A DNA stretch of 64,000 nt. It comes from Methylomonas sp. LL1 (lineage in GTDB: Bacteria; Pseudomonadota; Gammaproteobacteria; Methylococcales; Methylomonadaceae). The stretch spans positions 62,001-126,000 of the forward strand of contig NZ_CP064653.1 in assembly GCF_015711015.1 (NCBI RefSeq), read 5' to 3'. A model generated the notes under the pieces. The model saw nothing but the letters and a program-made list of their open reading frames with translations, was not told where the DNA came from and did no database searches. This document shows, piece after piece, positions 1-64,000 of the stretch (position 1 is its first letter; the number at the start of each line of letters is the position of its first letter). Position numbers and translations under genes: made by a program.

Positions 1-1487
1 TACGCGAGCGAGCGATCGAAAAGCCAGCCGGCGCGGGCAGCCCCGATCGCGAAGGGGCTGCGTTGCAACAAGTTTTGGAAACCGCCAACATTGAAGCCGA
101 AGCGGCGGAATCCAATTTAAAAACATTACGTTTACTGGTGCAAGCAACCGTGGCGCGGCGCCAATTCTGGGAATTGCTGTATCGGATCGATAATGCGGGC
201 GATCTGAAGACGCTCGAAGACATTAGTCAGGAAATCCAGAAGGGTTTGCAGAATCTGGCTCTGTGGCGCAAGTATCTTCGTTCCGATCTCGACACCGCTC
301 GTAGTCGTCTGGATGCTCAGGATAAGCGCCTGGACAATTGGCAGGCCGAGTATGGCGACCGCCCCCTGGAAACCCGTAAACTGATTGCCTATACCCGTCA
401 GGAAACCATGCTGAAACGCGGAGTGGCGGAAGCCGACGAATTGGAAGCCCGTCTGCGCAGTTTGTTGGATTCGCTGCAATCGCGGAGCGAGGGCGCCAGT
501 TTTAAGGAACGTTTGCGATTATTCTATTCCAGCCTCATCGAACTGGCCGGGCAATTAAGCGATTTCGAATTATTAACCATCGAAGATAAAATCGTCGCCG
601 AAGGCCGGGAGATTGTCGGTAAGCGTAGCGTTACGGTCGGTAAGGTCACCCAGATTCTGACCATATTCGCCTTGGGCTTATGGTTGATATCCAGACTGAC
701 CGAATTTGGCCGCTCTCGGGTCAAGCACTGGCAAGCGAGTCGGGCAAGCGCGGGTTTGCTGGGATTGCGCTTGTTCGGTTTGACCGCGGTGGTCGGTATC
801 GTGGTGTTTGCCTTGATCAGCGTGCATATTCCGCTGACGGTATTCACTTTTCTGGGTGGTACCTTGGCGATAGGCGTGGGTTTCGGTGCCCAGAATATCC
901 TCAATAATTTCATCAGCGGCATGATTTTGTTGATGGAACGCTCGATCAAAATCGGCGACATCGTCGAAGTCGAAGGCGTGCTCAGTCGCGTGACCCATAT
1001 CGGTAGTCGTTGCTGTCAGGTACACCGCTTCGACGGCATCGATATGCTGATTCCCAACAGTAGTTTTTTGGAGAAAAGCGTCACCAACTGGACGCTTTCC
1101 GACCATACCCTGCGCTGTAGTGTTAGCGTCGGTACGGCTTATGACTCACCGCCCCGGCAAGCCATGGCGCTGGTCGAGCGGGCAGCGGCCGAACATCATC
1201 AGGTCATGAAAAATCCGGTTCCCGAAGTCTATCTGCAGGAGTTTGGCGCGGATGCGATCAATTTAAGGCTGGATTTTTGGATCGATTTGCACGTCCAGCC
1301 CAATCGCTATCGGGTGATGAGTGATGTGCGCCTACATATACAAGAATTGTTCGCCCAGCAGGGAATTGCGATTGCCTTCCCGCAACGGGATGTGCATCTG
1401 GATATGGTAAGTCCCGTCAAAGTCGAATTAGCCAGGCTGGGATCGGGTTCGCGACAGGAGTCCGAAAAGAATCCCAAGGATACATAG
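1..1487 (+). CDS. MscS-family mechanosensitive channel, 5' end cut by window
   Basis: The reading frame is open from base 3 to the stop at 1487, so the TTG at 63 is probably not the true start and the gene begins left of the window. The first 200 or so visible residues are charged, helical and probably periplasmic or cytoplasmic coiled coil. Three hydrophobic segments follow around bases 650-720, 750-830 and 835-930. The last one carries the glycine/alanine-rich MscS pore helix (GVGFGAQNILNNF) followed by the beta-domain signature GDIVEVEG. This fits a long MscK/YnaI-like channel of the inner membrane that opens under hypo-osmotic stress and releases small solutes. The C-terminal tail after residue 450 is polar. 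The family assignment is secure; the exact subgroup is not. Confidence 0.9.
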   Translation, partial: RERAIEKPAGAGSPDREGAALQQVLETANIEAEAAESNLKTLRLLVQATVARRQFWELLYRIDNAGDLKTLEDISQEIQKGLQNLALWRKYLRSDLDTARSRLDAQDKRLDNWQAEYGDRPLETRKLIAYTRQETMLKRGVAEADELEARLRSLLDSLQSRSEGASFKERLRLFYSSLIELAGQLSDFELLTIEDKIVAEGREIVGKRSVTVGKVTQILTIFALGLWLISRLTEFGRSRVKHWQASRASAGLLGLRLFGLTAVVGIVVFALISVHIPLTVFTFLGGTLAIGVGFGAQNILNNFISGMILLMERSIKIGDIVEVEGVLSRVTHIGSRCCQVHRFDGIDMLIPNSSFLEKSVTNWTLSDHTLRCSVSVGTAYDSPPRQAMALVERAAAEHHQVMKNPVPEVYLQEFGADAINLRLDFWIDLHVQPNRYRVMSDVRLHIQELFAQQGIAIAFPQRDVHLDMVSPVKVELARLGSGSRQESEKNPKDT

Positions 1488-2134
1488 CGCGCTGATCGCA
1501 AATCTTCTCACCGATTTGACCGGTTCCGGGTAGATCAACATTCCCGTCACATTTGCCAATTCATTTAATCTAAGCAGGGGTTATGCCAAAACTTCTATTC
1601 GCCAAAATAGGCGGCGGAAACGGAAGCAAGCCGCAGTTTTGTGAATATTCGCGATAAGATATTTCGCCAAGGCCGAGGATTAGTTGAATTGTCGTTTTCG
1701 GAGTATCTCTGATATATCGGAGATACTCCGAAAAATTCATTGGATAGGCTATTTAAAAGACACAATAACTGTCCTGATTTGTTTGAGATTTTTGATTCCA
1801 GGTGATGCGATTATATTGTGGCGTGCTTTGTGCATTAATGTTGGGCGCGAGCGAGTTAAATCTTACCCTCAAAGTCAGTTAATGAAAACCCGCGCTGTAG
1901 CTAAAGCTTTACGCTCGCTAAAAACGTGCACACGAGGTTTTGGGGTTTCGACGCAAGCGTTTCTAAAACTCTAGGAGCTCCATAGTGGTTCTTGATGGAA
2001 ATCTCCATCAAGTCGCCCATTTGCCGGTCCCGATTCATGGGCAAGCTTCAAGAGCCGGAATGCAAAGGTATGCATTGAAGCCATGGCGAAGACTAACGAC
2101 TTGCCATAACATTTTTTATTTTGGATATTACCCT
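1488..2134. other. Intergenic region of about 650 bases
   Basis: I see no convincing gene here. An open frame at 1684-1974 has no ribosome binding site and no recognisable features. The only clear structure is the long palindrome at 1695-1734. Confidence 0.5.
1695..1734. repeat. Near-perfect 40-bp palindrome
   Basis: Arms 1695-1709 and 1720-1734 are perfect 15-base inverted repeats (core CGGAGTATCTC / GAGATACTCCG). The 10-base centre contains GATATATC, so the palindrome continues inward apart from one T:G position. The arms start with TTTT and end with AAAA, so neither strand shows a T-tract after the stem. It is therefore not an ordinary terminator. It could be an operator, a recombination site or a small palindromic mobile repeat. 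Confidence 0.7.
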
Positions 2135-2908
2135 ATGAAGAACTTTCAATTTTTGCCGGTGATGTTGAGCATGACTCTAGCCGTTGTGGGCTGCGGTTCG
2201 GTTCGCTCCGGTACCAACGACATTAAGGCCAAGGCCGTCGAACCGGCTCCCGACGCGGGTTTCATTCAACATCCCGAATTGCAGAGTAAACGCGCGGATT
2301 TACCGTTTCAAAAAGTCTGGATCAAGCCCGGTTTCGATAAGTCGGGTTATCGCGAACTGATCGTCGCTCCGGTCAACACCAGCTATATGCAACAAATGGA
2401 TTGGCTACACAGCATCAGTTCAGCCAACATCCTTGGCGATGTCAAAAAAGATACCGAGGAATTGGCGCAATATTTTCGTAGTCAGATCATCAAAAAATTT
2501 AGAGAGGACCCTAACCACCGATTTTCGGTGATCGACTACGCGCGGCAATATCGTTATCCGGCCTTACAATTGGAGTTGGCACTGATTGAAATCGATCCTT
2601 CGCAATCGGTGCTGCATGCGATGAGTTGGGCAGGCCCTCCAGGCACTGGCACTGCGGTGGGCGTCGTCAATCAGCGCCGCGCGGCTTTCGAAGCACGCTT
2701 GCGCGATGTGCAGACCGGCGAAGTGGTAGCGACTTTCGCCGACCGCGATATGCAAGACGCCGGTCCGCTGGATTTGACCCGTCTTACCTGGTACGGCCCG
2801 GCCAAGGGCATCATGGATCGCTGGGCGGAGCAGTTCGTGCAAATCGCCAACCGCAAGCCCGGCGAGATGGTCACCGATCCGCTGCCTTTTACGGTACGAC
2901 CGTTTTGA
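2135..2908 (+). CDS. Putative lipoprotein, DUF3313-like
   Basis: The open frame runs from 1985, but the ATG at 2135 is the better start because it opens a typical lipoprotein signal (MKNFQFLPV, hydrophobic stretch, then VVGCGS with the lipid-attached cysteine). The mature part is about 235 residues. It has no enzymatic motif that I recognise. The pattern of an N-terminal YRELIVAPV segment, a middle LQLELALIEIDPS strand and a closing RWAEQFVQIAN helix resembles DUF3313 lipoproteins; I am only moderately sure of that family. It lies 59 bases before the sulfatase gene on the same strand and may be co-transcribed with it. Likely location is the periplasmic face of a membrane. Confidence 0.7.
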   Translation: MKNFQFLPVMLSMTLAVVGCGSVRSGTNDIKAKAVEPAPDAGFIQHPELQSKRADLPFQKVWIKPGFDKSGYRELIVAPVNTSYMQQMDWLHSISSANILGDVKKDTEELAQYFRSQIIKKFREDPNHRFSVIDYARQYRYPALQLELALIEIDPSQSVLHAMSWAGPPGTGTAVGVVNQRRAAFEARLRDVQTGEVVATFADRDMQDAGPLDLTRLTWYGPAKGIMDRWAEQFVQIANRKPGEMVTDPLPFTVRPF

Positions 2909-2967
2909 TCTAAATCGGCACTTAACTCACCAACTTTGAATATATTTTCCCAGCAAAGGATGAAACG

Positions 2968-5337
2968 ATGAATAAGCGTCTACTGGTCGCCGCGGGCCTG
3001 GTGACTCTAGTGTCCGGCCACAATTTGGCCGTCGCCAAAAGTACCGCCAAACCCACCAACGCTGACGGTCCGGACCGGACGTCTCTCCCGATTGCCGAAC
3101 CTAAAATCCCGGCCAGCAAGGTACTCGACGTTCGCAACGCCACGGCGCCGCCGCGCTTCGAGGTCAAAGCCCCAACCGGCGCACCCAATGTATTGCTGGT
3201 ACTGCTCGATGACCTGGGATTCGCCGGTACCAGCAGCTTTGGCGGTCCCGTCGCCACGCCGAGCTTCGAGCGGATTGCCAATGAAGGCGTGCGTTACAAC
3301 AATTTCCACACCGCCGCCGTGTGCTCGCCGACGCGCGCCGCGCTGAAAAGCGGCCGCAACCATCACGTCAATAACATGGGCGCGATTATCGAGACGGGGA
3401 CCGCTTTCCCCGGCAACACCGGCCAAATTCCCAACAACGTGGCGCCAGTCGCCGAAATGTTGCGCCTGAACGGCTACGCCACCGCCGCCTTCGGCAAATG
3501 GCACGAAACCGCCGCCTGGGAAGCCAGCATGGCAGGGCCGTTTGATCGATGGCCGACCCGGCAAGGTTTTGACAAGTTTTACGGTTTCCTGGGCGGCGAG
3601 ACCAACCAATGGGCGCCGTTCATTTATGACGGCACCAAGCCGGTCGAATTGCCGAACGATCCCAACTACCACTTCATGACCGACATGACCGATCAAGCCG
3701 TGGCCTGGATAAAATATCAAAAGGCATTGACGCCCGATAAACCTTTCTTCACCTATTTCGCGCCGGGCGCGGTCCACGCGCCGCATCATGTGCCCAAGGA
3801 ATGGATAGCGCGTTGGCAGGGCAAGTTTGATCAGGGCTGGGACAAGTTGCGCGAGCAGATACTGGCGCGGCAGATCGAAAATGGCACCGTACCCAAGGGG
3901 ACGGTTTTGGCGCCTAGACCTGACGCCATACCCGCATGGGATTCGTTGCCCGAGGAGGAAAAGCGTCTCTATGCGCGGCAGGCGGAAGTGTTTGCGGGTT
4001 TCGTCGAAATGACCGACCATCAAGTCGGCCGGGTCATCAAGGCCATTGAAGATGTGGGGCAGCTCGACAACACCTTGGTGCTGTTCGTCTATGGCGACAA
4101 CGGTACCAGCGCCGAGGGCGGTCGGAGCGGCATGTTCAACGAGATGACCTATTTTAATCGGGTGCCGGAAACGGTAGCGGACATGCTCAAGCATATCGAT
4201 GCCTGGGGTGGTCCCGAGACTTACCCGCACATGGCGGCGGGTTGGGCGGTGGCGTTCGACACACCCTACCAATGGACCAAACAGGTGGCGTCCGATCATG
4301 GCGGTACTAAGGTCGGCATGGCCGTGCGCTGGCCAAAGGGTATAAAAACCAAGGGCGAACTGCGCAACCAGTTTCATCACGTGATCGACGTCGCTCCGAC
4401 CATACTCGAGGCCACTGGCCTGCCGGAACCCAAGGTCGTGAACGGTATCAAGCAGCGGCCCATGGATGGTGTCAGCATGGCCTACAGCTTCGACGATGCC
4501 AAGGCGAAAGACCGGCATACCACCCAATATTTCGAGATGTTCGGCAACCGGGCCATTTACCACGACGGCTGGTTGGCTCGTACCATACACCGGGCGCCAT
4601 GGGAGATGACACCGCGGCGGCCTCTGGTCGAAGACGTCTGGGAGTTGTATGACACCCGCGCCGACTTTAGCCTGACCAAAGATCTGTCTCTGCAACAACC
4701 GAAAAAGCTCAAGCAGTTACAAGCCTTGTTCATGAAGGAAGCCGAAAAAAACAATGCGCTGCCGATCGACGATAGAGTCGTTGAGCGCATCAATGCGGCG
4801 TTGGTCGGCCGTCCCGATCTGATGGCCGGACGTACCTCGCTGACGCTGGCCGAAGGCATGACCGGCATGACCGAGAACGTGTTCCTGAACATCAAGAACA
4901 AGTCCAAGACCATTAGCGCCGACCTGGAAATTCCGGAAACAGGTGCCAATGGTGTCATTATCGCCCAGGGCGGACGTTTTGGCGGCTGGTGTTTGTACCT
5001 GAAGGACGGTAAGCCCGCTTACACCTATAACTTCCTGGGGCTGGACAGTTACACCATCAGCGCGCAAGAGCCATTGCCAAAAGGCAAAGTCAAGCTGGTG
5101 TTTGATTTTGCCTATGATGGTGGCGGTTTGGGTAAGGGCGGCATGGGTACGCTGTCCGTCGATGGCGGGAAAGTAGCCGAGGGCCGGATCGAAAAAACCC
5201 AACCGATGATCTTCTCCGCCGACGAGACCGCTGATGTGGGTGTCGATGACGCCACGCCGGTGGTGGCCGGTATCGGTGAAGGTGCCGCCACGCGCTTCAC
5301 CGGCAAGATCGAGAAAGTCACGGTCGAGGTGAAATGA
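2968..5337 (+). CDS. Secreted type I arylsulfatase
   Basis: 789 residues. Residues 1-24 form a Sec signal peptide. The sulfatase fold starts near residue 72 with the metal-binding DDLGF motif (residues 81-85). The signature C-S-P-T-R starts at Cys119, the residue that a formylglycine-generating enzyme would convert to the catalytic formylglycine. Further metal and sulfate ligands fit the YGDNGTS segment and the DHGG segment in the second half. The last 180 residues form a beta-rich domain, so the overall size matches the large bacterial arylsulfatases of about 790 residues. It would cleave sulfate esters in the periplasm or outside the cell and so provide sulfur. The start ATG has AAGGATG just upstream. 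A strong terminator follows at 5351. The true substrate cannot be read from the sequence. Confidence 0.93.
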   Translation: MNKRLLVAAGLVTLVSGHNLAVAKSTAKPTNADGPDRTSLPIAEPKIPASKVLDVRNATAPPRFEVKAPTGAPNVLLVLLDDLGFAGTSSFGGPVATPSFERIANEGVRYNNFHTAAVCSPTRAALKSGRNHHVNNMGAIIETGTAFPGNTGQIPNNVAPVAEMLRLNGYATAAFGKWHETAAWEASMAGPFDRWPTRQGFDKFYGFLGGETNQWAPFIYDGTKPVELPNDPNYHFMTDMTDQAVAWIKYQKALTPDKPFFTYFAPGAVHAPHHVPKEWIARWQGKFDQGWDKLREQILARQIENGTVPKGTVLAPRPDAIPAWDSLPEEEKRLYARQAEVFAGFVEMTDHQVGRVIKAIEDVGQLDNTLVLFVYGDNGTSAEGGRSGMFNEMTYFNRVPETVADMLKHIDAWGGPETYPHMAAGWAVAFDTPYQWTKQVASDHGGTKVGMAVRWPKGIKTKGELRNQFHHVIDVAPTILEATGLPEPKVVNGIKQRPMDGVSMAYSFDDAKAKDRHTTQYFEMFGNRAIYHDGWLARTIHRAPWEMTPRRPLVEDVWELYDTRADFSLTKDLSLQQPKKLKQLQALFMKEAEKNNALPIDDRVVERINAALVGRPDLMAGRTSLTLAEGMTGMTENVFLNIKNKSKTISADLEIPETGANGVIIAQGGRFGGWCLYLKDGKPAYTYNFLGLDSYTISAQEPLPKGKVKLVFDFAYDGGGLGKGGMGTLSVDGGKVAEGRIEKTQPMIFSADETADVGVDDATPVVAGIGEGAATRFTGKIEKVTVEVK

Positions 5338-5350
5338 TGGCGAATGGGTT

Positions 5351-5380
5351 TGGGCGTGCTTGCACGCCCATGCTTTTTTT
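5351..5380 (+). terminator. Rho-independent terminator after the sulfatase
   Basis: Stem TGGGCGTGC (5351-5359) and GCACGCCCA (5362-5370) is followed after three bases by seven T (5374-5380). It lies 14 bases after the sulfatase stop. Because of it, the TTG at 5360 cannot be a sensible start for the next gene. Confidence 0.85.
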
Positions 5381-5413
5381 AGAATGCCGCATGAGCAGGC
5401 TCGGAGCGCTTGC

Positions 5414-7654
5414 GTGAAATGGGCGATTCCAAGCAGTCGCGGCTGGTTACTGATTGGCTTACTGGCCGCGCTAGGTCTTGGACTGTTTTACGTTTACGCG
5501 TTGGTGCCCAAGCCTGTTCAATCTACCAGTGTTGAAACTGCCGCAAAATCGCAATCGGCTGAAGTTGATTATGTCGGCCGCGAGGCCTGTGCGAGTTGCC
5601 ATGGCGATCAAGATAAACTTTGGCAAGGTTCGCATCACGATCTGGCGATGCAGGAAGTTGGCGAGACCAGCGTGCTGGGTGATTTCCAGGATGCCGAGTT
5701 CAGCAAGGATGGCGTGATTTCCAGGTTTTTCCGCCAAAACGGCCGCTACATGGTTCGCACCGATGGCCCGGATGGAAAACTGACCGATTTCGAAATCAAA
5801 TACACCTTCGGCGTAACGCCGCTACAGCAATATCTGATCGAGCTGCCCGGCGGAAAGCTGCAAGCCTTATCCATCGTTTGGGACAGTCGGCCGAAGCAGC
5901 AGGGCGGACAACGCTGGTTTCATTTGTATCCCAACGAAAAAATCGATCATAACGACGAACTGCATTGGACCCGGCGCTCGCAGAATTGGAATTTCATGTG
6001 CGCCGAGTGCCATTCCACCCATTTGCAAAAAAACTACGATGCCGCCAGCCGGACTTACCATACGACGTGGTCTGAAATCGACGTATCCTGCGAGGCTTGC
6101 CATGGCCCTGGCTCACGGCATCTGGCGTGGGCTCGGAGCAAGTCGCCGGACGACGCTTCCAAAGGTTTGCTGGTGAATCTGAATGAACGCCGACAAAGCG
6201 CATGGGCCATCGATGCCGCGACAGGCAATGCCGTACGCAATCAGCCTAGGCAGTCCGCCACGGAAATCGAAGTCTGCGCCCGCTGCCATTCCCGCCGCGC
6301 GCAGTTGTTTGGCGATTACCGGCACGGCCCACTGATGGACAGCCACCTACCGTCAATATTGACCGAACAACTGTACCATGCCGACGGCCAGATTGATGGC
6401 GAGGTTTACGAATACGGCTCGTTTTTGCAAAGTAAGATGTATCGCGCCGGCGTAAGCTGTAGCGACTGCCACGAACCGCACAGCCTTAAACTGCGCCAGC
6501 CGGGTAATGCGATGTGCGGGCAGTGCCACAGCAGCGAAAAATACGACAGCGATAAGCACCATTTTCATCCTGCCGGTGGTGGCGGATCGTTGTGTGTGGA
6601 CTGCCATATGCCCAGCAAGACTTATATGGGAGTGGATGCGCGGCGTGACCATAGCTTCCGTGTTCCGCGTCCGGACTTGTCGGCGACACTTGGCACACCC
6701 AACGCCTGTAACGGTTGCCATGCCGACAAGCCGGCAGCATGGGCGGCGGCGCAAGTTAAAGCCAAGTACGGCCATGACGCCAAGGGTCTTCAGCAATACG
6801 CGGAAGCCTTGCATGCGGCCCGAACCGGCGCGGCGGATGCGGAACAGCGCCTATTGAATTTGCTGCAAGACAAACAGCAGCCGGCCATTGCCCGTGCCTC
6901 GGCGGTTGCGGCATTGGGCAATCAGATGCATCCGGAGCTAGTGCCTGTCATCGCCAATGCCTTGCGGGATTCCGATCCTTTGCTTCGCCGCGCCGGATTG
7001 GAAGTGCTGGAACAAATGCCGCCGGAACAACGCTGGCCGCTGGCGCATGATGTGTTGCGCGATCCGCTTCGCACATTGCGGGCTTTGGCGGCCTCGGCAT
7101 TAGCCAGTGCCGCCGATCAAAATTTGACAGCGGAACAGCAGCATGAATTTGATCTAGACTCCAGCGAGTATCTGAACTCGTTGCGCTGGAATGCCGACGA
7201 TCCGGCGGCGCAAGTCAATCTAGGCAATTTTTATTCGGCCCGCAATCAATCCGAATCCGCCGAACGGGCTTATCGCGAAGCTCTGCAACTGGATGCCAAT
7301 TGGTTGCCGGCCTATATCAATCTGGCCGACCATTTGCGGACACAGCAGCGGGACGGCGAAGGCGAGCGGATTTTAAAGGAGGGCCTGGTTCATCAGCCGG
7401 ACGCGGCCGAACTCCACCATAGCCTGGGCTTGTTGGCAATCCGGCGGAAGAATCTGCCTCAGGCCTTGAGTTCGCTGAAGCGGGCGGCGGAACTTGCGCC
7501 CACTCAACCGCGATTTGCTTATGTTTATGCCGTTGCGCTATCCGGCCTCGGCCGGAAAGATGAAGCGAAGGCGGTGGTGAAGTCCGCGCTGGATTCGCTC
7601 CCTAACGATCCCGAGCTAACCGCGTTGCGGGAACAGTTGGATCAGCCAAACTAA
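5414..7654 (+). CDS. Membrane-anchored eight-heme cytochrome c with TPR domain
   Basis: I chose the GTG at 5414 because GGAG lies seven bases before it and because the longer frame would start inside the terminator stem. The protein has about 746 residues. A single membrane anchor lies at residues 10-32. There are eight CxxCH heme c motifs, in order CASCH, CAECH, CEACH, CARCH, CSDCH, CGQCH, CVDCH and CNGCH, the first near residue 59. After the last heme come HEAT-like helical repeats (around residues 455-570) and then TPR repeats to the end. It would be a periplasmic electron carrier or multiheme reductase held to the inner membrane, with the TPR part binding a partner. The heme pattern recalls the cytochrome c554/NrfA-like fold, but no specific reaction can be assigned. 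Confidence 0.88.
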   Translation: MKWAIPSSRGWLLIGLLAALGLGLFYVYALVPKPVQSTSVETAAKSQSAEVDYVGREACASCHGDQDKLWQGSHHDLAMQEVGETSVLGDFQDAEFSKDGVISRFFRQNGRYMVRTDGPDGKLTDFEIKYTFGVTPLQQYLIELPGGKLQALSIVWDSRPKQQGGQRWFHLYPNEKIDHNDELHWTRRSQNWNFMCAECHSTHLQKNYDAASRTYHTTWSEIDVSCEACHGPGSRHLAWARSKSPDDASKGLLVNLNERRQSAWAIDAATGNAVRNQPRQSATEIEVCARCHSRRAQLFGDYRHGPLMDSHLPSILTEQLYHADGQIDGEVYEYGSFLQSKMYRAGVSCSDCHEPHSLKLRQPGNAMCGQCHSSEKYDSDKHHFHPAGGGGSLCVDCHMPSKTYMGVDARRDHSFRVPRPDLSATLGTPNACNGCHADKPAAWAAAQVKAKYGHDAKGLQQYAEALHAARTGAADAEQRLLNLLQDKQQPAIARASAVAALGNQMHPELVPVIANALRDSDPLLRRAGLEVLEQMPPEQRWPLAHDVLRDPLRTLRALAASALASAADQNLTAEQQHEFDLDSSEYLNSLRWNADDPAAQVNLGNFYSARNQSESAERAYREALQLDANWLPAYINLADHLRTQQRDGEGERILKEGLVHQPDAAELHHSLGLLAIRRKNLPQALSSLKRAAELAPTQPRFAYVYAVALSGLGRKDEAKAVVKSALDSLPNDPELTALREQLDQPN

Positions 7655-7911
7655 ATTTGTGAAGAAACAGACTTTTACGCATCACTCCAAGTAGATGTCT
7701 ATGACTAAAGCACAACAAACGGGAATACGTAGCGCATTCCGAGTGGCGGCACTGGTGGGCTGCGGGCCGACACTTCGCCGCCGTCGCTATAGAAAACACC
7801 CGGATCGATTAGTATTCGCGCGGGTGATAGGACAGGATAGCGTTCTCGATAGATACAGTCTTTTACCCAATCAGATAACGATTCAGACACTAATCAATTA
7901 TGGAGATCAGT

Positions 7912-8955
7912 ATGTTCGACAAGATAAAGTTTTTAGCCTTCAGCAAGCCCGCTGCCATGAGTGTGGTTTTGTCTTTGGCCTTGTTACAGGGCGCGCGGGC
8001 TGGCGAAAGTGCCAGCAGCCATTACTTTCCGGGGGTCTACAATGACTTTTTCATGAATTTGCAACTCGATCCGGGATTTTATTTTCGCGACGACCTGACT
8101 TATTACAGTGCGAATATCAGCAACGCTACAACCCTGGGGCGTAATATCGCCACCGATGTTGATTTAGAGCTGTGGACCACCACCTTCAAGCTGGCTTATG
8201 TGACCGATGTCGAGATTTTTGGTGGACGTTATGGAGCCGGATTATTCTTACCGGTGGTTTTCGATGCCAATATCAGCGCCGGCGTGGAATCGGGGCCTTT
8301 TTTGCGTGGCAGAACCGTTTCCTTCGAAACCCAGGACAATCAAGGTGGCATGGGGGATTTGGTGGTCGCCCCCTTATCGCTGACCTGGAAATGGGGCGAT
8401 GTCAGCGTTAATTTGAGCGAGGCTATATTCATGCCCACCGGTTATTATCAAGCCGGCGATCTGGTTAATTTGGGTAGGAATTACTGGTCATTCGACACCA
8501 TTGGCGGTCTAACCTGGTTGCATCCGACCCGCGGCCATGAAATTTCGTTCAATGTCGGATTCATGAGCAATACCGAAAACGACGCCACCCAATACCAGAG
8601 TGGCGATGAATTTCATCTGGATTACACGGTTGCCCAGCATTTCTCGGAAGCATTCGGTATTGGGGTTACCGGCTATTTTTACCATCAGCTCACCGGCGAT
8701 GAAAGCCCCTTATTGACTCAAGCGGCTGCAGTCCGTAACAGGGTTAATACGATTAGAACAGCCCTGGGACGGTCAGACTTGCCTGAAGTCGGCGACTTCA
8801 GAGGCGAGTCAGCGGGCGTCGGTCCGATCGTACGATATAGCCCTAAATTCGGTGACAAGCAGGTTCATTTTATCGGTAAATGGATACATGAATTTAATGT
8901 GGAAAATCGCTTTAAGGGCGAGATCGGTATGCTTTCGGTAGCGATGGATTTTTAG
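7912..8955 (+). CDS. Outer-membrane MetA-pathway (Phenol_MetA_deg) family protein
   Basis: I chose the ATG at 7912 because TGGAGA lies just before it; an ATG at 7900 overlaps that site. The N-terminus is a signal peptide ending near the alanine-rich LLQGARAGE. The remaining 320 residues are alternating beta strands typical of an outer-membrane barrel, with aromatic belts and a C-terminal strand ending in phenylalanine (LSVAMDF). The QSGDEFHLDY segment followed by GIGVTGYFYHQLTGD is the hallmark of the family named for the meta pathway of phenol degradation, whose members are thought to be outer-membrane transporters for hydrophobic compounds. It is the first gene of a three-gene unit (11-base gap to the next). 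Confidence 0.85.
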   Translation: MFDKIKFLAFSKPAAMSVVLSLALLQGARAGESASSHYFPGVYNDFFMNLQLDPGFYFRDDLTYYSANISNATTLGRNIATDVDLELWTTTFKLAYVTDVEIFGGRYGAGLFLPVVFDANISAGVESGPFLRGRTVSFETQDNQGGMGDLVVAPLSLTWKWGDVSVNLSEAIFMPTGYYQAGDLVNLGRNYWSFDTIGGLTWLHPTRGHEISFNVGFMSNTENDATQYQSGDEFHLDYTVAQHFSEAFGIGVTGYFYHQLTGDESPLLTQAAAVRNRVNTIRTALGRSDLPEVGDFRGESAGVGPIVRYSPKFGDKQVHFIGKWIHEFNVENRFKGEIGMLSVAMDF

Positions 8956-8966
8956 CAGGGGATCTC

Positions 8967-9464
8967 TTGAACATAACGAAGTTTCTTAAATACCGTGTTG
9001 TTGCGGCGTCGATGGCACTAGTGTTGATCTGCGCTTGTGGCGCTATCTATGATGATGCGGTAATGACTCAATCCAGCCAAAGCGCGGCTAGCCATCCGAT
9101 TGGTAATATTACCGGCATCGTCTGGAAGTTGAAGCGTTTTGATGATCTATCATCGGTATCAGGTAATGGCAGCGTCGACGACCCTAATCGCTATACATTG
9201 ATCTTATTGCCGAATAAATTCTATAAGGCCAAAGCCGATTGTAACCGGATGCAGGGAAGCTATGTCCTGGATGGCAAGCAAATTAAGCTGGCGCCAGGGG
9301 CGGCGACCTTGGCCGAATGCGGGCCGGAGTCAATGTATGCGCAATATCTGCGGTATTTAACTGAAGCGGTCAGTTTTGAAATAAACGAAGATGATCGTCA
9401 ACTGAAGCTGAACCTTCCTAAAGGCCGGATGATGTTCGAAAATGGCGGGAAAATAACCGAATGA
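8967..9464 (+). CDS. META-domain (HslJ-like) lipoprotein
   Basis: 165 residues starting from TTG, with AGGGGA four to five bases upstream. The N-terminus is a lipoprotein-type signal (LVLICAC then G). The middle carries META-domain features: a tryptophan-led first strand (WKLKRFDD), the central CNRMQGSY segment, which corresponds to the usual C-N-x-x-x-G-x-Y core, and a paired downstream AECGPE segment. The domain is found in HslJ-type envelope proteins linked to stress and secretion. It lies 11 bases after the outer-membrane protein gene, and its stop overlaps the start of the next gene (ATGA), so the three are surely translated from one mRNA. Confidence 0.82.
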   Translation: MNITKFLKYRVVAASMALVLICACGAIYDDAVMTQSSQSAASHPIGNITGIVWKLKRFDDLSSVSGNGSVDDPNRYTLILLPNKFYKAKADCNRMQGSYVLDGKQIKLAPGAATLAECGPESMYAQYLRYLTEAVSFEINEDDRQLKLNLPKGRMMFENGGKITE

Positions 9465-10453
9465 AATTGATAAAAGTTGGATTCACGATAGTAATCCTGG
9501 TTTTAACGACCCTGTGGGGAGTCGGTGCCGTTTATTTTGGCGATTCTGATACCGGGGTTGTTCAACTTTGGATCTCGGCCATGTTCGGCCTATTGGGTTT
9601 GGCGGCATTGATTTGCCTGGGGTTGCCACGGTGGCGGAAGCGTTTGCTACTCGGCCATTCCATGGCGTTCATAATCATTTTGGCTTGGTGGCTCGGCATT
9701 AGTCCTTCCAACCAACGTAATTGGCAAATGGATGCCGGCAAACTGGCTTATGCCAGTTTTGTGGGCGACACCGTTACAGTCCACAATATCCGGAACTTTG
9801 ACTACCGTAGCGAATTTGATTTTCAGCCGGCTTATTACAGCAAAACCTTTGATTTGAATAAATTTCAGGGCATTGACCTGTTTTCGGTGTATTGGATGGG
9901 GCCGGCCATTGCGCACACCATCCTCAGTTTTGATTTTGGCGGCAATGATCACCTGGCGGTATCCATTGAAGCGCGCAAGGAACAGGGGGAAGGTTATTCA
10001 ACCATCAAGGGCTTTTTCCGCCAATACGAGTTGATTTACTTCGTGGCCGACGAACGGGATGTGATTCGCTTGCGCACCAACTACCGAAAAGATCCACCGG
10101 AACAGGTTTATAGGTATCGCCTACAAGGCTCGATGGAAAACGGCAGGCGTTTATTTTTGGAATACATGCGAAAAATCAATGAGCTGAATGAGCAACCGGC
10201 GTTTTACAATACCTTGCTGGATAATTGCACTACCGCGATATGGCTGCGTACTTTGTCCAATCAGGGTCATTTACCGTTTTCCTGGAAAATCCTGTTAAGT
10301 GGATATTTGCCGGAATATCTTTATCAATCCCAGCGGCTTGATACGCGCATGCCTTTTCAGGAGTTGCAACGGCAAGCACGGATCAACAGCCAGGCCCAGG
10401 CCGCCGATCAGTCGCCTGATTTTTCGATGCGGATTCGGGAGTCAAACCAATAG
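9461..10453 (+). CDS. DUF4105 membrane/periplasmic protein
   Basis: 330 residues. Three hydrophobic segments lie in the first 90 residues. Then comes a periplasmic domain with the DUF4105 pattern: the HNIRNFDYRSEFDF segment, an arginine-rich middle, and the LDNCTTAIW motif near residue 255 that carries a conserved Asn-Cys pair and suggests a papain-like or peptidase-like fold. The start overlaps the previous stop by four bases. Its role is unknown. The context suggests work in the envelope together with the outer-membrane and META-domain proteins. Confidence 0.82.
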   Translation: MKLIKVGFTIVILVLTTLWGVGAVYFGDSDTGVVQLWISAMFGLLGLAALICLGLPRWRKRLLLGHSMAFIIILAWWLGISPSNQRNWQMDAGKLAYASFVGDTVTVHNIRNFDYRSEFDFQPAYYSKTFDLNKFQGIDLFSVYWMGPAIAHTILSFDFGGNDHLAVSIEARKEQGEGYSTIKGFFRQYELIYFVADERDVIRLRTNYRKDPPEQVYRYRLQGSMENGRRLFLEYMRKINELNEQPAFYNTLLDNCTTAIWLRTLSNQGHLPFSWKILLSGYLPEYLYQSQRLDTRMPFQELQRQARINSQAQAADQSPDFSMRIRESNQ

Positions 10454-10496
10454 CGGAGTAAATTCTCGGCGGTGTCGAGGCGCTACAAACTCAGAC

Positions 10497-11039
10497 TTAC
10501 TGGCTGACGGGGCTAGGATAACCTTGCACGATTTTTTCCACGGCTTGCTTGATCCGGTCGGCATTCGTTTCCGGATCGCTGACCGTGCCGGTACCGACGC
10601 CGCGAAATACCAATTTCTGGGTTTTGGCATCGACGAAATCGAGTATTAACGTCCCCTCGGTATATTGCGATACATCGGTATAGTAGTAAGGCGCGCCGGT
10701 CCACATGCCGTATCGCCCGTACCGGTAAGGTACGCCGGCGCTCGATTGGTGCACCATCAGTTTTTCCTGGGCCGAAATATGGCGCACGATGTGCAGGTCG
10801 GCATTTTCGGTGGTTTCTAAAATGCCATGACGGGCCAAACTGTTGCGCAGAGTCTCACGCAACGCGGTTTCACTCGATGGCGACAAGCCTATCTTTTCGA
10901 GGCTAGGGTCCAGGATATAACTATGATATTGCGCGAAGGAAGCCGAACGATCGAAGTCGGTGGTGACCGAAACAGTGGAACACGCCGGCAGGACAAAAAC
11001 GCCAACGGCAAGCAAATATCCGCGTATTGATGTAAGCAT
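10497..11039 (-). CDS. DUF4136 lipoprotein
   Basis: The frame opens at 11120, but the ATG at 11039 is preceded by GGAGAT at a good distance and opens a lipoprotein signal (MLTSIRGYLLAVG ... LPACS). The mature protein has the DUF4136 pattern: VTTDFDRSASFAQYHSY at the start, an ENADLHIVRHI strand, a glycine/tyrosine-rich loop, and the closing GTLILDFVDAKTQKLVFRG with an amphipathic last helix. The function of the family is unknown. It is the last gene of a minus-strand group, 34 bases after the antiporter, and converges on the DUF4105 gene. Confidence 0.85.
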   Translation of the reverse strand: MLTSIRGYLLAVGVFVLPACSTVSVTTDFDRSASFAQYHSYILDPSLEKIGLSPSSETALRETLRNSLARHGILETTENADLHIVRHISAQEKLMVHQSSAGVPYRYGRYGMWTGAPYYYTDVSQYTEGTLILDFVDAKTQKLVFRGVGTGTVSDPETNADRIKQAVEKIVQGYPSPVSQ

Positions 11040-11073
11040 GGTGGTTATCTCCAAAGATGGCAATGGCTTAGAC

Positions 11074-12309
11074 CTAACTTTCCAGTTCATCGCGTTGGTG
11101 TTCCGGCGCGTTCGGATCAAGCTGGGTTATGCGTTTGGCATAGTAGTTTATTCCCGGCAACGCGCTCAGGCCGTGGCTAAAGATGCTGACCAGCACGGTC
11201 ATCATCAGCGCCAGTTTGATAGTATTCTCGCCCGGAAGATGAGCTTGACGTTCAAGATATACCAGGCCCAACACGATGGAAGCGAGGCCTCGTGGGCCAA
11301 ACCAGCCCATGAACAAAACGGTCGAACGGCTCAAACCGCTGCCCAGCAACGCCAACGCCACTGGTATCATGCGCGCCAGGGTCAAACTGAAAACGGCATA
11401 GACTAGATGTATGGCATCGAACTGTGCCCAGGACCTCGCCACCAGCAATCCGAACAGGAAGAACACGAAAAAATCGAATAACTGGCCCCAGGTTTCGGTG
11501 AATTCGACACTTCGGCGTCCAGCATCCGCGAAGCCCAACTGCACGGCAAAACCGGCCACATAACCGGCAATGAACATGCTGGCGCCGGTAGCTTCCGATG
11601 CAATCACACACAATAAGGGAATGGATACCAAGCCCATTTGTTGCATGGACTCATCCATCCATTGTCTGCGAGAAGCTAATGTCAGCAACCAGCCTCCGCT
11701 TGCGCCGATGGCGATACCGACCAACGTGCCATAGCCTATTTGTTCGCCTATAAAGCGAGAAAGTACCTCGCCGGCCCCTTCGCTGGTCTGTAAAGCCAAG
11801 GCAATGCAACACATCAAAAACGGCACGGAAAGCCCGTCATTAAGCCCGGCCTCGACATTTAAGGCCTGGCGAATGCGGACGGGGACATAAGGGCTATTGA
11901 CGATCACCATGCCTAGCCCGGCATCGGTCGGCGCTAGGATGGCGGCCAGGATGCCGGCTTCCTGCCAGCCGAGGCTTGGAAAAATCAGCATTGCTCCTAT
12001 CGCGCCCAGAAGAATGGTTAGCAGCATACCGGTCGTCAGCAGGCGGATCGGCAAGTTTCGGTTTGATGTCAAACTCTTCAAACTGATGCGCGCCGCATCG
12101 GTAAATAGTGTCATCACTAAGCCAATTTCGGCCACCAGTAAAAAACCCTGGCGTTTGAGTTCCGGGTCGCTGAATGCCGGAGGTAAGCGATAGAGAACAA
12201 TGCCGGCCAGCGTGAACAAGATAGGCCCGGTGATAATCGTGCGTTGCAGTCGCCGCGATACCAGGCTGTAGACGAATACCGTCAAGATAAAAGTGGCAAT
12301 GAAGATCAT
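11074..12309 (-). CDS. CPA1-type cation:proton antiporter
   Basis: 411 residues made almost entirely of membrane helices (about 11-13). A conserved asparagine/aspartate-rich pair occurs in the middle: ILAPTDAGLGMVIVNSP, where the family has its ion-binding TD segment, and NVEAGLNDGLSVP, the typical E-x-x-x-N-D of monovalent cation:proton antiporters. It would exchange sodium or potassium for protons across the inner membrane. It sits between the STAS-like gene (36-base gap) and the DUF4136 gene. An N-ATPase that may pump sodium lies elsewhere in the window; a joint role in ion balance is possible but not shown by linkage. Confidence 0.9.
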   Translation of the reverse strand: MIFIATFILTVFVYSLVSRRLQRTIITGPILFTLAGIVLYRLPPAFSDPELKRQGFLLVAEIGLVMTLFTDAARISLKSLTSNRNLPIRLLTTGMLLTILLGAIGAMLIFPSLGWQEAGILAAILAPTDAGLGMVIVNSPYVPVRIRQALNVEAGLNDGLSVPFLMCCIALALQTSEGAGEVLSRFIGEQIGYGTLVGIAIGASGGWLLTLASRRQWMDESMQQMGLVSIPLLCVIASEATGASMFIAGYVAGFAVQLGFADAGRRSVEFTETWGQLFDFFVFFLFGLLVARSWAQFDAIHLVYAVFSLTLARMIPVALALLGSGLSRSTVLFMGWFGPRGLASIVLGLVYLERQAHLPGENTIKLALMMTVLVSIFSHGLSALPGINYYAKRITQLDPNAPEHQRDELES

Positions 12310-12345
12310 GGTGGGCGACTCCGCGACAAGAATAGGTCAGTCAGC

Positions 12346-12708
12346 TTAATTTTCAGTCAACCAGGCTTGGGCTTTGCTGAGTTCGGCCGGTGTAAAATAT
12401 TCGATTGGAAATTCCCGAAAGCCTTTACCGGTAAACAACAAGGCTAGTTCCTCCCATTTCTTTTCACCGACAAGCGCCATTTTATTGATATAGGGGTCGC
12501 TTGTGTCCTGGAACGAAATGTCGTCCCAATCTCCCGCCTTGTCCCATCCCAGAAAATCTTCGGTAATGACGAGGACACGTATGCCTCCTTCCCGGCCTAT
12601 GATGTTTATTACCGACTTCTGTAGGCTGGTCAATTCCGAGTAAGTCAATTTTCCGCTGATTTTGGCGGTTACCAGGCCGCCAATATGACTGATGATTTCC
12701 GCGCTCAT
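12346..12708 (-). CDS. STAS/SpoIIAA-like protein
   Basis: 120 residues without signal or membrane helix. The fold pattern (GLVTAKISGKLTYSE, then an RVLVITEDFLGW strand, then KMALVGEKKWEE with the FTPAELSKAQAWL end) matches the small SpoIIAA-like STAS/SEC14-type proteins. These are soluble and often stand alone. Their role is poorly known; lipid or ligand binding is a family-level guess. It is transcribed with the antiporter just downstream (36-base gap). Confidence 0.82.
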   Translation of the reverse strand: MSAEIISHIGGLVTAKISGKLTYSELTSLQKSVINIIGREGGIRVLVITEDFLGWDKAGDWDDISFQDTSDPYINKMALVGEKKWEELALLFTGKGFREFPIEYFTPAELSKAQAWLTEN

Positions 12709-12783
12709 GATGTTATCCCGTATGTTGCCATCCGCTAGTTCGGGATGGAGTCAGTATTTAAATTGGCTGTCCATTTTCCGGTG

Positions 12784-13875
12784 TCAAACCACTCTTGTGT
12801 CATCTAGCCAGGAAAGGAACAATTTATAGCCTAGTGCCAGCACAACCGCGCCGACGAATAGCCCGATGATTCCGGAAAATATCATGCCGCCGATGGCGCC
12901 TATGAAAATCACGGCCATGGGCAGGTCCAGGCCATGGCCCATTAAAATGGGCTTCAACACATTATCGATTAAGCCTACCCCTAGCATCCAAACCATGAAC
13001 ACAGTGGCAAATAAGGTTTCGTGTATCGAAAACACATAAATGATACTGGGCAGAAGCAGGATCATCGTCGGCAATTGCACCACGGCAATAAACAAACAGG
13101 CAATTGTCAGCAAACCGGCTCCAGGCAGGCCCGCGACAAAGAAACCGACGCCAGCCAACATTGACTGAATCAGTGCCACGCCTAAAACCCCACGCGCTAC
13201 GCCACGGATCGTGGCGATACAGAGTTCAATCAATTCCTGGCCCTTATCGCCGGCAATACGCTTGCCGATAGACAAGGCCAGTTGATGGCCGCTGACGCCA
13301 TTGACCAGCAATAGGCCACAGATGATGACCGAAACCAGCAGTTGCAAAATCGCCATGATGGTTGAAGCGCCCGAGGCAAATAACCACTTGCTGGCTTCCT
13401 TGAGTTGTGGGGCAAATGTCTTGGCGGCCTCGCCGAAATTATTTGCCGCCAATTGCCAAAAGTTGAACAGGGGCTGGCCGATCAAGGGCCAGGCCGCCAC
13501 TTTTTCGGTCGGCTGGGGGATGGCAAACTGATTTTGCTGAAGTTTTGCCGTCAATTCCCGCACGTTTTCGCTAACCATGTCGGCTAAAAATCCACACGGA
13601 CCCAAGATGACCAAAAGCAGTAAAGCCGTTAGCAGGGCGGCCGAGAGCTTTTCACGTTGGCCCAGCAGGATAGAGAGTTTGCCATGCAAGGGATAAAGTG
13701 CAACCGCGATAATGACTCCCCACGCCAATGGGTTGATGAAGGGCTGGGCAATATGAAAGCACCAACTTAACAACAAGAACAACAGGCCGATTTTGATGGC
13801 GGCTTCGAGCGCATTTCGAGTGAAGTCTTCGGTCGTCATTGTATGGGGGTCGTTTTGCATTTTCTTTTGCACCAC
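12784..13875 (-). CDS. AI-2E family transporter
   Basis: 363 residues with about eight membrane helices and the typical large periplasmic/cytoplasmic loop in the middle (residues 85-170). The conserved second half (GVALIQSMLAGVGF, PLLGVGLIDNVLKPILMG-type segments, here MLGVGLIDNVLKPIL) marks the AI-2E/PerM family. Members move small molecules or ions; some act as sodium:proton antiporters. The start is uncertain: GTG at 13875, ATG at 13860 and ATG at 13839 all lack a good ribosome binding site. It is 75 bases upstream of the STAS-like gene on the same strand. Confidence 0.88.
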   Translation of the reverse strand: MVQKKMQNDPHTMTTEDFTRNALEAAIKIGLLFLLLSWCFHIAQPFINPLAWGVIIAVALYPLHGKLSILLGQREKLSAALLTALLLLVILGPCGFLADMVSENVRELTAKLQQNQFAIPQPTEKVAAWPLIGQPLFNFWQLAANNFGEAAKTFAPQLKEASKWLFASGASTIMAILQLLVSVIICGLLLVNGVSGHQLALSIGKRIAGDKGQELIELCIATIRGVARGVLGVALIQSMLAGVGFFVAGLPGAGLLTIACLFIAVVQLPTMILLLPSIIYVFSIHETLFATVFMVWMLGVGLIDNVLKPILMGHGLDLPMAVIFIGAIGGMIFSGIIGLFVGAVVLALGYKLFLSWLDDTRVV

Positions 13876-14085
13876 TGGTCTGTAAGGAATGGTCTTGAAA
13901 TAGCCTATGCACCTGTTCGCACCTACCGTTGCCGAACTTGTTTCTCGCCTATGCCTAAGCGGGGTTTCCAGGCCGAGTTAAACCTGACTTCCGCCATTAC
14001 CTTCGGCAAATTTCATTGTTCCGGCAAGGCTTGCGGTATGTTGGTATTAACTTGACTCGTAAATAAATTCTAACCATAAAGGAAA

Positions 14086-15522
14086 CTATGGAAAAAATAC
14101 CGCATCCCTAGGCTTGGGCGTGTCCACTTGTTGTTCCGCCGCCACGATCCAGCCGCCGCCCATGGCCCGATACAATTGGATCAGCGAGGTAAAGGTATCG
14201 CCTCGGGCCTGCACCAGCTCGATTTGGCCTTCATAATATTGGCGTAGCGCATCCAGCACCTCCAAGTAGGAGGTATAGCCTTCATCGTAACGTATCCGCG
14301 ACAAACGCAGATAATTTCGCAAAGCCTCTACTCGGCGAGCCTGAGTCGTTTGGCGTTCATTGGATTTGCTGCTGGCGATCAAACCATCTTCAAACTCGCG
14401 AAATGCCGCCAATATGGATTTTTGGTAAAAGGCCAAGGCTGCTTGTTGCGCGCCTTCCGCAGCCTGAACTTGTCCGGCGACGCGGCCGGCGGTGAAAATA
14501 GGGCCCAGTAATCGTCCGCCTATGGTCCAAAAATTCGCCCCCGGCGTGAACAGCGAAGCCAATTCGATGCTGGCCTGACCGAGATCACCGGTGAGCGTGA
14601 CTTTGGGAAAATATTCACCCCGAGCCACGCCGATTCGGGCATTCGCGGCGATTAGATTTTGTTCCGCTTGTTGAATATCCGGTCTGCGAGCCAATTGTTC
14701 CGAAGGCAAGCCCGCGGGTACCGCCGGCGGCAATAAATCGTCCAGAGTCCGGCCCCGAGCAATCGCGCCGGGCGGCTTACCCAGTAATAAACTCAAGGCA
14801 TGTTCGGCTTGGGCAATCTGTTGTTCGTAGTTGGGAACCAAGGCTCGGCGCCGTTCCAGTTCCGAATCCGATTGGCTCACTTCGATTTCCGATGCATAAC
14901 CCGCATCGAAACGGGCCTTGGCGATACGATTTTCCTCGGTTAGGCTGGCGACGGTTTGTCGGGTGATTTCCAGGCCCCGGTCCAATGCGCGTAAGGTGAT
15001 ATAAGTTTGGGCCACCGAACTGACCAGGGTCAACACGACCGCGTCACGGGCGGCTTCTTGAGCCAGCATATCGGCCCCGGCTGCTTCCTTGGCGCGACGC
15101 AACTGCCCCCAAACGTCCAATTCCCAAAACATCGTGGCACCGAGTTGCGCGGCATCGGTATCGGGTATTTTTCCGCCCAGCCCAGTCGCTTCACCGCTGG
15201 TTTGTTGCCGCTGGTAGCCACCCTGGCCGAAAATTTGGGGGAACAGATTAGCGCGGGTAGCGCCGTAGACGCCCATGAATTGCTCGACATTGGCAATCGC
15301 AATTTTAAGATCGAGATTGTTCAATAGCGCTTGATCGACCAGTTGATTCAGGACCGGATCCTGTAATTGTTCCCACCAAGCTAGGTTGGCGGTCTCGCGC
15401 GCGTCATCGACCCCAAAACGCCATTGCTGGGGCGCTTGGATTTGCGGTTTCTGGTAATCCGGACCAACGGTGAAACAGCCGGTCAAACTAATCGTCAATG
15501 CCAAAAGGCTTAATTTATTCAT
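14086..15522 (-). CDS. RND efflux outer-membrane lipoprotein (OprM/NodT type)
   Basis: 478 residues. The signal ends in LTGCFTVGPDY, the usual lipid cysteine and start of the NodT family. Two outer-membrane efflux (OEP) repeats follow, each with long helices for the periplasmic barrel; the second includes RRPDIQQAEQNLIAANARIGVARGEYFPK, described here as the family's RPDI to YFP stretch. It forms the outer channel of a tripartite pump. Its start lies eight bases inside the end of the pump gene, so the two are translationally coupled. It is the last gene of the operon. Confidence 0.94.
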   Translation of the reverse strand: MNKLSLLALTISLTGCFTVGPDYQKPQIQAPQQWRFGVDDARETANLAWWEQLQDPVLNQLVDQALLNNLDLKIAIANVEQFMGVYGATRANLFPQIFGQGGYQRQQTSGEATGLGGKIPDTDAAQLGATMFWELDVWGQLRRAKEAAGADMLAQEAARDAVVLTLVSSVAQTYITLRALDRGLEITRQTVASLTEENRIAKARFDAGYASEIEVSQSDSELERRRALVPNYEQQIAQAEHALSLLLGKPPGAIARGRTLDDLLPPAVPAGLPSEQLARRPDIQQAEQNLIAANARIGVARGEYFPKVTLTGDLGQASIELASLFTPGANFWTIGGRLLGPIFTAGRVAGQVQAAEGAQQAALAFYQKSILAAFREFEDGLIASSKSNERQTTQARRVEALRNYLRLSRIRYDEGYTSYLEVLDALRQYYEGQIELVQARGDTFTSLIQLYRAMGGGWIVAAEQQVDTPKPRDAVFFP

Positions 15523-18500
15523 GGCCTTCCCCTTCGGTTGCGGCCGTTTTGGATTTTGCCAGGTTTTCCACGAAATAGAACAATACCGGGATCAAAAAAA
15601 TGGCGATGGCGGTGGCGGCGGTCATGCCGCCGATGACCGCATAGCCCATTACCCGTCTCGACAAGGCGCCGGCGCCGCTGGCGATGGCGAGCGGTACGCA
15701 GCCCAGGATGAACGACAAAGCGGTCATCATAATTGGCCGCAGACGCAGGCGGGCGGCTTCCAGTGATGCGTCATAGAGGCTCTTGCCTTCCTCGACTCCC
15801 ATTTTGGCAAATTCGACGATCAGAATCGCGTTCTTGGCCGCCAGGCCGATCAACATCACTAGACCGATTTGCGCGTAGATGTTGTTCTCGTAATGTCCGA
15901 CCATCAAACCGGCAAAGGCACCGAACACCGCGATCGGCGTACCCAGCAATACGCTGAATGGCAGACTCCAGCTTTCATACAGCGCGGCCAGGATCAGGAA
16001 CACGCAAAATATGGCAAAGGCAAACACCACAGTCGGCGAAATGCCTTGCTGAGCCTGCTTTTCCTGGAAACTCATACCGATGTAGTCGTAGCCCATGTCC
16101 GAGGGCATGGTTTCGGCGAAGACTTGTTCCAACGCTTTCATCGCTTGGGCCGAGCTGAAGCCGGGTTTAGGCGTGACATTGATCTGCGCGCTGCGGAACA
16201 GGTTGTAGCGCATGGTGAATTCCGGGCCCTCGGTTTTGCGGATGGTGGTCAGCGCGGCCAGCGGCACGGTGTCGCCGGCGTTGTTGCGCACATAGAATTG
16301 CCCCAGCGCATTGGTGTCCTTGCGATATTCGCCTTCCGCTTGCACATAGGTCTGCCATTGCCGGCCGAAGCGATTGAAATAGTTGATGAAGCCTGAACCC
16401 ATATAAGCCTGCAAGGTTTTGTAGACATCCGATAGCTGCACGCCTTGTTTCAGCACCTTGTCTCTATCCACATCCACCATGATTTGCGGCACCGATGGCA
16501 CGGCGGTGGTAAAGGCGTTGGCGATTTCGGGGCGATTCTTCGCCGCGGCGATGAATTTCTCGGTGTTGGCGGCCAAATAGGCGACATCCTTGCCGGCCCT
16601 GTCTTCCAGCACCATGGTCACGCCGCCCGAGGTACCCACGCCCGGAATCGCCGGTGGCGGGAAGGCCACGCCAATTGCTTCGGGAAGTTTGGCCAGCTCC
16701 TGATTCAGATGCGCCTTGATGGCCGCGTATTGTTCTTCCGGCTTGGTGCGTTCCGCCCAGTTTTTCAATGAAATGAAGAAAAAGGTGTTGTAGGTGGTAT
16801 TGGCTTGGCTGAGCATGTTGTAGCCAATTACCGAGGAGTAGAATTCTACGCCAGGGGTATTTTTCAGGATTTCCTCCACCTTGCGAGTGGCCTCGTCGGT
16901 GCGTTGCAGTGAACTGACGTTGGGTAACTGAATGCCGGCGAACAGATAACCCTGGTCTTCGTCGGGCAGAAAGCCCATCGGTACGCTTTTACCGAGTCCT
17001 CCGGCAAACACCGTCAAAATCCCCAGGAAAACCATGCTGAGCAGACTCTTGCGTATCAATACCGAGCAGAAACTGACATAGCCTTCATTGGCAATACCGA
17101 AGCGGCGGTTGAAAGCGTCGTAGAATTTTTGCAGCGGACCCGTGCCACGCACTCTGGGTCTTAACAGCAGTGCCGCCAATGCCGGACTCAACGACAAGGA
17201 GTTGAAGGTGGAAATCATTACCGACACACCCACCGTGACGGCGAATTGCTGGTACAGACGGCCGGTAATGCCTGGAATGAACACGGTTGGCAAAAATACC
17301 GCAATCAACGCCAACGAAGTGCCGATGATGGGGCCGGTGACTTCCTGCATGGTTTTTAGCGTGGCTTCCTTGGGGCTCAAACCCTTTTCGATATGATGCT
17401 CGACTGCCTCAACCACCACTATGGGGTCGTCGACTACCAGACCGATCGCCAGTACCAGACCAAACAGCGACAGGGTATTGATCGAGAAACCCAGCATTGG
17501 GAATAGCATGAAGGTGCCGATCAACGATACAGGTACCGCCAACAGCGGAATCAGGGTAGGGCGCCAGCCTTGCAGGAACAGGAACACCACCAGTATCACC
17601 AGAACCATGGCCTCGAACAAGGTATGCATGATTTCGTTGATGCCTTCGGTAACCGCCAACGTGGTGTCCAAGGCAATCACATAATCCAAGTCTTCGGGGA
17701 AGCGAGTCTTCAGTTCCTCCATCACTTTTTTTGCGCCCTCGGCTGCTTCGATGGCGTTGGTGCCGGGTAGCTGATAGAGGGCGACCAGCGCAGCCGGTTT
17801 GCCGTTCAAGCGTCCTATCATGTCGTAGGTCTGGGCGCCCAGTTCGATACGGCCGACGTCCTTGATCCGAACGATGGAGCCGTCGGATTCGGCTCGTAAG
17901 ACGATATTGCCGAATTCTTCCTCGGTCTGCAGACGGCCTTGAGCCCGCACCGCATAGGTGAATTCTTGGCCGGGTGGTACCGGCTCGCCGCCGACCTTGC
18001 CGGCCGGGTTGACGTTGTTCTGCGCCTGCACGGCGCTGACGATTTCCGGGATGGTGATATTCAGTTTCGCCAATTGATCCGGCTTGACCCATATTCGCAT
18101 CGCATATTGACCGGCGCCGAATACCGACACGCTGGCGATGCCCTTGACCCGGGTCATCTGGTCGTTGATGTTGATGTAGGCGTAATTGGCCAAAAAGATG
18201 TTGTCGTAGCTGCCTTTCGGTGAGTACAGCGCGAACATGACCAGCGGCGATGCGGTGGATTTTTGCACGTTGACGCCGAAATTGCGTACGTCCTGCGGCA
18301 GTTGCGATTCGGCCTGGGATTTACGCATCTGCGCAAGTACTTGGTCGGTGTTCGGGTCGGTCGCTACATCGAAATTAACCCGCAACGTCATCTGCCCGTT
18401 GTTGGCGTTGATGGAATACATGTAGTTCATGTTATCCACGCCGGACATCTGCTGTTCGATGGGGGTAGCCACCGATTGTTCGACCGTCACCGCATCGGCA

Positions 18501-18652
18501 CCGGTGTAGGTGGTTTGTACCTGGATTTCCGGCGGAGCGATGGCGGGGAACTGTGCAATCGGCAGCCCCATCATCGAGACCAGGCCGATCATCACCATCA
18601 GGATGGCGATGACGATCGCCACGATAGGGCGATTGATGAAAAATTTGGCCAT
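15515..18652 (-). CDS. RND multidrug efflux pump, HAE1 family (AcrB/MexB-like)
   Basis: 1045 residues, the normal length for AcrB-type pumps. It opens with MAKFFINRPIVAIVIAI, the standard first membrane helix. The proton relay aspartates are present in the fourth helix (GLVVDDPIVVVEAVEHH) and the conserved lysine in the tenth (GLAAKNAILIVEFAK). Two large periplasmic loops follow helices 1 and 7. It would export drugs, dyes or other amphipathic compounds using the proton gradient. The gene lies six bases after the adaptor gene and overlaps the outer-membrane gene by eight bases. No regulator gene adjoins the operon. Confidence 0.96.
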   Translation of the reverse strand: MAKFFINRPIVAIVIAILMVMIGLVSMMGLPIAQFPAIAPPEIQVQTTYTGADAVTVEQSVATPIEQQMSGVDNMNYMYSINANNGQMTLRVNFDVATDPNTDQVLAQMRKSQAESQLPQDVRNFGVNVQKSTASPLVMFALYSPKGSYDNIFLANYAYININDQMTRVKGIASVSVFGAGQYAMRIWVKPDQLAKLNITIPEIVSAVQAQNNVNPAGKVGGEPVPPGQEFTYAVRAQGRLQTEEEFGNIVLRAESDGSIVRIKDVGRIELGAQTYDMIGRLNGKPAALVALYQLPGTNAIEAAEGAKKVMEELKTRFPEDLDYVIALDTTLAVTEGINEIMHTLFEAMVLVILVVFLFLQGWRPTLIPLLAVPVSLIGTFMLFPMLGFSINTLSLFGLVLAIGLVVDDPIVVVEAVEHHIEKGLSPKEATLKTMQEVTGPIIGTSLALIAVFLPTVFIPGITGRLYQQFAVTVGVSVMISTFNSLSLSPALAALLLRPRVRGTGPLQKFYDAFNRRFGIANEGYVSFCSVLIRKSLLSMVFLGILTVFAGGLGKSVPMGFLPDEDQGYLFAGIQLPNVSSLQRTDEATRKVEEILKNTPGVEFYSSVIGYNMLSQANTTYNTFFFISLKNWAERTKPEEQYAAIKAHLNQELAKLPEAIGVAFPPPAIPGVGTSGGVTMVLEDRAGKDVAYLAANTEKFIAAAKNRPEIANAFTTAVPSVPQIMVDVDRDKVLKQGVQLSDVYKTLQAYMGSGFINYFNRFGRQWQTYVQAEGEYRKDTNALGQFYVRNNAGDTVPLAALTTIRKTEGPEFTMRYNLFRSAQINVTPKPGFSSAQAMKALEQVFAETMPSDMGYDYIGMSFQEKQAQQGISPTVVFAFAIFCVFLILAALYESWSLPFSVLLGTPIAVFGAFAGLMVGHYENNIYAQIGLVMLIGLAAKNAILIVEFAKMGVEEGKSLYDASLEAARLRLRPIMMTALSFILGCVPLAIASGAGALSRRVMGYAVIGGMTAATAIAIFLIPVLFYFVENLAKSKTAATEGEGHE

Positions 18653-18658
18653 GTCGAA

Positions 18659-19849
18659 CTACCTCCCACCCGTCGCGGGCGATTCTTCCGCGTACGGTTT
18701 GGGATCTATCGTTGCGCCGGGCCGCACTTTTTGAATGCCCTCGGCAATGACCCGTTCGCCGGGCCGCAAGCCTTCATCAATAATCCATTGCGTGCCTATG
18801 GTTTCGGCCGCCTTGACAGGACGCAACTCCACGCTATTGTCGGGTTTGACCACGGCCACCAGGCGGCGGCCCTGCATTTCTCCAACCGCCCGTTGTGGGA
18901 CCAGTAAAGCACCGGGTTTATGTTTGACTACCGCGCGCACCTTGGCGTACTGGCCGGGGCGCAACAGGCTGCCGGGATTGGGAAACAGAATGGCGACCTG
19001 TATGGTGCCGGTTTTGATATTGACCTCGCGGTCGGCGAAGAAAAATTTTCCCGGATGAGGATAGGCCGAACCATCGGCCAGGATCAGTTCCAGCGACTGG
19101 CCATCCTGTTGTTGACCAGCGCTTTGTTTATTGCGGGCAAATTGCAGGTATTCTTGTTCGCTAAGCGGAATGTAGGCCTTTATTGGATCGAGCTGGGAAA
19201 TCGTGGTCAATTCGGCATTGGCGCTGCCTGGGCCGACCAGATTTCCGAGCTGGGCCTTGGACAGGCCGGCGATGCCGTCGATGGGCGATATGATTTTTGT
19301 GAAGCCAAGTTGCAACTGGGCGCTATCGACCGCGGCCTTGGCGGCTTGCACTTCGGCTTGAGCCGAGGCCTCGCGGCCCACGGCATTGTCGCGGTCGCGA
19401 ACGCTGACCGCCCGTTCCGGCAGCAAGCGTTCCACGCGCTCTAAATCCAAGCGCGCGGTTTTCAACACCGCCTCCTGGCGGGCCAGATTACCGCGAGCGC
19501 CGTCCAGCGTGGCCTGAAAAATCTTGGGATCGATTTCGTAGAGCAACTGGCCTTTTTTCACCGCTTGCCCTTCCTGATAATACTGTTTGATCAGATAGCC
19601 CGATACCTGAGCCAGAATCTGCGCATTGACCATGCCATCCAGGCTGCCAACCCATTCTTGATGAATCGGGACATCTTTTTGCACAACTTCGGCGACATCC
19701 ACCGTGGCTGGCGGTGGAGGTGGAGCCTGCTCGGATTTGTCGCAGGCACAGGCAACTAATGCGGCTATCAGTGCGGTGATACCGATACTAGGTCGAAGTG
19801 AACGGTTGCCGAGTGGCTGAATATTACCGGCGAGAATTATTTCTTTCAT
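18659..19849 (-). CDS. RND efflux periplasmic adaptor (AcrA/MexA-like)
   Basis: About 396 residues. I prefer the ATG at 19849, with GGGA at about the right distance, over the ATG at 19861. A lipoprotein-like signal ends in VACACDKSEQ. The membrane fusion order is visible: short N-terminal beta segment, lipoyl half-motif (GYLIKQYYQEGQAVKKGQ), a helical hairpin with regular leucines (residues 100-180), second lipoyl half, then beta-barrel and membrane-proximal domains. It links the inner-membrane pump to the outer channel. It is the first gene of the operon, so the promoter should lie in the long region right of 19861. Confidence 0.93.
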   Translation of the reverse strand: MKEIILAGNIQPLGNRSLRPSIGITALIAALVACACDKSEQAPPPPPATVDVAEVVQKDVPIHQEWVGSLDGMVNAQILAQVSGYLIKQYYQEGQAVKKGQLLYEIDPKIFQATLDGARGNLARQEAVLKTARLDLERVERLLPERAVSVRDRDNAVGREASAQAEVQAAKAAVDSAQLQLGFTKIISPIDGIAGLSKAQLGNLVGPGSANAELTTISQLDPIKAYIPLSEQEYLQFARNKQSAGQQQDGQSLELILADGSAYPHPGKFFFADREVNIKTGTIQVAILFPNPGSLLRPGQYAKVRAVVKHKPGALLVPQRAVGEMQGRRLVAVVKPDNSVELRPVKAAETIGTQWIIDEGLRPGERVIAEGIQKVRPGATIDPKPYAEESPATGGR

Positions 19850-19861
19850 GCTTCGTCCCAT

Positions 19862-20674
19862 TGGTCCAGGAAGTTGATAAAAAGATTAGACTGATTTCGG
19901 ATAGCTTGTAGAAAAGATCGGCTGCTTGATCAGTATCGGATAGACAGTCATCGAACTTGTCCACGCCAAGAAGAATGTTGAATGTGACTCGAGTCCATGG
20001 CTTTATAGGTGTGTCCGATAACAAAGGCAGATTTCCGGACACGCGGCCGGGAAAAATGTGGCCTGGGTAAGAGACGGAGTAGGCTGCTTACAATGAAGGC
20101 CAATGGTTTGATTTTGCCGCGCCGGCCATTGATGGGTAGGGCCGACATGGCGCCTCGCCGTTTTTCGAATTGCTATCCTTACCTGAGTTAAATACCAGGC
20201 TCGTTTCTAGCGATGGAAGCACAAAACAGCAATGGTGTTTCAGTAATAAAAACGCAGTAAATGTGCCAATCCAACTCAAGGCCAGCTAAAAAATAAAAGC
20301 ATCTATGCAACAAGCAGTTACAGCCTGCTCTAATGCTGGCTACGAAATGCAGGCAGGTCAATGGTCCACGAAATATCGTGTATTCCCCGAATTCAGGCTT
20401 CCCAAAATTGGCTTAAGTTCCGTCTCGGTTGGGTGGAAACTAGCCCGCGAACTCTATTGTTATTACGGAAAGACAAGGCTACGGGACGTTTCTGGCCGAC
20501 TTAATCAAGCTATTCCGTATCTTATGCATTAAGCCGGCATATTGTCGATACAGCAAATGGTTAGCCAAAGTGTAAGGGGTATGATCGGATTTTGACGACT
20601 TTAGGTTGGCATAAAATTTGACTGATAATTGAGACAGTTAGGTGTTGAACAAACTTCCGGGCAAGGGCGGGTCG
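19862..20674. other. Intergenic region of about 800 bases between divergent genes
   Basis: It should hold the promoters of the efflux operon (minus) and the ion channel gene (plus). A 75-codon open frame at 20305-20532 has no ribosome binding site and no recognisable features. I cannot name an operator or a convincing promoter. Confidence 0.4.
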
Positions 20675-21325
20675 ATGAAGAGCGGCAATTTTTGGTATCT
20701 ATTTGTCGGATTATTGGCTGTGTTGCTAGTCATGCCGTTCACTTCTAATTTGCCGGGCGGCGGCAGATATTCGATAGCCCTACTGTTTAGTGTTTTTATG
20801 CTAATTGCGGTTTGGAGTTTGGCCGCCTCTAAACGTGTTTTTCAATTCGGGACTTTGCTGGTGGTGGGGATTACCAGCTCGGTTGGCTTTAACATCGTCG
20901 TGGGCGTCAATCAGGTCATGGAAATGATCGAATTATTGATGATGGTGATTTTTTGTGGACTGAGTTGCTCCATCGCCGCGCGCAATGTGTTTGTCTGGCA
21001 TCGGGTTGACCTCAATTCGCTGGTGGGTGCGTTTTGCGTGTATTTGCTGATGGGATTGATCTGGGCATTGATGTACCGCATGCTACTGCTGTGCGGTTTG
21101 GGGCATTTTTCCGGCAATATCGCTACCCAGACCCATGAGTTATTTCCCGATCTGATTTATTTCAGCTTCGTAACCCTGGCCAGTTTGGGCTATGGCGATA
21201 TTTCACCGATTGGTGGGCTCCCAAAAACTCTGGCCTATCTGGAAGCATTGGTAGGCCAATTTTACCTGGCGGTGATGGTGGCCAGTCTGGTGGGGGTTTA
21301 TAGTTCGCGCCGTAATCGTGGATGA
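20675..21325 (+). CDS. Potassium-channel-like ion channel protein
   Basis: Start chosen at ATG 20675 because AAGGGCGGG lies just before it; a GTG at 20642 is the alternative. The protein has about 216 residues and six hydrophobic segments. Near the C-terminus is the potassium selectivity filter LASLGYGDISP, placed between a pore helix (FPDLIYFSFVT) and a last membrane helix. The first four helices do not show a charged voltage-sensor pattern. It probably forms a tetrameric potassium-selective or related channel in the inner membrane. The HD-GYP gene starts 64 bases downstream on the same strand. Confidence 0.85.
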   Translation: MKSGNFWYLFVGLLAVLLVMPFTSNLPGGGRYSIALLFSVFMLIAVWSLAASKRVFQFGTLLVVGITSSVGFNIVVGVNQVMEMIELLMMVIFCGLSCSIAARNVFVWHRVDLNSLVGAFCVYLLMGLIWALMYRMLLLCGLGHFSGNIATQTHELFPDLIYFSFVTLASLGYGDISPIGGLPKTLAYLEALVGQFYLAVMVASLVGVYSSRRNRG

Positions 21326-21389
21326 TAAAGCCACACTATCCGGTAATCGAAGGGCTAATGTTGCCGTGAATTTGGGGAGGTAGCCGTTA

Positions 21390-22715
21390 ATGCAATCGCG
21401 CACGCGTTCCATACGCAAAATATTGATTTTTCGTTTGCTGGCCTTGGCGGTATTGCTGTCTGTTTTGGTGGGCGGTAGTGTATTGATCCGGGAACGCATC
21501 ACGCTGCAAGAGGATATTGCCGATCGGACTCGGATAGCGATTGAGCTGTTAAAGCTGCGCGTGCGTGACATCGCGACTCTCAGCCATCAGCCCTGGCAAA
21601 CAACGGTACAAGAAGCATTGGACGATTTGAGCAGGGTGGCTCCGCAAAATAACTTGGGGCATTTTGCCTGGGCTGCCATCCAAAATGCCGACGGCCAGGA
21701 AATCGCTAGAATAGCCGATGCCGACAGCCCAAATATTCAAGGTTTGATTGACGCCGCCAAAAGCCAAGCGCTGCCGGTCGACGCTGATCCGGCCATTACC
21801 CCCTTGGCAAAGTATGATGGCAGGTACAGTTTTTCGATTGGCTTGTTGATTACCGACCATGGTGGCCAGCCTTTGGCTAATCTGCGTGGGGTCTACATCA
21901 TTGCCTCGGACGTGATGAGCGAGTTCTGGCGCGATATCCTGCGTTCGGTCGGCGCTTCGATATTGATCGTTATCCTGGTAACGGCGCTGCATTATCCGGT
22001 GATCAGGCAGTTGCTGGAGCGCCTGGGACAATTATCGATACATCTGCTCGATGCCAATCTGGAAACCTTGCAGGGTTTTGGCAGTGCCATCGCCAAGCGC
22101 GATAGCGATACCGACGAGCATAATTACCGGGTCACGATCTACTCCGTCAAACTGGCGGAGGCGGTTGGGTTGGAGCCGGATAGGATTCGCACCCTGATCA
22201 AGGGCGCCTTTCTGCACGATGTCGGCAAGATCGGGATTCGCGATCATATTTTGCTCAAACCGGGACGGCTGGATACGGACGAATTTGAAATCATGCAAAC
22301 CCACGTTCGCCATGGTCTGGATATCGTCAACAATTGCCATTGGTTGCAAGACGCCAGCGAGGTGGTCGGCAATCATCATGAGAAATTTGATGGTAGCGGC
22401 TATGATCTGGGGCTGAAAGGCGAGCAGATTCCAATAACCGCGCGCATTTTTGCCATTGTCGACGTGTTCGACGCCTTAACCTCGCAACGCCCTTACAAAT
22501 CACCGTTGAGTCTGCAGGAATCGTTGGCAATACTTCGAAGTGGAGCCGGGAAACATTTCGATCCTGCCCTACTGGAGGTCTTCGACGGCATTGCCGGTTC
22601 CTTGTACCACAGCTTTGCTCATCATGAACAACAGTCGCGCAGCGAGCTAAGCCTCGTTATTCAGCACTATTTCAAGGGAGACATCGGCGATTTATTGCAG
22701 GGAAGCCTGGTATAA
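21390..22715 (+). CDS. Membrane HD-GYP c-di-GMP phosphodiesterase
   Basis: 441 residues; GGGAGG lies ahead of the start. Two membrane helices (about residues 10-32 and 190-212) enclose a periplasmic sensor region of about 150 residues with no family I can name. The cytoplasmic HD-GYP domain follows from about residue 230. It has HNYRVTIYS, the HD pair in GAFLHDVGKIGI, HVRHG, and NHHEKFDGSGYD, where the canonical GYP reads GYD. All the metal-binding histidines and aspartates I expect are there. It should hydrolyse cyclic di-GMP in response to an external signal. The window also holds a GGDEF/EAL protein. Confidence 0.9.
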   Translation: MQSRTRSIRKILIFRLLALAVLLSVLVGGSVLIRERITLQEDIADRTRIAIELLKLRVRDIATLSHQPWQTTVQEALDDLSRVAPQNNLGHFAWAAIQNADGQEIARIADADSPNIQGLIDAAKSQALPVDADPAITPLAKYDGRYSFSIGLLITDHGGQPLANLRGVYIIASDVMSEFWRDILRSVGASILIVILVTALHYPVIRQLLERLGQLSIHLLDANLETLQGFGSAIAKRDSDTDEHNYRVTIYSVKLAEAVGLEPDRIRTLIKGAFLHDVGKIGIRDHILLKPGRLDTDEFEIMQTHVRHGLDIVNNCHWLQDASEVVGNHHEKFDGSGYDLGLKGEQIPITARIFAIVDVFDALTSQRPYKSPLSLQESLAILRSGAGKHFDPALLEVFDGIAGSLYHSFAHHEQQSRSELSLVIQHYFKGDIGDLLQGSLV

Positions 22716-22868
22716 ATCTTATTAAACTAAAACTCGGCAATCTATAATCTTAATTGATGCCGCCCAGTCTATCTGGTCCGGCGACGTCAGATTGCATGCC
22801 ATCAATTTTCAGGTCGAAAATGACCTCGATTTGACGAACGACCCTCGATAATTTAATGGAGTAAGTTT

Positions 22869-24287
22869 ATGACTAGCACCAAGAATAAAACCAAGAAATC
22901 GGGTGCCGCATCTGCTTCAACGGATGACGACAAATTGGAATTTAAATCGCGCGAGGAGCGCATCGCTAGCGGCAAGACGCTACGGGATAAAGTGTCGCGC
23001 TCAAGCCATTCCGGATGGGATGCACCGGCCAATCGCCGCGACCCCATCGATATTTTGGAACAATCCAATCGAGATAGGCTGCCGGAACTGGTGCCGATTC
23101 GCTATGGACGCATGTTGCGCAGTCCCTTCACCTTTTTGCGCGGTTCGGCCGGGTTGATGGCTTATGATCTTGCGACCACGCCGAATACAGGCTTGCGGGT
23201 GCAAGTCTGCGGCGATTGCCATTTACTCAATTTCGGATTGTTCGCCACGCCGGAACGCAACCTGATATTCGATATCAACGATTTCGACGAAACTTTACCG
23301 GCCCCCTGGGAATGGGATCTCAAACGCTTGGCCACCAGTTTCGCCGTCGCAGTCCTCGACCAACGCTTCAGTGACGAAGAAGCACAAGCTGTTGCCGTCG
23401 AATGCGCCCGAGCCTACCGAGAACACTTGCGGGAATATTCAAAGATGAACCCCTTGGAAGTTTGGTACGACCGGCTGGACGCCAAAACGCTGATTGCGAT
23501 GGCGCCCGATGAAAAAATCCGAAAAAAACGCGAGCAGATTGCCGAGAAAGCGCGCCAGCGCGTTGGTGATCAACTCGTGCCCAAAATCGCCGTTACGGTC
23601 GGAGGTCGTCACCGGTTGCTCGATCAACCACCGATACTGTTTCATAGTCAGGACGAGGAAACGGAACAGAGAATTCGGAGTGGGTTCGAAGCCTATCGGC
23701 AATCGTTGTCCGACGAGCGCCGAGTGCTGTTTAACCGCTATCGTCTGGAAGATTATGCGATGAAAGTTGTCGGCATCGGCAGCGTCGGCACACGTTGTTC
23801 AGTCGCGCTGTTTTTCTCGGCGGAAAACCATGCCTTGTTGCTGCAGATCAAGGAAGCCTGTCCGTCGGTGCTGGAACCTTATGCCGGCAACAGCCGTTAT
23901 GATAATCACGCCCAGCGCGTGGTGATGGGGCAACGGCTGATGCAATCGTCCAGTGATATATTTTTAGGCTGGGCGAGGTCGGATCAAGGCCGCGATTTCT
24001 TCGTGCGTCAACTGCGCGATATGAAAATGTCTCCGCCGATCGAGGGCGCGACGCTTCAACAATATAACCTCTATGCCGAACTATGCGGCTGGACTTTAGC
24101 CCGTGCCCATGCCCGCTCGGGCGATGCGGCGACCATCAGCGGTTACTTGGGTAAATCCAACCGCTTCGATCAAGCGATCGGCGAGTTTGCCCTGGCTTAC
24201 GCGGACCAGACCAAGCAAGATCACGCGGCTCTGGTGGAAGCCGTAAACTCCGGACGGGTAAAGGCACTGATAGAAGAAGATGAGTGA
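22869..24287 (+). CDS. DUF2252 protein (kinase-like fold)
   Basis: 472 residues, soluble, with a lysine-rich start. The family core is clear: RYGRMLRSPFTFLRGSAGLM, then CGDCHLLNFG, then DINDFDETLPAPWEWDLKRL. The GDxHxxN loop and the following DFD resemble the catalytic loop and metal-binding segment of aminoglycoside-phosphotransferase-like kinases, which suggests a phosphotransferase. The substrate is unknown. It is followed 37 bases later by an unknown membrane protein on the same strand, with which it may be co-transcribed. Confidence 0.88.
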   Translation: MTSTKNKTKKSGAASASTDDDKLEFKSREERIASGKTLRDKVSRSSHSGWDAPANRRDPIDILEQSNRDRLPELVPIRYGRMLRSPFTFLRGSAGLMAYDLATTPNTGLRVQVCGDCHLLNFGLFATPERNLIFDINDFDETLPAPWEWDLKRLATSFAVAVLDQRFSDEEAQAVAVECARAYREHLREYSKMNPLEVWYDRLDAKTLIAMAPDEKIRKKREQIAEKARQRVGDQLVPKIAVTVGGRHRLLDQPPILFHSQDEETEQRIRSGFEAYRQSLSDERRVLFNRYRLEDYAMKVVGIGSVGTRCSVALFFSAENHALLLQIKEACPSVLEPYAGNSRYDNHAQRVVMGQRLMQSSSDIFLGWARSDQGRDFFVRQLRDMKMSPPIEGATLQQYNLYAELCGWTLARAHARSGDAATISGYLGKSNRFDQAIGEFALAYADQTKQDHAALVEAVNSGRVKALIEEDE

Positions 24288-24324
24288 TGGGTACGAACTT
24301 TCTCAAAAATAGCCTTAACGATAA

Positions 24325-25530
24325 ATGGCAACCAATAACGTGAACAGCAAACCGGATATAAAACTGGAGAACGATTTTTCCCTGGTGCAGGGTGGACCGC
24401 TATTTCAATTCTTCATTCGCAGCCGTTTATCTACCGGCGCCATGGGCTGGCTGAAACGCCGGATCATATTCTTTGCGCTGTTCACTTGGCTGCCGTTGCT
24501 GATGCTTTCGGCTGCTTCGGGAAAAGCGATCGCTGGCGGCGTTCAGGTTCCATTTTTGTGTGATCTTGAAGTGCATGTTCGTTTCTTGGTGGCATTGCCG
24601 TTATTGTTGGTGACGGAATGGGTGGTGCATCGAAGACTGAAGCCGGTGGTCCTACAGTTTATCGAAAGGGATATTATCAAGCCGGAAATCCGGCCTCTTT
24701 TTGATGCCTGTATTGCGTCGGCATTGCGTTTGCGTAATTCACTGTTGATGGAGATCACGATGGTTGTGCTGGTACTGACTCTGGGGCATACCTTGTTTTT
24801 CGAGCAGATGACGGTGAATAGCACGATTTGGTACGCGACCCGAGCCACGTCCGGCTATCAACTGTCCCCAGCGGGGTACTGGCTGGCTTATGTCAGCCTG
24901 CCGCTATATCAATTTATTCTGTTGCGTTGGGTGTTTCGAATTATCGTCTGGGCTTGGTTTCTTTGGTCGGTGTCGCGTCTCGATCTCTATCTGGTGCCGA
25001 CGCATCCGGACAGGGCGGGCGGATTGGGCTTTCTTAGCCAAAGTGCCGCGGCATTCATACCTTTTTTATTGTCCCAGGGTGCGTTGCTGTCGGCCATGTT
25101 GGGGGAACGGATTTTGTACGAAGGGGCCGTGTTGATGGTGTTCAAGCTGGAAATCGCCGTCTTCACCGTGTTTTGTTTACTCTTGGTGCTGGGGCCGTTG
25201 ATCGTATTCGCGCCACAACTGGCAAAAGTCAAGCGAGCGGGTTTGCGGGCCTATGGTATCTTGGCGAGCCGCTATGTCGGCGAGTTCGATAAAAAATGGT
25301 TGCAAGGTGGCGCGACTCCGGATGAACTGTTGATCGGCAGCAGCGACATTCAATCTCTGGCGGACTTGAACAACAGTTTTGACGTGATACGCTCCATGCA
25401 GCTATTACCGTTTGGCAAGCAAACGATAATTCAATTGGCGGTGGTGTCATTGTCGCCCTTGCTACCCTTGTTATTAACCATGATTTCGCTGGAAGACCTA
25501 CTGAAACGGCTGATCGGTATTTTGTTGTGA
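24325..25530 (+). CDS. Polytopic membrane protein of unknown function
   Basis: 401 residues. I do not recognise the family. About seven hydrophobic segments are visible: near residues 48-68, 85-105, 140-160, 185-215 (with many aromatics), 240-260, 272-300 and 370-395. A conserved-looking cytoplasmic stretch (LDLYLVPTHPDRAGGLGFL) and a loop LQGGATPDELLIGSSDIQSLADLNN lie between helices. No catalytic motif is evident. It follows the DUF2252 gene by 37 bases and converges on the glycosidase genes. Confidence 0.72.
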   Translation: MATNNVNSKPDIKLENDFSLVQGGPLFQFFIRSRLSTGAMGWLKRRIIFFALFTWLPLLMLSAASGKAIAGGVQVPFLCDLEVHVRFLVALPLLLVTEWVVHRRLKPVVLQFIERDIIKPEIRPLFDACIASALRLRNSLLMEITMVVLVLTLGHTLFFEQMTVNSTIWYATRATSGYQLSPAGYWLAYVSLPLYQFILLRWVFRIIVWAWFLWSVSRLDLYLVPTHPDRAGGLGFLSQSAAAFIPFLLSQGALLSAMLGERILYEGAVLMVFKLEIAVFTVFCLLLVLGPLIVFAPQLAKVKRAGLRAYGILASRYVGEFDKKWLQGGATPDELLIGSSDIQSLADLNNSFDVIRSMQLLPFGKQTIIQLAVVSLSPLLPLLLTMISLEDLLKRLIGILL

Positions 25531-25638
25531 CCTAAGGCTGATGAAGGCTCGACATCACCCCGGTCCAACAAAGTAGTATAGCCAGTTGCGGTTGCTTGCC
25601 GGACAGGACGCAGTGGATAAAACCATCTAGGCTCGACA

Positions 25639-25654
25639 GCGGCATTTTTGCCGC
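25639..25654. other. Small hairpin between convergent genes
   Basis: GCGGCA and TGCCGC form a 6-bp stem around TTTT. It lies between the stops of the membrane protein gene (25530) and the glycosidase gene (25710). There is no T-tract after the stem, so a terminator role is only possible, not shown. Confidence 0.25.
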
Positions 25655-25709
25655 CGCGCCTGTCCAAAACGATGGCTAGGCAAGGGTTTGATAGAGCCTG
25701 ACGCCGTGT

Positions 25710-27188
25710 TCAGGTCGGAGCGAGTTCGAAAACATGGTAAGCCCATGCCGGCAGGTCCAGATAGAGGCCCGAATTTGCAAGTCGCGGTCCCTCGTATTCA
25801 TAACGATAGGCGTTCAGTAAATCCTTGAATTGCCATGCGCCTTGCCCCAACTTTGCAAAAGGCAGGCGGACATAGCATTGTGATGGGTTGGATGCGAAAT
25901 TGACCGCCACCAACAATAATTCGTGGTTTGATCCTTGCCAGGCAAATGCGATGAAACAATCCCAGGTCCAGTTTTCATTCCAGGCAGGAAGGCATTCCAG
26001 CAATTGCCAATTGCCGTTGCGGACAACATCTCGCCGCAGTATGGCCAATAAGCTTTCGTAGAGTCGGTGGATGTCTTGATTGACGGGTTCTACCGGTTCC
26101 CGGATCAGATGCGGAGAAACGTGCTTCAGTCGGCCCTCGAACTGGCCGTTGTGGAAAAAACGCAAACCCGGCGTTAAATAGGTCAGTACCGCGCCGGCCC
26201 TATGCATCGGCATCGAAAAGGTTGCGGCGGCTCGCGGTTCGTCGTGATTTTCCATAAAACGAGCCAAACGATCCTGAAACTCGGGACCGGCGTAAAGGTG
26301 TTCCCGTATTGGACGCGCACGTCCATTGCGTAAACGGTCGTAGAGCCGTTTGTCATAGGTGTAATCGAAGCCCTGCTGCTGCAATGTCGACTCCAAATCC
26401 CAATAGACCTCGGCCATGAACAGGAAAGAGGGATGCTGTTTACGCACCTTTGTGATGGCTTCGGGCCAAAAGGAGGGCATGTCGATACCCCATGTGCGTT
26501 TAAATACCTCCGGCAAGATCAGCATGGCCATGTCGCAACGTATGCCGTCGCACAAATCGGCGATAGTCAGCAACTCATTGATCATAGCTTCTTGCAAGGC
26601 CGGGTTGCCGTAATTCAATTGCAGGGTATCGGGCCAACCCGGAAAATAAGGGTCGCGGCCATGGGCTAGGATCAAGTCGCCTTGGGCAGTGTTGAGCCGA
26701 ACGTAGTTTTGCGGTGATTGGGCAAGGTTGTCTTCCGAACCTCGCACATAAAACTCGGGGTGTGTATTGAGCCAGGGATGGTCCAGTGCGCTGTGGTTGG
26801 GTACGAAATCCAGCAACAAGCGCATGCCCCGCTGCTGTATTCGTTGGCGCAAGCGGGCAAGCGCGGCGTTGCCACCCAAGGACGTTGCCACCGAATAGGC
26901 TTGAATCGCAAACCCCGAGCCGCCGATGTCATGTTCTTGCAAATCCGGCAAGGTGGCTTGAAATCCCTTGCGCCATTCAATATTAGTCCGGGATACCTCT
27001 CGGCCGGCCAAACCGGTTTGCCAAACGCTCAGCAGCCAGACCCAATCCACGCCCCAATGCTTTAGGCGATCCAGGTCGCTATCCGGAATGTCGTCCAGGC
27101 TGGCGGGACGGCCGAGCCGCTCGGAAAGAGCAGTCAGGCATGCGCGGGTATTGATCTGATAAAGCATTGGATAGCGTGGGCCGGTCAT
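25710..27188 (-). CDS. GH13 alpha-amylase family glycosidase
   Basis: About 492 residues. I prefer the second ATG (27188), because GAGGG sits too close to the ATG at 27194 but correctly for this one. It is a (beta/alpha)8 enzyme with the GH13 catalytic triad. The nucleophile Asp is in GIRCDMAML (residue 219), the acid/base Glu is in FMAEVYWD (residue 260) and the third Asp is in ENHDEPR (residue 316). The DFVPNHSA segment is conserved region I. There is no signal peptide, so it is cytoplasmic. It probably hydrolyses or transfers alpha-glucosidic bonds in glycogen-derived oligosaccharides, sucrose, trehalose or similar. It lies 17 bases downstream of the GH63 gene in one operon. Confidence 0.9.
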   Translation of the reverse strand: MTGPRYPMLYQINTRACLTALSERLGRPASLDDIPDSDLDRLKHWGVDWVWLLSVWQTGLAGREVSRTNIEWRKGFQATLPDLQEHDIGGSGFAIQAYSVATSLGGNAALARLRQRIQQRGMRLLLDFVPNHSALDHPWLNTHPEFYVRGSEDNLAQSPQNYVRLNTAQGDLILAHGRDPYFPGWPDTLQLNYGNPALQEAMINELLTIADLCDGIRCDMAMLILPEVFKRTWGIDMPSFWPEAITKVRKQHPSFLFMAEVYWDLESTLQQQGFDYTYDKRLYDRLRNGRARPIREHLYAGPEFQDRLARFMENHDEPRAAATFSMPMHRAGAVLTYLTPGLRFFHNGQFEGRLKHVSPHLIREPVEPVNQDIHRLYESLLAILRRDVVRNGNWQLLECLPAWNENWTWDCFIAFAWQGSNHELLLVAVNFASNPSQCYVRLPFAKLGQGAWQFKDLLNAYRYEYEGPRLANSGLYLDLPAWAYHVFELAPT

Positions 27189-27205
27189 AATCATACCCTC
27201 ATGGA

Positions 27206-29980
27206 TTATTTGGATTTTTTCCGAGACGCCGCGGGGTTGGTTTTGTTACTCGGATCCGCGCGGAAACCGGCCATTTTTCCTTCCGCCAACATTTGTTCCG
27301 GATCCAACGAGCCGAACAGTTGGATCAGTTTCGCTACCAAGCCGGTCCAGCCGGTTTGATGACTGGCTCCCAAACCGGCGCCGTTGTCGCCATGGAAGTA
27401 CTCGTAAAACAAGATATGATCGCGCCAGTGCGGGTCGTCCTGGAATTTGGTTGTACCGCCATAGACCGGTCGCTTGCCCTGCTCATCGCGCAGGAAGATG
27501 CGGGTAAGCCTAGTCTCAATTTCCTTCGCCACCTCGAATAGATTCATCAACTTGCCGGAACCCGTCGGGCATTCGATTTTGAAGCTGTCGCCGTAGTACA
27601 GATAATATTGAAGCAGTGCCCGGATGATAATGGCATTCACCGGCATCCACACCGGACCGCGCCAGTTGGAGTTGCCACCGAACATGCCGCTGTTAGACTC
27701 GCTCGGCAGATAATCCACACGGTATTCCTGGTTTCCGGCGTAAAAAACGAACGGATGTTGGGCGTGGAACTTGGATAGCGAGCGGATGCCGTAGGGACTC
27801 AGGAATTCGTTCTCGTCCAGCATTTTTGTCAGGATGCGACGCAACCGGTCCGGATTGACCAGGGCAATGATCCCGCGTTCCGCCACCCCAAAATGGCCAG
27901 GGCCAGTGGGATGGATGGACTCCAAGAGTTCCGGCATCTGTTGAAAACGTGCCAGGAACCCTGTCATTGCGTTAGGGATACGCTCCCTTTGCCATTGCTC
28001 AACCACCGTCACCGCGCATAGCGGCAGAAGCCCGACCATCGAACGCACCTTGAGACGCGTGGCACTGCCATCCGGGAGTCGCAACAGGTCATAGTAGAAT
28101 CCGTCCTCTTCATCCCACATGCCGTCATCACCTGGTTGGTTCATGGCCGAGGCGATAAAAATGAAATGTTCTATGAACTTAAATGCCATGTCCTCGTACG
28201 TGGGATCGTGGGCCGCCAGTTCCACGGCAAGTTCGCCCATGTTCTGGGTGAACAATGCCATCCAGGCGGTGCCGTCGGCCTGTTCGAGATAGCCGCCGGT
28301 GGGCAGCGGCGCGCTACGGTCGAACACGCCGATATTGTCGAGGCCTAGGAAGCCGCCCTCGAACACGTTGCGTCCGTAGCGGTCCTTGCGGTTTACCCAC
28401 CAGGTGAAATTCAGCAGCAGCTTATTGAAAGCCGACTTGAGGAAAGCTACATCGGTCTCGCCGCTCAGGGTCAGTTCGCAGCGGTGGAGGAACAGCGTCG
28501 CCCAGGCGTGGACTGGCGGGTTTACGTCGCTAAAGTTCCATTCATAGGCAGGTAGTTGGCCGCTCGGGTGCAAGTAGCGGCCGTGGAGCATCAGTTCCAT
28601 TTGTGTTTTAGCAAAGTCCGGGTCCACGATCGCCAGCGGCAGGGTGTGGAAGGCAAGATCCCAGGCCGCGTACCAGGGATACTCCCACTTGTCGGGCATC
28701 GAGATGATGTCCTGGTTGATCATGTGGAACCACTCGCGATTGCGAAAGGCGCGGCTGCCTTTATGGAGGGGATGGGCGTGATGTTCCTCCAGCCAGTTGT
28801 CGGCCTCGAAGAAATAGAACTGCTTGCTCCATAGCATGCCGGCGATGGCCTGACGCATTAGATTGGCGGTATCGGCGGAAACCTCGGGAGGGGTCACCGC
28901 ACGGTAGAACTCGTCGGCATCACGTAGTCTGGCCGACAATGTTAGGTCGAACTCCTGCCCAAGGGGGAGGGCATCGATATTGGTTTGTTTGCTGTATTGG
29001 GTCGGGGCGCGGTTGGAGAGGCATAGCTTAATGGTTCGGCATTGGCCCGCGTCGACTTTCAGCTTATAGTGCGCCGCGACTTTCGTGCCGTGTTGTTCCG
29101 GGTTTACCTTATCCGACTGGCCATGGACCACATAGTCGTTGATGCCGTCCTTCACGTATGGGCTGGCGTTGGGGAAGCTGGGGAAGAGTCGGGCATTGTT
29201 GGTTTCGTTGTCGGTAAACAGCAACGGCGCATCGCCTTCGCAATACAAATAATAGGTTCCCAGTTCCGGATGATCGACTGCGACAACCCTGGTGCCAGCC
29301 GGCCCCTCGATTTGACTGAGTGACGGTTTTTCGGAAGGTTTCGCTACCCATGACGCCCAGTCATTGCGGAACCATAAGGTCGGCAGCACATGCAACTCGG
29401 CGGCTTCCGGCCCACGGTTGAACACAGTGATTTGCACCAGGATGTCTTCTGGACCTTGCTTGGCGTACTCCATAAACACATCGAAGTAACGGTCCTGATC
29501 GAACACGCCGGTATCGAGCAGTTCGTACTCGAACTCTTCGCGGCCGCGCCGCCGGTTAGTTTCGACCAGGTCGCCGTAGGGATAAGCCGCTTGCGGATAC
29601 TTGTACAGATACTTCATGTACGAGTGGGTTGGGGTGCTGTCGAGGTAGAAGTAATATTCCTTGACGTCCTCGCCGTGGTTGCCTTCGCTGTTGTTCAAGC
29701 CAAACAGGCGTTCCTTCAGGATAGCATCCTTGCCGTTCCATAATGCCAGGGCAAAACAAAGCCGCTGTTCGTCGTCGGAGATGCCTCCCAAGCCGTCCTC
29801 GCCCCAACGGTATGCGCGGGAACGGGCCTGGTCGTGGGTGAAATAGTTCCAGGCGTCGCCCGATTCGCTGTAGTCCTCCCGCACTGTCCCCCATTGCCGC
29901 TCGGACAGGTAGGGACCCCATTTTTTCCAAGGCACGTTCTGGTTGCGAGCTTCCTTGAGTCTGCTGTGTTCAATAGTCAT
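27206..29980 (-). CDS. Large GH63-type glucosidase (MGH1-type)
   Basis: 924 residues, no signal peptide. The N-terminal third is a beta-sandwich region (YYFYLDSTPTHSYMKYLY and similar) and the rest is the (alpha/alpha)6 barrel of GH63-like enzymes, with WEYPWYAAWDLAFHT, GLDNIGVFDRS and WRGPVWMPVNAIIIRAL segments matching the barrel. The acidic residues needed for inverting hydrolysis are plausible in AWDLAF and in the later YEYFHGDNGAG segment. Bacterial relatives act on mannosylglycerate, glucosylglycerate or alpha-glucosides, so a compatible-solute or glycogen-linked role fits, but the substrate is not certain. It is the first gene of the two-gene operon with GH13. Confidence 0.88.
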   Translation of the reverse strand: MTIEHSRLKEARNQNVPWKKWGPYLSERQWGTVREDYSESGDAWNYFTHDQARSRAYRWGEDGLGGISDDEQRLCFALALWNGKDAILKERLFGLNNSEGNHGEDVKEYYFYLDSTPTHSYMKYLYKYPQAAYPYGDLVETNRRRGREEFEYELLDTGVFDQDRYFDVFMEYAKQGPEDILVQITVFNRGPEAAELHVLPTLWFRNDWASWVAKPSEKPSLSQIEGPAGTRVVAVDHPELGTYYLYCEGDAPLLFTDNETNNARLFPSFPNASPYVKDGINDYVVHGQSDKVNPEQHGTKVAAHYKLKVDAGQCRTIKLCLSNRAPTQYSKQTNIDALPLGQEFDLTLSARLRDADEFYRAVTPPEVSADTANLMRQAIAGMLWSKQFYFFEADNWLEEHHAHPLHKGSRAFRNREWFHMINQDIISMPDKWEYPWYAAWDLAFHTLPLAIVDPDFAKTQMELMLHGRYLHPSGQLPAYEWNFSDVNPPVHAWATLFLHRCELTLSGETDVAFLKSAFNKLLLNFTWWVNRKDRYGRNVFEGGFLGLDNIGVFDRSAPLPTGGYLEQADGTAWMALFTQNMGELAVELAAHDPTYEDMAFKFIEHFIFIASAMNQPGDDGMWDEEDGFYYDLLRLPDGSATRLKVRSMVGLLPLCAVTVVEQWQRERIPNAMTGFLARFQQMPELLESIHPTGPGHFGVAERGIIALVNPDRLRRILTKMLDENEFLSPYGIRSLSKFHAQHPFVFYAGNQEYRVDYLPSESNSGMFGGNSNWRGPVWMPVNAIIIRALLQYYLYYGDSFKIECPTGSGKLMNLFEVAKEIETRLTRIFLRDEQGKRPVYGGTTKFQDDPHWRDHILFYEYFHGDNGAGLGASHQTGWTGLVAKLIQLFGSLDPEQMLAEGKMAGFRADPSNKTNPAASRKKSK

Positions 29981-30364
29981 GTGCGAAATTTGAAGTGGAG
30001 AAATATGGCTTAATTTTAACCATTAAAAAATATCGTTATGCTCGGTCATGTGTCCGTTCCGCGATAATCATGATTGATTATAAGGCTATCGCGGGGCGGG
30101 GCGGCACCGAAACTTGCTACAAGCGGATGCCTAGCGGCCAAAAGCATTCGTTTGATGGTGTATAAATTTAGTTGCGAGCTAGACTTGAACTTCGAACAGC
30201 GGGGCGATCGATTTCAGCCGCCGGCCATGGCGTTATAATAGCCCGTAAATTGACTGCAAGTCATCGCGGCTGGAATACCGGTTGAAGACTTTCCAGCGGA
30301 AGCGCTTTTTGCAATAACCTTGTCAAACCTGATCCTTGGATTTTGGTGAATAGCTGTATGGATT
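29981..30364. other. Divergent promoter region
   Basis: 384 bases between the start of the glycosidase operon (minus) and the GGDEF/EAL gene (plus). Both promoters must lie here. The stretch next to the glycosidase start is AT-rich (30000-30040), the rest is mixed. I see no operator or riboswitch that I can defend. Confidence 0.4.
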
Positions 30365-33300
30365 ATGAGTAAATCAATTGCCCAATTAATGACCAGGGAT
30401 GTGGTTCAAGTCAGCCCCCAAACCACCTTGGGGCAATGCGCGGAGCTGATGGCTCGCCATCGAATCAGTTCGCTGATCATCGGCGAGCATGATTTGCCCG
30501 TGGGTATCCTGACCGAGCGCGATGTGGTGCGGTTGCTGAGTCAAAATGCGCCGCTGGATCAGTCGGTCTCGGCGCTGATGACGGTCAAGCTGGTGACGGT
30601 ACCGGCCGAGACCGATTACCGCGATGCTTATCATCTGTTCGTGTTGCACAACATTCGTCATTTGGTGGTGGTCGAGGATGACGGTCGCTTGGCCGGCATC
30701 GTCACCGAGACCGACTTTCGCCGCAATGCCGGCGTCGAGGAGTTCATCGGTTTGCGCACTGTGGCTTCCATCATGGATCAGTCCGTATTGATGCTGGCAC
30801 CGAATAGCCGTGTGATTGATGCCGCGGCGATGATGCATAGTCGGCGCACCAGTTGCGCGGTGGTGGTGGAAGGGCTTAAGCCGATTGGCATCGTCACCGA
30901 ACGCGACATGGTCAGGTTGTATCGGCATAGGGCGGGAGAAGTGCTTATCCGCGACATCATGTCGTCTCCGGTGGCGACGGCCGAGCCGGAACATGTGGTG
31001 GTCGATGTGGTTCAGCGCATGCAAATCGAGGCGATACGGCATCTAGTGGTGGTGAATGCGCGCGGCGAAACGCTGGCGGTGGTCACCGAGCACGATGTGG
31101 TGAAGCACACCGAGGGCCAGTATGTCGAATTATTAAACCGGATTATCCATGAGCAAGTGGTCGAGCTGGAACTGAAACAGGCGAAAATCGACGAGCTGAT
31201 GCTGCAATCGGCATTGACCGAAAGCGAGAAGCGCTTGCGGCATCTGCAAGCCAGTACCATTAATGACAAGGCCCTGCTCAGAACCCTGATCGACCACATT
31301 CCAGACCTGATATTTCTGAAAAACACCGAGGGTGTCTACCTGGGTTTCAACAAGGCCTGCGAAGGTTTTTTTGGCGTAGAGGAAAGTGCCGTGGTCGGTA
31401 AAACCGATTTCGACTTCGTCAATCCGGAAACGGCGGAATTCTTTCGGCAAAAGGACAGGGAAGTGATGGTATCCGGGCAAGCCCATATCAATGAGGAATG
31501 GGTGGTATATCCCGATGGACACCGCGAATGCCTGGAAACCCTGAAAACGCCTTATTTGAGCGAACAGGGCGAATTGTTGGGCATGATAGGCATCAGCCGC
31601 AATATCACCAAGCGTAAAAAAGCCGATCGGGTACTGCGGGAGAGCGAGGAAAAGCTGCGGTCGCTGTTCGAAATGGCACCGCTAGGTATTGCCCGCAATG
31701 CCATGGATGGCCGATTTATCGAAGCCAACAAGGCTTTGCTGGATATGGTCGGTTATTCGCTGGATGAACTGAAACAACTCAGTTATTGGCGCTTGACGCC
31801 GGATGACTACGGGATACAGGAGACGCTGCAACTGCGGGCGTTGGAGAAAAGCGGGCGCTACGGTCCTTACGAAAAGGAATATCTGCATCGCGATGGGCGG
31901 CGGATTCCGGTACGTTTGAACGGCGTGCTGATTACCGGCAGCGATGGTAGCCGTTATATCTGGTCTATCGTCGAAGACATTTCCGAGCGTAAGCGGGCCG
32001 AAGAGGAAATGCAACTGGCGTCGATGGTGTATATGAACAGCGGCGAGGCCATGCTGGTAACCGACGCCGACGGCTTAATCATCACCACTAATCCGGCATT
32101 TACCGAGTTGACCGGCTACAGCCCGGAAGAAGTGCTAGGCCAGACGCCGCGTATCTTGAACTCGGGGCTGCACGACCGGTTTTTCTATGACGCGATGTGG
32201 CAGAAACTGAATAACATGGGGTTTTGGCAAGGCGAGATCTGGAACAAGCGCAAAAACGGCGAGATTTACGCCGAGTGGCTGACCATCAACACCATTTATA
32301 AGGACAACGGATCCTGTTACCGCCGGGTAGCCTTGTTCTCCGATATTACCGACAAGAAAAAGGCCGAGGAGATGATCTGGATGCAGGCCAACTTCGATCC
32401 GTTGACTGGCTTGCCCAACCGGCGCATGTTTAACGATAGGCTGAATCAGGAAATCAAAAAAGCCCACCGCGCCGGTCAGCCGTTGGCACTGATGTTCATC
32501 GATCTGGACCGCTTCAAGGAAATCAACGACATTCTGGGGCATGACATGGGCGACCTGCTATTGCGGGAAGCGGCCAACCGTTTGAGCAGCTGTGTACGGG
32601 AGACCGATACCGTTGCCCGTCTGGGCGGCGACGAATTCACCGTGATCGTCACGGCGCTGGACGATACCGGCAGCGTCGAGCGCATCGCTCAGGACATTTT
32701 GCGCAAACTGTCCGGCCCGTTTCAACTGGACAACGAAACCTTGTATATCTCGGCCAGTATCGGCATCACTTTTTATCCCGACGACGCCACCGACATCGAA
32801 GAATTGCGCAAAAACGCCGATCAGGCCATGTATTCGGCCAAACATCAGGGCCGGAATCGCTTTAGTTATTACACGCCGTCAATGCGCGATCTTGCCCGCA
32901 AACGCATGCGCTTGGCCAACGACTTGCGGATTGCCATGGCCGAGGAACAATTCCGGGTTCATTATCAGCCGATAGTCGATCTGAACGATGGGAGTATTCG
33001 CAAGGCCGAAGCCTTGATACGCTGGCAACATCCCGATCGCGGGCTGATCAGCCCCAGCGAGTTTATCGGTATCGCCGAGGAAACCGGCAGAATCGTCGAA
33101 ATCGGCGACTGGGTGTTTCACGAAGCCACTTTGCAGGTCAAACATTGGCGGCAACATTTTCGCGCCGATTTTCAGGTCAGCGTCAATAAGTCCCCGGTCC
33201 AATTTCAAAACGATGAAACTCTGTATAGGGGCTGGATAGCTCAATTGCAGAACTTGGGTTTACCCGGCGACAGCGTGGTGATAGAAATCACCGAGAGCCT

Positions 33301-33700
33301 TTTGCTGGACAGCAAACAAATCGTCAACGACAAACTGCTGCTGTTCCGAGATGTGGGCATCCAGGTAGCAATCGACGATTTCGGTACCGGCTATTCCTCG
33401 CTGGCCTACCTAAAACTGTACGATATCGATTATTTGAAAATCGACCAGTCCTTCGTTCGCAACTTAAAGCCCGACTCCAGCGATCTGGTGGTGTGCGAGG
33501 CGATCATTGCGATGGCGCACAAGTTGGGCATGAAAGTCATCGCGGAGGGAGTGGAAACAGTAGATCAGCGCGACTTATTGCTTGCGGCCGGCTGCGATTG
33601 CGGACAAGGCTTTTTATTCTCGAAACCACTGCCGGCCAAGGAATTCGACGCGTTGTTAAGCAGGTTGAGTCTAGGGCCAGTCGATTGCGCCGTCGAATAG
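30365..33700 (+). CDS. Four-CBS, three-PAS, GGDEF-EAL c-di-GMP protein
   Basis: 1111 residues, soluble, no membrane helix. Order: two CBS pairs (residues 1-120 and 130-250; nucleotide-binding type), a helical linker, three PAS domains (about 305-415, 430-545 and 550-665, each followed by the R-K/K-K-A linker), GGDEF (about 670-835) and EAL (about 850-1095). The cyclase motif reads RLGGDEF near residue 754 and is intact. The phosphodiesterase motif reads EALIRW near residue 882, with later metal-binding segments such as DDFGTGYSSL also intact. It could both make and break cyclic di-GMP, tuned by adenine nucleotides through CBS and by redox or ligands through PAS. It lies upstream of the N-ATPase operon but 258 bases away. 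Confidence 0.93.
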   Translation: MSKSIAQLMTRDVVQVSPQTTLGQCAELMARHRISSLIIGEHDLPVGILTERDVVRLLSQNAPLDQSVSALMTVKLVTVPAETDYRDAYHLFVLHNIRHLVVVEDDGRLAGIVTETDFRRNAGVEEFIGLRTVASIMDQSVLMLAPNSRVIDAAAMMHSRRTSCAVVVEGLKPIGIVTERDMVRLYRHRAGEVLIRDIMSSPVATAEPEHVVVDVVQRMQIEAIRHLVVVNARGETLAVVTEHDVVKHTEGQYVELLNRIIHEQVVELELKQAKIDELMLQSALTESEKRLRHLQASTINDKALLRTLIDHIPDLIFLKNTEGVYLGFNKACEGFFGVEESAVVGKTDFDFVNPETAEFFRQKDREVMVSGQAHINEEWVVYPDGHRECLETLKTPYLSEQGELLGMIGISRNITKRKKADRVLRESEEKLRSLFEMAPLGIARNAMDGRFIEANKALLDMVGYSLDELKQLSYWRLTPDDYGIQETLQLRALEKSGRYGPYEKEYLHRDGRRIPVRLNGVLITGSDGSRYIWSIVEDISERKRAEEEMQLASMVYMNSGEAMLVTDADGLIITTNPAFTELTGYSPEEVLGQTPRILNSGLHDRFFYDAMWQKLNNMGFWQGEIWNKRKNGEIYAEWLTINTIYKDNGSCYRRVALFSDITDKKKAEEMIWMQANFDPLTGLPNRRMFNDRLNQEIKKAHRAGQPLALMFIDLDRFKEINDILGHDMGDLLLREAANRLSSCVRETDTVARLGGDEFTVIVTALDDTGSVERIAQDILRKLSGPFQLDNETLYISASIGITFYPDDATDIEELRKNADQAMYSAKHQGRNRFSYYTPSMRDLARKRMRLANDLRIAMAEEQFRVHYQPIVDLNDGSIRKAEALIRWQHPDRGLISPSEFIGIAEETGRIVEIGDWVFHEATLQVKHWRQHFRADFQVSVNKSPVQFQNDETLYRGWIAQLQNLGLPGDSVVIEITESLLLDSKQIVNDKLLLFRDVGIQVAIDDFGTGYSSLAYLKLYDIDYLKIDQSFVRNLKPDSSDLVVCEAIIAMAHKLGMKVIAEGVETVDQRDLLLAAGCDCGQGFLFSKPLPAKEFDALLSRLSLGPVDCAVE

Positions 33701-33742
33701 GGTTAAAGAGTGCGTGGTTCACTCGGAACGGGGCAGTGAGAC

Positions 33743-33802
33743 TTAGGAGATTTATGGAAATCAATATATCCTCTCCGAGAAATTTGCCGTTGGCTGAGCG
33801 GA
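33743..33802 (+). repeat. 60-bp dispersed repeat, copy 1
   Basis: This stretch matches the reverse complement of 61432-61491 without gaps at 50 of 60 positions, including a 16-base exact core (GAGAAATTTGCCGTTG). It is followed by a stem-loop (AGTCGAAG, 33802 region, with CTTCGACT) inside a GCTGAGC/GCTCAGC outer pair ending near 33846. Copy 2 also has a stem-loop at the same side, with different sequence. It lies just after the stop of the GGDEF/EAL gene. Confidence 0.8.
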
Positions 33803-33952
33803 GTCGAAGTCAACTATTCGCTTCGACTACTTCGGCTTAGCTCAGCATACGTCCGCTCGGCGAACAATAATATTTAGAGTAAGGTTGGTTTTCGAACACG
33901 GGAGGTGGTTCATGACTGTTCGCGGCGGCGCCTGTATCAATGGTAAGGATAG

Positions 33953-35395
<1,443 letters not shown>

Positions 35396-35396
35396 A

Positions 35397-35786
35397 ATGC
35401 GGTTCAAGCTCGTGTTGCCGACCGAAGTCTTGCTCGATACGGTTGTCGGCAAAATTATCGCCGAGGCCGAGAACGGTTGGTTCTGCCTGGAACCTCGGCA
35501 TATCGATTTCGTTTCGGCGCTGGTTCCTGGGTTGTTGGTTTACGTGACGGCCGACGGCGCCGAGAGATTCGTCGGCATCGACGAGGGTATTTTGGTCAAG
35601 TGCGGGCCAGAAGTCCGGGTGTCGACCCGCGAAGCGGTGCTCGGCGACGATCCCGACGCGTTGAAATCGGTTATCTTGGAACGCACCTGCGCACTGGATC
35701 AGCACGAACGTAGTTCGCGTGGCATGTTGGCTCGACTGGAGGCCGGAGTGGCGAAACATTTTCTCGATCTGCAAAAGGGCCGTTGA
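35397..35786 (+). CDS. atpC: N-ATPase subunit epsilon
   Basis: 129 residues starting one base after the beta stop. The N-terminal beta-sandwich is recognisable (MRFKLVLPTEVLLDTVVGKIIAEAENG, with the FCLEPRHIDFVSALVPG strand pair), followed by the two short helices (RSSRGMLARLEAGVAKHFLDLQK). It is part of the central stalk and inhibits or tunes ATP hydrolysis. In ordinary F-ATPase operons this gene is last; here it is second, as in N-ATPases. Confidence 0.93.
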   Translation: MRFKLVLPTEVLLDTVVGKIIAEAENGWFCLEPRHIDFVSALVPGLLVYVTADGAERFVGIDEGILVKCGPEVRVSTREAVLGDDPDALKSVILERTCALDQHERSSRGMLARLEAGVAKHFLDLQKGR

Positions 35787-35787
35787 T

Positions 35788-36096
35788 ATGCCAAGATCCG
35801 TCAAGCACGGCAAGACGCTGGCCAACAATATCGGCGACAAAGCCGCCCGCCGCCGGCGAGCGCGCACTCGGCCGGGGCGTGGTTTATGGTTCGGCCTGGG
35901 CATGTTCGGTCTGGTGGGCTGGTCGGTGGCGGTACCCATGCTGTTGGGTATCGCGCTGGGTATCTGGCTGGACAGGCTGTGGCAGGACCGGGTCTCTTGG
36001 ACCTTGACGCTGTTGTTTCTGGGGCTGATAGTCGGCTGTCGCAATGCCTGGTATTGGATAGAACGGGAAAGACAGGATAACGATCATGGCGGCTAA
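35788..36096 (+). CDS. atpQ: N-ATPase accessory membrane protein AtpQ (AtpI-like)
   Basis: I start it at ATG 35788, one base after the epsilon stop; the open frame extends back into epsilon. About 102 residues. A very basic N-terminus (ARRRRARTRPGRG) is followed by two membrane helices (about 35-58 and 68-86) and a charged tail. It resembles AtpI/AtpQ, small membrane proteins that help assemble the c-ring or carry magnesium. Its stop overlaps the next gene by 11 bases. Confidence 0.85.
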   Translation: MPRSVKHGKTLANNIGDKAARRRRARTRPGRGLWFGLGMFGLVGWSVAVPMLLGIALGIWLDRLWQDRVSWTLTLLFLGLIVGCRNAWYWIERERQDNDHGG

Positions 36097-36379
36097 CATG
36101 GCTTTCGGCGCCGAATGGCTGCTGGCCGCATTTGCCGGCGTAGGGCTAGGCTGCGTGTTCTTCGGCGGCTTGTGGCTGACTATCCGCCAACTACCGAATT
36201 GGCGTTATCCCGGATTGTACATGTTGGCGAGCCTGTTTCTGCGGCTGGCGCTGGTCGGTGCCGGCCTTTATCTGATGGCCGACGGCCATTGGCAGCGTTA
36301 TGCGGCTGCCGTACCGGGCCTGCTGGCCGCGCGCTGGTGGTGGGTACGCCGGATCGAACCTAGGCAAGTTGAATCATGA
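36086..36379 (+). CDS. atpR: N-ATPase membrane protein AtpR
   Basis: 97 residues with three membrane helices (about 9-31, 42-64 and 70-86). It is the AtpR subunit found only in N-ATPase operons. The helix pattern and the arginine in the middle helix (YMLASLFLRLALVG) fit the family; a role in c-ring assembly together with AtpQ has been proposed for it. It overlaps atpQ by 11 bases and atpB by four, so translation is coupled throughout. Confidence 0.87.
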   Translation: MAANMAFGAEWLLAAFAGVGLGCVFFGGLWLTIRQLPNWRYPGLYMLASLFLRLALVGAGLYLMADGHWQRYAAAVPGLLAARWWWVRRIEPRQVES

Positions 36380-37074
36380 AACTAAGTCCCGACGACCAGA
36401 TATTGGGCTGGCTAGGGCCGATTCCGCTCAACGCCACCATAGCCTACACCTGGCTGGTGATGGCGATTCTGGTGATCGGCTCCTATCTGATTACCCGGCG
36501 GCTGAATGACGATGTTAAAATCAGCCGTTGGCAAAATCTGCTGGAAATCCTGGTCGACGGCTTGCGAGAGCAAATTCGCCAGGCCAGTTGCCAGGAGCCG
36601 GGGCAGTATTTGCCTTTCGTCGGCACCTTGTTTTTGTTCATCGCCGTCGCCAATTTGCTGGCTATCGTTCCAGGCTATACGCCGCCGACCGCATCGCTGT
36701 CCACCACCACGGCATTGGCGCTGGCGGTGTTGGCGGCGGTGCCGATTTATGGCATTGCCCATCGTGGGCCATGGGCTTATTTGGCCGAGTACCTGGAACC
36801 CAGCATATTCCTGCTGCCGCTCAACATTTTAGGTGAATTGTCGCGCACGCTGGCGCTGGCCGTGCGCCTGTACGGCAACATAATGAATGGCACCATTATC
36901 GGCGGTATTTTGCTGGGCATCGTGCCGTTGTTTTTCCCTATTGTATTGCAGTTCCTCGGCTTGATCACCGCGCTGGTGCAGGCCTATATCTTTGCCGTGC
37001 TGGCGATGGTGTATATCGCCTCGGCCCAAGCCGTTCAGGACGATCATCAACATAACCACTCATCAGGAGATTGA
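36376..37074 (+). CDS. atpB: N-ATPase subunit a
   Basis: 232 residues with five or six membrane helices. The conserved arginine segment is LALAVRLYGNIMNG, whose Arg faces the c-ring glutamate. The last helices (LGLITALVQAYIFAVLAMVYI) are typical. It forms the ion half-channels of Fo. The start overlaps atpR by four bases and the stop lies one base before atpE. Confidence 0.95.
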   Translation: MKLSPDDQILGWLGPIPLNATIAYTWLVMAILVIGSYLITRRLNDDVKISRWQNLLEILVDGLREQIRQASCQEPGQYLPFVGTLFLFIAVANLLAIVPGYTPPTASLSTTTALALAVLAAVPIYGIAHRGPWAYLAEYLEPSIFLLPLNILGELSRTLALAVRLYGNIMNGTIIGGILLGIVPLFFPIVLQFLGLITALVQAYIFAVLAMVYIASAQAVQDDHQHNHSSGD

Positions 37075-37075
37075 T

Positions 37076-37363
37076 ATGAGCGAAATCAGTGCCGACGTCA
37101 TCATTGCCGCCGTATCCATTTTTACCGCCGGTTTCACGATGGCCATCGGCAGTATTGGGCCGGCGCTCGGCGAAGGCCGGGCCGTGGCCGAGGCCTTGCA
37201 TGCCATCGCCCAGCAGCCGGACGAAGCGCCGACATTGACCCGCACGCTGTTCGTCGGCGTGGCGATGGTCGAATCCACCGGCATTTACTGTCTGGTGGTC
37301 AGCATGATCTTGATCTTTGCCAATCCGTTCTGGGAGCACTTCATCAGCAAGGCCGGAGGCTAA
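37076..37363 (+). CDS. atpE: N-ATPase subunit c, sodium-type residues
   Basis: 95 residues from the ATG at 37076 (CAGGAGA upstream); the open frame extends back but lacks support. It has two membrane helices. Helix 1 ends in ALGEGRAV with Glu33 where sodium-type c subunits have Gln or Glu. Helix 2 has AMVESTGIY with Glu66, Ser67 and Thr68, the same ES(T) set that binds sodium in well-studied sodium F-ATPases. It should form the rotor ring. The residues favour sodium but cannot prove it. Confidence 0.94.
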   Translation: MSEISADVIIAAVSIFTAGFTMAIGSIGPALGEGRAVAEALHAIAQQPDEAPTLTRTLFVGVAMVESTGIYCLVVSMILIFANPFWEHFISKAGG

Positions 37364-37366
37364 ACG

Positions 37367-38119
37367 GTGCGGATCGACTGGCTGACGGTCGGCGCGCAAT
37401 GGATCAATTTTCTGATCCTGATGTGGTTGCTGCATCGTTTTTTATACCAGCCCATCATCCAGGCCATGGATAGGCGCAAGCAAAACATAGAGGTGCGTAT
37501 GGAAGAAGCTAGTCAAAAGGCCCTACAGGCCGAACAGCAAGCCCAGGATTATCGCGACAAACTCGCCGAACTGGAGATTCATCGCGCCGAGCTGTTGGCG
37601 GCGGCCAAGGAGGAGGCCGCCGCCGAACGCCGCAAGTTGGTCGAGCATGCCCGTGAAGAAACCGCCGCCATGGCGGAGCAGTGGCGGCGGGAAGTTGAAC
37701 GGGAAAAATCCGAGTTTCAACACCGGCTGCAGCGGGAGTTGGGCCAATTAATTATCGCTACCTCGCGCAAGGTCTTACAAGACCTGTCCAGCTTTGAATT
37801 GGAGCAAGCGCTGTTCGCCAATTTCTTTAAACGATTGCAAGGCCTGTCCGAACACGAAAAGCGCCTGCTCTCCGAGTCCGGCAACGTTGTTCTGGCCAGT
37901 AGTTTTGAGCTGAACGAGGAATTGCGCAGCTTTTTCGCCGAAGGCTTGCGCAACATGCTGGCCGCGAATTTGGCCGTCCGCTTCGAACCACTTTCCGACA
38001 GCCTCTGTGGCCTGATGCTGATCAGCCCGTCCTATACGCTTGAATGGCGCGTCGAGCGTTATTTTGAGTCCTTGGAGGACGAGTTGGAGAATGTGCTGAA
38101 TCAGGCCGGCAAGGCGTGA
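37367..38119 (+). CDS. atpF: N-ATPase long subunit b (b plus delta-like part)
   Basis: 250 residues, starting at GTG 37367. One membrane helix (residues 10-26) is followed by a long charged coiled coil (35-145), the peripheral stalk. It is about 90 residues longer than an ordinary b subunit; the extra C-terminal part (from about residue 150) resembles the delta subunit region that binds the F1 head. There is no separate delta gene in the operon, so this extension probably does that job. Confidence 0.9.
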   Translation: MRIDWLTVGAQWINFLILMWLLHRFLYQPIIQAMDRRKQNIEVRMEEASQKALQAEQQAQDYRDKLAELEIHRAELLAAAKEEAAAERRKLVEHAREETAAMAEQWRREVEREKSEFQHRLQRELGQLIIATSRKVLQDLSSFELEQALFANFFKRLQGLSEHEKRLLSESGNVVLASSFELNEELRSFFAEGLRNMLAANLAVRFEPLSDSLCGLMLISPSYTLEWRVERYFESLEDELENVLNQAGKA

Positions 38120-38128
38120 CCGCTATTC

Positions 38129-39652
38129 ATGCTGAATGAAGCGCTGACCGGTACCTCCACCGCCATGAGCCGCCTGCTGGAACAACACCAAGCCGAACTA
38201 TCCCTGGTCGAGACCGGCCGCGTCAGACATGTCGGCCATGGCGTGGCCTTGGTGGATGGGCTGCCCGGCGTTCAGGCCCTGGAATTGGTCGAATTCGACG
38301 GCGGCCTATTCGGTTTGGCCTTCAATCTCGATCCCGAGCAAGTCGGCGTGATATTGCTCGATGCCAGTGAACGCATCAGCGCCGGTGGTCGGGTCCGGCG
38401 TACCGGCCGGGTGGCGGATGTGCCGGTGGGCAATGAATTGCTCGGACGCATCGTCAATGCGCTGGGTCAGCCGTTGGACGAAGGCGGCGATTTGACTGCG
38501 ATGCAGCGCTGGCCGATCGAACGCGAAGCGCCGGCCATTCTCGATCGCGCGCCGGTCAATCAGCCGCTGCAAACCGGCATCAAGGTAATCGACGCTACGA
38601 TACCGATTGGGCGGGGACAGCGCCAGCTGATTGTCGGTGACCGCCAGACCGGCAAGACCGCTATCGCTTTGGCGACCATCCTGAATCAGCGCGACCGCGA
38701 TGTGATTTGCATTTATTGCGCGATCGGCCAGCGTGGCGATGCGGTGGCGCGGGTGATCGAAACCCTGCGTTCGCAACAGGTCATGAGTCAAACCGTGGTG
38801 GTGGTCGCCGGTGCCGAGCAGCCGCCTGGTCTACAGTACATCACCCCATACGCCGCCACCAGCATGGCCGAATATTTCATGGAGCAGGGCCGCGACGTGC
38901 TGATCGTCTACGACGATCTGACTCATCACGCGCTGGCCTACCGGGAGCTGTCGCTGTTGCTGCGCCGTCCGCCGGGACGCGAGGCCTATCCGGGCGATAT
39001 TTTTTATATTCATTCGCGTCTATTGGAGCGTTCGACCCGGCTGGCCAAGGGCGGCTCGCTGACCGCCTTGCCCATCATCGAAATCGAAGCCGAAAACCTG
39101 GCGGCTTATATCGCCACCAATCTGATTTCCATCACCGACGGTCAGATTTATCTGTCGCCCGAGCTGTTCCATAAAGGGCTGCTGCCGGCGGTGGATGTCG
39201 GTAAATCGGTGTCGCGGGTCGGCGGCAAGGCGCAATTGCCGGCTTACCGATTGGTGGCCGGCGCACTGAAACTGTATTACGCCCAGTTCGAGGAGTTGGA
39301 AATGTTCGCCCGCTTCGGTACCCGGCTGGATCAAATAACGCGCGCCACATTGGAACGCGGCAAACGGGTGCGCGAAATCCTGAAACAACATGAGAGGGAA
39401 GCCCTGAGTCCTTGCGAACAAATTGCCGTGTTATTGGCCGTTAGCGAAGGCCTGTTCGACGCTCTGCCGCTTGACCAAATCGCGGTGGCGGAGCAAACGG
39501 TTCGCAATATGGCCATCTCGGAGTTGACCGAACTTGGTCGCCGTATTCAGCAAGGCCAGGCATTGAAGGCAGAGGATCGCGCGGCGGTTCTGACGCTGGC
39601 GCGACAGGCACTGGAGGCGGGAGGGACGGATGGAAACCGAGCAGGCCCTTAG
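38129..39652 (+). CDS. atpA: N-ATPase subunit alpha
   Basis: 507 residues. The nucleotide-binding loop is [11 protein letters not shown], with the following IYCAIGQ and [24 protein letters not shown] signatures of alpha subunits. It forms the non-catalytic part of the F1 head. Start ATG 38129; an ATG at 38165 is also possible. Ends 23 bases inside the gamma gene, so the last two genes are coupled. Confidence 0.95.
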
Positions 39653-40493
39653 GCGACGGATCAAGACGGTCGGGGAACTGCGTGCCATCGTTCGCACCAT
39701 GAAAGCTCTGGCAGCGGTGAGTGGAAGGCAATACGAGGCGGTGTTGAAATCTCTGGGTGAATATTCCGAAACGGTCGACATGGGCTTACAGGTCGCGCTT
39801 CGGGGCGGCAATCGGCGGCCTAGCCGAAAGCGGCCGCCTGCGCGGCTGGCGGCGGTGATTTTTGGGTCGGATGTGGGATTGTGCGGCCGCTTCAACGAAG
39901 ATTTGGTCGCGTTTGCGCTCGACAAACTGAACGGTTTTCAGGTGCCGCCGGCGGGTCGCAGTATTCTGGCCGTGGGCAGCCGTATCGATGCACGCTTGAA
40001 CGAGATTGGGCAGCCGGTTGCGGAAAGCTTGCCGGCACCCGGTTCTGCCGCCGGCATTGGCGCAACGGTCAAACTGATTCTAGCCAGGCTGGACCAATGG
40101 CGGGAGCAGTCCATCGAGCGGATGGTATTGATTTATAGCCAAGCCGGCGCGCCGGAGCTGTTGCCTCTGTTGCCGGTCGATCTGGAGCGGTTCGGTCGAT
40201 TGGCTTGTGAACCCTGGCCATCCCATGTGCTGCCGAGTTTTAGTTTGGATGCCGAGCCGCTGTTGGCCGCGCTGATACGTCAGCATCTGTTTATCAGTCT
40301 GTTTCGCGCCTGTACCGAATCGCTGTCGGCCGAAAACCAGATGCGGCTACGCGCGATGCAGGCGGCGGAAAAAAATATTCAGGAGAGGCATGACGAATTA
40401 TTGGCTGAATTTCGCCATCAACGTCAGGAAACGATCGACGCCGAATTACTCGATATCGGCGCCGGTTTTGAAGCCGTCAGCGGCGAACCATGA
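39630..40493 (+). CDS. atpG: N-ATPase subunit gamma
   Basis: 287 residues. The N-terminal helix ([21 protein letters not shown]) and the C-terminal helix ([33 protein letters not shown], cited here by its ends ENQMRLRAM and EFRHQRQE) form the rotating shaft pair; the middle is the Rossmann-like part with the DVGLCGRFN segment, the usual GLCG motif. A GGGAGGG site precedes the start. It overlaps alpha by 23 bases and is the last gene of the operon. Confidence 0.93.
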
Positions 40494-40553
40494 ACGGAGG
40501 CTTTTACCCGGTCGAGTTTGAGGTCGGTTGGTTCGGGCTTAGCGTAAAAGATG

Positions 40554-40579
40554 AAAAATCCCCCTTGAGTCAGGGGGAT
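40554..40579 (-). terminator. Terminator of the minus-strand small gene
   Basis: An 8-bp perfect stem (ATCCCCCT, 40558-40565, and AGGGGGAT, 40572-40579) with a 6-base loop. On the minus strand it is followed by a run of T. It lies 55 bases beyond the stop of the 86-residue gene at 40634. On the plus strand, after atpG, there is no T-tract. Confidence 0.7.
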
Positions 40580-40633
40580 GGTTGGGCATAAATTCCGAAT
40601 CCTAAAGGAAAGTTGTATTCTCAAGCGATAAAG

Positions 40634-40894
40634 TTAGGCCATTCTTTCAGGCTGGCAAGCGTGATGAGCCGGTAATGCGGAGCGTATATCCTTGAGTAGA
40701 AAGCGTTTCAATCCACGTCCCAGTCTTTGCCCGAGTAGCGACATGGCCGTGTCCTTGTTGATGAAAGCCGAAGGCTCCATGCCTTTACGGTATTTGAGCA
40801 GGGCTTTTCGTGCCGTCGAGGATAGATAGCATTCGGTGCCTTCTGGTAATGAGGTGTGTAAGTCTCTTAGAAGATGGGGGGTTATTTTATTCAT
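40634..40894 (-). CDS. Small conserved-looking protein of unknown function
   Basis: 86 residues, soluble and basic (many Lys/Arg in the middle: STARKALLKYRKGMEP, LGRGLKRFLLKDIRS). An excellent ribosome binding site (AAGGAG, then AACGTC before ATG) and a downstream minus-strand terminator make it a real gene. I do not recognise the family. It sits between the N-ATPase operon and the phospholipase D-type gene. Confidence 0.65.
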   Translation of the reverse strand: MNKITPHLLRDLHTSLPEGTECYLSSTARKALLKYRKGMEPSAFINKDTAMSLLGQRLGRGLKRFLLKDIRSALPAHHACQPERMA

Positions 40895-41148
40895 GACGTT
40901 CTCCTTATCTCTTACGAAGTGTTGAGTGGTAATTCCATCACCAAGTCAAGGTCGATTTCCGGACCTGTTATTTAAAAAAAATAACGCTATCAACTTAACA
41001 ATTTGGCAATAAAAATCAAGCATAATTTTGCTGGTTTTCTTGATGCGGTGGATTGACATAAGCCCGGTTTTTTGCTTGGTAACTCCAATTCTGAATCCGG
41101 ACGGTATTTGGTGCATAATTCCGAATCTGTTTCATTCCGGACAACGAT

Positions 41149-42741
41149 ATGCAAGTAGCAGAACATTATGCAAAACCCGTGTTTGGCAAACTGGGCGGCT
41201 TTTTTCAGCGCGTCAACGATTTCAAGGACACCTTTAGTCTACGTTGGGGCAGGATAGAGTTTGATATGTTTCATGGCATGTCGGCCAACTTGAAGGTGAT
41301 TTTGAAGATTTACCGCGATGCGGTTTGCGAAACCTTTATCGTCGATACCGACGCCTTCGATATTCAATGGGACAGGCATAAACGGGCGACTCGCGATTTT
41401 TTCATTCATCCGTACTCGACCCATTTCGGCAAGATCAATTGCATCAAGTTTTCGTTCATCGTGCATCTGGGCGAGCATTCGATAGCGTCGCGGAACGAAT
41501 ATATTTTCATGGACTGGTATCAACTGCAGGATGGTCATCATCAGCAGCGTACCATTACCGATGAGCATGCCACCGCCAATCACCATCGTACCTATGAGCT
41601 GAATTCCGGCGAGTTGCAAGCCGATGTCGATTGGTATAACCACCATTTTCATTCGCTGAATCTGATTCCCAAATTCACCAAGGGTCAGCAATATCACCCG
41701 TATCACCCGAAACGCTTCATTCACGACCATATCGACAAGGTCATCATCAGCAAACGCGATAATCCGAATCGGCTGTGTACCATCAAGGTCAGCGTCGACT
41801 GCATAGACGACAATGATTTCGTCAATCATTTGATACACGCCAGCCATCAAGGCGTCTGGGTGCAATGCGTGGTCGACTGGCGCAAGATGACCATGACCAA
41901 TAGCCACACCTATGTCAATCTGAAACGCTCAGGCATAGAACTGATCGGCGTGTTCTGTACTCCCAAGCATCATTTGATCGAAGTCGAGCCGGATATGCAT
42001 ACCAAATTCATCATCTTTAATGATGAAGATTGCATCATCGGTTCATTCAACATCACCTTCGACCGTTGGTGGGCCAATTGGGAATCCGGCATGACCTTTC
42101 ATTCGAAGGGCGTTTGCCGCTTACTGGATAATATTTTCCAGAGCCAGCGCGGCGGCGTGATCCAAAAATACGGTATCGACCCGTTGAGTCCGTTCAATTT
42201 GCTGTATACCTTCGGCCGGCACACCATGGCCAATGGGCAGGTTTATCGGCCGCACCATGCCATTCTGGCCGAAATTCACCGGGCGCGGCATTCGATCAAG
42301 ATTTGTCTGTTTTTAATCGGCGATTTGCTCGGCGATCATCATGACAGCGTGGTGAGCGCCCTAATTCAAGCCAAGGAGCGGGGCGTTGATGTGCAAATGC
42401 TGTTCAATGGCCACCTGGCCCGGCAGGGGCGGATCGGGGTTGAGCGGCCGATGCACGAGGAGTTGAACCGGCCCTTGCTGCCGGCGGTACAGCGCTTGAA
42501 GTGGGCTGGGATACGAGTAGGCCTGGTGTATGGGCAGGATGATCTACCTGTGCCGTATTCGCCCATCCATTCCAAGTATTGCGTGATCGACGATTACATC
42601 GTTATCGAAGGCAGCTTCAACTGGTATAACACCTCGGTGTTTTCCCACGATCTGATTGTGGTGGCCGCCAACCACGATGTGGCTAAACCTTATTTGTATG
42701 AGTTTGACCAGATTCAGCGCTTGTTCAGGGTTTTTTATTGA
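41149..42741 (+). CDS. Phospholipase D-family protein with two HKD motifs
   Basis: 530 residues without signal or membrane helix. Two PLD half-sites: HTKFIIFN, followed by GSFN (around residue 284), and HSKYCVID followed by GSFNW (around residue 475). The first has Asn at the position of the usual Asp of HxKxxxxD, with an Asp next to it; the second is canonical. PLD enzymes cleave phosphodiester bonds in lipids or nucleic acids through a covalent histidine intermediate. The first 270 residues are a separate domain with many histidines that I cannot name. The last 18 codons are duplicated about 7.2 kb downstream. Confidence 0.85.
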   Translation: MQVAEHYAKPVFGKLGGFFQRVNDFKDTFSLRWGRIEFDMFHGMSANLKVILKIYRDAVCETFIVDTDAFDIQWDRHKRATRDFFIHPYSTHFGKINCIKFSFIVHLGEHSIASRNEYIFMDWYQLQDGHHQQRTITDEHATANHHRTYELNSGELQADVDWYNHHFHSLNLIPKFTKGQQYHPYHPKRFIHDHIDKVIISKRDNPNRLCTIKVSVDCIDDNDFVNHLIHASHQGVWVQCVVDWRKMTMTNSHTYVNLKRSGIELIGVFCTPKHHLIEVEPDMHTKFIIFNDEDCIIGSFNITFDRWWANWESGMTFHSKGVCRLLDNIFQSQRGGVIQKYGIDPLSPFNLLYTFGRHTMANGQVYRPHHAILAEIHRARHSIKICLFLIGDLLGDHHDSVVSALIQAKERGVDVQMLFNGHLARQGRIGVERPMHEELNRPLLPAVQRLKWAGIRVGLVYGQDDLPVPYSPIHSKYCVIDDYIVIEGSFNWYNTSVFSHDLIVVAANHDVAKPYLYEFDQIQRLFRVFY

Positions 42742-42744
42742 ATC
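42681..42744 (+). repeat. Direct repeat, left copy (3' end of the PLD gene)
   Basis: 42688-42744 is identical over 57 bases to 49884-49940; with one mismatch the match reaches back to 42681. It covers the last codons of the PLD gene and its stop. Between the two copies lies the Rhs toxin-immunity block. This is the pattern left by insertion at, or recombination with, the 3' end of a gene. Confidence 0.92.
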
Positions 42745-43019
42745 CGGAGTTGTGCCAGTATCAAATCTCATAATAGCGAAATGAAACCTAACAATTTATG
42801 AAGTGACTAACTGACTGGTTTTGTGGAGCAAAATCCGTATATGCCGCTGTCGACCTCAAGCGACATTCGCTCCGGTTTTGCCAATGGTCGCAAATTGATA
42901 ATAAGCCGATGTTGGGTTTGCAGAAGGCTGGGTTGAATAATAATGAACCTCAGCTTTGAAGCCGATAAGTTTCAACAAGCATTTTGAATGCGAAGGAGTT
43001 GGGTTATTTCAAAGCAGTC

Positions 43020-43046
43020 GCTGGGTTTCACGTTGCTCTACCCAGC
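43020..43046. repeat. Short palindromic element
   Basis: GCTGGGT and ACCCAGC form a 7-bp stem around 13 bases (TTCACGTTGCTCT). The form, a TGGGTTTC...CTCTACCCA palindrome, resembles short interspersed hairpin repeats common between genes of gammaproteobacteria. No second copy was seen in this window, so the family is inferred from its look. Confidence 0.45.
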
Positions 43047-43171
43047 CTTGTTCGTAGCGATTACGACAGAGACTGATCATGGGATTGATGCCTTTTTTGC
43101 CCATTTTAGCATCCACGAGCAGCGCACCCTTCCACTTCCGCTTCCTTTTTGCCGGATGTTGGAGCAGAGTT

Positions 43172-43423
43172 GCCAATAACTGTGCTGGTGACATCGCTGC
43201 TGGTGCTGGAACCATATCCAGCAACCCTGGGAAAATCACCGGCGTCGTTAGATAACTCCCCAGTGCTGCAGGGCAAATAGCTATCACGGACAGGAACCTA
43301 TCCGGCGATTCCAGGCGATACCCCAATGCTGTTGGGAATGCCACCAAAAGTATTAGGTATTCTCCCAGAAGCGCTAGGGACAAATCTACAGGTGATGGAT
43401 AAGGCCCTGAAGCCGCTAGGAAT
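43172..43423 (-). repeat. Decayed 21-bp tandem repeat, heptapeptide type
   Basis: Twelve units of exactly 21 bases follow each other with no shift in register. Read on the minus strand each gives a heptapeptide of the type [ILVF]-[PS]-[SN]-x-x-G-x: for example IPSGFRA, VPSASGR, IPNTFGG, IPNSIGV, SPGIAG-stop, VPVRDSY, LPCSTGE, LSNDAGD, FPRVAGY. One unit has an in-frame stop (near 43298). After the repeat the frame ends in a short tail with a stop near 43108. It looks like the remains of a heptapeptide-repeat gene or a repeat that multiplies by slippage. Confidence 0.7.
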
Positions 43424-43521
43424 GTAAAAAATAGGCTGGGAACAGATTATTTGAAAAACCAGATATATTCCGGTAGAGTTTTTGATCAAACATACGGCCT
43501 TAGAATAGGAAATTTAGAAAT

Positions 43522-46500
43522 ATGAAAGGAATCAATTTCAACACAAAGCTAGCCAATAGAGTTTCAACGAATTGTTCTCAACGCGATGGGTTCTGGATAG
43601 AGTTTGGGCGTTTCGAGTTATCAAAAGCATATATTGGCGATTTTTTGCGGCTAACAAAGAAAATCTTCATTTTATATTTATTGTTGATTTCGACTGCTTC
43701 ATTTGCAACTAATAAGTTCTATTTTTTTTATCCAAATCAATCCGCTGCCTATGCTGCTTGGTTTGCATGCGTAGGCTGTCCAGGCGATTCTCAATCGGGT
43801 TCGGTTAACGGCGGGGGGACTAGTTCAAAATGTATTCCACAGAATACCTTAAAAAGAAATATCAAAGTTGGCGCATATCCTTGGCCTACTAAAGGTCCAG
43901 ATGGCTCGGCGAGCTGGACTGTGGAGTGGTTAACTTGTGATACCGGTTATGCTACTTGCCCCGCAAACCAAACCAGAGTATTCCCATCCGGCAATTGTTC
44001 CATTATTAAAGAGGAAAAAAAGAATAAGGGACAGCCGAATTGTAATGAAACGGAAGGGAATCCAATTAATGCCGGAATGGGAACAAAATTTCAAGCCGAA
44101 ATCGATTACCAAGGCTCGAGCCAATTCCCATTAGTTTTCGAACGGTTCTATAACAGTTCATTAGTTGCGGTGAATAGCGCTGTCGGAAAAAACTGGCGAC
44201 ATAATTTTGCAAACTCGATTAAAGTTAATACCGAAACCGAGATACAGATAAGCCGGGCTGACGGTAAGGAATATACATTCAGGCGGGTTGGAAATAGCTG
44301 GCTGCCGGATGCCGATGTCATTGACAGTCTCACGGAATTGACTGATTCAGGTGGTATGCGAATGGGTTGGCGCTATTCGGCTGAAAATGATGTCGTAGAA
44401 ACTTACGACGCGAGCGGAAGATTACTTAATATCAGCAATCGATTAGGCCTTGGTCAAGACCTGATTTACAGTAATGCCTCAACACCTACATCGATAGCGC
44501 CTTATGCGGGTCTATTGATACAGGTTACAGACCATTTCGGCCGAAATCTTAGTTTTACCTATAACAGCTCCGCTCAGATTGTTTTTGTCACCCTTCCCGA
44601 TAGAAATATGACGAAATATGCTTACGATACTAAGGGCAATCTGACTACGGTTACTTATCCCGACGAAACGCCAAGCATAGTCACGGATAATCCTAAGAAA
44701 ACCTACGTGTATGGTGAGCTAAATAATACCGGTTATACTGGTCAACCCAATGCCCTGACCGGCATCATCGATGAAAACGGCGTGCGTTACGCCAGTTATC
44801 GATACGATGCGCAAGGTAAGGCGATTTCGACCGAACATGCCGGCGGTGTGGAGAAATATAGCCTTAACTATGCCCAGGACGGTAGCAATACCGTCATTAC
44901 CGATCCCTTAGGCACAATCAGGACGACTCGATTCACCACCGTGTTAGGGGTTGTAAAAGCCACGGGCTCGGATCAACCGGCCGGTGCCGGCTGCGCCGCC
45001 TCGGCCAGTAACCTCGGCTACGACACTAACGGCAACATCGCCAGCCGCACCGACTTCAACGGTAACCTGAGTTGCCATGCCTATGACTTGAACCGCAATC
45101 TGGAAACCGTTCGCGTCGAAGGCTTGCCCGTCGTTGCCGGCTGTCCTGCTGATCTGGCGGCGTACACGCCACTCGCCGGCAGCAGCATTCGTAAAGTCAG
45201 CACCCAATGGCATGTCAATTACCGCTTGCCGTCGCAAATCGATCAAGCCGGGCAACGCATCCACTTTGATTACGATGCCGCCGGCAACCTGCTGCAAAAA
45301 ACCGTCACCGACACCGCAACCCAGCAAAGTAGGACTTGGAACTACACCTACAATAACCTAGGCCAAATCCTCACCGCCGACGGCCCGCGCACCGACGTCA
45401 ACGACATCACCACTAACACCTATTACGCCGACAGCAGCGCCAGCCACAAACCCGGCGACCTTTGGACCGTCACCAATGCCCTGGGCCACGTCACTACCTT
45501 TACCGCTTACGACGCCAACGGCCATTTGCTGAGCCTGACCGATCCCAATGGCTTGGTCGTCAGCTTTGCCTACGACCCGCGCGGTCGACTGACGCAAAAA
45601 ACCGTCGACGGCAACGCCACCCTTTATACCTACGACAGAGCCGGCAACCTGACCCAAGTCACTCAGCCCTCCGGCGTTTATTACCGTTATACCTATGATG
45701 CTGCCCACCGCCTGACCGACATCACCGATGCACTGGGCGGTAAAATCCATTACACCCTGGATGCGATGGGCAACCGGACTAAGGAAGAAATCTTGGATGC
45801 CGCCGGCACGGTCGTCAAAACCCACAGCCGGGTTTACGATGCCCTGTCGCGACTGGCTCAGGACATCGGCGCCTACAATCAGACCACACAATACCAATAC
45901 GACCCCAACGGCAATCTGACTAAAATCACCGATGCTAATGGTCATGCCACCCAGCAGCAATATGACAGTTTGGACCGCTTGATTCGCAGCACCGACGCCC
46001 TCAATGGCCAAACCGACTACGTGTACAACGCCCTGGACCGCCTCACCCAAGTCACCGACGCCAACAACCACAGTACGCTCTATAGCTTCAACGGCTTGGG
46101 CGATCTGACTCAACTCGACAGTCCCAATACCGGCACCAGCCAATATAGCTACGACAGCGCCGGCAACATGTCGCAAAAAACCGATGCCGGCAACATCACG
46201 GCCAATTACAGCTACGATGTCTTGAACCGCCTGCTCGGTATTGATTATCCGGGCACGGAAGCGGACGTCGTCAATAGTTACGATGGAACCGTCCAAGGCT
46301 GGGCCGGCCAAAAAGGCTACCTGTCTAGCGCTCGCCGAGGGAGTATTGAAACCAAGCAACAATTCGATTTGCGAGGCAATCTGACAAATAACACTGTTTA
46401 CTACGCCAGCCAGAGTACCTTCACCGCGACTGGATACACTTACAACGCCGATGGACAACCGATCGGAACTCAAGTGACAGGTACGTTCTCTCCGACCGTG

Positions 46501-48012
46501 AGCACCATCCAAAATCTTTACGACGCAACAGGTCAAGTACGTAGAGTACAAGTCGTTGAAAGCGGCACGAACGGCACTGCTACCCATATTTTGGCCGACA
46601 ACGTCGTCCATTTGCCGTTCGGTCCGATCAAAAGTCTGGATTACGGCAATGGCTTGAGCATAAACCGAAATTACAACGAGGATTACCGCCTGAACGCCGA
46701 AACGGCCGGCAGTGTTTTTATGCAGCGCTACACATACGATGCCGTAGGTAATATCGCCACACAAAGCGACGACACTGGCACGGTCAAAGAGGAAGCCTAT
46801 ACCTATGATGAACTAGATCGATTGGTTACCACGCTGGGCACCCATTTGACTTACCAATCTCGAGGCTATGGCTACGACCCCGTCGGTAACCGTAGCACGT
46901 TGGATGTGGACACCGTTCATACCGGCTACCAATACGACCTCGTCAGTCAAAGACTCGGCAGCGTCAACCGCAATGGTAGTGTGACAACCTATGCGACGAA
47001 CCCGCAAGGGCATATTAGCCAAATCGGCGCCCGAACCAACAACTATGCGCCCGACCAGCGACTGTCATCCGTCACCCAAGGCGGCGTACAGAAAGGCCGT
47101 TACGACTACGATGCCTTCGGCCGGCGGATTCGAAAAGTGGCACTGCTGGACATGGATATGATGAGTTACGACAGCGAGGGCCGGCTACTGGTCGAATGGG
47201 GCTGGCTGGCCAGCTTGCCGGACTATAGCGTCATCCAGTATGCCTACCTGGATGGCCAGCCCCTGGCGCGCATCGACGACACCTTAAGCGGCACAAGCGA
47301 CATCCGTTACTATCACAACAACCACCTGGGTGCGCCGCTGAAAGTCAGCGACCAACAAGGCCAAACGGTCTGGAGCGCCGACTACGATCCTTTCGGCCAA
47401 ACCACCATCACCCTGGCCGGTATCACCCAAAACCTGCGCCTGCCCGGCCAATATTTCGACGCCGAAACTGGTTGGCATTACAATATGCAGCGATATTACG
47501 ATCCGGGTACAGGACGGTATTTGCAGAGCGACCCGATTGGGTTGGCGGGGGGCATTAATACTTACACCTATGTGCGAAACAATCCCTTACGTTATATCGA
47601 TCCATTGGGATTAACGTTAGAAGATATTTACGTAGCCAGACAATTAGCAGTTGAAACTCAACCCGATCTAAAGTTTCCTGATTACTATCCAATAAAAGAT
47701 TTGGAAAGCATTTATCATGACCCTACTATTGTTGCGGCAACTACACGTGGTGCCCTCGACACTTGGCTTGATGACCGGTATCTTGCTGATCTCAATGATG
47801 TGGAAGCTGGTAAGCTACTTGATACAATCATTCATGAGGCTATTCATTCAAAACTAGATCCAAAGGATCCACGCCAAGAAGATAATAATGGAAAAGGCTA
47901 TCCTTATGACCAGGCAAGGAACCGGGCAACTCAACGGTTAATCAATGAATTTAATAGACGTAGAAAACCACCACGTTGCGATAAAAATTCTATGTGCTGT
48001 GGGCAACCATAG
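43522..48012 (+). CDS. Secreted Rhs/YD-repeat protein with metallopeptidase-like tip
   Basis: 1496 residues. A signal-like segment (LTKKIFILYLLLISTASFAT) starts at residue 44, after a 43-residue extension. A TTG at 43645 two codons before it would give a clean Sec signal, so the annotated ATG is doubtful. Order: cysteine-rich part (60-170), DUF6531-type segment (around 180-255), many YD repeats (GRLTQKTVDG, YTYDRAGNL and similar) and the Rhs core end (YYHNNHLGAPLKV to IDPLGL, ending at residue 1364). The last 132 residues are a variable tip with IIHEAIHS: His1438, Glu1439 and His1442 form an HExxH zinc motif. There is no PAAR or VgrG part, so Sec export rather than type VI delivery is likely. 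The tip DNA is AT-richer than the core. I infer a contact toxin with a peptidase tip. Confidence 0.88.
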   Translation: MKGINFNTKLANRVSTNCSQRDGFWIEFGRFELSKAYIGDFLRLTKKIFILYLLLISTASFATNKFYFFYPNQSAAYAAWFACVGCPGDSQSGSVNGGGTSSKCIPQNTLKRNIKVGAYPWPTKGPDGSASWTVEWLTCDTGYATCPANQTRVFPSGNCSIIKEEKKNKGQPNCNETEGNPINAGMGTKFQAEIDYQGSSQFPLVFERFYNSSLVAVNSAVGKNWRHNFANSIKVNTETEIQISRADGKEYTFRRVGNSWLPDADVIDSLTELTDSGGMRMGWRYSAENDVVETYDASGRLLNISNRLGLGQDLIYSNASTPTSIAPYAGLLIQVTDHFGRNLSFTYNSSAQIVFVTLPDRNMTKYAYDTKGNLTTVTYPDETPSIVTDNPKKTYVYGELNNTGYTGQPNALTGIIDENGVRYASYRYDAQGKAISTEHAGGVEKYSLNYAQDGSNTVITDPLGTIRTTRFTTVLGVVKATGSDQPAGAGCAASASNLGYDTNGNIASRTDFNGNLSCHAYDLNRNLETVRVEGLPVVAGCPADLAAYTPLAGSSIRKVSTQWHVNYRLPSQIDQAGQRIHFDYDAAGNLLQKTVTDTATQQSRTWNYTYNNLGQILTADGPRTDVNDITTNTYYADSSASHKPGDLWTVTNALGHVTTFTAYDANGHLLSLTDPNGLVVSFAYDPRGRLTQKTVDGNATLYTYDRAGNLTQVTQPSGVYYRYTYDAAHRLTDITDALGGKIHYTLDAMGNRTKEEILDAAGTVVKTHSRVYDALSRLAQDIGAYNQTTQYQYDPNGNLTKITDANGHATQQQYDSLDRLIRSTDALNGQTDYVYNALDRLTQVTDANNHSTLYSFNGLGDLTQLDSPNTGTSQYSYDSAGNMSQKTDAGNITANYSYDVLNRLLGIDYPGTEADVVNSYDGTVQGWAGQKGYLSSARRGSIETKQQFDLRGNLTNNTVYYASQSTFTATGYTYNADGQPIGTQVTGTFSPTVSTIQNLYDATGQVRRVQVVESGTNGTATHILADNVVHLPFGPIKSLDYGNGLSINRNYNEDYRLNAETAGSVFMQRYTYDAVGNIATQSDDTGTVKEEAYTYDELDRLVTTLGTHLTYQSRGYGYDPVGNRSTLDVDTVHTGYQYDLVSQRLGSVNRNGSVTTYATNPQGHISQIGARTNNYAPDQRLSSVTQGGVQKGRYDYDAFGRRIRKVALLDMDMMSYDSEGRLLVEWGWLASLPDYSVIQYAYLDGQPLARIDDTLSGTSDIRYYHNNHLGAPLKVSDQQGQTVWSADYDPFGQTTITLAGITQNLRLPGQYFDAETGWHYNMQRYYDPGTGRYLQSDPIGLAGGINTYTYVRNNPLRYIDPLGLTLEDIYVARQLAVETQPDLKFPDYYPIKDLESIYHDPTIVAATTRGALDTWLDDRYLADLNDVEAGKLLDTIIHEAIHSKLDPKDPRQEDNNGKGYPYDQARNRATQRLINEFNRRRKPPRCDKNSMCCGQP

Positions 48013-48055
48013 CTTGATTTTCATTTAAGAACTATTTTTGGAATGCTTTTAAAAT

Positions 48056-48625
48056 ATGTTAAAAATAAGTAAATATATAGGTATTGTTTTTTTATTTATT
48101 GCAATTTTTTGTAATATAAAATTTGCTTTTGCAGAAGATAATTCGAAAGTTAGAGGAATTGAAAGACCCATTTTTCTTACAATTGCAGCGTCAAATAAAG
48201 ATGATGATAAATTAGATCACGGGATATATATATTCAATATACATTGTGCTTCAGATGGTTGTAGTCTTGAACGTATTTCAATGAATGAATGTGTCAATGA
48301 TAAAAATGGTTCATTAAGTTTTACTCCGACAGTTGACTCCTGGGTTTCATGGGCAGGATCATTAGAGGCTAATCTCAATGATAATGTTCTTGAATTAGAT
48401 GTTTTTGAAAGAACTCCTCATTCATCTCCCGCAAAAATAAAGCTAGAGTTGGACTTTTCAAATACTCAATCTGTTCAAATTAAATCTTTCAAAGCAACAG
48501 GATTCTTTAATTCAAAAAAATGGCCTGGGACTGATAGAGTTGAATTCGTACCATTGCCTGGTGATCAAACCAAACAGTTAAATTGCCCTGTGTTTTTGCC
48601 AGGAATTACATCGGAGAAAAAATAA
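48056..48625 (+). CDS. Exported protein, candidate immunity to the Rhs tip
   Basis: 189 residues with a signal peptide (about residues 1-26, ending FAFAEDN). The mature part has few lysine clusters and is mostly beta strands; I recognise no family. It lies 43 bases after the Rhs stop on the same strand and shares the low GC content of the Rhs tip. Position and export signal fit a periplasmic immunity protein that blocks a toxin acting outside the cytoplasm. This is an inference from gene order. Confidence 0.65.
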   Translation: MLKISKYIGIVFLFIAIFCNIKFAFAEDNSKVRGIERPIFLTIAASNKDDDKLDHGIYIFNIHCASDGCSLERISMNECVNDKNGSLSFTPTVDSWVSWAGSLEANLNDNVLELDVFERTPHSSPAKIKLELDFSNTQSVQIKSFKATGFFNSKKWPGTDRVEFVPLPGDQTKQLNCPVFLPGITSEKK

Positions 48626-48659
48626 CGGTATGACGTAGTAGATGAGTGTATGACGGTGT

Positions 48660-48892
48660 GGCCTAAACATATACACCTATGTAAATAACAATCCATTAAA
48701 TGCCATTGACCCATTGGGGCTTGACCTGATTTTAGTAGGTCAGTCAGGTAATGCAGGCAATTTATTTATGTTAGCTGCACAAACTTACAATGCACAAAAT
48801 GGAAAGATAAATTCAATGAAGCCTATGGTAAGTTTGCAAGTGATCAATTAAAGGCAAAATATAGGGGAATGTATGAATATAATTTTAGATAA
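48660..48892 (+). pseudogene. Orphan Rhs tip with frameshift
   Basis: No start codon. The frame from 48660 gives the Rhs core end (YTYVNNNPLNAIDPLGL) and then a new tip (DLILVGQSGNAG, LAAQTYNAQNGK), with a stop at 48849-48851. If the frame is changed near 48802 the tip goes on as KDKFNEAYGKFASDQLKAKY and RGMYEYNFR up to 48892, a clearly protein-like end. So this is a displaced toxin tip broken by a frameshift. It overlaps the next gene by 20 bases, the usual toxin-immunity arrangement. Confidence 0.75.
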
Positions 48893-49439
48893 ACGCTATT
48901 ATTTATTGCTAAGTTTTATTTTGCTCGTCTCTTTTGATGTGCAAGCAGGTTATAAAGATTTTTTAGAAATAATTAAGTCGTCTATTGTTCCTGAGTCGGA
49001 TACCATTTTTTTTGGAAAGACGTCAGGATATAAGATAATAGAAAATGGATATGTAACTGATTCCGGTGAGGCATTATCTGTTGCGATTATTCAAGTAGAG
49101 GTCGTAAAGCCGCTTAGAGGCAAGATTAAAACAGGGGAGAAACATTTAGTATGTACCTGGTTTATTCCTGGGGGTGGTAACTCTGGGTTATATGGTTTTA
49201 ACTACGGAAAAGATAATGATGAAATAACCATATTAGGAATAGCAACAGAGTACAATATACAGTTACCTCAATTTCGCTATCACTTAATTGGTGGATTTGA
49301 TGTTGAATCTATAATTAAGGAAGGTTTAAATCTCCCTGAAAAACCTAATGAAGATAAATCTCGCATTTTGACAACTTTTTCCGAACCTAGAGATAAAATT
49401 ATTAGAAACGCATGCAATGAAGCTAATGCTTGGCCCTAA
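48873..49439 (+). CDS. Exported protein, candidate immunity to the orphan tip
   Basis: 188 residues with a signal peptide (about 1-25, ending VQAGY). The mature part contains VVKPLRGKIKTGEKHLV and a glycine-rich FIPGGGNSGLYGFNYG segment; I cannot assign a family with confidence. Its start overlaps the repaired frame of the orphan tip by 20 bases. Like the other tip genes it is AT-rich. It is probably kept because it protects against relatives that still carry the toxin. Confidence 0.65.
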   Translation: MNIILDKRYYLLLSFILLVSFDVQAGYKDFLEIIKSSIVPESDTIFFGKTSGYKIIENGYVTDSGEALSVAIIQVEVVKPLRGKIKTGEKHLVCTWFIPGGGNSGLYGFNYGKDNDEITILGIATEYNIQLPQFRYHLIGGFDVESIIKEGLNLPEKPNEDKSRILTTFSEPRDKIIRNACNEANAWP

Positions 49440-49455
49440 CAACTGAAAGTAATGA

Positions 49456-49665
49456 ATAATACCTGGCGGCGTTAATACTTACACCTATGTAAACAATAAT
49501 CCGCTAAATCTCACCGATCCTCTTGGACTTGATCCATTATGTGCAGCGAATGGACAAAGTATTGTCTGTACAGATGGCATGCGCCCACCACCTGCCGGTA
49601 CCCCACTAAATGGGCCATTGAGTCCCGTTGGCGTGGCGGCAACGGCTGCTGAAGCAACGCGATAA
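49456..49665 (+). pseudogene. Second orphan Rhs tip
   Basis: An open frame without start begins GGVNTYTYVNNNPLNLTDPLGL, the Rhs core end, and continues for about 45 residues (DPLCAANGQSIVCTDGMRPP, then a proline/alanine-rich end) to the TAA at 49665. It shares 19 consecutive bases with the end of the intact Rhs core (TTAATACTTACACCTATGT). No immunity gene follows, so it is a fragment or a tip whose partner is lost. Confidence 0.7.
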
Positions 49666-49707
49666 GGTGCGCTAAAACTCGATGCCGATAGGATGTGCCG
49701 ACGCAAG

Positions 49708-49737
49708 GAGGCGCATCTGTCGCGACCGATGCGCCTC
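49708..49737. repeat. 10-bp perfect inverted repeat
   Basis: GAGGCGCATC (49708-49717) and GATGCGCCTC (49728-49737) enclose a 10-base loop. No T-tract follows on either side. It lies between the last orphan tip and the right direct repeat. Confidence 0.55.
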
Positions 49738-49801
49738 GCCACTGGCCTTATTGGAATGCCCCAGAAACAGGGGCTTGCCACGAACAATTTTAGTTATGTA
49801 G

Positions 49802-49823
49802 GGTACGCATTGCGTACCTTTTT
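49802..49823 (+). terminator. Terminator-like hairpin
   Basis: GGTACGC (49802-49808) and GCGTACC (49812-49818) with an ATT loop are followed by five T. It could end transcription from the Rhs block. A similar palindrome is found as a scattered repeat in other bacteria, so it may be an inserted repeat that serves as terminator. Confidence 0.6.
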
Positions 49824-49876
49824 GGCGTTTGATTCATCGGAAACATTGAAAATGGTATGTGATGCATACTCTACGC

Positions 49877-49940
49877 GGCTAATCCTTATTTGTATGAGTT
49901 TGACCAGATTCAGCGCTTGTTCAGGGTTTTTTATTGAATC
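49877..49940 (+). repeat. Direct repeat, right copy (orphan PLD 3' end)
   Basis: 49884-49940 equals 42688-42744 over 57 bases. In frame it still reads AANPYLYEFDQIQRLFRVFY and then the stop at 49937, the end of the PLD protein, but no PLD gene lies in front of it. Its stop is only 37 bases from the stop of the convergent small gene, which suggests that this was the original right neighbour of the PLD gene. Confidence 0.92.
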
Positions 49941-49973
49941 AGAAAGCGTGCCGGTCCCCGCTGAAATCCCGTG

Positions 49974-50330
49974 TTAATCATTTGCCCCTTTGTCAGGGAG
50001 GCACCGGTCTGGGGTAAGTTCGGCTTCTTTATCGATAAGCTCGGGCATTGGTGGTGTATCGGCGCTTGTCGATACGATGCGTTTCCATGCCTTTTGCATC
50101 TGTTCCAGAGTGGCTTGAGCTTGTTGGCGGGTCCCGAAGGGGCCGTGGAACTCGGCGTGTTCGTTAAATCGTCTTTCCCGAATGTGGTCTGGCCAGTTGA
50201 CGATATAAAAGCCCGGCACCAAGGGTTTTTCGTGGCCAGTGCGGTATTTTCGCTGATACGAATCGGAGTCGACTAGCCAGAAATCGCGGATGACGGTTGC
50301 AATCTCGAACTTTTCATAATGAGTATCCAT
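49974..50330 (-). CDS. Small protein of unknown function
   Basis: 118 residues, soluble, with aromatic and charged residues mixed (RDFWLVDSDSYQRKYRTG, GFYIVNWPDHIRERRFNEHA) and a glutamine-rich helix (RQQAQATLEQMQKAW). GGAG lies six bases before the ATG. I do not recognise a family. It converges on the PLD gene end and lies downstream of the giant kinase gene, separated by a structured 300-base leader. Confidence 0.65.
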   Translation of the reverse strand: MDTHYEKFEIATVIRDFWLVDSDSYQRKYRTGHEKPLVPGFYIVNWPDHIRERRFNEHAEFHGPFGTRQQAQATLEQMQKAWKRIVSTSADTPPMPELIDKEAELTPDRCLPDKGAND

Positions 50331-50384
50331 GGTCGGCTCCTATTTGGATCTATGCCTCGAGTGCTTACCCCCCTTAGAACTGTA

Positions 50385-50480
50385 AAGTTTCCCCACAACA
50401 GATGCGGGCTGCTTTAAGCCTGATTCCGCATGGCTCCCCACAATTGTTTTGGGAAACTTCCGTGGTGGGGCTGTTGTGGG
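50385..50480. other. Region of competing inverted repeats
   Basis: AAGTTTCCC (50385-50393) can pair with GGGAAACTT (50451-50459), while CCCACAACAG (50392-50401) can pair with CTGTTGTGGG (50471-50480). The two stems share bases on the left arm and cross, so they exclude each other. A second CCCACAA at 50437-50443 can also compete. On the minus strand this is the leader of the 118-residue gene or the tail of the kinase mRNA. Confidence 0.4.
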
Positions 50481-50628
50481 ATTAAAGCCTAGAAAAACGT
50501 ACAAGCAAATCCGTGCGAGCACTTACTTGAAAACCTGAATCCAATAGCAGTTTGGCTATTGCTGTTTCCGGTGGCCCGTCGAAAATTGTCCCGCGCCGTC
50601 ATCGCCGATCGATGCAAGGGCCGAGGCT

Positions 50629-53600
50629 TCAGACCAGGAAGGGTAATGTGAAGTGAATAGCGATGCCGTTGCCGGCATTTTGTTCGGCCCACATTTTTCC
50701 GCCATGCGCGGCAATTAACGAGCGGCTGATGGCAAGGCCCATGCCTAAACCAGCGGGCTTGGTGGTGTAGAAGGGTTGGAAGATTTTTCCAAGCGAGGCG
50801 GCATCCGCGACACCTATTCCGCTGTCGCGCACCGTTACCCGCACCATCGATGGATCGGCTTCATGGCGATGGGTTGTCAGGGTCAGCGTTTCGGCTTTTG
50901 CACCCTGTTCCCGCATGGACTCCAGGCCATTACGCAACAAATTATTTAACACCTTCTGCACTTGTAGGGCATTGGCCTTAACCTGGGGTAGCCCGGTTGC
51001 CAGATCCAGTTCAATTTTATAGTCGTCCAGGAGTCCGTCCGCATTAGCCAAGTCGATCGCTTCATGGACGGCAGTATTGATGTCCAACGGCTCTCCGGGG
51101 TTTTCCCCTTTTTGCAATAGCGCCAATAATTGGCGTATGACTTCGCCGGCACGCTGCGCTTGCGCGGAACTTTTCTCCAGAATCTGGCGGAGTTTTTGCG
51201 GATTGGGAATTTCGGATTGCAACAGGTGCAATGCCACGTCGGCATAGGACGAGATGGCGATCAGCGGCTGATTCAATTCGTGGGCGATCGCGGCGGCGGT
51301 CTGGACTGCTACATTTAATCGAAACGATTGTTCCATTTTATCGCGCCGCTCGTTTAGTTCCCTTTGCTTGATGTAGTCGGTGATGTCCAAATTGATGCCG
51401 AGCATCCGATAGGGCTGATTGTTGGCGTCTCTCAACAACACGCCACGGGAATGAATCCATCGATACGAACCATCCCTGTGCAGCAGGCGAAACTCCGCTT
51501 CGTAATTTGGCTGGTGCCAGGCCATGTAATCTTCTATCAAGTTCAAGACAAAAGCCCGGTCGTCCGGATGCAGGCGGCGCTCCCATTCCTCTCGTTGGTT
51601 CAGTGATTCGTTGTCGTCAAAGCCGATTTGCCGTTTCAATTCCGCCGACAAGAATAACTGGCGCGAAATCAGGTCCCAGTCCCAATACCCGGCCTTTACC
51701 TCGTCGACCACCAGTGCCAGACGCGCCTCGGAATTACGTAATTCCTGCTCGGCCTGGCGGCGCGCGCTGATATCCTCGCAGGAAATCATAATCCCGCCGA
51801 TCCGTCCCTCCGGGGTGGTCCAGGGATAGGCCGCCCAGCACAGCCAATGGCGGCTACCGTCGGCCTGGATCCAAAGGTCGTCGTCGTTTTTCAGGTAGGC
51901 GCCTATCCGTGCCAATTGATAGACTTTTTTCCATTCCGTGGGGAGATCAGGGTTTACGGCATAGTGATTACGGCCAATCAAATCGGCGTATCCGCGCCCG
52001 AACTCATCAAGCCAGCGGCGGCTAGTGACTAAATAGTTCATGTCCAGGTCGAGCATCGCGACACTGAGCGGCGCCTGCTCGACGAACAGCCGAAATTGCA
52101 GCTGGCTCTTCGCTAACGATTCTTCGGCTTGCTTGAGTGGCGTGATGTCCAAAAAGGCGCCTACCGCGCCCCGAGGTTGTCCGGATTCGTCGAACAAGGG
52201 CGACGCATTGCTGAGTAATGTCATTTGCAAACCGTCTTGGCCCAACAGGGTTACGATTTGGTTGCTGACCGCTTCACCTCGGATGGCGCGCTGCGTCGGC
52301 AACTCCTCGGCCGTCAACGTGCGTCCGTTTTGCATCAGGCAAACAGCCGGCATGACCTGGCTAAGCTGGGCCAGATCGGTTCCCGCCGGTACGCCGAATA
52401 TCCGTTCTAGCGCCGGATTACCTCGAATAGTCGGACCGTTCGTGCCATCGGCGATGCTCAGTCCGATCGGCACGGTATTGAAAATAGCCTGCATTTCATC
52501 TACTCGGCGCAGCAAGTCTTTGTTTAATTGAGCAATTTGTTGCACGGCTTGTTTTCGATCCTCAATGTCGACGACATGAATCACGATGCCGGTGATTGTT
52601 CCGCCGGCATCGCGGTTAGGGATATAAGTAGCTTGCACCCAGCGGGGTTGATGGTTTCCATAGGCAATTTGCTGGTCGAAGTTTACCTGCCTACCGGCGA
52701 GTGCCTGTTCAAGATAGGGGCGGACCATGTTCCAGGCGTTTTCGCCAATAATTTCCGGTACCCGCTGTCCAATAATCTTTTCCGCGCCAACCTCGAACCA
52801 TTTTTCATAGGTCGCATTGACCCGCAAATAACGGAAATCGGTATCGACATAGGAGATCAGCGCCGGCGTCGCATCCATAATCAAGCGCAACTCCCTTTCT
52901 CGCTCGCGCAATGCCGTTTCGACCCTTTTGCGGTGGGTAATATCGCTTTCCGAGCCGGCCATGCGGATTACTTTTCCATCGCTGTTTTTTTGGGCAATAC
53001 CGCGGTCCAATATCCATTTCCAGGAGCCGTCCTTACAGCGGATGCGGTATTCCTGGCTAAATACCGGGCTATTGCCCTCGAAATGGCATTGTAAGGCCGC
53101 CAGCACGCGGCTTAGGTCGTCGGGATGAATGTTGGCTTGCCATACTTCCTCGCCGCTGCCGACTTCGTTTTCGGCATAGCCGCGCAAAGCCTTCCAGCGG
53201 GAAGAATAATGCACTTGCTTATTGACGATATCCCAGTCCCAAATTGCGTCTTGAGCGCCATCCAGTACCAGTTCGTAACGGTCGATGCGTTCTTGCAACT
53301 CCTTTTCGGCCTGAATCCGAGCGCTGACGTCCTGGATATAGCCATGCCAGAGCGTGCCGCCATCCTCCTCGCGTAGCGGCATGGAATGGCCCTCGATCCA
53401 GATTTCACCCTTGGCCGGATGCTGGTAGCGAAATGAATTTCGCCAGGGTTGCAGGGTGCGGGCGGATTCGGCGATCGATGCCTGAATGCGGCCGATGTCA
53501 TTGGGATGAATACGGGCGAATACCGGGCTAAAATCTGTTTCAACCTGATCGAAGCCGAATCCGAGGATCGATTCGATAAAGGGACTGGCGTAGGGCATGC

Positions 53601-54828
53601 AAGAGCTGCCGTCCGGACGCAAACGGAACGAATAAATCAGTCCCGGCACTGTCGAGGCAACCTTGACCAGTTGATCCTGCAACCTTAACCGTTCCGTTAA
53701 TGCAAACTCTATTCGTACCCGTTCCGACACATCGCGCAGAATGGCGGTAAACTTTTTCTTGCCGTCGATTTCGAACTGGGCCAGGGAGGCCTCGATGGGG
53801 AACTCCTCGCCATTGGCTCGCAGGCCGGTAACAGCCTTAAGTTCACCCTGCTTACGGCTGGTGATGCCGTGAAGGTCGAAAGCGCGGATATGCGCCTCGT
53901 GAGCGCTACGAAACCGCTCGGGAATAAAGCGGTCGAGAGTTTCGCCGATTACCTGGTCAGCCTTGCAACCGAACATTTTTTCCGCCGCCGAGTTGAATAG
54001 CACAATACGTTGATCGGCGCCGATAGTAATAATCGCATCTATCGCGGATTCGACAATTCCGGAATAGCGCCGCTGACTTTCCAACAGGGCCAGCTTGCTT
54101 CGCTTCTGTTCGGTAATATCCTGGGCGGTGCCGAACCCGCCGACTAAATTGCCGTTTTGATCGAATTCCAGTACGGCTCTCTCCCGGACCCATTTTACCT
54201 CGCCGGCGACAAGCAGCCTATGTTCGATATTGTAGGGTTCGCCGTGCATGGCGGCTTGCCACATCCGGTCGACATAGGCCCGGTCATCGGGATGCACGGC
54301 GGAAAGAAAGGTTTGGTAGGTCATCGGCGGACCCTTGGCTATACCGAAAATACGGTGAGTCTGATCCGACCAAAGCAATTCGTTACGTTGGACGTTAATG
54401 CGCCAGTTGCCGATTTGTCCGACCGATTGCGCCAGATTCAAGTCTTGGTGGCTTTGCCATAGGGCTTCGGCCGATCGTCCATGGGAACTGGCCGTGGCGA
54501 TAATGTAGGCCGAGACCAGGCAAAAGCAGCTATTCAAAATCAACAGGTTATGGAGTTCGATGCCCCTTGGTAGCAAGATCAGCGCATTGACCGCGATCAA
54601 GGATAAAATTGTCGCCAGGATGCCAGGATTCCGTCCCAGCCAGAAAGAGCTATGAATAATGCCGAAGAAAAACAACAGAAATGCAACCTGTTCGGCAAAC
54701 ACGGGAATATAAAGCGTAGCCAGCGTGGCGGCCGCGACCACCAGCAGCGTCAGTCCGTAGCGTAAAAAGGCTGAACGGACGCCTAAAGAGAAGAAAATGG
54801 ATCGAAAATCGGATCGCTCAACTGTCAT
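50629..54828 (-). CDS. Giant membrane histidine kinase with eight PAS domains
   Basis: About 1399 residues. I chose the ATG at 54828, whose ATGA overlaps the stop of the DUF815 gene, over the TTG at 54846. Four or five membrane helices lie in residues 15-110. Eight PAS domains follow, beginning about every 125 residues (QSVGQIGNWR, SGIVESAIDAI, VPGLIYSFRL, LDGAQDAIWDW, MDATPALISYV, FNTVPIGLSIA, VEQAPLSVAML, VDEVKAGYWDW). The kinase core has the phosphate-accepting histidine in IAHELNQPL (about residue 1183), the N box NLLRNGLESM, and the G boxes DSGIGVAD and GLGMGLAIS. It ends with the ATP-binding domain; there is no receiver domain. A partner response regulator is not adjacent. Confidence 0.94.
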   Translation of the reverse strand: MTVERSDFRSIFFSLGVRSAFLRYGLTLLVVAAATLATLYIPVFAEQVAFLLFFFGIIHSSFWLGRNPGILATILSLIAVNALILLPRGIELHNLLILNSCFCLVSAYIIATASSHGRSAEALWQSHQDLNLAQSVGQIGNWRINVQRNELLWSDQTHRIFGIAKGPPMTYQTFLSAVHPDDRAYVDRMWQAAMHGEPYNIEHRLLVAGEVKWVRERAVLEFDQNGNLVGGFGTAQDITEQKRSKLALLESQRRYSGIVESAIDAIITIGADQRIVLFNSAAEKMFGCKADQVIGETLDRFIPERFRSAHEAHIRAFDLHGITSRKQGELKAVTGLRANGEEFPIEASLAQFEIDGKKKFTAILRDVSERVRIEFALTERLRLQDQLVKVASTVPGLIYSFRLRPDGSSCMPYASPFIESILGFGFDQVETDFSPVFARIHPNDIGRIQASIAESARTLQPWRNSFRYQHPAKGEIWIEGHSMPLREEDGGTLWHGYIQDVSARIQAEKELQERIDRYELVLDGAQDAIWDWDIVNKQVHYSSRWKALRGYAENEVGSGEEVWQANIHPDDLSRVLAALQCHFEGNSPVFSQEYRIRCKDGSWKWILDRGIAQKNSDGKVIRMAGSESDITHRKRVETALRERERELRLIMDATPALISYVDTDFRYLRVNATYEKWFEVGAEKIIGQRVPEIIGENAWNMVRPYLEQALAGRQVNFDQQIAYGNHQPRWVQATYIPNRDAGGTITGIVIHVVDIEDRKQAVQQIAQLNKDLLRRVDEMQAIFNTVPIGLSIADGTNGPTIRGNPALERIFGVPAGTDLAQLSQVMPAVCLMQNGRTLTAEELPTQRAIRGEAVSNQIVTLLGQDGLQMTLLSNASPLFDESGQPRGAVGAFLDITPLKQAEESLAKSQLQFRLFVEQAPLSVAMLDLDMNYLVTSRRWLDEFGRGYADLIGRNHYAVNPDLPTEWKKVYQLARIGAYLKNDDDLWIQADGSRHWLCWAAYPWTTPEGRIGGIMISCEDISARRQAEQELRNSEARLALVVDEVKAGYWDWDLISRQLFLSAELKRQIGFDDNESLNQREEWERRLHPDDRAFVLNLIEDYMAWHQPNYEAEFRLLHRDGSYRWIHSRGVLLRDANNQPYRMLGINLDITDYIKQRELNERRDKMEQSFRLNVAVQTAAAIAHELNQPLIAISSYADVALHLLQSEIPNPQKLRQILEKSSAQAQRAGEVIRQLLALLQKGENPGEPLDINTAVHEAIDLANADGLLDDYKIELDLATGLPQVKANALQVQKVLNNLLRNGLESMREQGAKAETLTLTTHRHEADPSMVRVTVRDSGIGVADAASLGKIFQPFYTTKPAGLGMGLAISRSLIAAHGGKMWAEQNAGNGIAIHFTLPFLV

Positions 54829-55592
54829 TCGCGTTGGATTTGGCAATAAGCATTAAAGAATTGTTTGGCGCTGCGGCCGTTTTTGGCGGCATTTTGATGG
54901 GCAAAATCCAGGGCCGCTTTGTGCAAGGTTTCGCGGTCGCCGTTGAAATCGACGAAATAGCTGTCGACTATTTCCAGATAGGCTTGGGTTTGTTGCGGGT
55001 AAAAAGCCAGCCGTAAACCGAAACGGTCCGACAACGAGATTTTTTCTTCGATGGTGTCGGAATAATGCACTTCTCCGTCCACCAATTGCGTCTCCAGATT
55101 GTCGCGCATATGTTCCGGCAGCAAATGCCGGCGATTCGAGGTGGCGTAAAACAGCACGTTGTCCGGTGGCAGCTCTATCGAACCTTCCAGTACGCTTTTC
55201 AACGGTTTGTACAGGCTATCGCCGCTTTCGAACGACAAGTCGTCGCAATAGATGATGAAGCGCTGGTCGTGTTCGCGGATGCTGTCGACGATTTCCGGCA
55301 GATACAACAAGTCCTGTTTATCCACTTCGATGATGCGCAAGCCCCGGTCTTTATAAGTGTTCAACAAGGCCTTGACCAGCGAGGACTTGCCGGTGCCGCG
55401 CGCGCCCCACAACAATGCGTTGTTGGCGGGTTTGTTTGCCAGAAAGCGTTCGGTATTGGCGATCAGCTGTTGTTTTTGCGAATCGATGCCCAGCAATTGA
55501 TCCAGGCGAATCGGGTCGGTTTGACGAACCGGGCGTAGATAGGCTTGGCGCTGGCGCCAGATGGCCGCATGGGTGGTGTTCCAATCGATCAT
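54825..55592 (-). CDS. DUF815 AAA-type ATPase
   Basis: About 255 residues from the ATG at 55592; the open frame goes back to 55691, but the family start matches MIDWNTTHAAIW. The ATP-binding loop is LLWGARGTGKSSLVKALL, the magnesium aspartates are in FIIYCDDLSFE, and the arginine finger region is ATSNRRHLLPEHMRDN. The family is a AAA-type ATPase of unknown purpose, seen widely in proteobacteria. Its stop overlaps the start of the giant kinase gene by four bases, so the two are made together. Confidence 0.9.
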   Translation of the reverse strand: MIDWNTTHAAIWRQRQAYLRPVRQTDPIRLDQLLGIDSQKQQLIANTERFLANKPANNALLWGARGTGKSSLVKALLNTYKDRGLRIIEVDKQDLLYLPEIVDSIREHDQRFIIYCDDLSFESGDSLYKPLKSVLEGSIELPPDNVLFYATSNRRHLLPEHMRDNLETQLVDGEVHYSDTIEEKISLSDRFGLRLAFYPQQTQAYLEIVDSYFVDFNGDRETLHKAALDFAHQNAAKNGRSAKQFFNAYCQIQRE

Positions 55593-55770
55593 GAGTTTTC
55601 CGCGGGTTGTCTGATGGAGCCTGATTGTATGATTTTTTAGCAAGCGATAGTAGCCGCGCATTTGATCCGGCGGTTCCGGTTGATAGGACATGTATTCCGG
55701 TTAAAACAGTAATCGTTCAAATGCCGATAGCCTTGGGAGTATGGGGGGTTTTGATCAATGGCTTATAGGT

Positions 55771-57090
55771 TTAGTGGGGTAATTGAACGGTAACCGATAG
55801 GCCGCCAAGTTGTGAAGAGCGACCAATCTGCAGGCTTCCAGCATAAAATTCGGCAATATCGCGAACGATAGCCAATCCAAGGCCATGGCCTTGGACGGCT
55901 TCATCAAGGCGCATTCCCCGTTGGCTGAGTTGTGCAATCTCGGCCTCGGTGCAGCCTGGGCCGTCATCCGATACCCTGATAATGGCGCCGTAGCGACAAT
56001 CCACTTCGACCAGAATCCGCCGTCTGGCCCATTTGAAGGCGTTATCCAACAGATTGCCGATAAGCTCCAACATGTCTTCGCGATCGTAACGCATCAATTG
56101 ATCGGGAACGCGAACTTCAACATCAAATTGTTTATCGCTATAGATGTTGCGTAACAGATTGACTACCGCGGTTAATTCCAAATGCGGATTAAACGCCGCG
56201 CCAGTTTGGAAGCTGCCGGATATGCGCGCGCGTTTAAGCTCTCGATCGATACGCTGCAAGATGGCGTCATTTTGTTGCTGAAATTGTTGCCGAAAATCCG
56301 GATGCTCGCGCAGGATCGGGTCTTCGGCCAGGCGAAACAACATCGCCAGCGGTGTTTTTAGGGCATGTGCCAGGTTGCCGATAGCCGTGCGCGACTGATT
56401 CAGGCGCCGCTCGACCAGCAGCAACAAACGATTGACTTCCTTGACCAACGGCCGAATTTCCACCGGCACCAGGGTGTTGATTTGTTGCTGATTACCGTTG
56501 GCAATCTGAGCCAGTTCCCGGCGAACCGCTTTGATCGGCATGAGTGCCCGTCGGACATCGGAGGTTTGCAACAGAATGGCCGCCGCTAAAACCAGTAAAC
56601 TCAAGCCGAAATACGCTATGCGAATGCCAAGGATGTCGTGGCCAATATCGGTTAAATCCTCGGCAATGCTAATGCTGACCTGATGTCCAAATTTTTCGAA
56701 GCCCCGGCTCAACACCAGCAACGGTTGCTGATGGGGCCCGGTATCGAAGTGGTATTGTCGGCTGGTTTGTTTTGGCGTCGGCGCGAACGGCAGGGTTTGT
56801 CCCTGCAATGAAACCGAATAAAACACCCGGTCGCCAATATGTATGACGAAATAATGGCCAGAATAGGCTTGTCCGTATACGGAACCGGCATGCGAACTAT
56901 CAAACCTGAGTTGGCCGTTCGCATCCACGCTCAAAGTGTCCAGCAATGAGTCACCGTCGTGAGTCAATCGAGTCAACATCTGTTTTTCGGCAACAGCCCG
57001 AATCACCCAGTCCGCCGCCGACCAATGCGCGGCAAAAATCACGCAAAGAATGATGGCTAAACCGCGATTAAGCCGCCGTCGCAAAGACAT
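55771..57090 (-). CDS. Sensor histidine kinase (PhoQ/QseC type)
   Basis: 439 residues. Membrane helices at about 10-28 and 157-174 enclose a periplasmic sensor of about 125 residues. HAMP-like linker, then the dimerisation domain with the phosphate-accepting His242 in NLAHALKTPLAM, then the ATP-binding domain with NLLDNAFKWA (N box), DDGPGCTEAEI and GLGLAIVRD (G boxes). The start shares one base with the stop of the regulator (TGATG), so the pair is coupled. The likely partner is the regulator just upstream. Confidence 0.94.
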   Translation of the reverse strand: MSLRRRLNRGLAIILCVIFAAHWSAADWVIRAVAEKQMLTRLTHDGDSLLDTLSVDANGQLRFDSSHAGSVYGQAYSGHYFVIHIGDRVFYSVSLQGQTLPFAPTPKQTSRQYHFDTGPHQQPLLVLSRGFEKFGHQVSISIAEDLTDIGHDILGIRIAYFGLSLLVLAAAILLQTSDVRRALMPIKAVRRELAQIANGNQQQINTLVPVEIRPLVKEVNRLLLLVERRLNQSRTAIGNLAHALKTPLAMLFRLAEDPILREHPDFRQQFQQQNDAILQRIDRELKRARISGSFQTGAAFNPHLELTAVVNLLRNIYSDKQFDVEVRVPDQLMRYDREDMLELIGNLLDNAFKWARRRILVEVDCRYGAIIRVSDDGPGCTEAEIAQLSQRGMRLDEAVQGHGLGLAIVRDIAEFYAGSLQIGRSSQLGGLSVTVQLPH

Positions 57091-57755
57091 CAGGTTTTTT
57101 CACCAAAAAAATAACCATGACCTCGGCGGGTAACGATCAAATCCTTGCCTAGTTTTCTGCGTAAGCGGTTGATGTAGACTTCGATAACATTGCTGTCCGG
57201 ATCGGTGTCCAGCTGATAGACATGCTCAAGCAAATGGCTTTTAGTCAAAATTTGCCCGGGGTGAAGCATGAAGTAACGTAACAGCCTAAATTCGATTGCG
57301 GTCAGTTCAACTGGCTGACCGGCATCGATGCAAACGGTTTTTCGCTCTTCATCCAACGCTACTCCTGAATGGAGCAGTTGAGGCTGAGCGAAGCCATGCA
57401 AACGTTTCAATAATGCCTGTACCCGTGCTAGAAGTTCTTCAATATGAAAAGGTTTAGCCAAATAATCATCAGCGCCGGCCTTGAAACCATCGACCTTCTC
57501 ATGCCAGGCATCGCGGGCGGTCAAAACAATCACCGGTAGATTGTTTCCGGCTTGCCGCCACTGTCGCAATACCTCCAGCCCCGGTAGTTTAGGCAATCCC
57601 AGATCGAGGATGGCAATATCATAGCTTTCGGTTAGGCCCAAATACTCTCCGCTCTTGCCGTCGCATGCCACATCGACGGCAAAGCCCGCCATTTTCAGCT
57701 CCGATTTTAAAGACCTTGCTAAATCGGGATCGTCTTCCACAAGTAATAGCCGCAT
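57090..57755 (-). CDS. OmpR-family response regulator
   Basis: 221 residues. Receiver domain with the acidic pair (EDDPD, residues 7-11), the phosphate-accepting Asp51 in [10 protein letters not shown], the Thr and Lys of the active site ([18 protein letters not shown]). The winged-helix DNA-binding domain follows from about residue 125 ([33 protein letters not shown]). It would control genes in answer to the coupled sensor; the target genes are not known. Confidence 0.95.
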
Positions 57756-58138
57756 TGTAATTTTTGTGTCGTTTTGAGAGGGGAATTGCCGTGAAGATTC
57801 TAGTGCAATGCCGGGTAATTATTCAGCTTGGTTTCATATTAACTTGGCAGAGTCGGCAATGTTTCGATAAACAACCAACAACGAGAATGTTGCGATGGCC
57901 GGTCGATTGCATGGGGAAAACCCGGTCAATGCTAGATTGACAGGCAGAAAGTTGCGTTCCTCGCAAGTTGAACGGGATGACAATAATGTGAGTTTAATCA
58001 ATTTTTAAGCTTAAATTTATCTTGCCGAGCTATGGTGGCTAGCCTTTCAACAGTGGATGGGTTTCAGTCAAGACTATTTCTGAATTGTCCAACCAATTGG
58101 GACGGCTTCTTTTATAAACTCCTAGCAGGGAAATTTTA
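57756..58138. other. Divergent intergenic region
   Basis: 383 bases between the two-component genes (minus) and the sorting-tail protein (plus). It must hold promoters for both. It has an AT-rich middle (57990-58025). I cannot name an operator, riboswitch or RNA gene. Confidence 0.35.
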
Positions 58139-59233
58139 ATGATGACTAAAAAATTAATTGCCGCCTTACTAGGCGGCGCTGGATTAATTGGAGCTAATAC
58201 GGCCATGGCGAGTACCACCTACGGTACTTTGGGCAATTTCGACGTTTTTAATGACTCAACCACCAACTCCTATTATGGGTTTGAAATTGAATTGGAAGGC
58301 CTGGATCCGTCTTCAATCGCTAATTATAACGGCAACTACTACACCTTCCAGAACTGGCATTACGGCTCCGGGCAGGTAAGCGGTGTCAATGGAAATACCA
58401 TTATTCGTTACTACGATGGGGGCGTACATGCCACGGCGCCTTACACAACGCCTATCACCAACACCGGCGGCCACTCCTGTATAACTATCGACGGTTGCGA
58501 GCATTTTGGCCTAGCGCTGAATGGCAATCCAACCGCCTCCCGTTATTACTGGCTGGATCAATCGGGTAACCGCAGTACGGCGGTAAACTTGATTGGGGCT
58601 CCTATCGTCAACGTGGTTCAGCCCGCTCCCCAAGCGCCTGGAAACCCTCAGCAGCCCGCCGTCGTGCAGTTTGTGGTGGAAGCGCCCGAAGCTCCCGAGG
58701 CGCCGCAAAGCCAAAAATTTTCCGATGCGGTTTGGGTAAAGGTCATGAAGACCGAGCTTGATATAGATCACATGGCCGATCTTGATGATTTGATGGCCAA
58801 TAATCCGGACAAAATCGCCGACAAGAATGATGCTAATGCGGTAGAAGTGGAATGGAGACTGCTACAGCGCCGTCTGGCACTGGATCCCGATGATCCACAA
58901 AATAAACTCGATAGCGGCGAGCAGGAAGCAGGCGTTAATGCCGAGCAGGTATTGAGAACCTATCAATATTTTGCCTTTGCCGGTACTTACAACGAAGAAC
59001 ATGAAGCTACATGTACCGACGTCGGTACTTGCGAAGATGATCTCGCGGATGATGCAAATAACATCGATCTTTATGTCGGCCGCTTGATCGGTCAGCAAAT
59101 GATCGCGGCGAACTTGAATGGCCCTATCGAATTCCCGGCACAAGTCCCCGTTCCCGGCGCGGTTTGGCTATTCGGCTCGGCTTTGGCGGGCTTTATCGGC
59201 ATATCACGCCGGAAGCGTTCAACTACCAATTAA
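58139..59233 (+). CDS. Exported protein with PEP-CTERM-like sorting tail
   Basis: 364 residues. A signal peptide at residues 1-24 (ending AMAST), then an extracellular region rich in Tyr, Gly and Asn with two short cysteine pairs, a proline-rich stretch (QPAPQAPGNPQQP), and an acidic helical part. The C-terminus reads VPVPGAVWLFGSALAG, a membrane helix, and then basic RRKRS. That is the PEP-CTERM/VPxPA type of exosortase signal, in which the tail is cut and the protein is sorted to the surface together with exopolysaccharide. AGGGAAA precedes the start. The sorting machinery is not in this window. Confidence 0.85.
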   Translation: MMTKKLIAALLGGAGLIGANTAMASTTYGTLGNFDVFNDSTTNSYYGFEIELEGLDPSSIANYNGNYYTFQNWHYGSGQVSGVNGNTIIRYYDGGVHATAPYTTPITNTGGHSCITIDGCEHFGLALNGNPTASRYYWLDQSGNRSTAVNLIGAPIVNVVQPAPQAPGNPQQPAVVQFVVEAPEAPEAPQSQKFSDAVWVKVMKTELDIDHMADLDDLMANNPDKIADKNDANAVEVEWRLLQRRLALDPDDPQNKLDSGEQEAGVNAEQVLRTYQYFAFAGTYNEEHEATCTDVGTCEDDLADDANNIDLYVGRLIGQQMIAANLNGPIEFPAQVPVPGAVWLFGSALAGFIGISRRKRSTTN

Positions 59234-59426
59234 TTAATCCAATATCGGGCTATCCCGGTTGGGGGTAGTCCGAGTCCGTGCTGGACTGACATTGGCCCGA
59301 TAGTGCCTGGGACTGTATAGCCAGGGAACAGTGGTTTTGGTGTACCTTTCAGGAAAATAGCCCGGTTTGCAAAGCCGTTTTAGGTTTTCAAGCGGGGCTG
59401 GCGGCAAGCAATCGAATTCTTCGGCT

Positions 59427-60599
59427 CTAACCACTTCTTTCCAAACCGGATTGCTTAAACGGCAGATAACTCGCCGCATCCTGTTTATAAGCTTGGATGG
59501 CTTTTTGCTCGCGTCCGACAAAGTCGGCAATGGCTTGAGCGAAGCGGGTATCTTGTATCCAATGCGCGGAGTAGGTGGTGACGGGTTCGAAGCCACGGGA
59601 AATCTTGTGCTCGCCTTGCGCGCCGGAATCGAAGCGCCGCAAGCCTTGTTCGATGCAATAATCCAGTCCCTGGTAATAACAGGCTTCAAAATGCAGGGCG
59701 TTATATTCTTCATGGCAGCCCCAATAGCGGCCGTACAGAGTGTCAGTGCCGACAAAACTCAGCGCCGCGCCGACGTAGTCGTGGTCCTTGACTGCTAGAA
59801 TCAATAAACATTGTTCGGGCATGCTAGCCGATATTTGCCGAAAGAATGCCGGGTTTAGATAAGGCTGCGAGTATCTTTTGCTATAGGTCATGCCGTAAAA
59901 CCGATAAAACGCTTGCCATTGCGGTTCGGTGATATTGGACCCGGCGATGCGCAATAATTCAATCCCTTGTTCCGCCACGCGCCGGCGCTCGCGCTTGATC
60001 ATCTTGCGCTTGCCGGCGCCGAGTGTTTGCAAATAATCGTCAAAATCACGGTAGCCGCGATTAAACCAGTGAAATTGCACGCCTTCGCGTATGCTCATTC
60101 CCAGAGATTGCAATTGTTCCAATTGAGGCGAAACCGGAAACAGGCAATGCCAGGAGGATATGCTGTTTTGATGGGCAAGATCCCGGATAAAGTCGAACAA
60201 TACTTGTAGGACTTGGCCGGAATCGACACCGGGTTTGATCAGTAAACGCCGGCCTTGGCAGGGGGTGAACGGAATCGCGCTCAGATACTTGGGGTAATAA
60301 TCCAGCCCGGATTGCCGGTAGGCTTGCGCCCATTGCTGATCGAATACATATTCGCCCCAGGAATGCCGTTTCAGATACAGCGGCATCATCGCAAGCAGTT
60401 GGCCTTGCTCATAAACCAGTAAATGCGCGGGCTGCCAGCCGGTCTGTTCGCGGACCGATCCGCTTTGTTCCAGCGCCGCTAAAAATTCGTGGCGCAGAAA
60501 AGGATCATCGAGGCCGGCCAATTGATTCCAGTCATCGGCGTCGATTTGTGTCAGGTTATGGATTTGTTTTACTTCCATTTCCGAAAACAGTACATTCAA
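59427..60599 (-). CDS. GNAT-like acyltransferase (peptidoglycan/FemAB-type, COG3146 group)
   Basis: 390 residues without signal. The pattern of the group is clear: DDPFLRHEFLAALEQSGSV, HLLVYEQGQLLAMMPLYLK, SAIPFTPCQGRRLL, GAGKRKMIKRERRRV and the acetyl-CoA-type part around residues 255-320 (ILAVKDHDYVGAALSFVG, YGRYWGC, LHFEACYYQGLDYCIE). It is related to FemAB/GNAT enzymes; many relatives are annotated for peptidoglycan or unknown acyl transfer. ATG at 60578 is an alternative start. It is divergent from the DUF938 gene. Confidence 0.85.
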   Translation of the reverse strand: MNVLFSEMEVKQIHNLTQIDADDWNQLAGLDDPFLRHEFLAALEQSGSVREQTGWQPAHLLVYEQGQLLAMMPLYLKRHSWGEYVFDQQWAQAYRQSGLDYYPKYLSAIPFTPCQGRRLLIKPGVDSGQVLQVLFDFIRDLAHQNSISSWHCLFPVSPQLEQLQSLGMSIREGVQFHWFNRGYRDFDDYLQTLGAGKRKMIKRERRRVAEQGIELLRIAGSNITEPQWQAFYRFYGMTYSKRYSQPYLNPAFFRQISASMPEQCLLILAVKDHDYVGAALSFVGTDTLYGRYWGCHEEYNALHFEACYYQGLDYCIEQGLRRFDSGAQGEHKISRGFEPVTTYSAHWIQDTRFAQAIADFVGREQKAIQAYKQDAASYLPFKQSGLERSG

Positions 60600-60628
60600 A
60601 ACATCCAGATTACAGCAATAGCACCGTT

Positions 60629-61243
60629 ATGACGATAGAGAAACCCTTCTCGCAGGCCTCCGAAAATAACAAGCAAGCCATTTTAGAGATCATCAAGGAG
60701 GTATTTTGCCAGCCTACAACAGTATGGGAAATCGGCAGCGGCACCGGCCAGCATGCCTGTCATTTCGCCGCGAATTTACCGCATGTCCGGTGGCAAGCCA
60801 CCGATAGGCAAGACAATATTCCCGGCATTCGCTTATGGCTGGACCAGGCCCAATTGAGTAATCTGGAGCCGCCGTTAATGCTGGATGTTTGCGATACGGC
60901 ATGGCCGTGCCGGGCCATTGATGGCTTATTCACCGCCAATACTCTGCATATCATGAGTTGGGACGAGGTGCGGATATTGTTCGAGCGATTGGACCGTTAC
61001 CTGAGGGTCGGCGCCTCGGTCTGTTTTTACGGCCCATTCAATTACCACGGAACCTACACCAGCGAAAGCAACGCTCGTTTCGATCAATGGCTGAAAAGCC
61101 GGAATCCGCTGAGCGGCATCAGACACTTTGAAGACGTCGTGGCTTTAGCTTCGGCCATAGATCTTGATTTGCAGGCCGATCATGCGATGCCGGCCAATAA
61201 TCGGCTGCTGGTGTTTAAGCGGGGTGAGAGGAAAAGCTGTTAA
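60629..61243 (+). CDS. DUF938 SAM-dependent methyltransferase
   Basis: I start it at ATG 60629 (MTIEKPFSQASENNKQAIL), where the family begins; the frame opens at 60548 inside the divergent gene. About 204 residues. The cofactor motif is VWEIGSGTGQHACHFA, followed by the acidic motif II region (WQATDRQDNI). The family is a class I methyltransferase with unknown target. It is followed by the dispersed repeat and the 158-residue gene. Confidence 0.88.
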   Translation: MTIEKPFSQASENNKQAILEIIKEVFCQPTTVWEIGSGTGQHACHFAANLPHVRWQATDRQDNIPGIRLWLDQAQLSNLEPPLMLDVCDTAWPCRAIDGLFTANTLHIMSWDEVRILFERLDRYLRVGASVCFYGPFNYHGTYTSESNARFDQWLKSRNPLSGIRHFEDVVALASAIDLDLQADHAMPANNRLLVFKRGERKSC

Positions 61244-61431
61244 ATTCCCGACGCGGTGTGATCCGATACAAATCGGAAGATTTTGTCCGGTTTGCGACAG
61301 CGGTAGCTAGCCGTTTGGCGCGGCTATCGGCCGGCTGGCGGCCCAAAGGCCGGCCAGTGCTGGATTGGCCCTAATCTTGAATGTCTTAATCAGTTCAGCG
61401 AAACGACAATCGGTTGTTCGCTGAGCACAAG

Positions 61432-61491
61432 TCCGCTCAGTCAACGGCAAATTTCTCTGAGTGGGGAAATATACTTCCATAAATCGCCTAA
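61432..61491 (-). repeat. 60-bp dispersed repeat, copy 2
   Basis: The reverse complement matches 33743-33802 at 50 of 60 positions. Beside it (61396-61425) is a stem of CAGCGAA and TTCGCTG type. On the plus strand the repeat runs directly into the ribosome binding site of the next gene (AAGGAG, 61490-61495). Confidence 0.8.
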
Positions 61492-61500
61492 GGAGCCGCA

Positions 61501-61977
61501 ATGGTCACAAGTATGATCAGCCGGGAACAGACAAATACGGATAGCCTCGCTCGGTTCGAACGTTATATGGCCGAAGCCAAACCCTTGATGCAAAAACAGT
61601 ATCAACAGTTGTTGGCCCAGGATTTGTCCAAACAGCAATGGGATCGTTGCTTTCAGCGCAATGTGCTGGCCGTGCTGCAACAGAGCTACGAGCTAGCCTT
61701 GCAACATTTGCAGACCTTGCCGTTCGATGGCCGCGAGGTGGCGGTCGATCGAGGCTTGTCCCAATTAACCCGGCGGATGCTGGCCGCCTTTGACGGCTTT
61801 GTCGACGAATTCCTGTTATTTGCGGTCGATAAGCATCGCACCTCTTGCGCCCTATCCAATTTTCCGGACGAACATAAACCCGATAACGCCTATCTGAACC
61901 AAGTAAAGCGCGACATCGCCGAACTCTGGCAAGGCTTTGCGATAAATGCCAACGACTTTTTTCTGGAATGCCGATGA
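61501..61977 (+). CDS. Helical protein of unknown function
   Basis: 158 residues, soluble, nearly all helical (LARFERYMAEAKPLMQKQYQ, QRNVLAVLQQSYELALQHLQ). AAGGAG lies six bases before the ATG. I do not recognise a family. Its stop overlaps the start of the GST gene (ATGA), so the two are translated together. Confidence 0.7.
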   Translation: MVTSMISREQTNTDSLARFERYMAEAKPLMQKQYQQLLAQDLSKQQWDRCFQRNVLAVLQQSYELALQHLQTLPFDGREVAVDRGLSQLTRRMLAAFDGFVDEFLLFAVDKHRTSCALSNFPDEHKPDNAYLNQVKRDIAELWQGFAINANDFFLECR

Positions 61978-62594
61978 AATTCTATTTAACCCCCGGCTCC
62001 TGCTCCACCGGGATTCATATTTTGCTGGAAGAGCTGGAACTGGTTTTCGAAGCCCATATCATCAATTTGTTGGCCGGCGATCATCAAAAACCGGATTTTT
62101 TAGCCGTCAACCCCAAGGCGACCATTCCGGCCCTGGTGCTTGATGACGGCACAGTCCTGACCGAGTTCGCCGCCATCGCTTATTGGCTGGCGCGCAGCTA
62201 TCCCAAGGCCCAATTGCTGCCGGGGGATGTCGCCGGCGATGCGCGCGCGATCGAGTTGATCGATTATGTGGTCGGCACCTTGCATGGACAGGGCTTCGCC
62301 AGGATATTCACCACCGTTAAATTTAGCCCTAATCCGGCCGATTTCGAGGCGGTCAAAGCTCAGGGGCTAAGCATCGTGCAACAAGGTTTTCAGCTGGTAA
62401 ACGATCTGTTGCCCAGCCAAGGTTATGCCTTGGGCAGTTTCAGCATTGCCGATGCCGCCCTGTTTTATGTCGAATTTTGGGCCGATAAATCCGATATCGT
62501 CTTGCCGGAAAATTGTCTGGCTCATTATCGCTTGATGTGTTCGCGGCCGGTGGTAAGGCGGGTGTTGATGGAAGAAGGCTATCGTCCGACATAA
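61974..62594 (+). CDS. Beta-class glutathione S-transferase
   Basis: 206 residues from ATG 61974, whose start overlaps the previous stop by four bases; an ATG at 61968 is an alternative. The thioredoxin-like part begins MKFYLTPGSCSTG with Cys10, the catalytic cysteine of bacterial beta-class enzymes. NPKATIPALVLDDG carries the cis-proline and LTEFAAIAYWLA the glutathione-binding Glu/Ser region. The C-terminal part is all helical. It would conjugate or reduce with glutathione in the cytoplasm. Confidence 0.9.
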   Translation: MKFYLTPGSCSTGIHILLEELELVFEAHIINLLAGDHQKPDFLAVNPKATIPALVLDDGTVLTEFAAIAYWLARSYPKAQLLPGDVAGDARAIELIDYVVGTLHGQGFARIFTTVKFSPNPADFEAVKAQGLSIVQQGFQLVNDLLPSQGYALGSFSIADAALFYVEFWADKSDIVLPENCLAHYRLMCSRPVVRRVLMEEGYRPT

Positions 62595-62682
62595 AGCTGC
62601 CCGACCGGTAAGTTGATTGTTACCAAGCCCTAAATGGGTTTGACTCAGGCGGAACATAAACAGCATTTTAGGTGAACCGAGC

Positions 62683-63096
62683 ATGGCATTAATTGAAAAA
62701 ACCGACACCCTCACCGTCGGCTACCCGGCGATCGATCACGATCATCACGAATTCATCCAACTGCTGAATCAGCTGGATAACGCGGCGGATGCCGACTTCG
62801 CGGTCTTGTTTCAACAGCTATACCAACATACCGAACAGCACTTTGCGCTGGAAAATCAACTGATGCGGCAGTGCGGATTTCCGGCCGAGGCCGAACATAC
62901 GGGCGAGCACCAGCGGGTCTTGGGCGAATTCAAGCAATTCAAAACCAGGGTTGATAAAGGCTTGATTGCCTTTGGGCGCTCGTTTGTCAGAGATCGCTTG
63001 CCGCAATGGTTTCAATTACATGTCGCCACGATGGATAGCGCGCTGGCCGTGTATATCAAACTCCGGAGTCAGACCCATGACGGTGTCGCCGGATGA
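62683..63096 (+). CDS. Bacteriohemerythrin
   Basis: 137 residues. The diiron ligands are in place: DHDHHEF, HTEQHFALENQLM, HTGEHQRVL and LHVATMD, on the four-helix bundle. It binds oxygen at a diiron centre and may store, carry or sense oxygen. Such proteins are common in methanotrophs, where they may deliver oxygen to methane oxidation. The stop overlaps the start of the AlkB-like gene by four bases. Confidence 0.92.
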   Translation: MALIEKTDTLTVGYPAIDHDHHEFIQLLNQLDNAADADFAVLFQQLYQHTEQHFALENQLMRQCGFPAEAEHTGEHQRVLGEFKQFKTRVDKGLIAFGRSFVRDRLPQWFQLHVATMDSALAVYIKLRSQTHDGVAG

Positions 63097-63668
63097 CGGA
63101 CTGCGCGGAACTGGAACTCATCAACCAATTTTACCCTAGCGCCGAAAGCGCGCGAATTCTTCAATATTTTCTGCGCCAACATGACTGGCCCGATAATTGT
63201 TATCACTTCGCCGGCCGACAGTTTGTCTTGCCTCGCCTGCAGACCTGGCATGCCGATGCCGGCATACGCTATAGCTATAGCAACAATCTGCTGGAAACCC
63301 GGCCCTGGACCGAGATGCTGAGCCAGATCAGGATTAAGGTCGAATCGTTGCTGGATTATTCGTTTAATTCGGTGTTGGTCAACTGTTATCGAAACGGTGA
63401 CGATCATGTCGGTTGGCATGCGGATAACGAACGGGAATTAGGCGAGAACCCCTTTATCGCCTCGGTCAGCTTTGGCGCGGAGCGGGCGTTTGCCTTCAAA
63501 CATAAGCGTTCATCGGAACAGGGCCGAATTTTGTTGGGCAGCGGTTGTTTGCTGATCATGCGGCCGGCCTTTCAAACCCATTGGTTGCATAGCGTGCCGG
63601 AAGACAAAACCAGCCGCCAGGCTCGGATTAATCTGACCTTTCGTAGAGTGAACGGCTTACAAATTTAG
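63093..63668 (+). CDS. AlkB-like 2-oxoglutarate/iron dioxygenase
   Basis: 191 residues. The iron-binding triad is visible: His and Asp in GWHADNE and the second His in HWLHSVP, with RINLTFR closing the 2-oxoglutarate site by its arginines. The segment SVSFGAERAFAFKHK is the family's substrate-side strand pair. It should repair alkylated DNA or RNA by oxidative demethylation. It starts inside the end of the bacteriohemerythrin gene, so an oxygen-binding protein and an oxygen-using enzyme are made together. Confidence 0.92.
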   Translation: MTDCAELELINQFYPSAESARILQYFLRQHDWPDNCYHFAGRQFVLPRLQTWHADAGIRYSYSNNLLETRPWTEMLSQIRIKVESLLDYSFNSVLVNCYRNGDDHVGWHADNERELGENPFIASVSFGAERAFAFKHKRSSEQGRILLGSGCLLIMRPAFQTHWLHSVPEDKTSRQARINLTFRRVNGLQI

Positions 63669-63832
63669 TCGGCCGCTGGACTTTCCGAATCAAAGCCGGT
63701 AAAAATATCCCCGAACAATTTGCTACTGATTCTACAGTCTATGGATTGCCCCATGGTGTCGATGGTGTTGTCGCGGTTGATGGACGAGTGGCCGGCGTAG
63801 GTTAGATGTCCCGCGTCATCGGACCATTGGAC
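63665..63832 (-). pseudogene. Unrecognised C-terminal gene fragment
   Basis: On the minus strand a frame of 55 codons with protein-like composition (VQWSDDAGHLTYAGHSS, DTMGQSIDCRISSKLFG, then TGFDSESPAAD) ends at 63665. It has no usable start codon and a stop lies directly before it at 63833. It looks like the tail of a gene whose front part is missing or frameshifted. I cannot name the family. Confidence 0.4.
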
Positions 63833-64000
63833 TTACCGGCTTTTATCTCGGCGTCTCTAACAAATTTAATTAACTGATTTCGAACATTTTATAGAACAAT
63901 AAACGTCCAAGGAGCGGATTAACCATTTCACCCTGTCCCGATGGTAACGCATAGCGTCAAAACTCAAGCTATTCTGGATTATGTTGACGGGCAACCGGTT
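63833..64000. other. Right edge without visible gene
   Basis: The last bases show no open frame with support and no RNA gene. It may belong to the control region of a gene beyond the window. Confidence 0.3.

What the first reader, a model, noticed from the sequence alone, without database searches (positions are those of the whole stretch)
42681..49940. Rhs toxin-immunity block flanked by a 57-bp exact direct repeat of the PLD gene 3' end
42688-42744 and 49884-49940 are identical. The left copy is the end of a phospholipase D-family gene. The right copy still encodes the same last residues and stop but has no gene in front of it. Everything between is Rhs core, AT-rich tips, exported candidate immunity genes and short repeats. 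The simplest reading is that a 7.2-kb block entered at the 3' end of the PLD gene, or recombined with a copy of it. No integrase or transposase is visible in the block, so the way it moves would be new or supplied from elsewhere.
Basis: partly seen in the sequence, partly recalled or inferred. Interest (0 to 1): 0.75.

Follow-up and report, generated by a model that had tools for sequence, protein, structure and literature searches.

The report
Gene-end scar of an inserted toxin block
In this Methylomonas chromosome a 7.2-kb Rhs toxin block lies between an intact gene and a 57-bp orphan copy of that gene's end, and because Rhs blocks in related genomes show the same scar behind three other genes, the block likely entered by recombining with the end of its neighbour gene rather than through an integrase of its own.

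Summary
Window 42688-42744 and 49884-49940 are identical (64 bp at 63 of 64), with no third copy in the genome. The left copy ends an intact PLD gene; the right copy is an orphan with a REP palindrome against it.

No empty PLD site was found. The layout recurs, however: in 4 of 20 Rhs loci examined (PLD in the window, nasT and tpm in G013, lipA in G027) an intact gene precedes the block and an orphan copy of its 3' end follows it, against 0 of 148 mock comparisons. For tpm an empty site exists: G008, G026 and G000 have tpm followed by the epimerase that in G013 follows the orphan end.

The repeat is most likely the scar of an additive recombination: incoming DNA carrying the gene's end plus Rhs cargo recombined with the resident gene and pushed its old end downstream. 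Against Rhs specificity, G008 has such a scar at PLD without a strong Rhs match. Jackson 2009 (circular intermediates) and Kirchberger 2017 (illegitimate recombination) are close precedents; host-gene ends as anchors, with REP or RAYT sequence near three of four right junctions, look like a new variant.

The parts
41149..42741 (+). intact PLD-family gene (530 aa) behind which the block lies
   Evidence: ORF; PF13091 E 9.9e-36; ortholog in 32 of 37 Methylomonas genomes
42688..42744 (+). left copy of the 57-bp repeat: last 17 codons, stop and 3 bases of the PLD gene
   Evidence: exact match, two places in the window, two in the genome
42745..43521 (.). left flank of the block; 43088-43427 has an 89% copy at G000:C2 about 2848 kb
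   Evidence: blastn, sequence; no such flank behind PLD in the loci compared
43522..48012 (+). Rhs gene (1496 aa) with a C-terminal tip carrying HEAIH
   Evidence: RHS_repeat 1.5e-69, DUF6531, RHS; Rhs_assc_core; tip found in three other proteins; HEAIH by eye
48056..48625 (+). AT-rich gene with signal-peptide-like start, candidate immunity gene
   Evidence: ORF; no family match
48660..48724 (+). displaced Rhs core end (first orphan tip)
   Evidence: repeat family D1
48873..49439 (+). AT-rich gene with signal-peptide-like start, candidate orphan immunity gene; 67% DNA match beside the Rhs gene of G011
   Evidence: ORF; match to L197
49468..49532 (+). displaced Rhs core end (second orphan tip)
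   Evidence: repeat family D1
49793..49882 (.). REP-type palindrome pair ending GGCTAA, against the right copy
   Evidence: RNA-parameter fold -39.3 kcal/mol; DNA fold z -2.15, 3 of 200 shuffles as good; dispersed relatives in the genome
49884..49940 (+). right (orphan) copy of the 57-bp repeat
   Evidence: exact match; no PLD gene in front
49974..50330 (-). 118-residue gene g118, right neighbour; follows a histidine-kinase gene as in G030

Best explanation
The 57-bp repeat is likely the scar of an additive recombination in which incoming DNA carrying the end of the PLD gene joined to an Rhs toxin block recombined with the resident PLD gene and pushed that gene's old 3' end to the far side of the block. 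Shown: the exact repeat, the orphan state of the right copy, the same layout behind nasT, tpm and lipA in related genomes, and for tpm that the orphan end still adjoins the gene that follows tpm directly in genomes without the block. Inferred: a homologous (RecA-type) crossover inside the shared gene leaves an intact gene with a new downstream flank; the right side closes by an illegitimate join inside the resident gene, here at the six shared bases GGCTAA next to a REP palindrome (homology-facilitated illegitimate recombination). A circle integrating by one crossover would leave the same layout and is the nearest variant. The cargo is a predicted polymorphic toxin with candidate immunity genes and displaced tips; the direct repeat would also allow the block to be lost again.
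For: Exact 57-bp repeat, two copies in the genome; coding parts differ at 0 of 51 sites, every other PLD end compared at 6 or more, so the event is young. Same architecture at nasT, tpm and lipA: 4 of 20 Rhs loci, 0 of 148 mock comparisons, Fisher p 1.5e-4. tpm: G013's orphan end plus right flank align with G008 tpm-epimerase at 86.7% over 3248 bp, while the 290 bp behind G013's intact tpm match G015. nasT: DNA right of the orphan end leads after about 5.2 kb to the region lying 220-580 bp behind nasT in G033, G003, G021 and G032, and 45 bp behind the intact gene match G015. GGCTAA stands both at the REP end and at the matching place in PLD. G008's two PLD ends have different histories.
Against: No empty site or donor arrangement was found for PLD itself, and none for lipA (0 of 29 lipA loci carry G027's right flank). 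16 of 20 Rhs loci show no such scar in the span tested. G008 has a PLD-end scar without a strong Rhs match, so the process is not tied to Rhs. In G013 the two ends of tpm are more like each other than like other genomes' tpm, so a foreign donor is not shown by the gene ends themselves. G015, which shares the tpm left flank, shows no tpm orphan end. The control loci are all PLD-centred, partly the same genomes held twice, so the p-value is optimistic.
Confidence: 0.6

Rival explanations
1. REP/RAYT-assisted insertion: a REP-associated tyrosine transposase, supplied in trans, cut at a REP or RAYT end of the block and joined it into the 3' part of the gene, so the block has a defined right end.
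For: A REP pair abuts the PLD orphan end. The REP half with the same CGGCTAA end recurs 24 bp from the tpm orphan end in G013, and in the fetched DNA no other place matches it through that end, with 14 REP half-sites in 2.77 Mb. A Y1 transposase gene (PF01797) runs up to the nasT orphan end, and another lies about 0.74 kb from the tpm orphan end.
Against: No transposase gene in the block here, and none found by tblastn in the 245 kb of this genome that I held (most of the genome was not searched). lipA and the G008 PLD junctions show no such REP or RAYT sequence. The tpm and nasT junctions do not fold better than shuffles (z 0.39 and -0.44). This was noticed after the fact.
Confidence: 0.17
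2. Duplication in place: the gene end was copied in the same chromosome (tandem duplication or rearrangement followed by decay), and the Rhs block lies between by accident of reshuffling.
For: In each case the two copies are closest to each other. Gene order around PLD is strongly reshuffled: the usual upstream neighbour and a common downstream block lie 1.5 and 2.8 Mb away in this genome. G008 shows a PLD-end copy with other cargo.
Against: At tpm and nasT the flank behind the intact gene differs from that behind the orphan end and matches another genome, which copying in place would not give. 3'-end copies are uncommon in general: 11 of 366 ORFs, of which two are the PLD cases and seven look like tandem paralogues by my reading.
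Confidence: 0.13
3. Remnant of a site-specific integrase island at gene 3' ends, with the 57 bp as attachment site and the integrase lost.
For: Direct repeat of a gene 3' end with the gene left intact, the usual look of such islands (recalled).
Against: No integrase match among the block ORFs tested. Four different genes and repeat lengths of about 55 to 258 bp. Other insertions behind PLD leave no such repeat: none before radA in 14 loci, one PLD-end copy in 28 flanks. The flanks just behind the two stops differ.
Confidence: 0.08

Closest known systems
Rhs C-terminal tip displacement through circular intermediates (Jackson et al. 2009, PMC2935791; abstract part and passages seen)
   Same: Rhs locus with displaced tips; a circle entering by one homologous crossover leaves the old 3' end downstream
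   Different: There the homology is the rhs core inside the locus; here it would be the 3' end of an unrelated host gene, and the whole Rhs gene is the cargo
Homology-facilitated illegitimate recombination of effector-immunity modules (Kirchberger et al. 2017, PMC5361080; passages seen)
   Same: Homologous anchor on one side, illegitimate join on the other, old 3' end pushed downstream
   Different: The anchor there is the upstream part of the effector module in a T6SS cluster; here the displaced end belongs to a neighbouring PLD, nasT, tpm or lipA gene
Integrase islands at gene 3' ends (recalled)
   Same: Gene kept intact, direct repeat of its 3' end
   Different: No integrase found, repeat lengths and target genes vary
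REP/REPIN elements and RAYT transposases (PMC2817692, PMC3116915; abstract starts in the listing only)
   Same: REP palindromes or a Y1 transposase gene at or near three of four right junctions
   Different: Moving a block of 7 kb or more is not something I saw described for them

Membership tests
Rhs polymorphic toxin locus | YD/RHS repeats with Rhs-associated core before a variable tip | tested here: met
   PF05593 1.5e-69; TIGR03696 5.5e-27 at 1288-1364; tip after residue 1365
Rhs polymorphic toxin locus | displaced orphan tips downstream | tested here: met
   core ends at 48660 and 49468
Rhs polymorphic toxin locus | toxic tip neutralised by the adjacent gene | not testable with these tools
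   HEAIH by eye and signal-peptide-like neighbours only
Additive (one-sided) recombination | intact gene, cargo, displaced resident 3' end in its old context | tested here: met
   met for tpm with empty sites and for nasT with more DNA in between
Additive (one-sided) recombination | empty site for the window's own PLD locus | tested here: not met
   g118 in 4 of 37 genomes, none seen beside PLD
Additive (one-sided) recombination | circular or linear donor molecule | not testable with these tools
   needs PCR or reads
Site-specific integrase island | integrase gene in the element | tested here: not met
   no match among block ORFs tested
Site-specific integrase island | one attachment sequence used repeatedly | tested here: not met
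   other inserts behind PLD lack the repeat; four target genes
REP/RAYT-mobilised element | REP or RAYT sequence at the junctions | tested here: inconclusive
   at or near the right junction in 3 of 4 loci, absent at lipA and G008 PLD

The most novel reading that the evidence does not exclude
Rhs toxin blocks in Methylomonas are integrase-less islands: each uses the 3' end of whatever gene it sits behind as its attachment site, leaves as a circle through the two gene-end copies, re-enters the same gene in a neighbouring strain by homologous recombination, and founds new sites through a REP-derived right end with help from a RAYT supplied in trans.
Probability: 0.17. Interest if true: 0.78.

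Novelty: new variant of a known kind. Interest (0 to 1): 0.5.

Why it matters
How tips are swapped on an Rhs gene has a model; how whole Rhs loci reach new chromosomal places without an engine of their own is much less clear. A recurring scar, an orphan 3' end of the neighbouring gene, gives a readable mark of such arrivals: it names the acceptor gene, tells which flank is resident, and can be searched for in any genome. It also predicts a circular form and precise loss, both easy to test.

Tried and rejected
Empty PLD site: not found; g118 (4 of 37 genomes) and relatives of the kinase lie elsewhere. PLD stop codon as a general integration site: rejected; the DNA behind PLD differs in most genomes, and radA lies 20 to 6953 bp behind PLD in 14 of 28 loci without a PLD-end repeat before it. 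Viruses, plasmids, phages: a 32-base piece of the repeat has no exact match in viral contigs; the block matches 28 plasmid and 2 phage records over at most 7% of its length. Simple target-site duplication: rejected for tpm and nasT because the two post-stop flanks differ from the stop on. The 18 bp beyond the repeat agree at 10 of 18, reached by 140 of 20000 random pairs: only suggestive. Extension of the tpm orphan end to the REP end: not supported (309 of 1000 shuffles). Rfam: one sub-threshold hit, not credible. A fifth case, 530 bp at 96% (last 184 bp of a 550-aa gene and 346 bp beyond) about 23 kb apart around an Rhs locus of G005, appeared in 1 of 6 loci whose flank was extended; kept apart because most of the stretch is other genes. 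Rhs loci: one search gave 32 rows; 24 of them make up the 20 loci examined; 8 rows (three in G015, three in G016, one each in G007 and G002) were not examined. One search stopped with an error at the twelfth locus; one search tested all 20 with another method. An earlier, cruder mock test gave 1 of 74 (a 3.3-kb duplication at L160). PLD-flank counts include contig-end loci with little downstream DNA (28; 80).

Full report
What is there. The window is C2:62001-126000 of a two-contig, 4.92-Mb genome; named relatives of its PLD gene are mostly Methylomonas and other Methylococcales. The PLD gene 41149-42741 is intact, and its last 51 coding bases, stop and three further bases recur exactly at 49884-49940. 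With the left extension the repeat is 64 bp at 63 of 64, and the genome shows no third copy. Between the copies lie 777 bp of left flank, an Rhs gene (43522-48012), two AT-rich genes with signal-peptide-like starts, two displaced Rhs core ends, and a REP palindrome pair against the right copy. The Rhs tip carries HEAIH (by eye) and is shared with three other proteins.

Age. The coding parts of the two copies differ at 0 of 51 sites, while each other PLD end compared differs from them at 6 or more. The right copy has no visible reason to be conserved, so the duplication is young, or has been kept alike by conversion.

PLD in relatives. The gene is present in 32 of 37 Methylomonas genomes. What follows its stop changes between most genomes. 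Where radA lies behind PLD (14 of 28 loci), inserts of up to 7 kb occur without a PLD-end repeat. One of 28 flanks in the held genomes has a longer PLD-end copy, G008, and one of 80 in named genomes, Methylomonas sp. WSC-6, whose contig length and coordinates are those of the G008 contig. It spans about 228 bp, 205 alike, about 1 kb downstream; a 287-aa ORF on the other strand lies between (ModE-like by my reading), and G008 has no Rhs match at E <= 1e-50. G015 keeps a 24-bp trace at a similar place. In a tree of the 228-bp ends the G008 orphan falls outside G008, G015 and G013 (support 69; G008 with G015 96). This weakens a link with Rhs but fits displacement of a resident end.

The same scar at other Rhs loci. 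Of 20 Rhs loci (19 fetched, mostly 20 kb each, plus the window, 30 kb), four have an orphan copy of the upstream gene's 3' end on the far side: PLD here; nasT (ANTAR) in G013, whose orphan end is itself split by a later insert; tpm (TPMT) in G013, where the 55-bp, 78% copy ends exactly at the stop; lipA in G027, where 258 bp at 98.5% start inside the gene's last 44 bp and run 214 bp past the stop. A 3'-end test on 74 Rhs-free loci, both strands, gave 0 of 148; Fisher p is 1.5e-4, optimistic because the loci are related, all PLD-centred, and partly the same genomes held twice. The other 16 loci showed none in that span; extending six of them gave one more, weaker, case. In a wider control 11 of 366 ORFs had a 3'-end copy within 8 kb, two of them the PLD cases and seven, by my reading, tandem paralogues.

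An empty site. For tpm, G013's orphan end and the DNA to its right align with G008, where tpm is directly followed by the same epimerase (86.7% over 3248 bp). G026 and the window's own genome G000 also have the epimerase behind tpm, at +9 and +134. The 290 bp behind G013's intact tpm instead match G015, where other genes (gsp-like by my reading) follow and neither Rhs nor a tpm orphan end was found. For nasT, the DNA right of the orphan end leads after about 5.2 kb to a region lying 220-580 bp behind nasT in G033, G003, G021 and G032, 8.9 kb behind it in G008 and 10.7 kb in G015; 45 bp behind the intact gene match G015. In both cases the orphan end looks like the old resident end in its old place, while the intact gene has a different tail plus cargo. 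By analogy this is the best reading of the PLD case, for which neither an empty site nor a donor was found; lipA has no empty site either (0 of 29 loci). At tpm the two ends in G013 are more like each other than like other genomes' tpm, so the donor was probably of the same species.

Junctions. The window's REP pair ends GGCTAA, and PLD has GGCTAA at the matching place: six shared bases. The REP half with this end recurs 24 bp from the tpm orphan end of G013; apart from an overlapping fetch of that place, no other stretch of the fetched DNA matches it through that end. A Y1 transposase gene runs up to the nasT orphan end. The lipA orphan end is preceded by an unrelated hairpin (z -3.6); the window junction has z -2.15, and the tpm and nasT junctions fold no better than shuffles. 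I take REP/RAYT as a helper hypothesis, not as shown.

Mechanism and precedent. Incoming DNA that carries a gene end and cargo and recombines in that gene produces this layout. As a linear molecule it is homology-facilitated illegitimate recombination, proposed for effector-immunity modules by Kirchberger et al. 2017 (PMC5361080, passages seen); as a circle it is the single-crossover step of Jackson et al. 2009 (PMC2935791, passages seen) with a host gene in place of the rhs core. The searches listed, as far as titles and abstract starts show, no paper that describes Rhs blocks bounded by the 3' end of a neighbouring host gene; most of the lists were capped at 8 to 12 rows and the library lacks most subscription journals. 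The finding is therefore filed as a new variant of a known process.

Noticed in passing
L046, +994 to +1223 after the PLD gene (G008): A second PLD 3' end (about 228 bp) lies behind other cargo without a strong Rhs match, and branches apart from G008's own PLD end.
   Followed up: yes
L067, L068, L080 and other PLD loci, PLD-radA interval: radA starts 20 bp behind PLD in G020, G035 and G011 but 1 to 7 kb behind it in relatives; this interval collects varied inserts, VapBC-like by eye in G010.
   Followed up: partly
window 40634-42741 and G000:C2:1585624-1587087: The gene that stands just upstream of PLD in many relatives is about 1.5 Mb away in this genome, while PLD sits behind an N-ATPase-like operon; gene order around PLD is strongly reshuffled.
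   Followed up: partly
window 43088-43427 and G000:C2 about 2848 kb (L087, L316): A 345-bp stretch of the block's left flank has an 89% copy elsewhere in the genome, about 50 bp from a REP copy.
   Followed up: partly
window 49655-49746: A second palindromic repeat recurs downstream of the Rhs gene in several other Rhs loci (L199, L200, L207, L208) and also away from Rhs genes.
   Followed up: no
L203 3956-4485 and 27690-28219 of its extension (G005): A 530-bp, 96% direct repeat that includes the last 184 bp of a 550-aa gene lies on both sides of a stretch with an Rhs locus.
   Followed up: partly
L194, reverse-oriented 7656-7758 and 18052-18154 (G013): The nasT block has matching Y1-transposase gene sequence at both inner ends in direct orientation (95%), another possible route to a circle.
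   Followed up: partly
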